A DNA stretch of 53,708 bases from Xanthobacteraceae bacterium (GCA_030037895.1 JASHPW010000033.1:1-53708), one strand, 5' to 3'. Numbered from the stretch's first letter, positions 1-53,708 are shown. Notes: generated by a model not told the origin, from the sequence alone. Program-made: numbers and translations.

Positions 1-6
1 CTGCTC

Positions 7-2052
7 ATGACCTCGACCGCACCCGCCGCTGCCGCTCATCAAAACCGTCTCGCGCGCGAGACGAGCCCCTATCTTCTGCAGCACAAGGACAATCCGGTGG
101 ATTGGTGGGCCTGGGGACCGGAGGCATTGGCGGAGGCGAAAGCGAGCGGCAAGCCGATTTTGCTCTCGGTCGGCTACGCGGCCTGTCATTGGTGCCACGT
201 CATGGCGCACGAGAGTTTCGAGGACGAAAATACCGCGGCCGTGATGAACGAGCTGTTCGTCAACATCAAGGTCGATCGCGAGGAGCGCCCCGACATCGAT
301 CAGATCTACATGGCGGCGCTGCATCATCTCGGCGAGCAGGGCGGCTGGCCGCTCACCATGTTCCTCACGCCCGACGGCGAGCCGATCTGGGGCGGCACCT
401 ACTTCCCGAATTCGTCGCGCTACGGCAAACCGGCCTTCGTCGATGTGCTGCGCGAAGTGGCACGGCTGTTCCGCGAGGAGCCGGGGAAGATCGAGCAGAA
501 CCGCGCCGCCTTGATGGCGCGGCTCGCGGCGACGGCGAAGGCCGGTGGCGGCGCGATCGGCCGCGCCGAACTCGACAATGCCGCGCGCCAACTCGGCAGC
601 CTCATCGACCCAGTCAACGGCGGCACTCGCGGCGCGCCGAAATTCCCGCAGGCCGCGCTGTTCGAGTTCCTCTGGCGCGCCGGGCTGCGCAGCGGCGAGG
701 CGCGCTACTTCGCCGCCGTCGAGATCACGCTCGACCACATCTGCGAGGGCGGCATCTACGACCATCTCGGCGGCGGCTTCTCGCGCTACGCGGTCGATGA
801 GCGCTGGCTCGTGCCGCATTTCGAGAAAATGCTCTACGACAACGCCCAGCTCCTCGAATTGCTGGCGATTGCGCATCTGCGCTCGGGCAAGCCACTCTAC
901 CGGCGGCGCGCCCGCGAGACGGTCGATTGGCTCGCACGCGAGATGCTGACGCCGGAGGGTGCGTTCTCGGCTTCACTCGACGCCGATTCCGAGGGCGAGG
1001 AGGGAAAGTTCTACGTCTGGTCATACGACGAGATCATCCGTCGGCTTGGCGTCGAGGACGGTGAATTCTTCGCCCGCCACTACGACGTGACGCCGGCCGG
1101 CAATTTCGAGGGCCGCAACATCCTCAATCGCCTCAAGCCGCTGCCGCGCAGCGAAGAGGACGAAGCACGGCTCGCCGCCCTGCGCGCAAAACTTCTCGCC
1201 GCGCGCGCGGCGCGGATGCGGCCGGGCCTCGACGACAAGGTGCTGGCCGACTGGAACGGGCTTGCGATCGCCGCGCTCGCCCATGCGAGCCTTATGCTCG
1301 GCGAACCGTCATGGCTCGACACGGCCGCGCGCGCTTTTGCCTTCATCGCGCGGGTGATGACGCGCGGCGACCGGCTCGGCCATTCCTGGCGCCAGGGCCG
1401 GCTCAAGTTCCCCGGCCTCGCCTCCGATTTCGCCGCCATGATCCGCGCTGCGCTCGCGCTCCACGAGATGACCGGGGAACGGCGCTATCTTGATCAGGCG
1501 CTCGCCTGGCAGCAGGCGCTCGATCGCGATTATGCCGATGCCGACACCGGCACCTACTTTCTCACCGCGGCCGACGCCGAAGGCCTTGTCATCCGCCCCG
1601 CCGCGACCACCGACGAAGCGACGCCCAATCACAACGCGCTCGCCGCGCAGAACCTCGTGCGCCTCGCGCTCCTCGCCGGCGACGACGGCTGGCGCGAAAA
1701 AGCCGACCGGCTGATCGCGGCCATCGCGCCGCTCGCGGCCGACAATCTCTACATGCACTTGGCGTTCCTCAACGCCGTCGATCTACGCCTGCGCGCGGCC
1801 GAGATCGTGGTGACGGGGCAGGGACCGCCGGCGCAGGCGCTGCTCGCCGCGGCCCGCGCACTGCCGCCGCTCGATCGCATCGTATTTCACGCGCGCGCGG
1901 CGGACGCGCTGCCGCTCTCGCATCCGGCGCGAGCGAAAGTGCAAGATTCGCGCGAGCCCCAGGCCTTCGTCTGCGTCGGCGAAGCCTGCTCGCTGCCGGT
2001 GACCGATCCTGCCCGCCTCATTGGCGCCATCGATGCCGTGCGACATACTTGA
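7..2052 (+). CDS. DUF255 thioredoxin-like protein (YyaL/SSP411 family)
   Basis: The 681-residue product matches the family combining an N-terminal thioredoxin-like DUF255 domain with a C-terminal six-hairpin (alpha/alpha toroid) glycosidase-like region. The N-terminus has the conserved stretch [13 protein letters not shown] and a CHWC redox-like motif (C60, C63), followed by [12 protein letters not shown]-like and [13 protein letters not shown]-like signatures near residues 88-125. Length is typical of the family. Substrate and reaction are not established; a role in redox or carbohydrate metabolism is assumed from the folds. The ATG lies at the very start of the window, so its promoter is not visible. 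No signal peptide is seen, so the protein is presumably cytoplasmic. Confidence 0.93.
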
Positions 2053-2117
2053 CGCCATGGTCCATGGCGCGACGATTCGTGCTTTATGGACAAACGGGCG
2101 GAGAAAGGAGATCGACG

Positions 2118-2387
2118 ATGCGATGCGCAATCATTATTGCGGTCGCCTTGACCGCGATGGCGGCGAGCGGCGCGCAAGCCGAACAATGGTGCGGCTACGC
2201 CGCGCGCGCCAAGTCGATCATCGAATGCGGCTATTCGAGCGCAACCGAATGCGAGAACGCCATCGGCAAGGGCGGGATGTGCTTCATCAATCCGGACTAC
2301 GCGCGCAACGCACAGCGGGCCTTGCCGGCGACGCCCGTGAACCCCGCATCGGCGGTTGCCGCGAAGTCGACCGCCGGACGCGGCTGA
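2118..2387 (+). CDS. small secreted Cys-rich protein (DUF3551-like)
   Basis: An 89-residue precursor starts with a clear signal peptide (MRCAIIIAVALTAMAASGAQA) and continues into a short mature domain, EQWCGYAARAKSIIECGYSS, with further cysteines at ECENAIG and GGMCF. This is the DUF3551 pattern common in Bradyrhizobium relatives; the function is unknown and the protein is expected to be periplasmic. I chose the ATG at 2118 because GGAG at 2107-2110 gives good ribosome-binding spacing and the signal peptide starts there. The gene ends only 5 bases before the convergent rho fragment. Confidence 0.75.
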   Translation: MRCAIIIAVALTAMAASGAQAEQWCGYAARAKSIIECGYSSATECENAIGKGGMCFINPDYARNAQRALPATPVNPASAVAAKSTAGRG

Positions 2388-2391
2388 CAGC

Positions 2392-2746
2392 CTACGTATT
2401 CATCGACTCGAAGAACTCGGAGTTGTTCTTGGTGTTGCGCAGCTTGTCGAGCAGGAAGTCGATGGCGTCCATGGTGCCCATCGGATTGAGGATGCGGCGC
2501 AGCACGTACATCTTCTTGAGCTGATCCGGCGGCACCAGCAGCTCCTCCTTGCGCGTGCCCGAACGGGTGATGTCCATGGCCGGGAAGGTACGCTTGTCGG
2601 CCACCTTGCGGTCGAGGATGAGTTCCGAATTGCCGGTGCCCTTGAATTCCTCGAAGATCACCTCGTCCATGCGGCTGCCGGTATCGATCAGCGCCGTGGC
2701 GATGATGGTGAGCGAGCCGCCTTCTTCGATGTTGCGCGCGGCGCCG
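2392..2746 (-). pseudogene. duplicated 3' fragment of rho
   Basis: Read on the minus strand this segment encodes the last 117 residues of Rho (from [10 protein letters not shown] to FFESMNT), identical in protein sequence to residues 305-421 of the intact rho next door. The DNA shows about 12 substitutions over 354 bp (2393-2746 against 3617-3970) with no indel, all synonymous, and its stop is TAG where rho has TAA. It lacks the RNA-binding domain and Walker A, so it cannot be a working terminator factor. An ORF with a GTG start at 2847 reads into it through about 100 bp of unrelated sequence, but I see no reason to think that chimera is functional. Confidence 0.9.
2393..2746. repeat. rho 3'-end direct repeat, copy 1
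   Basis: This 354-bp copy is in direct orientation with 3617-3970 at a constant offset of 1224 bases. The two copies flank the DUF433/DUF5615 module. Confidence 0.93.
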
Positions 2747-2847
2747 GCTGACTTGATCAATGTGACCCGCATGCAGCGAAGCGGAATGCGGGATTCCTTC
2801 TGCAACGCCATCCCGGACTTCGCCGCGCTCCATGGAGCTGTCGGCAC

Positions 2848-3165
2848 TTAGCGGACGTGCGTCACGACTCCCGGTTTGGCTTGAGGAATGAGATCAAGAA
2901 CCGCCGGCAGCAACGGCCGAAGGGCAATGATGACGTTGCTCGACGCATGAACGACAATTACCGCAAGCGAAACATCTTTGAAGCTTTGCTGGTATTCAAG
3001 ATTGCGATCGACGGTAATCAGAACATCGAACGCCATCGCCGCGAGCCGCAGCAACTCGCCGTTTTTGACGCCGGCCCAGCCGACCTCGGCAACTGTCTGG
3101 ACCTCGTGGCCGGGAATATCGTTGCGCAGTGCGCGCGGGACGCACTCGTCAAGCAGCACTCGCAT
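2848..3165 (-). CDS. DUF5615 PIN-like toxin-type protein
   Basis: The 105-residue product opens with MRVLLDECVPRAL and has ITVDRNLEYQQ near residue 50. These are the conserved acidic motifs of the DUF5615 (Mut7-C/PIN-like) family, a probable RNase toxin paired with DUF433 antitoxins. It overlaps the 3' end of the upstream DUF433 gene by 17 bases, the usual arrangement for a co-translated toxin-antitoxin pair. Nuclease activity and toxicity are inferred from the family. The module lies between the two copies of the rho 3' end, which suggests arrival by horizontal transfer. Confidence 0.85.
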   Translation of the reverse strand: MRVLLDECVPRALRNDIPGHEVQTVAEVGWAGVKNGELLRLAAMAFDVLITVDRNLEYQQSFKDVSLAVIVVHASSNVIIALRPLLPAVLDLIPQAKPGVVTHVR

Positions 3166-3370
3166 CAGCCATCAGGCTGTCTTTCGCCTGCTCGAGCGCT
3201 GCAATGGCAATCTCGCGCGTAACCGTTGGGAAATCGTCAAGAAACTCATTCAACGAGTGACCGCCCTCGACATAATCGATCAGCGCCTGCACGGGTACAC
3301 GCGTTCCGACGAACACCGGCGTGCCGCCAAGAATGTTCGGGTCGGAATGAACGACGGAACGCTGTTTCAT
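3149..3370 (-). CDS. DUF433 antitoxin-like protein
   Basis: A roughly 73-residue protein with the DUF433 signature: SDPNILGGTPVFVGTRVPVQ followed by LIDYVEGGHSLNEFLDDFPTV. DUF433 proteins are winged-HTH-like antitoxins or DNA-binding partners of DUF5615 proteins. I prefer the ATG at 3370 (MKQRSVVHSD) because an AGAGG sequence lies about 10 bases upstream; an in-frame ATG at 3391 would add seven residues but has no ribosome-binding site. It is probably autoregulated together with the toxin, as is typical for such modules. Confidence 0.85.
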   Translation of the reverse strand: MKQRSVVHSDPNILGGTPVFVGTRVPVQALIDYVEGGHSLNEFLDDFPTVTREIAIAALEQAKDSLMADASAA

Positions 3371-3396
3371 CGGCGCAGCCCTCTTTCGCATCGCCG

Positions 3397-3570
3397 TTAT
3401 GATCGGCGCAAAGCGAAATTAGCCGATCCGTACCCCCCGGTCGAGAATAATAGACTGATTAGCTCAGCGGCGCTCTGGATACCATCGGGGACGCTGCCGG
3501 TGCGGCCGATACAATCGAAAGCGGCGCGAGCTTCACTCAGTGAACGCCAATAGTTTTTGTGCAATATCAC
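3397..3570 (-). other. possible remnant ORF between antitoxin and rho
   Basis: A 57-codon minus-strand frame (GTG start, MILHKNYWRS to NFALRRS) fills the spacer between rho and the DUF433 gene and stops just before it. I recognise no family. It may be a decayed passenger gene or chance. The rest of the 3371-3615 spacer shows no tRNA, terminator or clear promoter. Confidence 0.2.
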
Positions 3571-3615
3571 GACACAGACATCGCAGTCCCGGGCCCGGCG
3601 ATGGCCTTGCCGCGC

Positions 3616-4881
<1,266 letters not shown>

Positions 4882-5127
4882 GCAGAATGTCCTATGGAAA
4901 TGGGCCAGCGGCGGGGTTTGGATCGCAGCGACGCCGGCGGGAAGAAGATCGTAGGTCTTGGGCTGCAAGGCGCAGAGGGCCTCGGACCCGATGCTTCAGC
5001 CGGCTCCAATCCACTGGAGCCAGAACTCAAATGCATCCGCCTACGTTCGGTGGGATGACTCAAAGATAAGAAAAGACCGCACTTCAAGCAAGTGCCGCGA
5101 TCGACTTTGCCCGATAACGCCGGCGGG

Positions 5128-5565
5128 TCAAAACGGTTTCAGCACCACGAGAAGGACGATTGCGATCATCAAGACCGTTGGTATTTCATTGATAATTCTA
5201 TAGAATTTTTGCGAGTGCCGGTTCTGGTCGGCGGCGAAGGCCTTCACCCAGCGGGCAAACAGGCCGTGCACCGCCGAAAGTGCAAGGACGAGGGCGAGCT
5301 TCGCCTCCAGCCAGCCCGACGCGAACCAGCCGTAACGGGGATCGGGTCCGAGCCAGGCGAGGGCGAGTCCGAGCAGCCAGGCCGCGATCATCGCCGGATT
5401 GATGATCGCGCGCAGCAGCCTGCGCTCCATCACCTTGAAGGTTTCCGACTGGACCGAGCCCTTCTCGGCGGCACAATGATAGACGAACAGCCGCGGCAGA
5501 TAGAGCATTCCCGCCATCCAGGCGATCACCGCGATGATGTGGAATGCCTTGATCCACCCGTACAT
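5128..5565 (-). CDS. hemJ: protoporphyrinogen IX oxidase HemJ
   Basis: A 145-residue integral membrane protein with four hydrophobic segments, starting MYGWIKAFHIIAVIAWMAG. The conserved His in the first segment (FHII), the WMAGMLYLPRLFVYH motif and the late FYRIINEIPT motif are hallmarks of HemJ, which oxidises protoporphyrinogen IX in bacteria lacking HemY or HemG. The ATG at 5565 gives the normal family length; the longer frame upstream runs into hemE. It sits between hemE and rho on the same strand, the common order in Rhizobiales, so the next-to-last step of heme synthesis is encoded beside uroporphyrinogen decarboxylase. Confidence 0.92.
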   Translation of the reverse strand: MYGWIKAFHIIAVIAWMAGMLYLPRLFVYHCAAEKGSVQSETFKVMERRLLRAIINPAMIAAWLLGLALAWLGPDPRYGWFASGWLEAKLALVLALSAVHGLFARWVKAFAADQNRHSQKFYRIINEIPTVLMIAIVLLVVLKPF

Positions 5566-5605
5566 ACTGCGGCCCTCGTCCTTCCTGCTCCGAATCCCAA
5601 GCCTC

Positions 5606-6658
5606 TCAACGGCGCGCCGGCCCGCGGCGCACCCGCGAGACCAGCCGCTCGACGTGGGCGACCGGCGTATCCGGCAGCACGCCGTGGCCGAGATTGAAAA
5701 TGAACGGCCCCTGCCCGAACGCGTCGAGAATGGCGTCGATCGAGCGATCGAGCGCCGCGCCGCCGCCGACAAGCGCCAAAGGATCAAGATTACCCTGGAT
5801 CGGACGCCGCTTCTGGATGCGCTCGCGCGCGAAGGCAAGCTCGACGGTCCAATCGAGACCGACGGCATCGACCGCAACGGCCTCGATATAGCGTTCGAGC
5901 TGGGTTGCGGCGCCGCGGGGGAAACCGATGATTTTCGCTCCCGGAATCCGCTTGCGCACCGCCGCGATCATGCGGGCGCATGGCTCGATGCACCATTTGC
6001 GGAACTCATTGGCGGGCAGGACCCCGGCCCAGGTATCGAAAATCTGCACGGCGTCGACGCCAGCCGCAAATTGCCGGATCAGATAGTCGACTGAAGCTTC
6101 GACCAGCACGTCGATGAGCTGCGCCAACGCTTGCGGATGCCGATAGGCGAACAGCCGCGCCGGAAGTTGATCGATGGTGCCGTATCCCGCGATCATATAC
6201 GTCGCCACGGTCCACGGCGCGCCACAGAAACCCAGTAGCGCCACCGCTGGCGGCAAATCCTGCTTGACCCGCCCAATCGCCTCGTAAACCGGCTCAAGCC
6301 GCGCTTGATCGATCTTCCGCCGTAATGTCTTCAATGCCGAAGGACTCGCGAGCGCATCGAGCTTCGGTCCCTCGCCATCCTCAAACCACATCTTTTGGCC
6401 AAGCGCGTATGGCACCACCAAAATATCCGAGAAAAGGATCGCGGCATCGAATGCAAAGCGACGGACCGGCTGCAATGTGATCTCAGCCGCACGCTTCGCA
6501 TCGAAGCAAAGATCGAGGAAGCTTCCGACCTGCTCCCGGATTTTCCGGTATTCCGGAAGATACCTGCCGGCTTGGCGCATGAGCCAGATCGGCGGAATGG
6601 CTTCATGCTCGCCCGCTAGGACACGAAGGAGCGGTTTGATCTCAGGTCTGACTGTCAC
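5606..6658 (-). CDS. hemE: uroporphyrinogen decarboxylase
   Basis: A 350-residue cytosolic enzyme converting uroporphyrinogen III to coproporphyrinogen III. The N-terminal signature RQAGRYLPEYR, the GFCGAPWTVATYMI segment and the FDTWAGVLP / GFPRGA motifs around residues 210-255 are all present, and length is normal. It is transcribed away from ppsR and toward hemJ, 40 bases upstream of the hemJ start, probably as one operon continuing to rho. Confidence 0.97.
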   Translation of the reverse strand: MTVRPEIKPLLRVLAGEHEAIPPIWLMRQAGRYLPEYRKIREQVGSFLDLCFDAKRAAEITLQPVRRFAFDAAILFSDILVVPYALGQKMWFEDGEGPKLDALASPSALKTLRRKIDQARLEPVYEAIGRVKQDLPPAVALLGFCGAPWTVATYMIAGYGTIDQLPARLFAYRHPQALAQLIDVLVEASVDYLIRQFAAGVDAVQIFDTWAGVLPANEFRKWCIEPCARMIAAVRKRIPGAKIIGFPRGAATQLERYIEAVAVDAVGLDWTVELAFARERIQKRRPIQGNLDPLALVGGGAALDRSIDAILDAFGQGPFIFNLGHGVLPDTPVAHVERLVSRVRRGPARR

Positions 6659-7002
6659 GCTTCCATCCTAACTTAAATAAAATTTATAAAAGAGTCTGTT
6701 GTAATTCTTGGGCGGTTGATTGGACTCATACCTTTGCATGCACATGTCATCCACGGTCCGATCACATATTCCCATTGCATGTCCATGGTTGACGTTGTGG
6801 CGAATGTAGCTTTCCGCAGCCTTTTGTGGGCATGCGTGCCGCTTCTGTCCACATTTCACCGGTACGCGGCGCAGGGATCGCTTTCGCAAAAGGAAACGGC
6901 AAGGATGTGGATGATTTCGCTTCCACTCCCCCTAATGCGCTTGTGCCCCGACGCCGGCCGTGGCCTTCTCCCCAAAGATCAACAGGTTGCTCAATCATTC
7001 TC
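6659..7002. promoter_or_regulatory. divergent hemE/ppsR intergenic region
   Basis: This 344-bp spacer must contain the promoters of hemE (leftward) and ppsR (rightward). An unusually AT-rich stretch at about 6666-6715 lies right next to the hemE start. I find no convincing -35/-10 pair, known riboswitch or RNA gene; an open frame running through it toward ppsR lacks recognisable protein similarity. Confidence 0.4.
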
Positions 7003-7839
7003 ATGACGCCTCCAGCCGGCTATTTTCATCTGCACCTGATCTCCGATTCGACCGGAGAGACTTTGATTACGGTCGCCCGCGCTGCCACGGCGCAATATAC
7101 GAAGGTCATGCCGGCCGAGCATGTGCATCCGCTCGTGCGGACGCAAAAACAGCTCGACCGGGTGTTGTCGGAAATCGAGGAATCGCCCGGTATCATCCTC
7201 TACACGCTGCTCGAAGAGAACCTAGTCAAAAGGCTGGAGAGCAAATGCCGCGAACTTGGCCTGCCGTGCTTATCGATCCTGGGGCCGGTCCTGCACCTGT
7301 TCCACGCCTATCTCGGCGCCGAATCGACGCACAAGGTCGGCGCGCAGCATACGCTTAATGCCGAATATTTCCGCCGCATCGATGCGCTGAATTACACCAT
7401 GATGCATGATGACGGCCAGTTGATCGACGATTTGGAAGAGGCGGACGTCCTGCTCATCGGCGTATCACGGACCTCGAAAACGCCGACGTCGATCTACCTT
7501 GCCAATCGCGGGGTGAAAACGGCGAACGTGCCGCTGGTGCCGGGCGTGCCGTTATCGCCCGCGGTCGAGCGGCTCAAGCACCCGCTGATCGTCGGCCTGT
7601 TGGCGACGCCCGAGCGCATCGTCCAGATCCGGCAGAACCGGCTTCTTAGCCTCAGGGCCCACCGCGACGATGACAAATATATCGACCGCAAGGCGGTCGC
7701 GGAGGAAGTTGCCGCCTCGCGCCGGCTCTGCGTCAGGCACAATTGGCCCTTGATCGACGTGACGCGGCGTTCGATCGAGGAAACCGCGGCGGCGGTGCTC
7801 GCTCTCCTCGGCGAACGCCGCCGGCACATGGCGTCGTAA
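7003..7839 (+). CDS. ppsR: PEP synthase/PPDK regulatory kinase-phosphorylase (DUF299)
   Basis: A 278-residue bifunctional regulator that phosphorylates and dephosphorylates PEP synthase or pyruvate phosphate dikinase on threonine using ADP and Pi. It starts with [12 protein letters not shown], the conserved DUF299 opening, and has the P-loop-like [18 protein letters not shown] near residues 151-168. I chose the ATG at 7003 because homology begins there; the frame extends upstream with no family match. It heads the ppsR-maf-coaE-dnaQ run typical of Rhizobiales. Confidence 0.93.
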
Positions 7840-7842
7840 GCG

Positions 7843-8457
7843 ATGCCGTTGTGGCTTGCCGCCAAACCGCTCGTGCTCGCCTCAAGGAGCGCCGTGCGCC
7901 GGACGCTGCTCGAGGCGGCGTGTGTTCCGATCGAGGTGCGTGCGGCCGATATCGATGAGCGCGGCCTGGAAGCGGGCGCGGCGGAGGCAGTGCGGGAGCC
8001 GGCCGCGGTCGCTCGACTGCTGGCGCGCGAGAAGGCCTTGGTCGTGGCGCGATCGAATCCCGGCCGGCTCGTTCTCGGCGCCGATCAGACCTTGGCGCTC
8101 GGCGGCAAGCGCTTCGCCAAGCCGGCCGATCGCGCGGACGCCGGTCGACAACTCCGCGCCCTTCGCGGCCGTACTCATGAACTTTACTCCGCGATTGTGT
8201 TCGTAGAGGACTCAACGGTGCTGTTCGAGGAGGTCGCCGCGGCGCGGCTGACGATGCACCGGTTCTCCGACCGTTTCCTCGACCTTTACCTCGACGCGGC
8301 CGGAAGCGTCGCGCTTGCGAGCATCGCCGCCTACCAGATCGAAGGCCCGGGCATTCAATTGTTCGAACGGGTGGACGGCGACTATTTCACCATCCTCGGT
8401 TTGCCGTTGATAGCGGCGCTCGATTTCCTGCGGCGGCACGGATGCCTGGTTCGATGA
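7843..8457 (+). CDS. maf: Maf-like nucleoside triphosphate pyrophosphatase
   Basis: A 204-residue Maf/Ham1-like protein hydrolysing non-canonical or pyrimidine NTPs to NMP and pyrophosphate. The opening [17 protein letters not shown] corresponds to the Maf N-terminal motif, and [11 protein letters not shown] carries the catalytic Asp of the GADQ motif. It starts 3 bases after ppsR and its stop overlaps the coaE start, so translation is likely coupled. Which NTP it prefers cannot be read from the sequence. Confidence 0.9.
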
Positions 8458-9074
8458 GCGACGCGCGGCCTTTCATCCTCTGCCTGACCGGCTCGCTCGG
8501 CATGGGCAAATCAACGACCGCGCGTTTCTTTGCCGAGGCCGGCGTGCCGGTGCACGATTCAGATGCGGTCGTGCGCGCGCTCTACGAAGGGGAAGCCGTG
8601 CCGGCCATCGAGCGGGCGTTCCCCAGCACGACCGCCGGCGGCAAGGTCAACCGCGGCAAGCTCGCCGCGACGGTGCTCGGCGACGACGCGGCCCTCGCCC
8701 GCCTTGAGGCGATCGTGCATCCGCTGGTCAGTGCCTCGCGGGACAGGTTCCTGGCCGAGGCGCAGTCCCGCGGCGCCGCCGTGGTCGTGCTCGACGTTCC
8801 GCTCCTGTTCGAGACCGGCGCGGAGCGCCGCTGCGACGCCGTGGTCGTGGTCTCGGCGTCGCCCGAACTGCAACGCCAGCGCGCCTTCGAGCGCCCCGGC
8901 ATGACCGAGGAAAAATTCGCCGCTCTCCTGGCCCGGCAAATGCCGGACGCGGAAAAACGCCGCCGCGCCGACTTTGTCGTGGATAGCTCGCAAGGGTTCG
9001 ATCACGCCCGCGCCCAGGTCCGCGACATTCTGCGGCAAGTGGCTAGAATGCGCGGCGGTGCCCGCGATTCGTGA
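8454..9074 (+). CDS. coaE: dephospho-CoA kinase
   Basis: The enzyme phosphorylates dephospho-CoA in the last step of coenzyme A synthesis. The P-loop [11 protein letters not shown] lies near the N-terminus, followed by [14 protein letters not shown] and [12 protein letters not shown], both conserved in CoaE. The ATG at 8454 overlaps the maf stop as ATGA; an in-frame ATG at 8442 would add four residues. About 206 residues is normal length. coaA, the first step of the same pathway, is also in this window. Confidence 0.95.
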
Positions 9075-9109
9075 GGCCCAAGCCTGTCGGGGACGGCGGA
9101 GGAGCTTCG

Positions 9110-9805
9110 ATGCGTGAGATTGTGCTCGATACCGAGACGACCGGTCTCGATCCGTTTCAAGGCCATCGCCTGGTCGAAATCGGCTGTGTCGAGCTGATCA
9201 ACCGCATACCGTCGGGCCAGACCTTCCACCGCTATCTCAATCCCGAGCGCGGCGTGCCGGAAGAAGCGTTCGCGATCCACGGCCTCACCGCAAGCTTCCT
9301 CAAGGACAAGCCCTTGTTTGCCGAGGTGGTGGACGAGCTCACGGCTTTTCTGGGCGCCGCGCCGCTGGTCATGCACAATGCCGGCTTCGACATCGCGTTC
9401 CTCAATGCCGAGCTCGAGCGCGTGGGTCGGCCGCCGATCGCGCGCGAGCGGATGATCGACACGCTGCTCATCGCCCGGCGCAAATATCCCGGCGGTGCCA
9501 ACCGGCTCGACGATTTATGCGCGCGCTATGCCATCGACAATTCCCGCCGCGCCAAGCACGGCGCGCTGCTCGACGCCGAACTGCTGGCCGAAGTCTATGT
9601 CGAGCTGATCGACGCCCGCCAGGCGCAGCTCGTTCTTGCGCAGGCAACGATGCCGGGCCACGCCCCCGGCGAGCCGATCATCGTGCGCGAGCGACCCGTG
9701 CCGCTCGCCGTCCGCGTCACCGCGGAGGAGCGCGCGGCGCATCGCGCCTTCATTGCCACGCTCGGCGAGACCGCAATCTGGCGCGACTATCTCAGCTCGG
9801 ATTGA
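9110..9805 (+). CDS. dnaQ: DNA polymerase III epsilon subunit
   Basis: The 231-residue 3'-5' proofreading exonuclease. The DEDDh motifs are visible: [11 protein letters not shown] (D7, E9), [11 protein letters not shown], and the late [16 protein letters not shown] with catalytic His and Asp. The ATG at 9110 follows a GGAGG-rich ribosome-binding site at about 9097-9103 and is where homology starts. Its last 19 bases overlap the convergent secB gene. Confidence 0.96.
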
Positions 9806-10281
9806 CCGGTTGGCGGCACCGCGGGCTGCGCGGCCGCCAGGCGCTGCCGGTAGAGGGCGACAAAATCGATCGGCTCGAGCAGTAGCGGCGGGAAGCCGCC
9901 GTTGCGCACGACCGTGGCGACGATTTCGCGGGCGAACGGAAACAGGAGCCGCGGGCACTCGATCAGCACGATCGGCTGCAGGCTGTCCGCCGGCACATTT
10001 TGGATACGGAAGGTGCCGGCGAAGACCAATTCGAAACTGAACAGCAGCATGCTCTTGGATTCCGCCTTGCCTTCCAGGCGGAGCGTCACTTCGACGTCGG
10101 TCCCGCTCATCGGCGCGGCATCGACGTTCACTTGGATGTTGATGGTCGGCTGCTGCCCGACGGGCACCATCGAGCGCGGGGCGTTCGGATTCTCGAACGA
10201 CAGGTCCTTCACATACTGGGCGAGGACGCCGATTTGCGGCATCGCCGCCTGCGGCTGAGGACCGCCATTTGTCGCTGCCAT
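9787..10281 (-). CDS. secB: protein-export chaperone SecB
   Basis: A 164-residue cytosolic chaperone that holds preproteins unfolded for SecA. The sequence shows [19 protein letters not shown], then [18 protein letters not shown] and [19 protein letters not shown], the conserved SecB core. I use the ATG at 10281 (MAATNGG). It is convergent with dnaQ, overlapping it by 19 bp, a widely conserved Rhizobiales arrangement. Confidence 0.95.
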
Positions 10282-10556
10282 GCTCGTCTCCGGCCCGCGC
10301 GGGCATCGCAGCTTGGCTAACACAGGCAAAGCAGGCGAACAATGGCCGCGGAACTCGGTCCCGCGCTTGCATTGTTGGCGCGGCGGCGCCGATCGTTTAA
10401 ACTTCGGGACGGCACGTTGATCGACGGCGGCCTCTGGATGGTTTCCCCCGCGCGCCTACATAGATCGGGGGATGGGCATCGTCGCCGCGAACCGCCACTG
10501 GGAATGCGCGGTCCCGGCGGGCGCGAAGCCGAGAGAGAAGCCGAGAGATGTGAGAC

Positions 10557-11264
10557 GTGTTCGATATCTATACCATCATCTTCCTTGCGCTCGCGGTATT
10601 CATTTTCCTGCGGCTTCGCAACGTCTTGGGACAACGGACCGGCCGTGAGCGGCCGCCCTACGACCCCTATTCGCCGCGCGACGCCGTGCGCAGCCCGGCG
10701 AGCGACAAGGTCGTGACCTTGCCGCCGCGTCCGGCCGACGCGACGCCGCGTCCGGTCGTGGTCGAACCGCCGCCGGCCGACCGCTGGAAGGACGTCGCCG
10801 ACAGCGGGCCGAACATCGCCGCCGGGCTCGACGCGATCGCCGCCGCGGATCCCGGCTTCGACGTCAAGCATTTCATCACCGGCGCGCGCACCGCCTACGA
10901 AATGGTGGTGACCGCCTTCGCCGCGGGCGATCGCCGTCAATTGCGCAGTCTGCTGTCGCGCGAGGTTTATGACGGTTTCGACGCCGCAATCAGCCAGCGC
11001 GAAGGCAAAGGCGAGACCGCCGAGACGCGTTTCGTTTCCATCGATGGCTCGACGATCAGCGGCGCCGAATTGCGCGCCCGCACGGCGCAGATTACCGTCC
11101 GCTTTGTCTCCAAGCTTATTTCCGCGACCCGCGATCGATCCGGGACCGTTGTCGATGGCAACGCCGAAAAGGTCACCGACGTCACCGACGTGTGGACCTT
11201 TGCGCGCGACGTTTCCGCGCGCGATCCCAACTGGAAAGTCATTGCGACCGAAGCCGGACAATGA
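10557..11264 (+). CDS. Tim44/TimA domain protein
   Basis: A 235-residue protein with an N-terminal hydrophobic anchor (FDIYTIIFLALAVFIFLRLRNVLGQRTG), a low-complexity Pro/Arg linker and a C-terminal Tim44-like domain (PGFDVKHFITGARTAYEMVVTAF to WTFARDVSARDPNWKVI). Bacterial relatives such as Caulobacter TimA are inner-membrane proteins; the mitochondrial relative anchors Hsp70 at the translocon. The start codon is GTG. Its stop overlaps mltA as ATGA, so the two are probably co-translated. Lying opposite secB fits a link to protein export, but that is inference. Confidence 0.9.
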   Translation: MFDIYTIIFLALAVFIFLRLRNVLGQRTGRERPPYDPYSPRDAVRSPASDKVVTLPPRPADATPRPVVVEPPPADRWKDVADSGPNIAAGLDAIAAADPGFDVKHFITGARTAYEMVVTAFAAGDRRQLRSLLSREVYDGFDAAISQREGKGETAETRFVSIDGSTISGAELRARTAQITVRFVSKLISATRDRSGTVVDGNAEKVTDVTDVWTFARDVSARDPNWKVIATEAGQ

Positions 11265-12643
11265 GCCCCATGGCGGCGCGTTGCCGGATCTTGCACCTCG
11301 TCATCGTCTTGATCGGTCTCGCCGCCACGCCGGCCGCCGCCCGCAGCGGCGCGCTGCAGCCGGTCAAATTTCCCGATACGCAATATGAGCCGGTCGACTG
11401 GGCCGACCTCGACGGCTGGATGAGCGACGATCACGCCGCGGCCTTTGCGGCCTTTCTCGCCAGTTGTCGCGCGGTGAACGGCGATCAGCCGGCGGTCGGC
11501 GCGGCGGCGGCGGTCGGCGCCGCGCTCGAGGCCGTCTGCAAGCGGGCGTTCGCGGCCATTCCGCTCGATGAGGACGGGGCGCGGAGGTTCTTCGAGGACA
11601 ATTTCCGGCCGCTGCGCATCAGCAGGCTCGGCGCCGCCGACGGCTTTCTCACCGGGTATTACGAGCCGATCATCGAGGGATCGCGCGTGCCGACCGAAGA
11701 GTTCACGGCGCCGCTTTATCGCCGGCCGCCCAATCTGGTCGTCTCCGGCCGGCGCAAATTCGGCGATTCGTTCCCCAATAAGGGGGTCAAGGTCGGCCGC
11801 CGGGTCGGCCGCCGCAAGATCGTGCCTTATTACGATCGCGCCGAGATCGAGGACGGCGCCCTCGACGGCTGGCATCTGGAAATCTGCTGGCTGCGCAGCC
11901 AGCTCGACGTGCTGTTCGCCCAGATCCAGGGATCCGCCCGGATCAGGCTGGAGGACGGCACCATTCTGCGCGTCACTTACGACTCGCACAATGGCTGGCC
12001 CTATACGTCAATCGGCCGCGTGCTCGTCGAGCGCAACATCATGTCCAAGGACGAGGTGTCGATTCAGCGCATTCGCGACTGGATGGAGGCCAATCCGGGC
12101 GAGGCCAAGGATGTGCGGCGGCAGAACAAATCCTATGTCTTCTTCCGCATCACCGGCCTCGGCACGGAGGATGAGGCGGTCGGCGGCGAGGGCGTGCCGC
12201 TCGTTCCCGGCCGCTCGATCGCGGTGGATCGTTCGCTCTATGCATACGGCACGCCGTTCTTCATTGCCGCCGACCTGCCGATCGCCAACGGGAAGGCGGC
12301 GACGAAATTCCGCCGTCTCGTTTTCGCCCAGGATACCGGCTCCGCCATCGTTGGTCCGGCCCGCGCCGACATCTATTTCGGAACGGGCGAGGAAGCCGCG
12401 CGCATTGCCGGCCGCATCCGCAATCCCGGCGAGTTCGTCATGCTGCTGCCGCGGGCGCTCGATCCGGTCGCGGCGGGGCGCGACATGCCGCTGCCGCCGG
12501 AGCGGCCGCACCCGGGGATGTTCGCACAGTTTAATGTCGGCGGCATGATCGATGCCGCCGCGGGCGCGGCGCCGCTCCCGCAAGCGAGGCCGGTCCTGGA
12601 GCCGGCCTCCAAGCCGAAACGGAAAGTCCGGCGAAAGCGATGA
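11261..12643 (+). CDS. mltA: membrane-bound lytic murein transglycosylase A
   Basis: A 460-residue precursor with a signal peptide (RILHLVIVLIGLAATPAAA), an MltA domain (FLTGYYEPIIEGS near residue 128) and a C-terminal 3D domain containing FAQDTGSAIVGPARADIYFG, with the conserved aspartates expected for glycosidic cleavage of peptidoglycan. No lipobox Cys follows the signal peptide, unlike the E. coli protein. The ATG at 11261 overlaps the previous stop, and smr starts inside its last codons, so Tim44-like, mltA and smr form one coupled operon. Confidence 0.94.
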   Translation: MSPMAARCRILHLVIVLIGLAATPAAARSGALQPVKFPDTQYEPVDWADLDGWMSDDHAAAFAAFLASCRAVNGDQPAVGAAAAVGAALEAVCKRAFAAIPLDEDGARRFFEDNFRPLRISRLGAADGFLTGYYEPIIEGSRVPTEEFTAPLYRRPPNLVVSGRRKFGDSFPNKGVKVGRRVGRRKIVPYYDRAEIEDGALDGWHLEICWLRSQLDVLFAQIQGSARIRLEDGTILRVTYDSHNGWPYTSIGRVLVERNIMSKDEVSIQRIRDWMEANPGEAKDVRRQNKSYVFFRITGLGTEDEAVGGEGVPLVPGRSIAVDRSLYAYGTPFFIAADLPIANGKAATKFRRLVFAQDTGSAIVGPARADIYFGTGEEAARIAGRIRNPGEFVMLLPRALDPVAAGRDMPLPPERPHPGMFAQFNVGGMIDAAAGAAPLPQARPVLEPASKPKRKVRRKR

Positions 12644-13197
12644 GCCGGCGCCGGCAATTGAGCGAGGAAGAGCGTGCGCTGTGGAGCGGCGTCGCGCGCG
12701 CGATCACGCCCTTGCCCCGCCGGCGGGGATCGCCCCGGGACGCTTCGCCGTCAGCGCCGTCATTTGCCGCCGACGGCGAAGCTTCGTCCGCCTCCACCGC
12801 CCGGGTCGCCGCGAAGCGCGAGGCACGGCCGGGGACAAAGCCGCCGGCGCTTGCGCCGCTCGACCGGCGCTTGCGGCAGCGCATCGCCCGCGGTCGCGAG
12901 CCGATCGATGCGCGGATCGATTTGCATGGCCTGACGCAAGGAGAGGCGCACGCCGCGCTGTTGCGCTTTCTGCGCCGCGCCCTGGCCGACGGCGCGAAAG
13001 TCACGCTCGTCGTCACCGGCAAGGGCGGCGGCGGACGCGAAGGCGTCGCCGCAGCCGGGCGCGGCGTGCTCAGGCGCCAAGTGCCGGTATGGCTGGCGCT
13101 GCCGGAGTTTCGTTCCCTGATCGTCGGATTCGACGAGGCGCATGTCGGTCATGGCGGCCAAGGCGCGCTTTACGTGCGGTTGCGGCGCGGGCGATGA
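12640..13197 (+). CDS. Smr domain protein
   Basis: A 185-residue protein with a disordered N-terminus and a C-terminal Smr (MutS2-related) domain: DARIDLHGLTQGEAHAALLRFL, VTGKGGGGREG, then LPEFRSLIVGFDEAHVGHGGQGALYVRL. The DxHG and TGKG motifs are intact. Smr domains nick or bind branched DNA or act on mRNA; the substrate here is unknown. It overlaps mltA by 4 bases. Confidence 0.92.
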   Translation: MSRRRQLSEEERALWSGVARAITPLPRRRGSPRDASPSAPSFAADGEASSASTARVAAKREARPGTKPPALAPLDRRLRQRIARGREPIDARIDLHGLTQGEAHAALLRFLRRALADGAKVTLVVTGKGGGGREGVAAAGRGVLRRQVPVWLALPEFRSLIVGFDEAHVGHGGQGALYVRLRRGR

Positions 13198-13303
13198 AAC
13201 CGATCGTTAACCTCACGGCCGGCCTGCCGCCACGGGGACAAGAAAAGGTCATTTCCGTCTGCGAAGAAAGGCTCCGCAACCGTAGTAATCGGGAGTACGC
13301 ACG

Positions 13304-13501
13304 ATGTCGGAGCCCCGCCACGCGCAACCGCAATCCGCCTCGATACGCGGCATTTCTGCCGATGCCCACGCTTTCGCCCAGGTTGAGAAGTGGATGGCGA
13401 TGATCCGCGAGTTCGGCGGCGAGCCGCGGGACAGTCGGGTCGTCGCCGGCAAGGAGCTTGCCGCCGCGGGTGAGCGCAGGCCGCTGCGGTCGGAAGGATG
13501 A
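13304..13501 (+). CDS. possible 65-residue hypothetical protein
   Basis: The smr-hslU gap (13198-13535) contains one plausible small frame starting with ATG at 13304 (MSEPRHAQPQSASIRGISAD) and a weak GGGA-type ribosome-binding site. The composition is hydrophilic, with AHAFAQVEKWMAMIREFGGE in the middle. I recognise no family, and chance frames of this size are common at this GC content. Nothing else is evident in the gap. Confidence 0.3.
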   Translation: MSEPRHAQPQSASIRGISADAHAFAQVEKWMAMIREFGGEPRDSRVVAGKELAAAGERRPLRSEG

Positions 13502-13535
13502 AAGCGAGCGAAGCCTTCGCGGTTACAGTTCGCGG

Positions 13536-14840
13536 TTACAGGATAAATCGGCTCAAATCGGCGTTCTTGGCGAGATCGCCGACGTGCTGGTGCACGTAGC
13601 CGGCATCGATCTTCACCGTGTCGCCCGAGCGATCGGGCGCCGCGAAGGAGACCTCGTCGAGCACGCGTTCCATCACCGTCTGCAGTCGCCGTGCGCCGAT
13701 ATTTTCCACGCTCGAATTGACCGCCGCCGCCACGTCGGCGACGGCGTCGATGGCATCCTGTGAGAATTCGAGCGTCACGCCTTCGGTCGCCATCAGCGCG
13801 ACGTATTGCTTGATCAGCGAGGCCTCGGGCTCGGTCAGGATGCGGCGGAAATCGTCGCGCGTGAGCGGCTTCAGCTCGACCCGAATCGGCAGCCGGCCCT
13901 GCAGCTCCGGCAGCAGGTCGGACGGCTTCGAGGTGTGGAAGGCGCCCGAGGCGATGAACAGGATGTGGGCGGTCTTGACCGAGCCATGCTTGGTGGCGAC
14001 GGTAGTGCCCTCGATCAACGGCAACAAATCGCGCTGCACGCCCTCGCGCGATACGTCGGCGCCGATGTGGCCGTCGCGCGCGCAGATCTTGTCGATCTCG
14101 TCGAGAAAAACGATGCCGTTGTTCTCCACCGCCTTGATTGCCTCCTGCGCGAGCTGGTCGGTATCGAGGAGCTTGTCGGATTCCTCGTTGATGAGGATTT
14201 CGTGGGAATCGCGCACGCTCACGCGCCGGGTCTTGGTCCGCCCGCCGCCGAGCTTGCCGAAGATGTCGCCGATCGAGATCGCGCCGACTTGGGCGCCCGG
14301 CATGCCGGGAATCTCGAACAACGGCATGCCGCCGGAGGCCTGCACCTCGATCTCGATCTCCTTGTCGTCGAGTTCGCCGGCGCGCAGTTTCTTGCGGAAG
14401 GTTTCCTTGGTCGAAGCGCTGGCGGCGGCGCCGACCAGCGCATCGAGCACCCGCTCTTCGGCGGTCTGCTGCGCCCGGGCCTGGACGTCCTTGCGTTTCC
14501 TCTCCCGCGTCAAGGCGACGGCGACCTCGACGAGGTCGCGCACGATCTGCTCGACATCGCGGCCGACATAGCCGACTTCGGTGAACTTCGTCGCTTCCAC
14601 CTTGAGGAACGGGGCGCCAGCGAGCTTGGCGAGCCGGCGCGAGATCTCGGTCTTGCCGACGCCGGTCGGCCCGATCATCAGGATGTTCTTCGGCAGCACC
14701 TCCTCGCGCAGGCGCTCGTCGAGCTGCAGCCGGCGCCAACGGTTGCGCAGCGCGATCGCGACCGCGCGCTTGGCGTCCGCTTGGCCGACGATGAAGCGGT
14801 CGAGCTCGGAGACGATTTCGCGGGGGGAAAAGTCGCTCAC
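13536..14840 (-). CDS. hslU: HslU ATPase of the HslUV protease
   Basis: A 434-residue AAA+ unfoldase feeding substrates to HslV. It opens [16 protein letters not shown], has Walker A GPTGVGKT at 57-64, the pore-region signature [12 protein letters not shown], Walker [10 protein letters not shown] and the C-terminal [18 protein letters not shown]. Length is normal. The start overlaps the hslV stop by 4 bases, so the two subunits are translationally coupled. Confidence 0.97.
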
Positions 14841-15397
14841 GTCGTCAACGTTTCAATCGTGACATTGCGGTTGGTGTACACGCAGATATCCGCGGCGATG
14901 TCGAGCGCCTTGCGCACGATCGCTTCGGCGTCGAGCGGGCCGTCGATCAGCGCGCGGGCGGCGGCGAGCGCGTAATTGCCGCCGGAGCCGATGCCGGCGA
15001 TGCCGGCCTCGGGCTCGAGCACGTCGCCGGTGCCGGTGAGCACCAGCGACACGTCCTTGTCGGCGACGATCATCATCGCTTCGAGCCGGCGCAGATAGCG
15101 GTCCGTGCGCCAGTCCTTGGCCAGCTCGACCGCGGCGCGCATGAGCTGGCCGGGATATTGCTCGAGCTTTCCCTCCAATCGTTCGAACAGGGTAAAGGCG
15201 TCGGCCGTAGCGCCGGCGAAGCCGCCGATCACCTCGCCCTTGCCGAGCCGGCGCACCTTGCGCGCATTGGCCTTGACGATGGTCTGTCCGATCGAGACTT
15301 GGCCGTCGCCGCCGACGGTGACCAGCCCGGCTTTGCGGACAGTCAGGACGGTCGTGCCGTGCCAAGGGGCGGATTGGCCGGGTTCGGGGGGGTGCAT
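14837..15397 (-). CDS. hslV: HslV peptidase subunit
   Basis: A 186-residue threonine peptidase of the proteasome beta fold. A short propeptide ending WHG precedes the catalytic Thr (TTVLTVRK, T15), and [24 protein letters not shown] and the [14 protein letters not shown] motif are typical. The gene is divergent from hisB with a 118-bp spacer, as is usual in Rhizobiales. Confidence 0.97.
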
Positions 15398-15515
15398 GCG
15401 TTGAGAAACCTATGCTCGAAGCATGATTTAGGAGTTGGCCGCCGGCAATGCAATTGCGGGACATTGGCGCCGCCGCCGAAGCCCTGATAAAAGACGCGCG
15501 GCGCGGAGAACGAAG

Positions 15516-16109
15516 ATGCGCAAGGCGTCCGTGAAACGGGCCACAAAGGAAACCGACATCGAGGTCGCCATCGATCTCGACGGCGAAGGCCGCGCGTCCA
15601 TCGCGACCGGCATCGGCTTCCTCGACCACATGCTCGACCTCTTGGCGCGCCACTCGCGCATCGACATCAACGCCAAGGCCAAGGGCGACCTGCACGTCGA
15701 TCACCATCACACCACCGAGGATGTCGGCATCGCGCTCGGCCAGGCGCTGAAGCAGGCGCTCGGCGACCTGAAGGGCATCACCCGCTACGCCGACGTGCAC
15801 GTCCCCATGGACGAAGCGCTCACCCGCGTGGCGATTGACATTTCCGGCCGGCCGTTCCTCGTCTTCAACGTCGAGTTCGGGCGCGACAAGGTGGGTCCGT
15901 TCGACACCGAGCTGGTGCGGGAATGGTTCCACGCCTTCGCCATGAACGCGGCCGTGACGCTGCATGTCGCCACGCTCTACGGCAGCAACGACCATCATAT
16001 TGCCGAATCCTGCTTCAAGGGTTTGGCGCGGGCGCTGCGGGCGGCGATCGCCATCGACGCGCGCGCCGCGCATGAGGTGCCCTCGACCAAGGGGATGCTC
16101 GGCGGCTGA
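15516..16109 (+). CDS. hisB: imidazoleglycerol-phosphate dehydratase
   Basis: A 197-residue monofunctional HisB, dehydrating imidazole glycerol phosphate in histidine synthesis. The metal-binding [13 protein letters not shown] and the C-terminal [20 protein letters not shown] motifs are intact, with [16 protein letters not shown] near the N-terminus. I use the ATG at 15516, where homology begins. It is the first gene of a histidine operon running to coaA. Confidence 0.97.
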
Positions 16110-16172
16110 TCGGTTCCCGTCCCGGCGGGGAGGGAGCGGAGTTCGGGCCGCAGGTTGAATTTGGAACAGGCG

Positions 16173-16712
16173 ATGTCCGTCTATACCGTACACGAGCCGC
16201 CGCTTCGCGCCGCGGAAGCTTTGCCCAACCCGGAACGCTTCGCGTTCGTGCGCGACGGCTTCTCCTGGTGGGCGTTCCTGGTGTCGGCGCTGTGGATGCT
16301 GTGGCACCGGATGTGGCTGGTGCTCGTGATCTATCTTGCGGTTGTCGTCGGCGTCGAAGCGGCGCTGCGTCATGTCGGCGCCTCCGGCGTCGTTGTCGCC
16401 GTTGTCGGCCTCGTCATCTCGTTCCTGGTCGGCATCGAGGCGGGCACGTTGCGGCGCTTCACGCTGGCGCGCCGGGGCTGGAAGAATGTCGCGGTGGTCA
16501 GCGGCGATGATGTCGAGGAGGCCGAGCGACGCTTTTTCGACGTCTGGGTAAGTGAAGCGCCGCACCAACGCGGCGCGCCGCCGTCAGCGTCAGGACCGTC
16601 GGCGCCGCCGACACAGTCGGGACCGCCGCCGCCGGCGCCCGCGCCGCGCGGGCCGCCTGAACCTGCGCCCGAAGTGATCGGCCTCTTTCCCGAGCCGGGA
16701 GCAAACCGGTGA
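16173..16712 (+). CDS. DUF2628 membrane protein in the his operon
   Basis: A 179-residue protein with a DUF2628 domain: [27 protein letters not shown] and two or three membrane segments to about residue 90, then a cytosolic Pro-rich tail. The function is unknown. It sits between hisB and hisH in many Rhizobiales, and its stop overlaps the hisH GTG start (GTGA), so it is co-expressed with the pathway. I chose the ATG at 16173 ([10 protein letters not shown]); a TTG at 16155 would add six residues. Confidence 0.85.
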
Positions 16713-17359
16713 GCGTCGCCATCGTCGATTACGGCTCCGGTAACCTGCATTCGGCCGCCAAGGCGTTCGAACGCGCCGCGCATGAATGCGGCCTCGACCA
16801 GCCAATCGTGGTGACGCGCGATCCCGACACGGTGGTTGCCGCCGACCGCGTGGTGCTCCCCGGCGTCGGCGCCTTTGCCGACTGCCGGCGCGGCCTCGAC
16901 GCCGTGGACGGCATGGTCGCCGCGCTCGAGGGGGCGGTGCGCGGCAAGGGCCGGCCGTTCCTCGGCATCTGCGTCGGCATGCAATTGCTGGCCGAGCGCG
17001 GGCGCGAATACGAGGTGACGGCAGGGCTCGCCTGGATCGCCGGCGAGGTCGACCGCATCGCGCCGAACGATCCGACCTTGAAAATTCCGCATATGGGCTG
17101 GAACACGCTCAACGTCGCGCGGCCGCACCCGCTGCTCGACGGCCTGGCGCTCGGACCGGAGGGTCTGCACGCCTACTTCGTGCATTCCTATCAGCTCATG
17201 CCTTCGCGGCGCGCCGATCTGGTGGCGGAGGCCGATTACGGCGGCGCGGTCACCGCGATCGTCGGGCGCGACAACATCGTCGGCACGCAATTCCATCCGG
17301 AGAAGAGCCAAAAGCTCGGCTTGGCGCTGATCGCGAATTTCCTCAAGTGGAAGCCGTGA
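16709..17359 (+). CDS. hisH: imidazole glycerol phosphate synthase, glutaminase subunit
   Basis: A 216-residue class I glutamine amidotransferase supplying ammonia to His[19 protein letters not shown] opens the protein; the catalytic Cys is in [13 protein letters not shown], and the His-Glu pair is in TQFHPEKSQ. The start is GTG, overlapping the DUF2628 stop, and its own stop overlaps the hisA GTG. Confidence 0.97.
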
Positions 17360-18093
17360 TCCTGTTTCCCGCCGTCGATCTTCGGAGCGGAGATGTGGTT
17401 CGCCTCGAACAGGGCGACATGGCGCGCGCGACGGTCTTCAACCGCGATCCGGTCGAGCAGGCACGCGCCTTCGCGGCGCTGGGCTTCGAATATCTCCACG
17501 TCGTCGATCTCGACGGCGCCTTCGCCGGCAGGCCGATGAACGCCGCGGCGGTGGCGCGCATTCTCGCCGCGGTAAAAATTCCGCTGCAGCTCGGCGGCGG
17601 CATCCGCGACCGCGCCACCATCGAGGCCTGGCTCGGCAAGGGCGTCGCCCGCGTCATCATCGGCACCGCCGCCGTGCGCGATCCAGCGCTGGTGAAGGAG
17701 GCGGCGCGCGCTTATCCGGACCGCATCGCTGTCGGGCTTGATGCGCGTGACGGCAAGGTCGCGGTTGAAGGCTGGGCGAAAACCTCCGAGCTCTCTGCGC
17801 TCGATCTGGCGCGACGCTTCGAGGATGCCGGCGTCGCCGCCATCATCCATACCGACATCGCGCGCGACGGCATGCTCGGGGGCCTCGATCTCGACGCCGC
17901 CATCGCGCTCGCCGACGCGGTGTCGATCCCGGTCATCGCTTCGGGCGGACTTGCCTCGCTCGACGACGTGCGCGCCCTGCTGGCGCCGCGCGCGCAAAAA
18001 CTCGCCGGCGCCATTGCCGGCCGCGCCCTCTACGATGGCCGGCTCGACGCCGCCGAAGCATTGCGGCTTATCCGCGCGGCGCGAGCGGCCTGA
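17356..18093 (+). CDS. hisA: ProFAR isomerase
   Basis: A 245-residue TIM-barrel enzyme isomerising the HisF substrate precursor. The N-terminal [20 protein letters not shown] with the catalytic Asp, [17 protein letters not shown], and the second catalytic Asp in [12 protein letters not shown] are present. It starts with GTG inside the hisH stop, and hisF follows one base after its stop. Confidence 0.97.
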
Positions 18094-18094
18094 T

Positions 18095-18871
18095 ATGTTC
18101 AAGGTCCGCGTCATTCCCTGCCTCGACGTGAAGGATGGCCGCGTCGTCAAGGGCGTCAACTTCGTGAACCTGCGCGACGCCGGCGATCCGGTCGCGGCGG
18201 CGGTCGCCTATGACGAGGCCGGCGCCGACGAACTCACTTTCCTCGACATCACCGCCAGCCACGAGAACCGCGGCATCATGCTCGACGTGGTGCGGCGCAC
18301 GGCCGAAGCCTGCTTCATGCCGCTCACGGTCGGCGGCGGCGTGCGCACCATCGAGGATATCCGCGCGTTGCTCTCCTCGGGCGCGGACAAAGTGTCGATC
18401 AACACCGCGGCGGTCGCGCGCCGCGCCTTCGTGAAGGAGGCGGCGGAGAAATTCGGCGATCAGTGCATCGTGGTTGCGATCGACGCCAAGAAAGCATCGA
18501 AGCCGGGCGAGACGGACCGCTGGGAAATCTTCACTCATGGCGGCCGCAACCGGACCGGGATCGATGCCGTCGCCTACGCGCGCGAAGTCGTCGCGCTCGG
18601 CGCCGGCGAAATCCTGCTCACCTCCATGGATCGCGACGGCACGCGCCAAGGCTTCGATATTACGCTCACGCGCGCCGTCGCCGACGGCGTCTCTGTGCCG
18701 GTCATCGCCTCGGGCGGCGCCGGCAATCTCGATCACCTGGTCGAAGGCATCCGCGACGGCCACGCCAGCGCCGTCCTCGCCGCGTCGATCTTCCATTTCG
18801 GCGAGTATTCCGTGCGTGCGGCGAAAAACTACATGGCGCGCGCCGGCCTGCATGTGAGGCTCGATCCTTAG
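18095..18871 (+). CDS. hisF: imidazole glycerol phosphate synthase, cyclase subunit
   Basis: A 258-residue TIM barrel partnering His[23 protein letters not shown] carries the catalytic Asp, and [14 protein letters not shown] the second; [15 protein letters not shown] is the phosphate-binding loop. The stop codon TAG is the first triplet of a degenerate copy of the dispersed repeat that follows. Confidence 0.97.
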
Positions 18872-18937
18872 ATCCCGAAAAGGTGCCCGGGACCTGATCC
18901 GGGCGCACGGAGGACGTCCGAAAAGATCATGCTTCAC
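18869..18937 (+). repeat. dispersed palindromic repeat, copy A (degenerate)
   Basis: The sequence between hisF and hisE resembles the other copies (for example 35502-35574): TAG, ATCC..GAAAAGG, a CCGGGacctgatCCGGG palindrome, then CCGAAAAGATCATGCTTCA. It begins with the hisF stop codon. Confidence 0.65.
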
Positions 18938-18988
18938 CATCGTGCCGCCTCTCCCGGCATGGCGAGAGAGGTGCTAAGGAGGCTCGCC

Positions 18989-19312
18989 ATGGCTCCATTC
19001 ACCCTCCATGACCTGGAGAAACGCGTGCAGGACCGGGCGCTGGCGAGCGCCGAGGCGTCCTATACCCGCACGCTGCTCGACCGCGGGATCGCTCATTGCG
19101 CGAAGAAGCTCGGCGAGGAAGCCGTCGAGGTCGCCATTGCCGCGGTCGGCGAGGATCGCGATCGCACGATCCGCGAGGCCGCCGACGTGTTGTATCACCT
19201 CCTCGTCGTCCTGCACGCGCGCGGCATCGCGCTCGACGAGGTCGAGGCCGAGCTGGGCGCGCGCACGCGTCAGTCGGGCCTCGATGAAAAGGCCGCGCGC
19301 AAGAGCGGCTGA
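18989..19312 (+). CDS. hisE: phosphoribosyl-ATP pyrophosphatase
   Basis: A 107-residue MazG-like all-alpha enzyme for the second step of histidine synthesis. [41 protein letters not shown] and [13 protein letters not shown] are conserved. I chose the ATG at 18989 because AAGGAGG lies at about 18975-18981; longer frames start inside the repeat. coaA follows after 11 bases. Confidence 0.95.
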
Positions 19313-19323
19313 GGGCGGCGCGA

Positions 19324-20277
19324 ATGGAGCAACGCACCGGGCAGGACCTGTCGCCCTATCGCGTGTTCACCCGTGCCGAATGGGCGATGTTGCGCGCCGA
19401 TACGCCGATGACGCTCGCCGCGGCGGAGATCGCGCGGTTGCGCTCGCTGCACGACCGCCTCGACATGTCGGAGGTCGAGGAAATCTACCTGCCACTGTCG
19501 CGGCTTCTATCGCTCTACGTGGCCGCGACCCAGCGGCTCTTTCTGGCGCAGCAAGGCTTCCTCGGCACCGAGGATGCCAAAATGCCCTACATCATCGGGG
19601 TCGGCGGTTCGGTCGCGGCTGGCAAATCGACTACCGCGCGCGTGCTGCAGGCGTTGCTCGCGCGCTGGCCGAACGTGCCCAAGGTCGATCTCGTCACCAC
19701 CGACGGCTTCCTCTTCCCCAATGCCGTGCTCGAACGCGAGGGCCTGATGGAGAAGAAGGGCTTTCCGGAAAGCTACGACTTGCCGGCGTTGCTGCGCTTC
19801 CTCTCCGATATCAAGGCCGGCCGCCGGCCGGTGCGCGCGCCGGTTTACTCGCATCTCTTCTACGATGTCGTACCGAACCGGTGGATCGAGATCGACCGCC
19901 CGGACATCCTCATCGTCGAGGGGCTCAATGTCCTGCAGGCCGGACGGCTGCCCAAGGACGGCAAGGCGGTTCCGTTCGTCTCCGATTTCTTCGATTTCGC
20001 GGTCTATCTCGACGCCGACGAGGCGGTGCTGCTGTCCTGGTACGTCAATCGTTTTCTCACCTTGCGTGGCACCGCCTTCGCCGACCCGAGATCCTATTTT
20101 CACCGCTATGCGCGATTGTCCGACGCTGAGGCGATGGCGACCGCGACCTCGATCTGGAACCGCATCAATTTGGTGAATCTGCGCGAGAATATCCTGCCCA
20201 CGCGCCCGCGCGCCGATCTCATCCTCAAGAAAGGCGAAAGCCACGAGGTCGAGGAAGTGGCGCTGCGGCGGTTATGA
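19324..20277 (+). CDS. coaA: type I pantothenate kinase
   Basis: A 317-residue kinase that phosphorylates pantothenate, the first step of CoA synthesis. The P-loop [20 protein letters not shown] is near residue 95, followed by [19 protein letters not shown] and [12 protein letters not shown], all typical of CoaA. It is the last gene of the his cluster, a conserved Rhizobiales linkage. Confidence 0.97.
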
Positions 20278-20305
20278 GCTTGCTCCGGCGCGGCGGATTT
20301 GATCC

Positions 20306-22561
20306 TCACGCCGCCAACGCGGCTCTTCCCGCCGCCGCGAGCGCCGCGGCGAGGCGTTCACGGTCGAGCGGCTTGACCAGAAAGCCGTCCATGCCGGCGG
20401 CAAGGCAGGCGTCGCGGTCCTCGGCGGAAGCGTTCGCGGTGAGCGCGAGGATCGGCGTTCGCGGCGCGTCGGTCTCGGCTTCGATCGCGCGCATCCGCCG
20501 CGTCGCCTCGAGCCCGTCCATGCCCGGCATGTGCAGGTCCATGAGCACGCGGTCGTAGGGAATGCCGGCGGCCCGCGCGGCGAGCCAGGATTCGATCGCC
20601 GCCGCGCCGCTTGCCGCCATCGTCGGCCGGTGGCCGAGCTTGAGCAGCAGCGCGCGCGCGAGCAGCGCGTTGATCTCGTTGTCCTCGGCCACCAGGATTG
20701 AGAGCCCGCCGCCGGCATGCGATTCGCTCGGTGCTGCGGCGATCCCGGCCGTCGCGGCGGAATCAAAGCGATCGTTCGGCGAAAAGCGCGCCGCGAGCGA
20801 AGCGGCGCGCACCGGCTTGATTAGGTAACCGGTGAATCCCGCCTCCTTCAGCGCGGCAAGCTCGTTGCGCATGGCCGGAGTGACCAGCACGATCCGCCGC
20901 GGCATCGCCGCGGCCAGGCGCGCGAGCGCCGCGCACGCCGGCGTGCCGAGCGCGTGGTCGATCAGCACGGCGCTCCAGAGCTGCTCGGGCAACAGCGATT
21001 TCGCTACCTGGTCGTCGCCGACGATTTTCGCGCGCGCGCCCCAGCGCTGCAGGCGGCGCGCGATCAAGGATGCTTCGATCGCGGCCGGCGCGACGATCAG
21101 GACGTCGTTGCCGGCAAGATCGGGCGGCGAAAGCGCCGGCTCGTCGGCGCCGTCGGCGCGCGGCAGCGCGACGCTGACGTGGAAGGTCGCGCCTTCGCCG
21201 GGTGCGCTGTCGACGGTGAGCGCGCCGCCCATGCCTTCGATGATCCGTTTGGAAATGGCGAGGCCGAGACCGGTGCCGCCGAATTTCCGCGTCGAGCCGC
21301 CGTCGGCCTGCTCGAAGTCGAGAAAGATCCGCGCCTGGTCTTCGGGCGAAATGCCGATGCCGGTGTCGCGCACCGATATCGCGATCGCATCCGGCACCGC
21401 GCCCGGCTCGACGATGATGGAAATGCCGCCGCGTTCGGTGAATTTGACGGCGTTGCCGGCGAGGTTGAACAGCACCTGGCGCAGCCGCGCGGCGTCGCCG
21501 ACGACGCGGGCCGGCAGGCGTTCATCGACGTAGCAGCCGATTTCGAGACCTTTGGCCTGGGCGCGCGGCCCGAGGAGCTCGACCGCCTCCTCGACGAGGG
21601 CCGCGAGCGGGAAGGGCCGTGCCGCCAGATCGAGCCGGCCGGCCTCGATCTTGGAGAAATCGAGGACCTCCTCGATGAGCGACAGCAGCGTCTCTCCCGA
21701 TGTCTTCATCGCCTTGAGATACGTCGCTTGTTCGGGCGTGAGCTGAGTGTCGCCGAGAAGATCGGCCATGCCGAGAATGCCGTTGAGGGGCGTGCGGATC
21801 TCGTGCGAGACCATGGCGAGAAAACGCGACTTTGCGCGGCTGGCGGCCTCGGCCTGATCGCGCGCTTCGGCGAGCGCGCGCTCGGCGCGCACGCGCTCGG
21901 TCATGTCGCGGCCGACGCTCTGCGTCTCGCTGCCGCCGTCGGCGCGCACGGCGACGTCGCGCCAGGCGATCCAGCGCGCGCCGTCGGGCGCGGCGATTTT
22001 CTGGTCGTGCACGCGCGTGCCGTCCGGCAGCACGTGAGTCTCGCCCCGCTCCTCGACCGGGAGCGCAAAGGGTGTCGCCAGCAGGTCTTCGCGGGCGCGA
22101 CCGGCGAGCGCGCAGAATGCGTCGTTCACGTAGGTGATGGCGCCGGCGCCGTCGCGGCGCACGATGACGTCGCCCTGCGCCTCGAAAAAGCTTTTGGTGC
22201 GCTCCTGCGCCTCCCTGATTTCCCAGTTGCGGTCCGCCGCCGCCTCCAGGCGGGCCTCCAGGTCGCGCAGCTCGGTTTTCATCTGGCGAACGCGGGACAT
22301 GAGGATTCCGATGGCTCCGCACGCGGCGCCAAAAAGCGCCGAGACCCCGATGGCGAACGAATAGGGATCGTAATGCGCCTGCGGCGACATGGCGCCCGAC
22401 AGGAAGCCAAAGGAGACCGCGAACGACATCGACGTGATGGCGACCGCGCGCACGGTGAGAGAAAACAGCCGGCGGGTGAGGATGGCGGGCTTTCGGAGGG
22501 TGGCGCGACGGCGCATGGTCCCGGTCCCGCTTGGCGCGCCTGCCCGGCGGCTCTCGGCCAC
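20306..22561 (-). CDS. hybrid sensor histidine kinase, PAS-HisKA-HATPase-REC-REC
   Basis: A 751-residue inner-membrane kinase: two membrane segments (about 33-56 and 67-87), a coiled linker, a PAS domain (about 120-220), a HisKA domain with phospho-acceptor H253 in [10 protein letters not shown], an HATPase domain with N-box [11 protein letters not shown] (366-376) and [12 protein letters not shown] (429-440). Two receiver domains follow. The second is complete (E626/D627, D675, K730). The first (about 484-590) keeps D535 and K582 but has lost the acidic pair (IVAPAA), so it is probably a pseudo-receiver. No partner response regulator lies beside it. The signal is unknown. Confidence 0.93.
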
Positions 22562-22732
22562 ATGCCGCGCCGGCGCCGATTAATCGATATACTGACGCGT
22601 TTTGGCCTATGAACCTTGCGCAACCCTTGCCGGCGGGACCGGCGATTGGAGCGACGGTTGATGCTTTGTTAACGTTGCCGCGGCTTGTCGATCGGAAGTC
22701 ATCGCAGTACATGGCGCGGCCGGAGAAAATGA

Positions 22733-23398
22733 ATGGACAAAGTCGTGAATTCGAAAAGCCCGCGGGCGCGGACGCGGACGTCCGGGCCGGCCCGGCCGAT
22801 CCGGCCGACGCGCGAAGAGGCGGAGGCCGCGGTGCGCACGCTCATTCGCTGGGCCGGCGACGATCCCGACCGCGAAGGGCTTCGCGCCACCCCCGGACGC
22901 GTCGTGCGCGCCTATGAGGAATGGTTCGCCGGCTACCAGGATCAGCCGCGCGACTATCTCAAGCGCACCTTCGAGCAGGCCGGCGGTTACGACGAGGTCG
23001 TGGTGCTGCGGGACATCCGCTTCGAGTCGCATTGCGAGCACCATATGGCGCCGATCATCGGGCGGGTGCATATCGGCTACCTGCCGCGCGCCCGCATCGT
23101 CGGGATTTCCAAACTGGCGCGACTGGTCGAGGTTTATGCGCGAAGGTTGCAAATCCAGGAGAAGATGACGGCCGAGATCGCGACATGCCTCGACGAGGTA
23201 CTCAAGCCGCACGGCGTCGCCGTGGTCGCCGAAGCCACGCATCAATGCATGACCACGCGCGGCGTGCATAAGCCGGGCGTCGTCATGGTGACCAGCCACA
23301 TGCTCGGCGTTTTTCGCGATCACGCCGAGACCCGGCAGGAATTTCTCGCCGCGATCGGCATGAAGGGTGCGATCAACGTTGCCAACGGCAACGGATGA
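22733..23398 (+). CDS. folE: GTP cyclohydrolase I
   Basis: A 221-residue enzyme making dihydroneopterin triphosphate from GTP for folate. The zinc-binding [22 protein letters not shown] and [15 protein letters not shown], plus the substrate motif [22 protein letters not shown], are intact. It is divergent from the histidine kinase and convergent with comM. Confidence 0.97.
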
Positions 23399-23496
23399 AG
23401 CTCACGGCGGCTTTGCCTCCATGAGTTCGGACGTGCGCCGGACGCTTATCGTCCCTGTGAAGGACCAAGAGGTCCGTTCCGGCGAGCAATGCCGAA

Positions 23497-23516
23497 TAGA
23501 GCATGATCCGGGAAAG
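23497..23516 (+). repeat. dispersed palindromic repeat, copy B (fragment)
   Basis: Only the outer end of the repeat (TAGAGCATGATCCGGGAAAG) is recognisable in the folE-comM gap. The rest of the 23399-23522 spacer holds no gene. Confidence 0.55.
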
Positions 23517-23522
23517 TAGGCA

Positions 23523-24149
23523 CTACGCCGCGCGCCTGATCTCGTCGGCCTGCGCGCGATAGGACAACGCCTCGGCCAGATGCACGCGGCCGACTTTATC
23601 GGCGCCGTCGAGGTCGGCGAGGGTGAGCGCGACGCGCAGCACGCGGTGATAGCCGCGCGCGGAGAGCCGCATCGCATCGGCGGCTTCGCGCAGGAGCGCG
23701 AGGCCGCCCGAGTCCGGCCGCGCCACGTCCTCCAGCACCGCGACCGCGACCGTGGCGTTGCTGCGGATATGCGGCAACCCGATCCGCGCATAGCGCGCGG
23801 CCTGCCGTTCGCGGGCGAGCGCGACGCGTTCGGCGACCTCGCGGCTGCCTTCGGCGGGCGGCGGCAAAATCAGATCGGCGGCGGTCACCGCCGGCACCTC
23901 GATGTGCAGGTCGATGCGGTCGATGAGGGGACCGGAGATGCGGGCCTGGTAATCGGCGACGCAGCGCGCGTTGGGTGCGCGGCGGCAGGCATAGCCCGGT
24001 TCGTCGGCGCGCCCGCAGCGGCAGGGATTCATCGCCGCGACCAGCATGAAGCGCGCCGGATAGGTGACGCGATGATTGGCGCGCGCGATCGAAACCTCGC
24101 CGGTTTCGAGCGGCTGGCGCAGCGAATCGAGCGCCTGCGGGGAGAATTC
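23523..24149 (-). pseudogene. comM: comM C-terminal part, cut off by a transposon
   Basis: This segment encodes the C-terminal half of the YifB/ComM Mg-chelatase-like ATPase. It resumes at EFSPQALDSLRQPLETGEV and runs through MLVAAMNPCRCG, the arginine-finger region GPLIDRIDLHIEVPAV and the C-terminal SARGYHRVLRVALTLADL. The N-terminal half lies at 27904-28823 on the same strand; joining them across the transposon with one target copy removed restores the reading frame exactly. An internal ATG at 24047 could start a partial protein, but that would lack Walker A and B. Confidence 0.95.
24142..24149. repeat. target site duplication, left (transposon 1)
   Basis: GAGAATTC here is repeated at 27904-27911. 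Because the surrounding bases also match, the duplicated stretch could be read as 10 bp (24141-24150) if the element is taken to start at GG. Confidence 0.8.
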
Positions 24150-24172
24150 CGGAATTATGTAGCTGTCTCACC
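24150..24172. repeat. terminal inverted repeat, left (transposon 1)
   Basis: A perfect reverse complement of 27881-27903. Confidence 0.92.
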
Positions 24173-24233
24173 TCTAGACTGAGGGGGTAGCGTTGGGGCA
24201 ATCTTGCCCGCGCTAGTTGGGCTTTTCCCCCGA

Positions 24234-24836
24234 ATGTCTACTGAACACTTGGTTCCAGATGACTTGCGCAAGCTGTACCACGTTTTCGAGTGGCGCAATG
24301 CGGCCGGTATTCTAGAGACGGCATGCCTGGATGAATGGGCGGACATTCAAACCGTTCTGCGGGAATTTCGCCTCTATCGAACGGAAATTCAGCAGGAAGG
24401 CGGGAACCGCTCGCTGATCTCGCGTCGTCTCGACGGGGCCTTTTACAAGCGCGGTTGGATCGAGAAAGATTTTGCGACGGCGATCATCGTTGATGACACG
24501 AGAGTAGACAGCCCGACGCATGCCGTCGATTGCTTCAAAGACCGAGTGGCTGTCGAGGTTGAATGGAATAACAAGGATCCTTTTTTCGACCGGGATTTGA
24601 ACAATTTCCGCCTGCTTTTCGAGCTGCGAGCTATAGATGTTGGCGTTATCATCACCCGCGCGACCGAGCTGCAAAAAATCTTCAAATCGCTCGGCCGCGG
24701 AGCCTCTTACGGAGCCGCAACCACACACCATGAAAAACTCCTACCGCGCTTGAATGGCGGCAGCGGCGGTGGATGCCCAATATTGGCGTTTGCGATCACC
24801 CCAAAGCTCTACGTCGATGGTGCCCCGCCAGCTTGA
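24234..24836 (+). CDS. BglII/BstYI-type restriction endonuclease
   Basis: A 200-residue protein matching the Endonuc-BglII family. FKDRVAVEVEWNNKDPFFDRDLNNFRL-like sequence (about residues 104-130) contains the catalytic D...ExE-type pattern, followed by the conserved VGVIITRATELQKIF; RLDGAFYKRGWIEKDF earlier also fits. I chose the ATG at 24234; a TTG at 24204 would add ten residues, and neither has a strong ribosome-binding site. It is tail-to-tail with the methyltransferase, 10 bases apart. Characterised relatives cut GATC-containing sites, but the specificity here cannot be read. Confidence 0.82.
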   Translation: MSTEHLVPDDLRKLYHVFEWRNAAGILETACLDEWADIQTVLREFRLYRTEIQQEGGNRSLISRRLDGAFYKRGWIEKDFATAIIVDDTRVDSPTHAVDCFKDRVAVEVEWNNKDPFFDRDLNNFRLLFELRAIDVGVIITRATELQKIFKSLGRGASYGAATTHHEKLLPRLNGGSGGGCPILAFAITPKLYVDGAPPA

Positions 24837-24846
24837 ATTTCCTCCG

Positions 24847-25491
24847 TTATAAAACAGCAGTCGAGTTGAAGGCATAAGTGGGCCACAAAGGCTGATAGTC
24901 CGCGCTCGCCTCAAACCCCCAAGACGCCCATCCCTTTCGTTTTCCCCTGGCGAATAGTTCTAGGAATGGACCCGGACTACAGCTCTCAATGATAGGATAT
25001 TGCTCATCCGGCTTTCGCGAATGCTCGCGCTTGCGTGAGCAGATGTAATTGACCTGGGTGCGGCCCGGCTGAAACGTGCGGGCATTCTTGCCGCGCACCC
25101 CGAATAGGATAAGTTCTGTCACGTTTCGGAAATAAAAGCCGACGCCACGACCGTCCGAGCCGCCGTCCTTACGGACCTTGTGCCAAATTAAATTCGACTT
25201 GTAGACGAAGCCCCAAGACTTCATGACCGCGAGGCCATCGGGCAATAAGGCGTTCGGGCACCACAAATAGAGATGAGCCGTCGCCGCCGCGATCTCCGAC
25301 ACCGGGAGCGCCTTGATCTCAGGCAATTTCATCGTCCCATAACGAGAAAGACGCTTGTGTTCCGGCGCTATTTTGCCGGTCTTGTTGACGAACTGCCAGG
25401 GCGGGTCCGCAAGGATCGTGGCGAATCGTTGGCGGCCGACAAACCGGCGTAAGTCAGCAGAAACATCGCGCTGCTCGGTTGGAGCCAGCAT
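24847..25491 (-). CDS. MT-A70 family adenine-N6 DNA methyltransferase
   Basis: A 214-residue SAM-dependent methyltransferase. TILADPPWQFVNKTG carries the catalytic DPPW, SEIAAATAHLYLWCPNALLPD and WGFVYKSNLIWHKVRKDG are typical of MT-A70 enzymes, and the C-terminal KPDEQYPIIESCSPGPFLELFARG forms the SAM pocket. Placed beside a BglII-type endonuclease, it is the likely protective partner of a type II system (M.MunI is a known MT-A70-like R-M enzyme). It follows the DUF6471 gene by two bases and is probably co-transcribed with it. Confidence 0.9.
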   Translation of the reverse strand: MLAPTEQRDVSADLRRFVGRQRFATILADPPWQFVNKTGKIAPEHKRLSRYGTMKLPEIKALPVSEIAAATAHLYLWCPNALLPDGLAVMKSWGFVYKSNLIWHKVRKDGGSDGRGVGFYFRNVTELILFGVRGKNARTFQPGRTQVNYICSRKREHSRKPDEQYPIIESCSPGPFLELFARGKRKGWASWGFEASADYQPLWPTYAFNSTAVL

Positions 25492-25493
25492 AA

Positions 25494-25727
25494 CTATTCA
25501 TCCTCAAGGTGAATGGTTTTAGCGCCGATTGCGGTCAGGCACTGCACAAGGAAAACAGCGGTGAAGTTGCCCCGACCGACCTTGTTGGTGATGTTGCGGC
25601 GGTTGTCCCTGATTCCAACCTCCGCGAGCTTCTCAGCTAGGTCGGCGTAACTCAGCCCCCGGCGTGCGAGTTCTCCCTTCAGGATACCCTTCACAAGTGC
25701 TTGCCAATCCTTAGCTTTTCGCGCCAT
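25494..25727 (-). CDS. DUF6471 HTH-like small protein, candidate controller
   Basis: A 77-residue protein, KDWQALVKGILKGELARRGLSYADLAEKLAEVGIRDNRRNITNKVGRG, with the helix-turn-helix-like pattern seen in DUF6471 proteins. It heads the leftward methyltransferase operon, and its promoter region contains repeated TATATATGATGTT motifs overlapping both divergent -10 boxes. A role like a C-protein, controlling methyltransferase and transposase expression, is inferred from position and fold only. Confidence 0.75.
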   Translation of the reverse strand: MARKAKDWQALVKGILKGELARRGLSYADLAEKLAEVGIRDNRRNITNKVGRGNFTAVFLVQCLTAIGAKTIHLEDE

Positions 25728-25756
25728 ATGGAGTCATCTTATCTAGGCATAAAAAC

Positions 25757-25785
25757 ATTATATATGATGTTTTTGCCATTGACAA
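25757..25785 (-). promoter_or_regulatory. sigma-70-type promoter for DUF6471-methyltransferase
   Basis: On the minus strand TTGTCA (25785-25780) is followed after exactly 17 bases by a perfect TATAAT (25762-25757). The DUF6471 start is about 30 bases downstream. Confidence 0.75.
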
Positions 25786-25807
25786 GCCTTGTGAAAAGCA
25801 CTATATA
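25779..25807 (+). promoter_or_regulatory. sigma-70-type promoter for the transposase
   Basis: A perfect TTGACA at 25779-25784, a 17-base spacer and TATATA at 25802-25807. The -35 box overlaps the -35 box of the opposite promoter. Confidence 0.75.
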
Positions 25808-25839
25808 TGATGTTGTAAGACATTATATAGGGTGCTTAC

Positions 25840-26808
25840 GTGGCCCAGCATTTCCTCCTATCGGCAGCCGCCCGGTCGCTCTCCCTGAGCGCCGTAGCGC
25901 GCATGTCGGACGAGGAAGCGGCGGTCACATTCCAACGCATCCGCTGGTCCGACAACGGCGGGGAGCCCTATTGCCCGCGCTGTGGTTGTCTTGAGGTTCG
26001 CAAATTGGCGACCCGATCGGTATGGAAATGCAAGGGTTGTTCACATCAATTCAGCGTCACGTCTGGGACAACCTTCGCCGACCGCAAGCGGCCGATTCGG
26101 GACTATCTGCTCGCCATCGCGATCTTCACCAACGGCGCGAAGGGCCACAGCGCCCTTCAAATGAGCCGCGACCTGAATTGCCAATATAAGACGGCCTTCG
26201 TTCTGGCCCACAAGTTGCGCGAGGTCATCGAAGACGAACAGCGCAAGACGACGTTCGCCGAAACAACGGAAAAGGAAATCGACGGCGCTTACTTCGGCGG
26301 GACGATCCGGCAAGAGAACGAGGCCGAGAAACGCGTTGATCGCCGTCTAGCGGACGAACAGACCGGCAAGCGTCAAGTCGTCGTCGTCATGCGCGAGCGA
26401 AAGGGCCGCTCGCTTCCGTTCGTCTTCGGCAAGGAAAGTGACGCGATCGAAACGATCCGTGAGCACATCCCGGTCGGCTCGATCGTGCACGCCGACGAAG
26501 CGCGTGGGTGGGACGTGCTGCACGCCCACTATGACATGCGCCGGATCAACCACTCCGTCGCGTTCAGCAAGGACGGCGCCTGCACCAATCAAGCCGAAAG
26601 CTTTTTTGCCCGGCTGCGGCGTTCCGAGATCGGCGTCCATCATCGGATCAGCGGCAAGCGCCTCAGCCTCTACGCTTCCGAGATGGCTTGGCGCGAAGAC
26701 AACCGCCGCGTCCCGAACGGCGCGCAATTCAACGCCATCGCCTCCATGGCCCTTAAACATCACATGAGCCGCGAGTGGCGCGGCTACTGGCAACGGAGTG
26801 CCCGATGA
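25840..26808 (+). CDS. IS1595-family transposase (transposon 1)
   Basis: A 322-residue transposase with an N-terminal zinc ribbon (C45-PRC48, C64-KGC67) and an ISXO2-like DDE core: D148 in EIDGAYFGG, D219 in VHADEARGW and E253 in NQAESFFARLRR. The start is GTG at 25840 with AGGGTG upstream. Its last bases overlap the companion ORF (ATGA). It should mobilise the element by its terminal repeats. Confidence 0.92.
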   Translation: MAQHFLLSAAARSLSLSAVARMSDEEAAVTFQRIRWSDNGGEPYCPRCGCLEVRKLATRSVWKCKGCSHQFSVTSGTTFADRKRPIRDYLLAIAIFTNGAKGHSALQMSRDLNCQYKTAFVLAHKLREVIEDEQRKTTFAETTEKEIDGAYFGGTIRQENEAEKRVDRRLADEQTGKRQVVVVMRERKGRSLPFVFGKESDAIETIREHIPVGSIVHADEARGWDVLHAHYDMRRINHSVAFSKDGACTNQAESFFARLRRSEIGVHHRISGKRLSLYASEMAWREDNRRVPNGAQFNAIASMALKHHMSREWRGYWQRSAR

Positions 26809-27236
26809 AGAACGATCATGTCCTGAGCGGCCTCAAGACGAAGCGAGCCGAACTCGCCGGCCGGATTGAAACCATGCAGCAGGAAATGCGCGTATTGGTC
26901 GCGACCATCGGCCATATCGATGCGACGATCCGCACGTTTGACCCGACCGTTGACCTTGAGGACATCAAACCGAAATTGCCCCCGCGCTTCCAAGCGTTCA
27001 AGGGAGAGGTTTCGCGGATTTTGTTGGATGCCCTCCGCGAAGCCAAGATGCCGCTGCCAGTTTTCGACCTCACGTTATCGGTTGCGGCCGGACGCGGGAT
27101 CGGCACGGAGGACAAGCCGTTCATGATTATTCTGCGGCGGCGCGTTGATGCCTGCCTTCGTAATTTGCGCAAGCGCGGTATCGTCCGATCAATGCGGCCG
27201 TCTGGCAGTCTCACGCTTTGGGAGATCGTGCGCTGA
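26805..27236 (+). CDS. transposase companion protein of unknown function
   Basis: A 143-residue protein with an N-terminal coiled-coil-like region (LSGLKTKRAELAGRIETMQQEMRVLVATIGHIDATI) and a C-terminal winged-helix-like part (PVFDLTLSVAAGRG, VDACLRNLRKRGIVRSMRPSGSLTLWEI). Similar ORFs are commonly found directly after IS1595-type transposases. It starts in the transposase stop codon, so it is translationally coupled; a DNA-binding accessory role is plausible but unproven. Confidence 0.8.
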   Translation: MKNDHVLSGLKTKRAELAGRIETMQQEMRVLVATIGHIDATIRTFDPTVDLEDIKPKLPPRFQAFKGEVSRILLDALREAKMPLPVFDLTLSVAAGRGIGTEDKPFMIILRRRVDACLRNLRKRGIVRSMRPSGSLTLWEIVR

Positions 27237-27435
27237 CCCGGCGCTGAGCCTGAAGTTTTTTGTATCGTTCAGCCGTCGCTTTATCGCGCTTCAATTGCGC
27301 TGGAATAAAAACATCAAGCGCCGCTTGGACAACCTCTTTCGCCGAACCGGCAAAATGAGCGGCACAAAAATCATCCAGTTTGCCATTCCACGGCTCATCA
27401 AGATTGAAACGGCCCCCGGTCGAACGCTTACGCAT
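27211..27435 (-). CDS. small ribbon-helix-helix-like protein
   Basis: A 74-residue frame starting MRKRSTGGRFNLDEPWNG and continuing LDDFCAAHFAGSAKEVVQAALDVFI. The strand-helix-turn-helix order resembles ribbon-helix-helix repressors. The frame is open back to 27561, but a terminator-like hairpin and four TGTAC repeats occupy that stretch, so I place the start at 27435, directly behind the repeats. The 3' end overlaps the convergent companion ORF by 26 bases. The RHH assignment is from pattern only. Confidence 0.5.
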   Translation of the reverse strand: MRKRSTGGRFNLDEPWNGKLDDFCAAHFAGSAKEVVQAALDVFIPAQLKRDKATAERYKKLQAQRRVSARSPKA

Positions 27436-27448
27436 AAGCAGCTCAGAA

Positions 27449-27481
27449 TGTACGGTGTGTACATCAATGTACGCCATGTAC
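27449..27481. promoter_or_regulatory. phased TGTAC array upstream of the RHH-like gene
   Basis: TGTAC starts at 27449, 27458, 27468 and 27477, spaced 9, 10 and 9 bases, immediately upstream of the start at 27435. Phased tandem motifs of this type are typical RHH operators, which suggests autoregulation. Confidence 0.55.
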
Positions 27482-27527
27482 ATTGCGCTTGACGACTCGC
27501 TTTGCTGGCGGCAAAGTGCATAAATGA

Positions 27528-27553
27528 AACGGGCGGCCTTCCGACCGCCCGTT
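27528..27553 (-). terminator. intrinsic terminator-like hairpin
   Basis: A 9-bp perfect GC-rich stem (AACGGGCGG paired with CCGCCCGTT) with an 8-base loop. On the minus strand it is followed by TTTCATTTA, so it more likely ends a leftward transcript from the structured region than a rightward one. Confidence 0.6.
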
Positions 27554-27558
27554 CCTCT

Positions 27559-27817
27559 CACTCAAACGCTTTGGTGGCGGTGGTTCCCGCGGGGGCGGGG
27601 CCACCGTCGAGTGTGCGCAGAAACAGTCTGCCACACCCCTTGCCAGCAGCGTAGATACTGCCGGACGTGAACGCGGTTTTCGCTCACGCTTTTACTCCGT
27701 CCTGAAAGGGCAGGAAGAAGCCTGCCGCTCCGAAGCGCACTCTCTTGCGCCCCGCTGGTGGAGAGCGCTTAAGCCGCTGAAGTCAGAGACGGAGTGCGGG
27801 AGATCGAATCACCGCAC
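27559..27817 (-). ncRNA. candidate structured non-coding RNA in transposon 1
   Basis: The 27562-27880 stretch has no coding frame but several perfect pairings: CACTC/GAGTG (27559-27563 with 27609-27613) enclosing CGGTGG/CCACCG (27578-27583 with 27601-27606); GTGA/TCAC (27667-27670 with 27684-27687); an 8-bp long-range helix ACTCCGTC/GACGGAGT (27694-27701 with 27788-27795) enclosing a GGCAGG/CCTGCC hairpin (27709-27726) and further stems; and GTGCGG/CCGCAC (27794-27817). A terminator-like hairpin lies just downstream on the minus strand. I do not recognise a known RNA family; it could also be transposon end DNA structure. Confidence 0.45.
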
Positions 27818-27880
27818 GGGCAACTTATCGGATTTGGTCGGAACCACCTAGATTAACGACTATTCATCCACAGGTAGCCC

Positions 27881-27903
27881 GGTGAGACAGCTACATAATT
27901 CCG
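27881..27903. repeat. terminal inverted repeat, right (transposon 1)
   Basis: A perfect reverse complement of 24150-24172; the other target duplication copy follows at 27904-27911. Confidence 0.92.
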
Positions 27904-28823
27904 GAGAATTCCGGCAGCTCGTCGAGAAACAGCACGCCGTGATGGGCGAGCGACACTTCGCCCGGCCGCGCGTGCAGGCCGCCGCCGACCAAGGCCGGCA
28001 TGCTGGCGGAATGGTGCGGCGCGCGGAACGGCCGACGGTTGGTCAGCGCGCCGCCCTCGATCTCGCCGGCGACCGAGGCGATCATCGAGACTTCAAGCAA
28101 TTCGGCGGGCGCGAGCGGCGGCAGAATCGAGGGGAGCCGCGCCGCGAGCATCGACTTGCCGGCGCCGGGCGGGCCGACCATGAGCAGATTGTGGCCGCCG
28201 GCCGCGGCCACTTCGAGGGCGCGCTTGGCGCTTTCCTGGCCTTTGATATCGCCGAGGTCGAGCGCGGCGCCCGCGGCCTCGAGGATTTTCGGCTGCGGCC
28301 GCGAGAGCACCTGGGTGCCCTTGAAATGGTTGGCGAGTTGGATGAGCGAGGCCGCCGCGATGATTTCGATCTCGGGGCTCGCCCAGGCCGCTTCCGGCCC
28401 GCACGCGGCCGGACAGATGAGGCCCTCGCCGCGCGCATTGGCGCCGATCGCGGCGGGCAGGACGCCGGCAACCGGCGCGATCGAGCCGTCGAGGCCGAGT
28501 TCGCCCAAAACCGTAAGGCCCGCTACGGCGTCGTGCGGAATGGCGCCGATCGCGGCCATCAAGCCAAGCGCGATCGGCAGATCGTAATGGCTGCCTTCCT
28601 TAGGAAGGTCGGCGGGAGCGAGATTGATGGTGATGCGACGCGCCGGCAAAGCGAGGCCGGATGCGATCATCGCCGAGCGCACCCGCTCGCGCGCCTCCGA
28701 CACCGCCTTGTCGGGCAGGCCGACGATGGTGAAGGCCGGCATCCCCGGCGCAATTTGCACCTGGACATCGACGGGCCGCACCTCGATGCCCTCGAACGCT
28801 ACGGTGGAGACGCGCTGGACCAT
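27904..28823 (-). pseudogene. comM: comM N-terminal part, cut off by a transposon
   Basis: Residues 1 to about 307 of the ComM/YifB ATPase: the N-terminal Lon-like domain (QIAPGMPAFTIVGLPDKAVSE), Walker A GPPGAGKS at 217-224 and Walker B VLFLDELPEF ending at 306. The frame then reads into the transposon end and stops within four codons. ComM is a hexameric branch-migration helicase for natural transformation, so uptake recombination is probably impaired. The ATG at 28823 is the normal start. Confidence 0.95.
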
Positions 28824-28864
28824 GTCCCGACCCTACCCCTGCTGGAGAGAGTAGCGAAGGCCGG

Positions 28865-28872
28865 AAGCATCA
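28865..28872. repeat. target site duplication, left (transposon 2)
   Basis: AAGCATCA, repeated exactly at 31671-31678. Confidence 0.92.
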
Positions 28873-28895
28873 GGCGATTATATCTCTTGCAAACC
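28873..28895. repeat. terminal inverted repeat, left (transposon 2)
   Basis: It pairs with 31648-31670 at 22 of 23 positions. Confidence 0.92.
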
Positions 28896-28942
28896 AAGGC
28901 CAATACGTAGATAATCGGGCCATCAGCGAGCAGGAGGTGTCT

Positions 28943-29242
28943 ATGACGATTAGAGTGCGCTCTGTCGCAGGTATGGGTTTCAACGACGGACCAGAAATCG
29001 GGGAAGCTCACGTCCTTACCGATGAGGGACAATTCCGGTTCAGCTTCAGCGTTCAGCGGGGATACAATCAGTACACGGGAAAATACGGGTCGAGCTTCAT
29101 TACGCTATGGCCGGATAGTAGTAGCTTTATCGAAATTGCGAAGGCCATGATGAAGGCCGACCCCAACGCGGCAATTAAGGCGTTCGGTGTGGCGCTCAGC
29201 ATTGGGCTCCCAGTCGCAAACCAAGCAACCGCAGCCGCATGA
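28943..29242 (+). CDS. unknown 99-residue cargo protein
   Basis: A well-supported short gene: AGGAGG at 28932-28937 precedes the ATG at 28943. The product (TIRVRSVAGMGFNDGPEIGE, then FRFSFSVQRGYNQYTGKYGSS and an Ala-rich C-terminus) is soluble and matches no family I recognise. It is the only cargo gene of transposon 2 on the plus strand, just inside the left end. Confidence 0.65.
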   Translation: MTIRVRSVAGMGFNDGPEIGEAHVLTDEGQFRFSFSVQRGYNQYTGKYGSSFITLWPDSSSFIEIAKAMMKADPNAAIKAFGVALSIGLPVANQATAAA

Positions 29243-29301
29243 CGGGGTAAGCGAACGACAACGACCGCGTCTGCTGGCATGAACACGCGTTGCCAATTAT
29301 G

Positions 29302-29496
29302 CTAGGTATCCTGATCCTTGCCGCCGCGAACGGCGCGGCGCTTCTCGCCTTTTTCTGACGGCTTCGCCTTAGCCACCATCCGCAGCGCGTCCTTAAACCG
29401 TTCCTCATTGTCGTCTGCGCCAACGGCGCGCGCAGCTTTGCGGAAGGCTTTTGCCTGCTCGCTAGGATTCGGTGGTTTCCGAGCCGCCATTTGCAC
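29302..29496 (-). CDS. unknown 64-residue cargo protein
   Basis: A short basic protein (SEQAKAFRKAARAVGADDNE, then RFKDALRMVAKAKPSEKGEK). Similar small ORFs with AKAFR..AR..GADD..ERF patterns occur in alphaproteobacterial accessory regions with no known role. It overlaps the end of the upstream RHH-like gene by 35 bases, so the two are likely co-expressed. Confidence 0.55.
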   Translation of the reverse strand: MQMAARKPPNPSEQAKAFRKAARAVGADDNEERFKDALRMVAKAKPSEKGEKRRAVRGGKDQDT

Positions 29497-29719
29497 TCTC
29501 CGCCGGGGTCAAAGGGACAGGCTCCGGTAGCTTCAAATTGTACTCCCGACGCATGATCCGCAACTGAGCAATTACCATTGCTCGGATCACTTCAGAATGA
29601 CTGTCACCTTCAGTACGCAAGGCAACCAATTGGTCCAATTGGTCGCGAGCGCCAGCTGGGAGCGTCGTCCACAACTGGTTGTTTTTCTTTCCTTTTTTTG
29701 TCGCGCCTTTTGTTGGCAT
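29462..29719 (-). CDS. RHH-like small DNA-binding protein (transposon 2)
   Basis: An 85-residue protein starting MPTKGATKKGKKNNQLWTTL, then GARDQLDQLVALRTEGDSHSEVIRAMVIAQLRI, which fits a ribbon-helix-helix pattern (strand, helix, turn, helix). The frame is open upstream, but a 10-bp perfect inverted repeat at 29744-29768, just ahead of the ATG at 29719, suggests the start and an operator. Probably a transcriptional repressor; the target is unknown. Confidence 0.6.
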   Translation of the reverse strand: MPTKGATKKGKKNNQLWTTLPAGARDQLDQLVALRTEGDSHSEVIRAMVIAQLRIMRREYNLKLPEPVPLTPAESANGGSETTES

Positions 29720-29743
29720 GCCTACACTTACGCACAACAATCC

Positions 29744-29768
29744 AAGTATCTTTACCCGAAAGATACTT
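29744..29768. promoter_or_regulatory. operator-like inverted repeat
   Basis: A perfect AAGTATCTTT / AAAGATACTT inverted repeat with a 5-base spacer, about 25 bases upstream of the RHH-like start. Confidence 0.55.
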
Positions 29769-29887
29769 GCTATGGGAGTCAGAAAATGGCACTTCTTATG
29801 TGGGCGTGAGCGACACGGTGAATCTCCCAGCCGTAGCACGGCCGGTAACGGTCGGAGCGCCATGAGGGGGACAAGGGAGTCCCCTCC

Positions 29888-30367
29888 TCACGCTCTTTTC
29901 TTTTTTCTCAGATGATCCGTACCGCGCTCTAGCAACGCCGCGGCGTCAAGCTGCTCGCGAACCAATCGGCCGTCATTCCTCGCTCGTTTTAGCAATCGGC
30001 GGGCTTCCTTACGGTTGATGGCGTGGAAAGTCTCTACAAAAACCTCGGCATTGCGCGTGACCTTTAGAACAACAAAAAAGGCAACTGATTTTCCGGCAAC
30101 AGATCTCAACCACCAAAATTCAATAAAATTCGGCTCCCTTCCGCGCGCAAGGAAGCCGTGCAATAGAATCGACGGCATATGGAGATAGTGAGAGAAGTTG
30201 ATTTCGCCGTGACGTTGGCGAAGCTTCATCAATGTGTAGTCTGAAAACCAAATTGGCGTGCCAGGGGCGACACAAAGAAGTTTGGCGCAGGCGCGCTCTA
30301 GGCGACCGGCCTCAACGTTGCCGGTGTATAGCCCGGCCTGATAATTGGCGAGTGCAACGTCGTCCAT
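29888..30367 (-). CDS. candidate BECR-fold (phage-type) ribonuclease
   Basis: A 159-residue protein. The segment TPIWFSDYTLMKLRQRHGEI, then HYLHMPSILLHGFL and VVLKVTRNAEVFVETFHAINRKEARRLL, resembles the pattern of phage Barnase-EndoU-ColicinE5/D-RelE-like (PBECR) nucleases (W.S..T..K...H, a P..L helix and V.K.TR...V...TFH). The assignment is by pattern and not certain. It lies 69 bases downstream of the tRNA-His-like gene on the same strand, which is suggestive because colicin E5/D-type enzymes of this fold cut tRNA anticodon loops. No immunity partner is obvious. Confidence 0.5.
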   Translation of the reverse strand: MDDVALANYQAGLYTGNVEAGRLERACAKLLCVAPGTPIWFSDYTLMKLRQRHGEINFSHYLHMPSILLHGFLARGREPNFIEFWWLRSVAGKSVAFFVVLKVTRNAEVFVETFHAINRKEARRLLKRARNDGRLVREQLDAAALLERGTDHLRKKKRA

Positions 30368-30436
30368 GTTGGCGACATCCTCGTGCGCTCCTCAGCGGCA
30401 CAAACGGCCATATATGGCGGTAGTTCTTACGCGCAA

Positions 30437-30509
30437 TCGAGCGCGGGGGATTTGAACCCCCGACCTCTCGATTCACAATCGAGCGCTCTACCATTTGAGC
30501 TAGCGCCCT
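30437..30509 (-). tRNA. tRNA-His(GTG)-like gene inside transposon 2
   Basis: On the minus strand a cloverleaf forms: D-arm GCTC/GAGC, anticodon stem CTCGA/TCGAG with loop TTGTGAA (anticodon GTG at 30474-30476), T-arm GGGGG-TTCAAAT-CCCCC, and an acceptor stem with one G-T pair and an A1/G72 mismatch. Discriminator is A and no CCA is encoded. Canonical tRNA-His needs G-1 and usually C73 in bacteria, so charging by HisRS is uncertain. Confidence 0.8.
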
Positions 30510-30611
30510 ATAGAAGCGGGGGTAGCTATAGAAGGGCGCGCGACTAGCTAGTCAAACGCAAATTCAAGCTGAACACCTTCCGCGAGCTGCCTTGCTGCTT
30601 GGCGCTCCTGC

Positions 30612-31607
30612 TTACCCGGCCGCGGTGACGTGAGGTATCTTATAAGTCAGCCGTTTGCCGACAACGCCCTTCAGCGCGCGCGTCGCACGTGTCGTATCAT
30701 CAACGCCAAGCGCAATGCGGTTTGAATAACGAAAATCGAATTCAGCAAGATAGCGATGTAAGTGCTTTTCGCTGCAATGCTGATAGACGCCTTTCATGCC
30801 GCGCTTGAAAATCGAATAGTAGCCCTCGACCGTGTTGGTGTGGATCGTTGGGCCGCTTTCCGGATAGCGGACATATTCGTAATCCGTATGGTTCACGGTG
30901 TCGTGGCTCGCAACGCCAGTATGGCCCTGTAGGAACTTGTACCAGCTAGCCGCGTCGGTCATGACCGCGCTTTCGCGGTTCACGTTGGCGCGGATGATCG
31001 GAAGCAACTGGCCGAGCGTCGTTCCCTCGACATGGAATGAACGAGCAGAACCGCCACGCTCAACCAGCGTCAGCACCGTGCGGCCGTATTGGCCCATGCG
31101 GCCGCCAACCCGATAGAAGCGCTGGGGCGCGCCGGCAACGCGACCAAAGCCCGTTTCGTCGATTTCGACGGTTTTGCCCGTGCCGCCGAGCGGCGACAAG
31201 CTGCCGTCCCGCATGGCCTCGCGAATGCGATGCGAAAGGAACCAAGCCGCCTTGTAGGTGATCCCCAAGACGCGGTGGAGCTGGTGCGAGGAAATGCCCT
31301 TTTTGGAGCAGCAAAGCAGATAGACGGCTTGCAGCATCTTATGGAGCGGGATGCGGCCATGCTCGAAAACCGTGCCGACGGTCACACGGAACTGTTTGCG
31401 GCACTCCTTGGACTTGCATTTCCAAAGGCCGATCCGGGCCTGCCGCTTGCCCTCTACCCGTTCCGGAGTCTGCAGCTTGGTGGCGTTGCCGACCGTGCCG
31501 CAATGTGGGCAAACCGGGCCGTCCGGCCACAAAGTTTCCTCAAGGTATTCAAAGGCTTGCGCCTCGTTATGGAAGGCCGATTTCGTCAGTTTTGAAAGGG
31601 TCGGCAT
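30612..31607 (-). CDS. IS1595-family transposase (transposon 2)
   Basis: A 331-residue transposase with an N-terminal zinc ribbon (C33-PHC36 and C64/C69) and an ISXO2-like DDE domain: D150 in VEIDETGFG, D218 in MTDAASWY and E261 in HTNTVEGYYSIFKRG. It shares the fold but little sequence with the transposase at 25840-26808, so it belongs to another IS1595 subgroup. It lies 40 bases inside the right terminal repeat. Confidence 0.93.
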   Translation of the reverse strand: MPTLSKLTKSAFHNEAQAFEYLEETLWPDGPVCPHCGTVGNATKLQTPERVEGKRQARIGLWKCKSKECRKQFRVTVGTVFEHGRIPLHKMLQAVYLLCCSKKGISSHQLHRVLGITYKAAWFLSHRIREAMRDGSLSPLGGTGKTVEIDETGFGRVAGAPQRFYRVGGRMGQYGRTVLTLVERGGSARSFHVEGTTLGQLLPIIRANVNRESAVMTDAASWYKFLQGHTGVASHDTVNHTDYEYVRYPESGPTIHTNTVEGYYSIFKRGMKGVYQHCSEKHLHRYLAEFDFRYSNRIALGVDDTTRATRALKGVVGKRLTYKIPHVTAAG

Positions 31608-31647
31608 GGCTGATCTCCAATGAAATCAGCCTACTACATATCGGCGT

Positions 31648-31670
31648 GGTTTGCAAGAGGTATAATCGCC
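31648..31670. repeat. terminal inverted repeat, right (transposon 2)
   Basis: Partner of 28873-28895, followed by the second target copy AAGCATCA at 31671-31678. Confidence 0.92.
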
Positions 31671-31728
31671 AAGCATCATCAAGAACAATTCATGAACATA
31701 AGCCGGAAATTGCGAGGATTATAATCCT

Positions 31729-32691
31729 TCACGAGCCGCGGCGTGACTTCTCTTTGCGCTTTTCCTCGATCTTGTCCCAGATCAGCGCCGCGATGTCGGG
31801 GCCGCCGAAATTCTTCACCGCGCGGATGCCGGTTGGCGAGGTGACGTTGATCTCGGTGAGGAAGCCGCCGATTACGTCGATGCCGGCGAAGAGGAGGCCG
31901 CGCGCGCGCAGCGCCGGGCCGAGGCGGGCGCAGATGTCGCGCTCGCGCGCGGACAGCTCGGTCGCCTCGGGCACGCCGCCGCGCACCATGTTGGCGCGCA
32001 GGTCGTCGGCCGCCGGCACGCGGTTGACCGCGCCGGCGAACTCGCCGTCGACGAGGATGATGCGCTTGTCGCCGTCTCTTACCTCCGGCACGAATTTCTG
32101 CACCACCCACGGCTCGCGGGACATGGCGGCAAAGAGGTCGTAGAGGGAACCGAAATTGAGGTCGTCGCGCTTGAGCCGGAACACCGCCTGGCCGCCGAGG
32201 CCGTAAAGCGGCTTCATGACGATGTCGCCGTGCTCGGCGCGGAACGCTTTGATGGCGTCGAGGTCGCGGGTCACCAGCGTCGGCGGCATCAGGTCGGGAA
32301 ATTCGGTGACGAAGAGTTTTTCCGGCGCGTTGCGCACGTGGGTCGGATCGTTGACCACCAGGGTCCGCGGATGGATGCGATCGAGCAGGTGAGTCGTCGA
32401 GATATAGGCGAGGTCGAACGGCGGGTCCTGGCGCAGCAGCACCACGTCGAACGAGGACAGATCGACATGCCGGGCCTCGCCGAGCGTGACATGGTCGCCC
32501 GCGGCATCGCGCACCGCGAGCGGCCGCACCGCGGCCGACACCTTGCCCTCGCGCAGGACCAGCCGGTCGGGGGTGTAATAGGACAGCTTGTGCCCGCGGC
32601 GTTGTGCTTCCAGCAACAAAGCGAAGGTCGAATCGCCGCGGATATTGATCCGCTCGATCGGGTCCATTTGCACGGCGACGTTCAAGTGCAT
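31729..32691 (-). CDS. gshB: glutathione synthetase
   Basis: A 320-residue ATP-grasp enzyme joining gamma-glutamylcysteine and glycine. [30 protein letters not shown] opens the protein, [15 protein letters not shown] and [15 protein letters not shown] follow, and [21 protein letters not shown] is the C-terminal ATP-grasp signature. It is transcribed in the same direction as the broken comM, from which transposon 2 now separates it. Confidence 0.96.
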
Positions 32692-32786
32692 CTGTCGATT
32701 TGGCTCAAATGAACGAGGAGAGGGAACCTCTACGCAATTTTGCCGCCGGCGGCTACGGTGCCGGAGCGGCCTCGCCGCCGCGGCAT

Positions 32787-33206
32787 TCAGCGGCCGGTAT
32801 CGAAGGCGTTGACGATATGCCGCGGCATCCGGCCGGGCGCGACGAGGATGACGTCGAAGCGGATGTCGTGCTGCGCGTCGTCGGGGTGGTGAGCGAGCCA
32901 GAGTTCGGCTGCGGCGATGATGCGGCGCTTGGTGCGCTCGGTCACCGCTTCCGCCGCCTCGGCGACGCGCCCGCGCGCCTTGACCTCAACGAAGACGAGG
33001 GTGCGACGGCGGCGGGCGACGATGTCGATCTCGCCGAACGGCGTTTTCCAGCGTCGGGCCGCGATCCGGTAGCCCTTGGCGATGAGCAGCATGGCGGCAC
33101 GGCTTTCTGCCGAGAGCCCGAGCCGAAACGCGGCGACGCGTTCTTGGCGCGGGCGCGGCGCGGTCGGTCGGTCAAAGGGTCCGGCCGGTTCAGCGCGGCG
33201 CGGCAC
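32787..33206 (-). CDS. yraN: YraN/UPF0102 endonuclease-like protein
   Basis: A 139-residue protein: [40 protein letters not shown] with VFVEVKARG, the PD-(D/E)XK-type catalytic pattern of UPF0102. Function in DNA metabolism is inferred. I chose a GTG at 33206 overlapping the 3' end of rsmI by 17 bases; the long frame further upstream is an rsmI shadow. rsmI-yraN-gshB is a common gene order. Confidence 0.85.
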
Positions 33207-34128
33207 GGCTTGCCTCGTTGGCGAGCGCGAGCGCGCGCTGATAAAGCTCCCGCCGCGGCAGTCCGGTCGCATCCGCCACTTCGCCGACGGCGTCCTTGAG
33301 CGAGCCTCGGGCCAGGGCCTGCCGCAGCAAGGCGTCCGCGTCGCCGACATCGGGTCGTTCCGCACGGTGCGCAGGCGCGACGACCAGGACGATCTCGCCG
33401 CGCACCTCGCTCGTGGTCGAGCTTTGGGCGAGCGTCGCCAAATCGCCGCGCCGAACCTCCTCATGGATCTTGGTAAGCTCGCGACAGAGCGCGGCCTCGC
33501 GCGGTCCGAGTTCGGCGGCGAGATCGGCGAGCGTCGCCGCGATCCGCGGCCCGGTTTCGAACAGGATGAGGGTTGCCGGAATGCGGGCGAGTTCGGCGAT
33601 GCGCGCGCGCCCCGCGGCGCGTTTGGCCGGCAGGAAGCCGGCAAAGAAGAATTGGTCGGTGGGCAGGCCGGCGACCGTGAGCGCCGCGAGCAGTGCCGAG
33701 GGGCCGGGCAACGCCGTGACGGCGTGGCCGGCTTCCTGCGCGGCCCGCACGAGCTTGTATCCGGGATCGGACACGAGCGGCGTGCCGGCATCCGAAACGA
33801 GCGCGATGGCGGCGCCTTCGGCGAGCCGCCGCAACAGCATCGGCCGCGCTTTGGCGGCATTGTGGTCGTGGTAGGGCGTCAGCGGGGTCGTGATGGCGTA
33901 ACGCGCCAACAACTTGCGGGTGACGCGCGTGTCCTCGCAGGCGATCAGATCGGCGCCCGCGAGCGCGGCCAGCGCGCGCACCGTGATGTCGCCCAGATTT
34001 CCGATCGGCGTCGCCACCACGTGCAGTCCGGGTGCGAGCCTCGCCACCTCGACCGAAAGGGTTCCGAGGACGTAGCGCCGCGGCGCGCGATCGTCCCGGC
34101 CAGGCGGCCTGTCATGCGCATTGTCCAT
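33190..34128 (-). CDS. rsmI: 16S rRNA 2'-O-ribose methyltransferase RsmI
   Basis: A roughly 312-residue SAM-dependent enzyme modifying C1402 of 16S r[40 protein letters not shown] and [21 protein letters not shown] are the family signatures. The start at 34128 ([10 protein letters not shown]) is preferred, though an in-frame ATG at 34206 would add 26 residues. It is divergent from the LpoA-like gene. Confidence 0.93.
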
Positions 34129-34274
34129 CGAAGGCACTTTACCCCGCGGCGCGCCCGGGGGCAGGGCGGCGGGAGATTCCTTAATCTTTTTGGCTTGGTT
34201 AACCATTCGCCCCCAATATGTCAGATTGGCATTGCCGTATGTTGCCGGCGCTCAGGCCTTCAAGGAGAACCGCC

Positions 34275-35504
34275 GTGCCACCGGAAGTGCAGGTTCAGGA
34301 GTTGGCGACGGGGACGACGCGGCGCCGCTCGCTGGCGGGCTTGCTGGCCACGGCCGGTGCCCTTTTGACCGGCTGTTCCGGGGCTTCCAACTATTTCTCG
34401 TCGCTTCCGTATTTCTCCTCGACGCCGCCGCGGAGCGCGCCGACGGCGCCCGGCACGACAATCGGGACGGGCGAGGTCAAAGCCGGTCTTATCCTGCCGC
34501 TGTCGGCGAGCGGCAATGCCGGCGTTGCCGGACAGGCGATGCGCAACGCGGCGGAAATGGCGCTGAGCGAATTCAATTCTCCCAATATCCAGCTTCTCGT
34601 TAAGGACGATGGCGGCGGCGCCGAGCCGGCGCGGCAGGGGGCGCAACAGGCGCTCGATGCCGGTGCCGAGATCATCCTCGGGCCGTTGTTCGCGCAATCG
34701 GTCAGTCTCGTCGGGCAGGTGGCGCGGGCGCGCAACGTGCCGGTAATTGCCTTCTCGACCGACGCCAATGTCGCTTCAAACGGCGTCTATCTCCTGAGCT
34801 TTCTGCCGGAATCGGACGTCGAGCGCATCGTGCAATATGCGGCTTCGACCGGGAAGCACTCGTTTGCCGCGCTGGTGCCGGACAATCCCTATGGCACGGT
34901 GGTCGAGGCGGCGTTCAAGCAGGCCGTCGCGCGCGGCCGCGGCCAGATCGTCGCGCTCGAGCGCTACCCCCACGACAAGGGGGCCATGGCCGCACCGATC
35001 AAGAATGTCGCGCAAGCGGCCGGCCGCGCCGACGCCCTCTTTATTCCCGACGGCGGCGATGCCATACCGGACGTCGTCCAGGTGCTGGTCGCCAACGGCG
35101 TCAACACCAAGAAGATCCAGCTTCTCGGCACCGGCCTTTGGGACGACCAGCGCATTTTCTTGACGCCGGCGCTCGACGGCGGCTGGTACGCAGGGCCGGA
35201 TTCCACCGGCTTCCGCAATTTCGCCGCCCGCTATCGTGCGCGCTACAGGCAGGACCCGGCGCGCACGGCGACGCTCGCCTACGACGCGGTCGCGCTCGTC
35301 GCCGCACTGGTGAAGACGCAAGGCCCGCGACGATTCAGCGCGCCCGTCCTGACTAATCCGTCGGGCTTTACCGGCATTGACGGTCTGTTCCGCTTTCGTC
35401 CCGACGGGACCAACGAGCGCGGGCTCGCGGTGTTTCGCGTCACGCCCTCGGGCGCGCAGATCATCTCTCCGGCGCCGCACAGTTTCGGATCGTCGGCCAT
35501 TTAG
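34275..35504 (+). CDS. LpoA-like penicillin-binding protein activator lipoprotein
   Basis: A 409-residue precursor with a twin-Arg-containing basic start, a hydrophobic stretch and a lipobox ending LLTGC (lipid-anchored Cys), then a periplasmic-binding-protein type I domain (GEVKAGLILPLSASGNAGVAGQAMRNAAEMAL to FRFRPDGTNERGLAVFRV). Such proteins resemble LpoA, which activates peptidoglycan synthases, or amino-acid-binding proteins. I chose GTG at 34275 because AAGGAG lies at 34262-34267; in-frame ATGs at 34218 and 34239 are less well placed. Its stop codon TAG is the start of a dispersed repeat. Confidence 0.9.
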   Translation: MPPEVQVQELATGTTRRRSLAGLLATAGALLTGCSGASNYFSSLPYFSSTPPRSAPTAPGTTIGTGEVKAGLILPLSASGNAGVAGQAMRNAAEMALSEFNSPNIQLLVKDDGGGAEPARQGAQQALDAGAEIILGPLFAQSVSLVGQVARARNVPVIAFSTDANVASNGVYLLSFLPESDVERIVQYAASTGKHSFAALVPDNPYGTVVEAAFKQAVARGRGQIVALERYPHDKGAMAAPIKNVAQAAGRADALFIPDGGDAIPDVVQVLVANGVNTKKIQLLGTGLWDDQRIFLTPALDGGWYAGPDSTGFRNFAARYRARYRQDPARTATLAYDAVALVAALVKTQGPRRFSAPVLTNPSGFTGIDGLFRFRPDGTNERGLAVFRVTPSGAQIISPAPHSFGSSAI

Positions 35505-35574
35505 AGTATCCGGGAAAGCCTGCCCCGGACTTGATCCGGGGTGGCAACCGGTTTTCCGAAAAGATCATGCTCCA
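35502..35574 (+). repeat. dispersed palindromic repeat, copy C
   Basis: TAGAGTATCCGGGAAAGCC, CCCCGGACTTGATCCGGGG palindrome and CCGAAAAGATCATGCTCCA. The first TAG is the stop codon of the lipoprotein gene. Confidence 0.85.
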
Positions 35575-35625
35575 GGCTCATTGCGCGCAAAGCGAAGCAA
35601 GGCCGCTCGGCAAGGACCCCTCGTT

Positions 35626-36873
35626 TCAAGCCGCCAGGTCCGCCACCACCGCATCGAGCAGGGGAAAGCCAGACATGCTAACGCGCAGGCGTCCGGCCGC
35701 GGTCGTCTCGACAAGTCCGTGTTGGTGCAGCGCCGCGATGCGCGCCGGATCGAGCGGACGGCCCGCCAGCGCCGCATAACGCGACGGATCGACGCCCTCG
35801 GCGAGCCGCAGACCCATGAGCAGGAATTCGTCGGCCGTCTCCTCGCGCGTGAGCACGTCGTCGGTGACGAGTCCGTGCCCGTTCCGCTCGACGCGCGTGA
35901 GCCAGGTCTCCGGCCGTTTTTCGGTTGCGGTGGCGTGTCTGTCGCCGTCGATGTCGAGCCGGCCATGGGCGCCGGGCCCGACGCCGGCATATTCGTGCGC
36001 GCGCCAGTAGATGAGATTGTGCCGGCATTCGCCGCCCGGCCGCGCATGATTTGATATTTCATAGGCCGGCAGGCCGTGCGCGGCGCAAATGTCCTGAGTG
36101 GTGTCGTAAAGCGCGCGCGCGGTATCCTCGTCCGGCGTTTTGAGCTTGCCCGCCGCATGCAGCGCGGCGAACGGCGTGTCCGGCTCGATGGTCAACTGAT
36201 AGAGCGAGAGATGCTCGCCGGCCTCGGCGAGGGCGCGGCGCAGCTCGCCCGCCCATTGCCGCGGCGTCTGCCGCGGCCGCGCGTAGATGAGATCGAACGA
36301 ATAGCGGCCGAAAACGCCGCGGGCGACGGCGAGCGCATCGAGCGCTTCGCGCGCCGAATGCAGCCGTCCAAGCTCGGCGAGCGCGCGATCATCGAGCGCC
36401 TGCACGCCGAGCGAGACGCGGTTGATTCCGGCGGCACGATAGCCGCGGAAACGCCCGGCTTCGACGCTGGTCGGATTGGCCTCGAGCGTCACCTCGGCGT
36501 CGGGCGCGATGCGCCAGTTGCGCGCCACCGCGTCGATGAGGGCGGCGACCGTCGCTGGCAGCATCAGCGAGGGTGTGCCGCCGCCGAAGAAGATCGTGGA
36601 AACAATGCGGCCCGGCACCCGCGCGGCGGTCGCCTCGATCTCGGTGCTAAATGCACGCACGAAGCGCGCCTGGTCGATCGGCGCGCGGCGCACATGGCTG
36701 TTGAAGTCGCAATAGGGGCATTTCGACAGGCAGAACGGCCAGTGGATATAGACGCCGAAGGCTTTTTCTTCCTCTCGCGCTGGTCCGTTCTCTTGTCTTC
36801 CCCCTCCCGGGTCGCTTCGCGATCCGATCTCCGCCGCAAGCGGGGAAGGAAAAGAATTGTCACCGTCGCTCAA
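35626..36873 (-). CDS. hemW: HemW radical-SAM heme chaperone
   Basis: A 415-residue radical SAM protein. VYIHWPFCLSKCPYCDFNSH carries the CxxxCxxC cluster motif, with the extra Cys typical of the HemN-like family, followed by FFGGGTPSLM and the Glu-containing LEANPTSVE. HemW-type proteins bind and insert heme rather than oxidise coproporphyrinogen. No ATG lies near the start of homology; the best candidate is TTG at 36873, overlapping the rdgB stop by 14 bases, and this start is uncertain. The core match is strong. Confidence 0.92.
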   Translation of the reverse strand: MSDGDNSFPSPLAAEIGSRSDPGGGRQENGPAREEEKAFGVYIHWPFCLSKCPYCDFNSHVRRAPIDQARFVRAFSTEIEATAARVPGRIVSTIFFGGGTPSLMLPATVAALIDAVARNWRIAPDAEVTLEANPTSVEAGRFRGYRAAGINRVSLGVQALDDRALAELGRLHSAREALDALAVARGVFGRYSFDLIYARPRQTPRQWAGELRRALAEAGEHLSLYQLTIEPDTPFAALHAAGKLKTPDEDTARALYDTTQDICAAHGLPAYEISNHARPGGECRHNLIYWRAHEYAGVGPGAHGRLDIDGDRHATATEKRPETWLTRVERNGHGLVTDDVLTREETADEFLLMGLRLAEGVDPSRYAALAGRPLDPARIAALHQHGLVETTAAGRLRVSMSGFPLLDAVVADLAA

Positions 36874-37579
36874 GGCACGCCTCCGCGAGCTTGAGGAAGG
36901 CGCGGGCACGATGCGAGAGTCCGTTTCCGCGCGGCGGCAGGCCGTGCTTTTCTTCGCCCGACATTTCACCGAAGGTGCGGTTGTAACCGTCAGGCATGAA
37001 CATCTGGTCGTAGCCGAAAGCGTTCGGGCCGCGCGGCGGCCAGACGAGCGTGCCGTCGACGCGCCCCTCGAATTCCTCGACCCGGCCGTCCGGCCAGGCG
37101 ACGCAAAGCGCGGAGATAAAATGCGCCGTGCGGCGCGCGGGCGTGGTCGCGCCGCGCGCGCGCAGTTCTTCTTCGATCTTCTCCATGCCGCGCGCAAAAT
37201 CGCGGTTCGGCCCGGCCCAGCGCGCCGAGTGAATGCCGGGCGCGCCGCCGAGCGCGTCGACCGCGAGACCCGAATCGTCGGCCAAGGCCGGCAGGCCGGA
37301 CGCCCGGGCGGCGGCCTCAGCCTTGAGCCGCGCATTGCCGCGGAACGTCGTTGCGGTTTCTTCCGGTTCGTGAAGTCCCATTTCCCCCGCCGATATGGCC
37401 TCGACCCGGTACGGCGTCAGCAGTGCGCGCATTTCCATGAGCTTGCCGGAATTGTGCGTCGCGATCAGGAGGCGGCCGCGAACCGGACGACGGGCGACGG
37501 ACGGCGGAGGACGGATGGTCCCGCGAATTTTCGGCGATGCGTTTTCAGCCGATCTGTCGTCCGTCATCCGTCCTCCCAT
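36860..37579 (-). CDS. rdgB: XTP/dITP diphosphatase (RdgB)
   Basis: A 239-residue Ham1-family enzyme clearing ITP, dITP and XTP from the nucleotide pool. LLIATHNSGKLMEMRALL, ADDSGLAVDALGGAPGIHSARWAG, GYDQMFMPDGYNRTFGEMS and SHRARAFLKL are intact. The first 35 residues (MGGRMTDDRSAENASPKIRG and beyond) are unlike the family and are encoded by a palindromic repeat; the true start could lie within or after it. It lies between rph and hemW. Confidence 0.95.
   Translation of the reverse strand: MGGRMTDDRSAENASPKIRGTIRPPPSVARRPVRGRLLIATHNSGKLMEMRALLTPYRVEAISAGEMGLHEPEETATTFRGNARLKAEAAARASGLPALADDSGLAVDALGGAPGIHSARWAGPNRDFARGMEKIEEELRARGATTPARRTAHFISALCVAWPDGRVEEFEGRVDGTLVWPPRGPNAFGYDQMFMPDGYNRTFGEMSGEEKHGLPPRGNGLSHRARAFLKLAEACLERR
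37506..37576. repeat. palindromic element embedded in the rdgB 5' end
   Basis: GGAGGACGGATG (37506-37517) and its perfect reverse complement (37565-37576) flank the extension-coding stretch. The core GGAGGACGGA recurs at 50095-50160. Confidence 0.7.
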
Positions 37580-37585
37580 GCGCCG

Positions 37586-38299
37586 CTACATCACCGCCAA
37601 TTTCTGCAGGTCGATGAGCTTGGCCACGCCCTTGCGTGCGAGCGCAAGCAAGGTGGCGAACTGCTCCTCCGAGAACGGCGATTTTTCCGCGGTCGCCTGC
37701 ACCTCGACGATATGGCCGGAGCCGGTGAGAACGAAATTGGCGTCGGTCTCGGCCCGCGAATCTTCGGCATAATCGAGGTCGAGCACCGCGACCCCGGAAT
37801 ACACGCCGCAGGAGATCGCCGCGATATGGTCGCGCAAGACCTCCTGCTCGATCATTTGCCGCGTCTTCATCCAGGCGAGGCAGTCGTGAAGCGCGATCCA
37901 GGCGCCGGTGATCGAGGCGGTGCGGGTGCCGCCGTCGGCCTGGATGACGTCGCAGTCGATGGTGATCTGGCGCTCGCCGAGCGCCTTGAGATCGACCACC
38001 GAACGCAGGCTGCGCCCGATCAGCCGCTGGATTTCCACGGTGCGGCCGCTTTGCTTGCCGGCCGACGCCTCGCGGCGCGTGCGCTCCAGCGTGGCGCGCG
38101 GAAGCATGCCGTATTCGGCCGTGATCCAGCCGCGCGCCTGGCCTTTGAGCCAGGGCGGCAGGCGATCCTCCAGCGTCGCGGTGACCAGCACGTGGGTCTC
38201 GCCGAACTTCACGAAGCAGGAACCTTCGGCGAATTTCACCACGCCGCGCTCGAGCGAGATCGGGCGCAATTCATCGGGCTGTCGGCGGCTCGGCCGCAT
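37586..38299 (-). CDS. rph: RNase PH
   Basis: A 237-residue phosphorolytic 3' exoribonuclease trimming tRNA precursors. [20 protein letters not shown] is the usual start, with [42 protein letters not shown] and [23 protein letters not shown] following. The longer frame upstream is not homologous. It is divergent from hrcA, the normal Rhizobiales arrangement. Confidence 0.96.
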
Positions 38300-38517
38300 C
38301 GGGGTGTCTCCTGACGACGGCGCGTGGCGCCGCGCCAAGCCTGGCTGATCGTGGCCCAAGTCTTGTAGGATCGGGCGCCGCGACCGACAAGGGCGGAGGC
38401 TCCGGCGTTGCGCCAAAGGCCGCTCACATTCACTCGCGCCGTCGCGGCTTGCCGCCACGCCGACGCTTGAAAGAAGGGCTCAAGTGGACAAATCTGCTGC
38501 GAGGCGAGGAATTGACC

Positions 38518-39603
38518 TTGGCCAGCCATGACCTTCCGCTTGCCGCGAGCCAGTTGAGCCTTGCTCAGCTCAACGAGCGTTCGCGCGAGATTTTTCGCCA
38601 GATCGTCGAGAGCTATCTGGCGACTGGCGAGCCGGTCGGCTCGCGCAATCTGGCGCGCATCCTGCCGATGACCTTGTCGCCGGCCTCGGTGCGCAACGTC
38701 ATGGCGGACCTCGAACAACTCGGCCTCGTCTATGCGCCGCACATATCGGCCGGGCGGCTGCCGACCGAGATGGGGTTGCGGTTTTTCGTCGATGCCCTGA
38801 TGCAGGTCGGCGACCTCACCGAGCACGACCGCAAGGCGATCGAGGCCCAGGTTGCAGGCGCGGGCCAGTCGAAGTCCGTCGAAGCGGTGCTCATCGAAGC
38901 CTCCGGCCTGCTCTCGGGCTTGAGCCGCGCCGCGGGCGTGGTGCTCACCGCGAAGTTGAATCAGCGGCTCAAGCATGTCGAGTTCGTGCGGCTCGAGCCC
39001 GAGCGCGCGCTCGTGGTTCTCGTCGCCGAGGACGGCCAGATCGAGAATCGCATCCTCAACATCCCGATCGGCCTGCCGACCGCGGCGCTGATCGAGGCGA
39101 CAAATTTTCTCAATGCGCGCATCCGCGGCCGCACCCTTGCCGACGCCAAGACCGAGATCGAGCGGAGGCTCGAGGAAGGCCAAGCCGAACTCGATCAGCT
39201 CACGCAGAAGATCGTCGCCGCCGGCTTGGCGAGCTGGTCGGGCGGCGAAAACGACGAGCGCAAGCTGATCGTGCGCGGCCAGGCGAACTTGCTCGAAGAC
39301 CTCAAGGCGATCGCCGACCTGGAGCGGGTGCGGCTCCTGTTCGACGATTTGGAGACGCGGCGCGACGTGATCGACTTGCTCGGCCGCGCCGAGCGGGCCG
39401 AAGGGGTGCGCATTTTCATCGGCTCGGAGAACAAGTTGTTTTCGCTTTCGGGCTCCTCCACGATCGTCGCGCCCTACCATGATGCGTCGGGCCGCATCGT
39501 CGGCGTTCTCGGCGTGATCGGCCCGACCCGGCTCAACTATGCGCGCATCATCCCCATGGTGGATTATACCGCCAAGGTTGTCAGCAAGCTGCTGGCGGGC
39601 TGA
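38518..39603 (+). CDS. hrcA: heat-shock repressor HrcA
   Basis: A 361-residue repressor of groESL-type operons through CIRCE elements. [33 protein letters not shown] and [31 protein letters not shown] form the winged helix, and [10 protein letters not shown] follows; the C-terminus has [28 protein letters not shown] at 38518 (MASHDLP) matches relatives; the frame continues upstream to a TTG at 38449. No CIRCE element occurs in the window. Confidence 0.94.
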
Positions 39604-39700
39604 TTTTCGTCCAGCCGCCCGGTCCCGGTCGGGGGGCCGCGCGCTTGATTTTTGCGCGCCCAGCCCTGATATGCCGGGCAGCAAGACGATGGGAATGGAC

Positions 39701-40309
39701 ATGACGGAACAGACCGCTCGTGCTGAGGACGCGGCGGCCCCGCCGGAGGCTGCCGCGTCTGACAATCGGCCGGATCCGCCGCAGGCCGATGCGGGAGTGC
39801 TTGCCGCCGAGCTCAAGGACAAGCTCCTGCGCACGCTCGCCGAGATGGAGAATCTCCGCAAGCGCACCGAGCGCGAGGTTGCCGAGGCGCGCCTTTATGG
39901 CGTCGCATCGTTCGCGCGCGACCTCCTTGGCGTCGCCGACAATATGCGCCGCGCGCTCGACGCGGTGTCGCCGCAGCTGCGCGCGAGCGCCGAGGCCGGG
40001 GTGCGGGCGCTCATCGACGGCGTCGAGTTGACCGAGCGCGAGCTGTTGAAGGCGTTGGAGAAGAACGGCGTGCGCCAGTTCACGCCGCGGGGCGAGAAAT
40101 TCGATCCCAATTTGCACCAGGCCATGTTCGAAGTGCCCGATCCGTCGGTGCCGGCGGGCAGCATCGTCGAGGTCGTGCAGCCGGGCTACATGATCGGCGA
40201 GCGCGTGCTGCGGCCGGCTTTGGTCGGGGTGTCGAAGGGCGGCCCCAAATCCGCGCCGTCCCCGCCGTCGGTCAACGATAACACCACGGTTGCGGTGCAG
40301 GATTCCTGA
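39701..40309 (+). CDS. grpE: nucleotide exchange factor GrpE
   Basis: A 202-residue DnaK co-chaperone. The central coiled-coil ([30 protein letters not shown]) leads to [19 protein letters not shown] and the beta domain [47 protein letters not shown]. Several in-frame ATGs (39671, 39689, 39695, 39701) exist; 39701 has GGGA six bases upstream. The usual hrcA-grpE pair; dnaK and dnaJ are 6 kb downstream. Confidence 0.95.
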
Positions 40310-40330
40310 ATCGATCGCGCGGTAGCGTCC

Positions 40331-40456
40331 TAGAGCAGGATGACTTCTCTTCGAGTCGTCATCCCGCTCCAGCTTCTTGGTGGAGCATGATCTTTTCGGA
40401 AAACCGGTTTCCACCCCGGATCAAGTCCGGGGCAGGCTTTTCCGGATCATGCTCTA
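40331..40456 (-). repeat. dispersed palindromic repeat, copy D (full length)
   Basis: A full copy of about 126 bp, bounded by TAGAGCA and TGCTCTA and nearly identical to the reverse complement of 53382-53508. Its right end supplies the stop codon of the small membrane protein at 40454-40630. It fills the grpE 3' spacer. Confidence 0.9.
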
Positions 40457-40630
40457 ATTTCGACGACGGCGTCTATTCCAGCCGGCCAGAAAAATGAGGC
40501 CGGCGAAGGCCAGGACCGAGATTAAAGTGGATTTCCAGGTGGAAAATTCGAACGCGCCGATAAACAAGGCAACCCAAGCCGCAAGGAATAGAATTAACAA
40601 TCCGATAACCCACTCATGGACCTTACGCAT
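40454..40630 (-). CDS. 58-residue two-helix membrane protein
   Basis: MRKVHEWVIGLLILFLAAWV continues into a second hydrophobic helix (STLISVLAFAGLIFLAGW) and ends WNRRRRRN, a typical inside-positive tail. The ATG at 40630 lies 9 bases after the stop of the exported-protein gene, so it is probably the second gene of that operon. Its TAG stop is the end of the dispersed repeat. No family recognised. Confidence 0.65.
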   Translation of the reverse strand: MRKVHEWVIGLLILFLAAWVALFIGAFEFSTWKSTLISVLAFAGLIFLAGWNRRRRRN

Positions 40631-40639
40631 CGCGCCGGT

Positions 40640-41644
40640 TCATTTCGGCTCGACGCTGTCGCGCACCGCGCGTAAGCGCGCCAACACGCTCGTCCAGTTC
40701 TCGACCGGCGCGATGCCGGTCATTTGCAAGAAACCGCTGCCGCCGAAGCGCAGCCATTGCACCACCATCACATCGATTCCGGTGCGCGCGTCCTTGGCTT
40801 CCGCCATGGTCTGGTATCCCATCTGACCGTTGATGCGCAACGGCTCGGACATCGTGACGTGGACATCCATGATTCCGCCGATGTCGTTGAAAGCCGATCG
40901 GGCGAAATCGGCGTACTTGTCCGGGTCCGAAGGGCCGCCCGGCACGGCGGCGACCAGCAAACGGGCATCGAGACCTTGCCGGGGCGCCTCCTTGGACCGA
41001 TCATCTTTGGACGCATCGGCGGAGTTTTCCTTGGGCGCGTCGCCCAAAACGAGAGCGCGGCCGCGCAGGACGGTTTCGATGTGGAATCCGGCGAGGTCTC
41101 CGACCGCGAACGGCAGGAGCCCGAGTTCCTCCGCGTCCGGAACCGTTGGGCGCACCGCCAGCGTCGTCAATGCGGCGCGAACGACACGATCCGGATAGGA
41201 GCTGTCCTGCTCGGGGACCTGGACGGTAACGAGGGCGGTGAGATCGTCCGCCGGCATCACCAGGAGCCACTTGCGATAGCGTTCCTTGTCGGCCACTTGC
41301 CGGCCGGTGAGGAGAAATCCCTTGCCGATTTTGAGTTGGATTGGCTCGCGTTTCTGCAGGCTGATCCCCTGCTTCTTCAGGGCCTCGGCATCCAGCGCTT
41401 TCTCGATCTGGGGATAGGCCGCGGCCGGCAACGCGAGGATCAGAATGGCGGCGTTCTTGCTCGGGTCTGCGAAACCCGCGAACGTGTCGCTTGCCACCAT
41501 ACCGGCGGGCGGAACGAGCCCGATCCGCGAACCGGGTGGGAAAATCGGATCCGCCGGCTGCGCCGGCAGGGCAAGGATCGTGAGCGCGAACAGGATGGCG
41601 CAACCGGCGCAGGCTCTGATCAGATAAAATTTGGCGTTACCCAT
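40640..41644 (-). CDS. exported protein of unknown function
   Basis: A 334-residue precursor with a signal peptide (ACAGCAILFALTILALPAQP) and a soluble periplasmic domain: GSRIGLVPPAGMVASDTFAGF, ILILALPAAAYPQIEKAL and, at the C-terminus, GIDVMVVQWLRFGGSGFLQMTGIAP. This looks like the domain of stress-type exported proteins found in Bradyrhizobium relatives; I know no function. It starts eight bases inside the alkB 3' end. Confidence 0.75.
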   Translation of the reverse strand: MGNAKFYLIRACAGCAILFALTILALPAQPADPIFPPGSRIGLVPPAGMVASDTFAGFADPSKNAAILILALPAAAYPQIEKALDAEALKKQGISLQKREPIQLKIGKGFLLTGRQVADKERYRKWLLVMPADDLTALVTVQVPEQDSSYPDRVVRAALTTLAVRPTVPDAEELGLLPFAVGDLAGFHIETVLRGRALVLGDAPKENSADASKDDRSKEAPRQGLDARLLVAAVPGGPSDPDKYADFARSAFNDIGGIMDVHVTMSEPLRINGQMGYQTMAEAKDARTGIDVMVVQWLRFGGSGFLQMTGIAPVENWTSVLARLRAVRDSVEPK

Positions 41645-42341
41645 GATCCGGGTTTCCTGCAGCCGGCCGATGCTTGGTCGCGGCCGCCGGGTGCGTGACT
41701 CGCCGCAGGGTCAGATTGATCCGTCCGCCCTGCGGGAGCAAGGTCGATGTGCCGGGATAGATCCGATCGACGCCGTGAAAGGCGAGCCGCGCGGCGCCGC
41801 CGAGAACGAGCACGTCGCCGGAGCCGAGGCGGAAGGACTGCGTCGGCGCACGGCGTTGCGTCCCGCCGACGCGGAACAGGCAGGAATCGCCGAGCGAAAC
41901 CGAGATCACCGGCGCAGCGAAGTCCTCTTCGTCGCGATCCTGATGCAGCCCCATTTTCGCCGCCGGGCCGTAGAAATTGACGAGGCACGCCTCCGGCGCG
42001 TGCGGATAGCGGCCAAGCTCGTCCCACAGGACGACGAGCGCCGCCGGCATCGGCGGCCAGGGCCGGCCGGTCTCCGGATGCGTGCGCTGGTAACGGTAGC
42101 CGTTTGCATCCGAAACCCAGCCGAGCGGCCCGCAATTCGACATGCGCACCGACATCGGCCGTCCCGACTGCGGCAGGCGCGGCGTGTAGAGCGGCGCCGC
42201 GGCCAAGACGGCATTCACCGCCGCAACGAGCGCCGCCTGTTGCGCGCGATCGAGATAGCCGGGGTAGAAGCGCACGCCCCCCGGCTCCATCGCTACCGGC
42301 CTTGGCGCCGCGGCGGAGGCGGGCTTGACCACTGTCTTCAT
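41637..42341 (-). CDS. alkB: AlkB-type 2-oxoglutarate/Fe(II) dioxygenase
   Basis: A 234-residue repair enzyme that removes N-alkyl groups from DNA or RNA bases. The fold signatures are LVNFYGPAAKMGLHQDRDE (metal H and D), SVSLGDSCLFRVGG and LGSGDVLVLGGAARLAFHGVDRI (second metal His), ending with RINLTLR (2-oxoglutarate Arg). I place the start at 42341 (MKTVVKPAS); an ATG at 42377 would overlap the start of the divergent glycosyltransferase gene. Confidence 0.93.
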   Translation of the reverse strand: MKTVVKPASAAAPRPVAMEPGGVRFYPGYLDRAQQAALVAAVNAVLAAAPLYTPRLPQSGRPMSVRMSNCGPLGWVSDANGYRYQRTHPETGRPWPPMPAALVVLWDELGRYPHAPEACLVNFYGPAAKMGLHQDRDEEDFAAPVISVSLGDSCLFRVGGTQRRAPTQSFRLGSGDVLVLGGAARLAFHGVDRIYPGTSTLLPQGGRINLTLRRVTHPAAATKHRPAAGNPDHG

Positions 42342-42375
42342 CGGATTTTTACCGCTTGTCATCACGGTCTCCGAC

Positions 42376-43665
42376 ATGTCCCTTTTCTCGCCGCGGGTCG
42401 GGATCGTGGCGCGCGCCGCTCCGTCCAGCACAATACCGATCGACGATTTTTATGCCAAATGGATGGTCGGCGCGGCCGTATTTTTCATCACGCTCGAGAT
42501 TTTTCATCTCGTGCTCGCGGGGCTGCCGCCGATCAGGAAACCGTGGATCGACGACACGAATTTTGTCGTCGGTCGCGATTTCCTCAACACCTGGATGGGT
42601 GGCCGCTCCGCTTTCTTCGGCGGACCGGCGCCGTGGTTCGATCTCCGGGTCTATAACGCAGCGATCCACGCAGTGCTCGGCGTTCACTATCAGGAACAAT
42701 ACTGGTCGTACCCGCCGCACGTGGTGCTGTTCATCTGGCCCTTCGGCCTGATGCCGTATTTGCCCGCCTATATAGCTTGGTGCGTGATCGGCATTGGGCT
42801 TTATGTCTTCGCCTGTTCCAGCGCCGTTCCCCGCCGGCGTCTTTTGTTCCTCGCGGTCGCGCCCGCCGTCGCGGTGTGCATCTTCTTCGGGCAAAACGGC
42901 TTTTACACCGCGGCGCTGCTGATCGGCGGACTGCTGTGGCGAGCGCGCCGGCCGGTGCTCGCCGGTGTCCTGTTCGGCATTCTCACCGTCAAGCCGCAGA
43001 TCGGACTTATGCTCCCCGTGGTCTTGCTGCTGGAGCGGCGCTGGGCGACTATCGCGGCGGCCGTGATTACCGCGGCAGTTCTCGCTGCGCTGACCGCCAT
43101 GCTGTTCGGCTGGAATATTTGGATCGAGTTCTGGCAAAAGGTCGTCCCGCAGCAGGAGTGGCTCACGCGGGAATGGCTCGCGCAATATGGCGACGGAGGG
43201 CTGGTGGCAATAGTATCGTCGGTGGTCTTCGGCATGCATCTCATGCGGCTGCCGCTCGGCGTCGATTGGGCGGTCCAGTGGGTTGTTTCCGCGCTCGCGC
43301 TCGGCGCGCTGGTGTGGACCTACAGCAAGCGCCGCGATCCGGCGCTCTCGCTTGCGTTGCTCGTCACCGCCACCTTTCTCTTTACGCCGTATATTCTCAA
43401 TTACGACATGGTGGTCTTCACGTTTGTGGTCGCGCTGCTGCTCGCGCGCGCCGACAACACTGCAGGCGATCGTTGGCTGCTGTTAGCGGTTTGGTCGCTG
43501 CCAGTGACCATGATACTCGCGTCCATCGGCAAGATTCCGCTCGCTCCGATCGTGCTGGTCGCGTTCGCGGCCCGGCTGGTCTGGCGCTTGGCGCACGATG
43601 ACGGACGCGAAGTCCGGCCGCTGCTTGCGCCAACCGTCCGCATGCCCGCTGCCGCCTCCGCTTGA
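42376..43665 (+). CDS. GT87-type (DUF2029) membrane glycosyltransferase
   Basis: A 429-residue polytopic protein of the GT-C class. The first loop has DFYAKWMVG and TNFVVGRDFLNTWMGGRSA with the conserved acidic residues; PWFDLRVYNAAIHAVLGVHYQEQYWSYPP follows, and about ten hydrophobic helices run to residue 410. Such enzymes use polyprenyl-phosphate sugars. Together with the GtrA protein nearby it suggests sugar transfer at the outer face of the inner membrane. Substrate is unknown. An upstream in-frame ATG at 42325 is possible. Confidence 0.87.
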   Translation: MSLFSPRVGIVARAAPSSTIPIDDFYAKWMVGAAVFFITLEIFHLVLAGLPPIRKPWIDDTNFVVGRDFLNTWMGGRSAFFGGPAPWFDLRVYNAAIHAVLGVHYQEQYWSYPPHVVLFIWPFGLMPYLPAYIAWCVIGIGLYVFACSSAVPRRRLLFLAVAPAVAVCIFFGQNGFYTAALLIGGLLWRARRPVLAGVLFGILTVKPQIGLMLPVVLLLERRWATIAAAVITAAVLAALTAMLFGWNIWIEFWQKVVPQQEWLTREWLAQYGDGGLVAIVSSVVFGMHLMRLPLGVDWAVQWVVSALALGALVWTYSKRRDPALSLALLVTATFLFTPYILNYDMVVFTFVVALLLARADNTAGDRWLLLAVWSLPVTMILASIGKIPLAPIVLVAFAARLVWRLAHDDGREVRPLLAPTVRMPAAASA

Positions 43666-43666
43666 C

Positions 43667-45208
43667 CTACGCCGCGCGCGGTTCGGCCATTTTCTCCGGA
43701 ACGAGACGCACGCTGTCGAGCGCCAGGCGCGCCTCGGATTCCCCGGCCTCGTGATATTCGGCGTCCTCGTTGACGTTCCATACGTCGTAAAGCCGCGCCC
43801 CGGCGAGGATGTTTCGCGCCGCGAGCATCGCCGTCATCATCGCGTGGTCCTGGTTGTTGTATTTGTGCATGCCGTTGCGGCCGACCAGGTGCAGCGTCGG
43901 GTAGCTATCCTCGAGGTCGAGCCGGACGGCCGCGATGGCGTCGCGATAACCTTCGTCGTAGACCGGATAGGCCTTGGCTTGGCGCACGACGCAGGCATCG
44001 ACCACGTCGTCGGCGCCGACGAGGCCGATCTGCGCCGATTCCTTTTTCGCCAGCGCGATGAGATCGCGGTCGGACGCCGCCCACAGGCCGTCGCCTTCGA
44101 AACAGAAATATTCGAGGCCAAGGCAGCTCATGCCGGCGGGCACCATCTCCGGCGACCAGGAGCGGAAGTTCTGCACCCGGCCGACCTTCACGCTCGGGTC
44201 GTGGATGTAGATCCAGTTGTCGGGGAACAGCCCGTCCTTGCGCACCATCAGCGCGACGGTGAGGAAATCGCGGTAGCGCAGCGCGCGGGCATGCAGGAGC
44301 GAGATCGGCGTCGGCTTGATCCGCTCCACCAGGTCGCGCACCGGCGCCGAGCTGACGACGTGGCGCGCCGTATAGCTTTCGCGCTGGCCGCCGGCGGCCG
44401 CAACCTCGATGCGCCAAAGCTTGCGGGCGGCGTCGAATTCGAGCGCGACCAGCTCGCGCTCCATCAGGATGCGGCCGCCTTGCGCCCTGATCCTGCGCGC
44501 CGCCGTCTCCCACATCATGCCCGGCCCCTTGCGCGGGTATTGGAAGCTCTCGATCAGCGTCTTGACGGTGTCGCCGCCGGCGTTCGCCCCGTCCTTGGCC
44601 TTGCGGCCGATCCGCAGAGATCGCCTGAGGCCGTTGATGATGGCCGTGCTGAGGTCAAGGCCCTTGATGCGCTGCGCCGCCCAATCGGCGGAAATCTCGT
44701 CGCACGACATGCCCCACACCTTTTCGGTGTAGGTCTTGAAGAAAATCTGGAACAGCCGTTCGCCGAACTGGTTGCGCACCCAGTCGTGGAACGTACGCGC
44801 CGGCGCGACGGGGAAGAGTTTCGCATGGGTGTAGGACGCCAGGCACGCCGCACTGGTGAACACGCCGAGCTTGATGAGCGCTTCGAACGCCCTGAGCGGA
44901 TAAGAGAAGAACTCACCGTTGTAGTAGATGCGCGACAGCCGCGGCCGCGCGATGAAATCGTCGGGCAGGATCTCCCGCCACAGCGCGACGACCTCCTTTG
45001 ACTTCGAGAAGAAGCGGTGGCCGCCGATGTCGAACAGGAAGTTTTTGTAGGCGACGGTGCGGCTGATGCCGCCCACATAGACCGGATCGCGCTCGATCAC
45101 GAGGACGGACCGGCCTTGCTTGGCCAGGCAATAGGCCGCGGTCAGCCCGGCGGGCCCGGCGCCGATCACGAACGTCTCAGCATCGACGGACGTGGGGTAA
45201 ACGCTCAT
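43667..45208 (-). CDS. FAD-dependent amine-oxidase/UGM-like oxidoreductase
   Basis: A 513-residue flavoprotein. The dinucleotide fold is TFVIGAGPAGLTAAYCLAKQGRSVLVIE, followed by GGISRTVAYKNFLFDIGGHRFFSKS, which resembles protoporphyrinogen oxidase/UDP-galactopyranose-mutase relatives; LVGRNGMHKYNNQDHAMMTAMLAARNIL is the C-terminal FAD signature. Such enzymes occur in surface-polysaccharide clusters. The reaction is not known. It lies between the GT87 gene and gtrA and is convergent with the former. Confidence 0.88.
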   Translation of the reverse strand: MSVYPTSVDAETFVIGAGPAGLTAAYCLAKQGRSVLVIERDPVYVGGISRTVAYKNFLFDIGGHRFFSKSKEVVALWREILPDDFIARPRLSRIYYNGEFFSYPLRAFEALIKLGVFTSAACLASYTHAKLFPVAPARTFHDWVRNQFGERLFQIFFKTYTEKVWGMSCDEISADWAAQRIKGLDLSTAIINGLRRSLRIGRKAKDGANAGGDTVKTLIESFQYPRKGPGMMWETAARRIRAQGGRILMERELVALEFDAARKLWRIEVAAAGGQRESYTARHVVSSAPVRDLVERIKPTPISLLHARALRYRDFLTVALMVRKDGLFPDNWIYIHDPSVKVGRVQNFRSWSPEMVPAGMSCLGLEYFCFEGDGLWAASDRDLIALAKKESAQIGLVGADDVVDACVVRQAKAYPVYDEGYRDAIAAVRLDLEDSYPTLHLVGRNGMHKYNNQDHAMMTAMLAARNILAGARLYDVWNVNEDAEYHEAGESEARLALDSVRLVPEKMAEPRAA

Positions 45209-45216
45209 GCCGGCCT

Positions 45217-45696
45217 TCAGGCGGGGCGCCGCGGCCGGAAGGCGAACAGCGCCTGGCCGTTATAGGAGACGCACGCGCCGGCGGCGGCGCCGATGAGCAC
45301 GGCAAGCTGCGGCGTTTTGGCGAGGACGGTGACGACGAGGACCGCGAACACCGCATAGCTCATGACCTGCGCCGCGGCGGCGACGGCGGCGTAGCGCATC
45401 GCTTCATCGGCCGTGCGGCGGCCGCTGCGATCGAAGGTGAGCGCGCGGTTGAGCCGCCAGGTCACGAGCGTCGCGACGGCGAGTGAGACGAGCCGCGCGA
45501 GCAGCGGGTGCGGGCCGTAGCCGATGACGAACGTGAAGACCGCGAGATCGGTGATGAGGCCGAGGCCGCCGACGCCGAGAAAGCGAAGCGGCCGTGGAAG
45601 GACCCCGATGAACTTGCGGACGGGATCAAGGTCGGCGGCCGCGGGCGTGGCCGGTGCGCCCATCCCGGCGCCGAATTCGAGGTCGCTGACGCACAT
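45217..45696 (-). CDS. GtrA-family membrane protein
   Basis: A 159-residue protein with four membrane helices: PLRFLGVGGLGLITDLAVFTFVIG, LLARLVSLAVATLVTWRLNRALTF (the WxxNRxxTF motif), MRYAAVAAAAQVMSYAVF and CVSYNGQALFAF. GtrA proteins are probable flippases for polyprenyl-phosphate sugars. I chose ATG 45696 because AGGAAG precedes it. Fits a cassette with the GT87 and flavoenzyme genes. Confidence 0.9.
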   Translation of the reverse strand: MCVSDLEFGAGMGAPATPAAADLDPVRKFIGVLPRPLRFLGVGGLGLITDLAVFTFVIGYGPHPLLARLVSLAVATLVTWRLNRALTFDRSGRRTADEAMRYAAVAAAAQVMSYAVFAVLVVTVLAKTPQLAVLIGAAAGACVSYNGQALFAFRPRRPA

Positions 45697-46081
45697 GACG
45701 CTTCCTTGCCTGCGGGCGGCAGTTCTGACCTCGTTTCCGGCCGGCCGTTCTCCTTTCGCCCGCGCCATCCGTGGCAGATTTTCCTTAATGGCGGGCTAGC
45801 GCGGTCGGGCGCATTCGCGGCTGCGCGCGATACCGTTAAGAGACCCTCACCGGGAGAGACCCTCGCCGCGATCATTGCTGGCTGGCTCGACGCCGCGTCC
45901 TTCTGGCGGCATTGACCGGCCTTCCCATCGGTCATGCCGCCTTGCAGCCCGATCACGCCCTCCTATATGAGCCAAGGGAAATCGCCTGGAAATCGCGCTA
46001 GGTGACGGTGAGACTGTGAGGGGGTTGGCCGCGGGCGCCTTTGGGCCTGCCCGACCTGCCGGAAAAAAGAGGATGAGCACC
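45697..46081. promoter_or_regulatory. dnaK upstream region
   Basis: The 385-bp spacer divergent between gtrA and dnaK holds the heat-shock promoter at 45941-45971 and the dnaK leader. No CIRCE repeat and no additional gene are seen. Confidence 0.6.
45941..45971 (+). promoter_or_regulatory. sigma-32 heat-shock promoter of dnaK
   Basis: CTTG at 45941-45944, 17 bases, then CCTATATGAG at 45962-45971. This fits the alphaproteobacterial consensus CTTG-N17/18-CYTATNTNNG at every defined base. Confidence 0.75.
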
Positions 46082-48007
<1,926 letters not shown>

Positions 48008-48047
48008 GCCGGCGAGGCGCGTCATGCCGCGGCGACTTGTCAGATCC

Positions 48048-48082
48048 GCACCCCCGCGCGCAAAACGGGGGTGCACGTTTTT
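48048..48082 (+). terminator. intrinsic terminator/attenuator between dnaK and dnaJ
   Basis: A perfect 8-bp GCACCCCC/GGGGGTGC stem (48048-48055, 48067-48074) followed by ACGTTTTT. It would lower dnaJ transcription relative to dnaK if both come from the dnaK promoter. Confidence 0.75.
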
Positions 48083-48115
48083 GAAGCGGAACGGTCGGAC
48101 CTCATCGGGGGAGTG

Positions 48116-49264
48116 ATGGCCAAGCGCTGCTATTACGACATTCTCTCGGTCGAGCGTACCGCGAGCGACGGCGACATCAAGGCCGCCTTCCGCAAGCAGG
48201 CGATGGCCTGCCATCCGGATCGCAATCCCGGGGACAAGGAGGCCGAGCACCGGTTCAAGGAGGTCAACGAGGCCTACGAGGTTTTGCGGGACCCCGACAA
48301 ACGGGCGGCCTATGATCGTTTCGGCCACGCCGCGTTCGAGCACGGCACCGGCATGGGCGCCGCCCACGGTTTCGGCGCCGACTTTGCCACCACCTTCTCG
48401 GATATTTTCGACGACCTGTTCGGCATGAGCGGCCGCCGCGGCCGCGGCTCCGTGCGCGAGCGCGGCGCCGATCTGCGCTACAACATGGAGATTTCCCTGC
48501 ACGAAGCCTATGCGGGCAAGACGGCGCAGGTGCGTATTCCGACCTCCGTCACCTGCGAAGCCTGCTCCGGCACCGGCGCCAGGTCCGGCACCAAGCCGAA
48601 GGCCTGTCCGCTGTGCGGCGGCTATGGCAAGATCCGCCACGCCCAGGCCTTCTTCACGCTGGAGCGCACCTGCCCCAACTGCCAGGGCCGCGGTCAAGTA
48701 ATCGACAGCCCCTGCCTGTCGTGCGCCGGTTCCGGCCGCGTCACGCGCGAGCGGACCCTGTCGGTCAATATCCCGGCCGGCGTCGAGGACGGCACGCGCA
48801 TCCGGCTCGCCGGCGAGGGCGAAGCGGGCGTGCGCGGCGGGCCTCCGGGCGATCTCTACATCTTCCTGTCGATCGCGGCGCATCCTTTCTTTCAGCGCGA
48901 CGGCGCCGACCTGCATTGCCGCGTGCCGATCTCCATGGTGACGGCGGCGCTGGGCGGCGAGTTCGAGGTGCCGACGATCGACGGCGGCAAGACGCGGGTC
49001 AAGGTGACGGAGGGCACGCAATCCGGCCGGCGCTTCCGTCTGCAGGGCAAGGGGATGCCGGTGCTGCGCGCGCGGCAGAGCGGCGACATGTACGTGCAGG
49101 TCGTCGTCGAGACGCCGCAAAAGCTCACGCGCAAGCAGCGCGAGCTTCTGGCCGAATTCGACCGGCTTTCATCGACCGAGACGCAGCCCGAATCCTCGGG
49201 TTTCTTCGGCAAAGTCAAGGAGTTCATCGACGGCCTGGGCGGCAGCCGCGCCAATTCCGCTTGA
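48116..49264 (+). CDS. dnaJ: co-chaperone DnaJ (Hsp40)
   Basis: A 382-residue DnaJ with a J domain ([12 protein letters not shown]), Gly/Phe region, four zinc-binding repeats ([32 protein letters not shown]) and a C-terminal substrate domain. GGGGGAG precedes the ATG at 48116. It stimulates the DnaK ATPase. Confidence 0.97.
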
Positions 49265-49343
49265 CGCCGACCCCCGCGCCGAACGGCTGGCCTTTGCCTC
49301 CCAGATGGTCTAGAAAAGCGGCATTTCCGCGTGTGTGGTATCC

Positions 49344-50090
49344 ATGCCGCTTTCGGCCCTGCGACATTTTGAGCAAAAGATTGGGCGTCAACTCCGGCTC
49401 CTGGAGGTCAGGAAGACCATTATCGAGCGCAACATCGGGCGCCAGATCCGGCTGCTCGAGCGCACGCGCGACGGCATCGGCCGCAAGATCGAGGAGCAGG
49501 TCCGACAATTCGAGCGCAAGAGGGGGATTCGCCTCGACGACGAGGTGCGCTTCCTGCGCTCCTGGATCGAACGGCCGTTGACGATCGGGGCCGTGACCCC
49601 CTCGGGCAAAATTCTCGCGCGCACCATGGCGCGGTATGTCGATCCCCATAGCGACGGACCTGTGGTCGAATTGGGGCCGGGCACCGGACCGGTGACGCAG
49701 GCATTGGTGCAAGCCGGGATCGCGCCGTCGCGCCTCGTGCTCGTCGAATTCAATTCGGCGTTCTGCAAGATCCTGCGTTCGCGTTACCCCGAGGCCACGC
49801 TGGTCGAGGGCGACGCATACAGCTTGCGCCGATTGTTGGAAACCCTGCTGCTGCAACCCGCCGCCGCGGTCGTATCGGGGCTGCCGCTGGTCACCAAGCC
49901 GATCAAGATGCGCCTGCGGCTCATTCGCGACGCCTTCGACCTCATGCTGCCCGGCGCGCCATTCGTGCAGTTCACCTATTCGGTGGCGTCGCCGTTGCCC
50001 AGGCGCCTCGGCGGCTTCTCGGCGGAAGCTTCCGAGCGCATCTGGATGAACCTGCCGCCGGCCCGCGTGTGGGTCTATCGGCGCGCCTGA
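49344..50090 (+). CDS. pmtA: phospholipid N-methyltransferase PmtA-like
   Basis: A 248-residue SAM-dependent enzyme making phosphatidylcholine by methylating phosphatidylethanolamine, as in Rhizobiaceae. The N-terminal half is basic and helical (RQLRLLEVRKTIIERNIGRQIRLLE), the SAM motif is VVELGPGTGPVTQALVQAG, and LVTKPIKMRLRLIRDAF and PFVQFTYSVASPLPRR follow. The start at 49344 (MPLSALRHF) is the first ATG; GTG 49335 is in frame. Confidence 0.88.
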   Translation: MPLSALRHFEQKIGRQLRLLEVRKTIIERNIGRQIRLLERTRDGIGRKIEEQVRQFERKRGIRLDDEVRFLRSWIERPLTIGAVTPSGKILARTMARYVDPHSDGPVVELGPGTGPVTQALVQAGIAPSRLVLVEFNSAFCKILRSRYPEATLVEGDAYSLRRLLETLLLQPAAAVVSGLPLVTKPIKMRLRLIRDAFDLMLPGAPFVQFTYSVASPLPRRLGGFSAEASERIWMNLPPARVWVYRRA

Positions 50091-50094
50091 CGAC

Positions 50095-50160
50095 GGAGGA
50101 CAGACGACAGATACGCGGCTATGCTCTCGTCCGCCCTCCATCGTCTGTCGTCCGTCCTCC
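50095..50160. repeat. palindromic element, intergenic copy
   Basis: GGAGGACAGACGACAG at 50095-50110 and a reverse complement (one mismatch) at 50145-50160. It shares GGAGGACGGA with the element inside rdgB and sits just before the FMN reductase start. Confidence 0.7.
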
Positions 50161-50164
50161 GACC

Positions 50165-50758
50165 ATGCCCGCTCCGAAAATCCTGGTCATCGCCGGCTCG
50201 CTGCGTTCGGGTTCGCACAATGCGCGGCTCGCCGCGCTCGCGGCCAAGGAGCTTGCGCTCGCCGAGGCCGACGTGACGCGTATCTCGCTCCTTGATTATC
50301 CGCTGCCGATCTACGACGCCGACTTCGCCGCCGATGCCGGAATGCCGCGGCCGGCGGTGCAGCTCAAGCACATGCTGGAGGCGCATCGGGGCGTATTCAT
50401 CGCCAGCCCCGAATACAGCGCCTCGGTGACGCCACTCCTCAAGAACAGCATCGATTGGATTTCGCGCGTGCGCGAGCATGGCGAGCCGAGCTACGCCGCC
50501 TTCAAAGGCCGCGTCTTTGCCCTCGGCTCGGCCTCGCCCAGCTCGGCCGGCGGCGTGCGCTCGCTGATCGCGCTGCGGCAGATTCTGGAACTCGGCTGCG
50601 GCGCGCTGGTGCTGCCGGAGCAGATCACGGTCGGCCGTGCCGACCAGGCCTTCGACGAGATGGACAACCTCAAGGACGAGAAACTCGCCGCGGCATTGAA
50701 GGTGCTCGCCCGCCGCCTCGTCGAGATGGCGGCGATGATGGCCGGGGGAGCGGAATGA
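50165..50758 (+). CDS. NADPH-dependent FMN reductase
   Basis: A 197-residue flavodoxin-like protein. [21 protein letters not shown] is the phosphate-binding loop for [26 protein letters not shown] is the family signature, and [16 protein letters not shown] follows. It reduces flavins, quinones or azo compounds; substrate is unknown. The pyrF start overlaps its stop by 4 bases. Confidence 0.9.
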
Positions 50759-51477
50759 CGGAGGATGCGGCGGTGGCGATTGAGCCGCGCGAGCGCCTGA
50801 TCGTCGCGCTCGATTTGTCCTCGGTCGAGGCGGCGCGGGCCATGGTGGCGCGCCTCGGCGAGTCGGTGTCGTTCTACAAGATCGGCTATCAGCTCGCCCT
50901 TGACGGCGGGCTCGATTATGCGCGCACATTGATCGGCGCCGGCAAGCGCGTCTTTCTCGACCTCAAGCTTCACGACATCGGCAACACGGTGGCGCAGGGC
51001 GTGAAAGGCGCGGCTCGGCTCGGCGCCACGTTCCTCACCGTGCATGGCTATCCGCGGACTATGCAGGCCGCGGTCGAGGCGCGCGAGGCGCCGTTGCGCA
51101 TTCTCGCGGTCACGGTGCTGACCTCCTATGATGACGGCGACCTCGCCGCCGCCGGCTACGATTGCACCGTGCGCGCTCTCGCCGCCAGGCGCGCCGCGCA
51201 GGCGCGTGCCGTCGGCGTCGATGGCGTGGTTTGCTCGGCCGAGGAAGCGGCGGATTTGCGCGCGATCGTCGGCACCGGAATGATACTGGTGACGCCGGGC
51301 ATTCGGCCGGCCGGCGCCGAACGCGGCGATCAGAAGCGGATCATGACGCCGGCCGCGGCCGCCGCCGCCGGCGCCGATTATCTCGTGGTCGGCCGGCCGG
51401 TCATCGAAGCGGCCGATCCCAGGGCGGCGGCGCAGGCGATCATCGGCGACATTGCGCAGCAATCGGCAAAGGAGTGA
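50755..51477 (+). CDS. pyrF: orotidine 5'-phosphate decarboxylase
   Basis: A 240-residue TIM barrel completing UMP synthesis. [50 protein letters not shown] (catalytic D-K-D) and [17 protein letters not shown] (phosphate loop) are intact. Confidence 0.97.
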
Positions 51478-51483
51478 AACGGC

Positions 51484-51786
51484 ATGGCCAAGGGTTACTG
51501 GATCGTGCATCTCGATGTGCACAACCAAGAGGGTTACAAGGCCTATGTCGCTGCCAATGCCGCCATCTTCCGCAAATTCGGTGCCCGTTTCGTCGTGCGG
51601 GTTGGCCAATTCGAATGCGTCGAAGGCGCGACACGTTCGCGGCAAGTCGTGATCGAGTTTCCCGATTACGCCACAGCGCTCGCCTGCTACCGCTCGCCCG
51701 AATACCAGGCCAACATCAAGGTCCGGCAGCCGTATTCGAGCGCCGATTTCATTATCGTCGAGGGCTATGACGGCCCGCAGCCATAG
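51484..51786 (+). CDS. DUF1330 protein
   Basis: A 100-residue ferredoxin-like alpha/beta-barrel protein: AKGYWIVHLDVHNQEGYKAYVAANAAIF and VVIEFPDYATALACYRSPEYQ. DUF1330 has no proven activity; it follows pyrF by 6 bases and probably shares its transcript. Confidence 0.92.
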   Translation: MAKGYWIVHLDVHNQEGYKAYVAANAAIFRKFGARFVVRVGQFECVEGATRSRQVVIEFPDYATALACYRSPEYQANIKVRQPYSSADFIIVEGYDGPQP

Positions 51787-51879
51787 CTCCTTTTTTGTCG
51801 TCCCGCCGACCCGAAGGAAAGCGGTTGATTTGCCGCGCCGCGGCCGCCCGGCTATATCCGCGCAACCGGAGGCGGGCCG

Positions 51880-52707
51880 ATGGCGGCGGCAAATTCTGAT
51901 ATGCGACTGGTGGTCGCCGGCGCCGGCGGGCGCATGGGGCGCGCGCTCGTGCATGCCATGGCGGCGACCAGGGGCGTGAGGCTTGCCGGCGCGGTCGAGG
52001 CTTTGGATTCCGCCGTGATCGGCCGCGATGCCGGCGAGCTTGCCGGCCTCGGGCGAAACGGCGTCGAAGTCGTCAGCGACGTGGCGCCGCTGCTCAAGCA
52101 GGCCGACGGGTTGATCGAGTTCACGCTTCCTGCCGTTACGCCGGCATTGGCGGAACTCACGGCCGCCGCCGGCATCGTGCACGTCATCGGCACTACCGGC
52201 CACTCGGCTGAAGAGGAAGCGGTCATCGCCAAGGCGGCCAACCGTGCGCGCATCGTCAAATCCGGCAATATGAGCCTCGGCGTCAATCTCCTCGCTGCCT
52301 TGGTCAAGCGTGCGGCGCGGACGCTCGGCGATGATTACGACGTTGAAATTCTGGAAATGCATCACAACAAAAAGATCGACGCGCCTTCCGGTACCGCGCT
52401 GATGCTCGGCCGCGCGGCGGCGGCGGGCCGCGGCATCGACCTCGACCGGTACGCGGTGCGCGGGCGCGACGGCATGACGGGGCCGCGTCGCGCCGGCGAT
52501 ATCGGCTTCGCGGCGCTGCGCGGCGGCACCGTGGTCGGCGAACACAGCGTGATCTTCGCCGGCCCGGCCGAGCGCATCGAGCTGACGCACCGCGCCGAAG
52601 ACCGCATGATCTTCGCCCGCGGCGCGCTGCGCGCGGCCCTGTGGGCACGCGGCAAGAAGCCGGGGCTTTATTCGATGGCCGACGTGCTCGGGCTCGCGGA
52701 TATCTGA
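51880..52707 (+). CDS. dapB: 4-hydroxy-tetrahydrodipicolinate reductase
   Basis: A 275-residue NAD(P)H-dependent enzyme of lysine/diaminopimelate synthesis. [20 protein letters not shown] binds the cofactor, [12 protein letters not shown] is next, and [22 protein letters not shown] carries the catalytic His and Lys. ATG 51880 or 51901 could start it. Confidence 0.97.
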
Positions 52708-52740
52708 GCGGCTTCGCACGGATCGAGGAAAGGAGGGCGA

Positions 52741-53364
52741 ATGGGCGACCGCATTCTCGTGCTCGTGCGCCATGGCGAGAGCGAATGGAACAAAAAGAAC
52801 CTGTTCACCGGCTGGCGCGATGTCGATCTCACCGAGACGGGGATCGCGGAGGCGCGTGCGGCCGGGCACGGGCTCGCGGCGCAAGGCTTCCGCTTCGATG
52901 TCGGCTTCACCTCGGCGCTTATTCGCGCCCAACGCTCGCTCGACCTGATGCTCGAAGAGTTGGGGCAGAAAGGCGTTCCCGTGTTCAAGAACCGGGCGCT
53001 CAACGAGCGCGATTACGGCGACCTCACCGGCCTCAACAAGGACGATGCGCGCACCAAGTGGAGCGCCGAGCAGGTGCGGACCTGGCGGCGCTCCTACGAT
53101 GTCGCGCCGCCCGGCGGCGAGAGCCTTAAGGATACCGCGGCGCGGGCGTTGCCCTATTACATCCAGGACATCCTGCCGCGCGTGTTGCGCTGCGACGACG
53201 TGCTCGTCTCCGCCCACGGCAATTCGCTGCGCGCGCTGGTCATGGTGCTCGAACGCCTGTCGCCGGAGGAGATCGTCGCGCGCGAGATCGCGACCGGCGT
53301 GGCCCTCATTTACCGGCTCAACGCCGACTCGACCGTGGCGGAGAAGCGCGAGCTCGCGGCGTAG
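52741..53364 (+). CDS. gpmA: 2,3-bisphosphoglycerate-dependent phosphoglycerate mutase
   Basis: A 207-residue glycolytic enzyme. [21 protein letters not shown] contains the phospho-His, and [20 protein letters not shown] and [23 protein letters not shown] the second His. It follows dapB by 33 bases with AGGAGGGCG before the ATG. Confidence 0.97.
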
Positions 53365-53381
53365 CGGTTATCGCCACGCTC

Positions 53382-53508
53382 AGAGCATGATCCGGAAAAA
53401 GCCTGCCCCGGACGTGATCCGGGGTGGAAACCGGTTTTCCGAAAAGATCATGCTCCACCAAGAAGCTGGAGCGGGATGACGACTCGAAGAGAAGTCACCC
53501 CGCTCTAT
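53382..53508 (+). repeat. dispersed palindromic repeat, copy E (full length)
   Basis: Bounded by AGAGCATGATCC and CCGCTCTA, nearly the reverse complement of copy D. Its end supplies the TAG stop of the partial gene to the right (53506-53508). Confidence 0.9.
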
Positions 53509-53708
53509 GCGGCGGCGGCAACCCGCCCCGCCTCCCAGCCGAGCATGGCGTGCTTGCGGGTCATGCCCCAATGGTAGCCGGTCAGTTCGCCGGATTTGCC
53601 GATGACGCGATGGCAGGGCACCACGAAGGCGACCGGGTTTTTGCCGACCGCGGCGCCGACCGCGCGGCTGGCGGCCGGCGTGCAGACCTTGTTGGCGACA
53701 GCCGAATA
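53506..53708 (-). CDS. ogt: O6-alkylguanine-DNA methyltransferase, partial
   Basis: Only the last 66 codons are in the window: CTPAASRAVGAAVGKNPVAF then VVPCHRVIGKSGELTGYHWG with the alkyl-acceptor Cys in PCHR. The rest is beyond the end. It could be an Ogt/MGMT or the C-terminal part of Ada. The stop comes from the flanking repeat. Confidence 0.93.

Follow-up and report, generated by a model that had tools for sequence, protein, structure and literature searches.

An IS1595-type cargo transposon carrying a restriction-modification pair in yifB/comM, with a small winged-helix protein as its probable target selector

In a stretch of DNA of 53,708 nucleotides from a Xanthobacteraceae bacterium (GCA_030037895.1 JASHPW010000033.1:1-53708), hereafter called the window, positions 24150-27903 form one IS1595-type unit that splits the gene yifB/comM. 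Relatives of the unit sit at identical positions in many hosts, and a small protein that they share, orf153, co-varies with the target. We consider it probable that the unit is a cargo transposon of the IS1595 family in which orf153, a predicted winged-helix protein, functions as the target selector.

The ends and the target duplication were solved jointly, and the solution gives exactly the coordinates of an earlier sequence-only reading, which had claimed perfect terminal repeats and an 8-bp duplication. The inverted repeat arms (24148-24172 and 27881-27905) are 100% complementary over 25 bp, with the left terminal repeat CGGAATTATGTAGCTGTCTCACC at 24150-24172 on the plus strand and the right one at 27881-27903 on the minus strand. 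The duplication GAGAATTC flanks them at 24142-24149, where it covers the yifB codons around PEF-S in the minus-strand reading, and at 27904-27911. Such repeats with an 8-bp duplication are characteristic of the IS1595 family, and the full-length DDE transposase of 322 aa (25840-26808, plus strand; DDE_Tnp_IS1595, 1.3e-36) scores above the curated cut-offs for PF12762 (126 bits, cut-off 27), PF12760 (42.8, cut-off 25.4) and NCBIfam NF033547 (128, cut-off 75). No ORF of the unit has a TnsA/B/C or TniQ/TnsD domain, and the unit is thus not placed among the Tn7-like elements. It is present as a single copy in its genome, and no structural RNA was found within it.

The same reading had named an endonuclease, a methyltransferase, a small HTH-like gene and a transposase in one short unit, the first two tail to tail, and the family matches agree. 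A BglII-type restriction endonuclease (24204-24836, plus strand; Pfam Endonuc-BglII PF09195, E 2.7e-46) converges with an MT-A70-type DNA methyltransferase of the m6A class with a DPPW motif (24847-25491, minus strand; PF05063, 2e-29), and next to them lies the small HTH-like protein DUF6471 (25494-25727, minus strand; Pfam, 4e-27), divergent from the transposase. Directly behind the transposase follows orf153 (143 aa; 26805-27236, plus strand), whose ATG at 26805 overlaps the transposase stop (ATGA), and after it a small cargo ORF of 116 aa, or possibly shorter (27211-27561, minus strand), with one homologue, in element L024; both of these ORFs lack a family match. The interrupted gene (TIGR00368, minus strand) lies on both sides, its C-terminal part at 23526-24047 and its N-terminal part, broken in the Walker B stretch ...LFLDELPE/F (the stroke marks the break), at 27894-28823. 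These last two ORFs of the unit and the split of yifB/comM were absent from the sequence-only reading. In nine genomes of the same genus yifB is present; in eight of them its halves are close together and uninterrupted, and in the ninth the gene is cut by a contig end.

When 84,980 species genomes were searched with the transposase, 74 loci turned up, almost all of them in Alphaproteobacteria and mostly 40-70% identical, from which 53 elements were delimited, the one in the window included (52 relatives in other Alphaproteobacteria). They have the same kind of ends, a perfect 8-bp duplication in 49 of 53 and a median length of 3.9 kb, and they follow a common plan of left cargo, a small divergent HTH gene, transposase, right cargo and orf153. 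The cargo of the relatives varies and is sometimes defence-like: most of it has no Pfam match, recognised domains are SocA/Panacea antitoxin, P63C, KilA-N, BRO proteins and AAA ATPases, and PADLOC matches are RmrA (L028), BstA (L013), PDC-M19 with a DNA methylase (L009) and PDC-S13 (L033). For the transposase and the orf153 protein, only distant relatives were found on plasmids. The transposase DNA of one locus, L149, is identical to that of L020 (Rhizobiales bacterium SYSU XM002), a hit that puts the host in the Rhizobiales.

The divergent HTH gene is DUF6471 in most elements (34-36 of 53, in the same place and with unrelated cargo) and another Cro/CI-like HTH protein in 14. In the window its stop lies 2 nt before the methylase start, and it had been put forward as a candidate controller; relatives that lack such an R-M pair have it in the same position, and we reject it as an R-M-specific C protein since it is a backbone gene of most relatives. 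The divergent promoter region has three direct repeats of the AAAAACATTATATATGATGTT type (25751-25836), likely an operator, and they overlap a sigma-70-like promoter of the minus strand (25785-25757, TTGTCA-17-TATAAT). The idea that they are a conserved site for a regulator, present at the transposon ends too, was also rejected, as the repeats are clear in the window and not general.

An endonuclease of a known restriction family beside a DNA methyltransferase makes the pair a type II R-M system, and the methylase also matches PADLOC MTase_II (2.7e-88). In alignment with homologues the endonuclease keeps the common VDCFK..RVAVEVEWNNKDPFFDRDLNNF region, and both the VDxxKxRVAVEVEWNNKD region and DPPW are present; by this alignment the catalytic regions may be intact, and the pair may be active. 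At the sequence level there was no match to a solved structure. Endonuclease homologues occur in 18 of 385 genomes across the class, the window's own counted. Fifteen of the other 17 were read again with wider flanks of up to about 6 kb: a related methylase adjoins the endonuclease in 14 of the 15, and in none was this transposase found, nor element ends at fewer than five mismatches. The five closest stand-alone pairs are 54-61% identical in the endonuclease and 65-73% in the methylase. These alphaproteobacterial systems consist of the same two proteins, but without IS1595 ends and in a gene order that varies between tandem and convergent. Homologous pairs thus exist without ends or transposase, and the pair in the window is, judging from these comparisons, a known kind of system that the transposon has picked up as cargo.

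None of the 52 delimited relatives carries such a pair, and we therefore reject the R-M genes as the defining content of the element. The combination of R-M and IS1595-type transposon looks uncommon, as the sequence-only reading had supposed. That reading had also counted a lack of further genomes with these genes between such ends against its proposal; the search of the relatives yielded none, and the unit itself still stands, being established by its ends, its duplication and the uninterrupted yifB of close relatives. That an R-M system can move in association with an IS is known from experiment (PMC3031569).

All loci were collected through the transposase alone, so the sample is blind to the target. 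The broken genes were read by rejoining both flanks in silico, and a usable target could be mapped for 52 elements, of which yifB/comM houses 22, at two exact positions. Seventeen of the 52 are inserted at the same base pair in the Walker B codons LDELPE/F, one of them (L047) placed there by hand as its duplication and one flank match the site. They lie in one orientation in 11 cases and in the other in six, in several host families, which means that the site has been hit many times. The second yifB position, (E)ALEVSM, has five of the 52. Thirteen more elements lie at four other recurring positions: GGTSNH/F (5/52) and LDYP (3/52, with L008 assigned by hand) of a family-2 glycosyltransferase (Pfam), the 3' end of a gene that we take to be mnmE from its FCIGK ending (2/52), and an uncharacterised Sphingomonas gene (3/52). 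The remaining 17 of this first sample are at single sites. At each recurring site the duplication holds the same reading-frame position, and in L021 it is two bases off only since two Ns lie within it. Several of the recurring sites rest on few elements, some of them close relatives (L034/L054). Beyond weak preferences, no target motif common to all sites is visible. Recurrent insertion at fixed positions is a weightier feature than the R-M pair, and one that could not be seen from the window alone.

The protein that follows these targets is orf153. It is present in 52 of the 53 elements, usually on the other strand and within 400 bp of the right end (47/52), and lies internally in the window and a few others. 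Its predicted fold (AlphaFold2, pLDDT 92.8) is a long N-terminal helix with a winged helix, and the latter, a common DNA-binding fold, finds matches at a Z of about 10. The orf153 tree gathers each target into a single clade or close to it, with 11 changes over all labels against a shuffled mean of 25, whereas the targets are scattered over the transposase tree with 20 changes. Since the two trees differ somewhat in their rows, the test was redone on the same 31 elements that have recurring targets and both proteins: orf153 then required four changes, which is the minimum, and the transposase seven, against 13 when shuffled. As a predictor of a shared target, orf153 reached an AUC of 0.84, the transposase 0.65 and DUF6471 0.49, so that the last is of no use for prediction. 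Elements in Sphingomonas serve as a control, where transposases that are 73-94% identical go with three targets, yet identity among the orf153 proteins is 62-85% for elements with the same target and 20-33% for elements with different ones. Cargo families cross targets, and the cargo of the left slot does not track the site. Finally, for L154, a new element from beyond the first sample, orf153 gave the right target and the transposase a wrong one. This phylogenetic association indicates that orf153 is a better guide to the target than transposase, DUF6471 or cargo. The position of the gene near the right end means that recombination linkage to the site could mimic part of the signal.

The fidelity is not complete. 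Elements L044 and L057 of the first sample have a yifB-type orf153 and are located elsewhere despite an intact yifB. In a second sample of more distant elements, which partly overlaps the first and contributes 13 new ones with a duplication, 12 of the 13 are at non-recurring sites and one is in yifB, as predicted by its orf153. Four orf153 proteins in this sample are 60-81% identical to a classified one, and three of their elements (L150, L152 and L156) are off the expected site; for L152 and L156 this is yifB, which is intact in both genomes. An occupied or missing attachment site as the cause of such insertions fits L031, in whose genome yifB is already filled by L032, but not L044, L057, L152 or L156, and was rejected. 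The misses of an intact yifB, and the unrelated sites in the second sample, suggest that the targeting is a preference within the closer clades and not absolute, and branches at a greater distance may have different sites, or no site at all.

The mechanism that we propose has a fixed backbone of terminal repeats, DDE transposase, a small divergent HTH regulator (DUF6471 here) and orf153, and the other genes would be exchangeable cargo, in this case the type II R-M pair. Going by family membership, ends and duplication, the transposase would cut and join the ends, and transposition is presumably active. The orf153 protein would most likely bind a conserved coding sequence within a housekeeping gene and bring the transposase there, in a role like that of TnsD or TnsF in Tn7-like elements, and the protein of the window would be one of the clade directing insertion into the yifB/comM Walker B codons. 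The insertion should inactivate comM, and in other bacteria a lack of comM lowers the recombination of heterologous transforming DNA; the R-M cargo could contribute defence and put a cost on losing the element.

Most IS families pick their targets via the transposase alone, and it could be that the transposase recognises the target here as well, orf153 then being a protein that regulates or binds the ends and only varies together with the site. The transposase tree of the 31 elements does group the targets to a degree (the 7 changes against 13), but closely similar transposases go to three targets in Sphingomonas with orf153 switching along, and the identical transposases of L031 and L032 occupy different sites in one genome, although in that case orf153 is identical too. 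We hold this explanation to be rather unlikely. It might also be that there is no dedicated selector, and that a weak sequence preference is combined with the survival of insertions in dispensable genes such as comM, while orf153 follows the site by homologous recombination of the flanks. Bacteria often tolerate an inactive comM, which may be of help to mobile elements (PMC11472951), and the location of orf153 close to the right end in most elements would suit such exchange. However, selection for the loss of comM cannot put 17 elements at one base pair, insertion is in both orientations, orf153 is internal in some elements including that of the window, the left-slot cargo does not go with the site, and L003 and L042, which share the mnmE target, are from different families and have transposases that are 66% identical; we find this improbable.

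An ordinary R-M island that lies by chance between IS1595 ends, at an unremarkable site, would agree with the wide occurrence of homologous R-M pairs without ends and with the lack of a second R-M-bearing copy among the 52 relatives. A chance overlap of this kind, named as an alternative in the earlier reading, is ruled out by the perfect ends and duplication around the whole unit and the intact yifB in close relatives, and the architecture is constant in the 52 relatives, so we regard this account as highly improbable. A cargo transposon guided by orf153 is the reading that we prefer.

In Tn7, TnsD recognises conserved coding sequence at glmS, tolerates synonymous differences and so works across hosts, and the insertion takes place downstream of the gene, in one orientation, leaving the gene intact. 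The family described here resembles it in having conserved coding sequence as target across hosts, but breaks the gene and is free in its orientation. Tn6022 and Tsy reach comM via TnsF, a protein that requires a conserved 10-bp stretch in the comM Walker B motif (Faure et al. 2023, PMC10293859). Tn6022/AbaR (Tn7-like) and Tsy share with our family the insertion in comM at or near Walker B, a separate selector (a candidate here) and cargo, but their machinery, TnsABC or a tyrosine recombinase, is unrelated, TnsF has about 500 aa and is related to tyrosine recombinases, as against the 143 aa of orf153 with its predicted coiled coil and winged helix, and our family inserts in both orientations with an 8-bp duplication. 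The IS1595-type family would thus have converged on the same comM site by an unrelated transposase and a small protein. Diverse elements, which frequently bring defence genes, interrupt comM in Acinetobacter, and transformation drops when comM is lost (PMC11472951).

IS1595-type elements have been described with passenger genes before (PMC3129680). The "transporter IS" (tIS) of this family, as far as Siguier et al. 2009 is cited in PMC3129680 and PMC12561309, are like our unit in the IS1595-type DDE transposase, inverted ends, 8-bp duplication and passenger genes not involved in transposition, and as described there they differ from its fixed two-slot architecture, DUF6471-type regulator and orf153, R-M cargo and recurrent exact coding positions. 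ISApl4 (IS1016 subgroup) inserts at diverse AT-rich 8-bp sites (PMC12561309), in contrast to the recurring exact coding positions of our family. The IS1202 family (ISAjo2; PMC10132070) is likewise an IS with target specificity, but it is a different family that targets pdif/dif sites in a fixed orientation. In the open literature searched, no report links IS1595 elements to R-M cargo, to comM or to a selector, although an earlier record of some of the elements is possible, and judged against that literature the recurring coding targets and the candidate selector are new. We incline to the view that an IS family with one transposase here has a separate and exchangeable selector, orf153, whose swaps redirect it among comM Walker B, the second comM site, the 3' end of mnmE, the glycosyltransferase and others, and that this is a third independent comM-homing machinery with variable and partly defensive cargo.

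Most known target selectors belong to large Tn7-like machines, and if our explanation is true, a minimal IS1595 transposase with a selector of 143 aa would be a far simpler system for studying the choice of target. Three unrelated types of transposon would then meet on the same comM Walker B codons, and the idea that mobile elements attack transformation genes to escape loss would become directly testable. The variable cargo, with anti-phage genes beside many uncharacterised proteins, is also a place to seek new defence systems.

Phenylobacterium sp. J426 holds one element of the transposon family in two near-identical copies (L031 and L032) within a single genome. The Walker B site of yifB, the main recurring insertion target of the family, is occupied by one of them, and the other is inserted elsewhere, where the core sequence (CCGGAATnnTC) resembles that of the Walker B site, as though the preferred position had already been taken. 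In Belnapia mucosa, the host of the family element L015, yifB is seemingly split at a different position (residues 205-214), with its halves about 10 kb apart (G454:C129:286308-296597), and the gap is probably another mobile element in comM. The left end of the element L051 is found near position 3363, at the apparent 3' end of a tRNA gene, with GGTTCGAATCC near the insertion.

The window has a second, distant IS1595-family transposase (30666-31559, minus strand, 31% identical), about 2.8 kb from the element that bears the R-M pair. Within that element, repeated TGTAC words (GTGTACATCAATGTACGCCATGTACATTG; window 27453-27490) lie upstream of the small minus-strand ORF and are possibly an operator.

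Six elements that differ in their target (L017, L022, L042, L045, L046 and L052) have one cargo protein family in common, of 261-331 aa, encoded on the minus strand in the left slot. A Pfam scan of the protein from L017, the sole member scanned alone, gave no match, and we regard the family as a candidate for an unknown defence or toxin-antitoxin gene.
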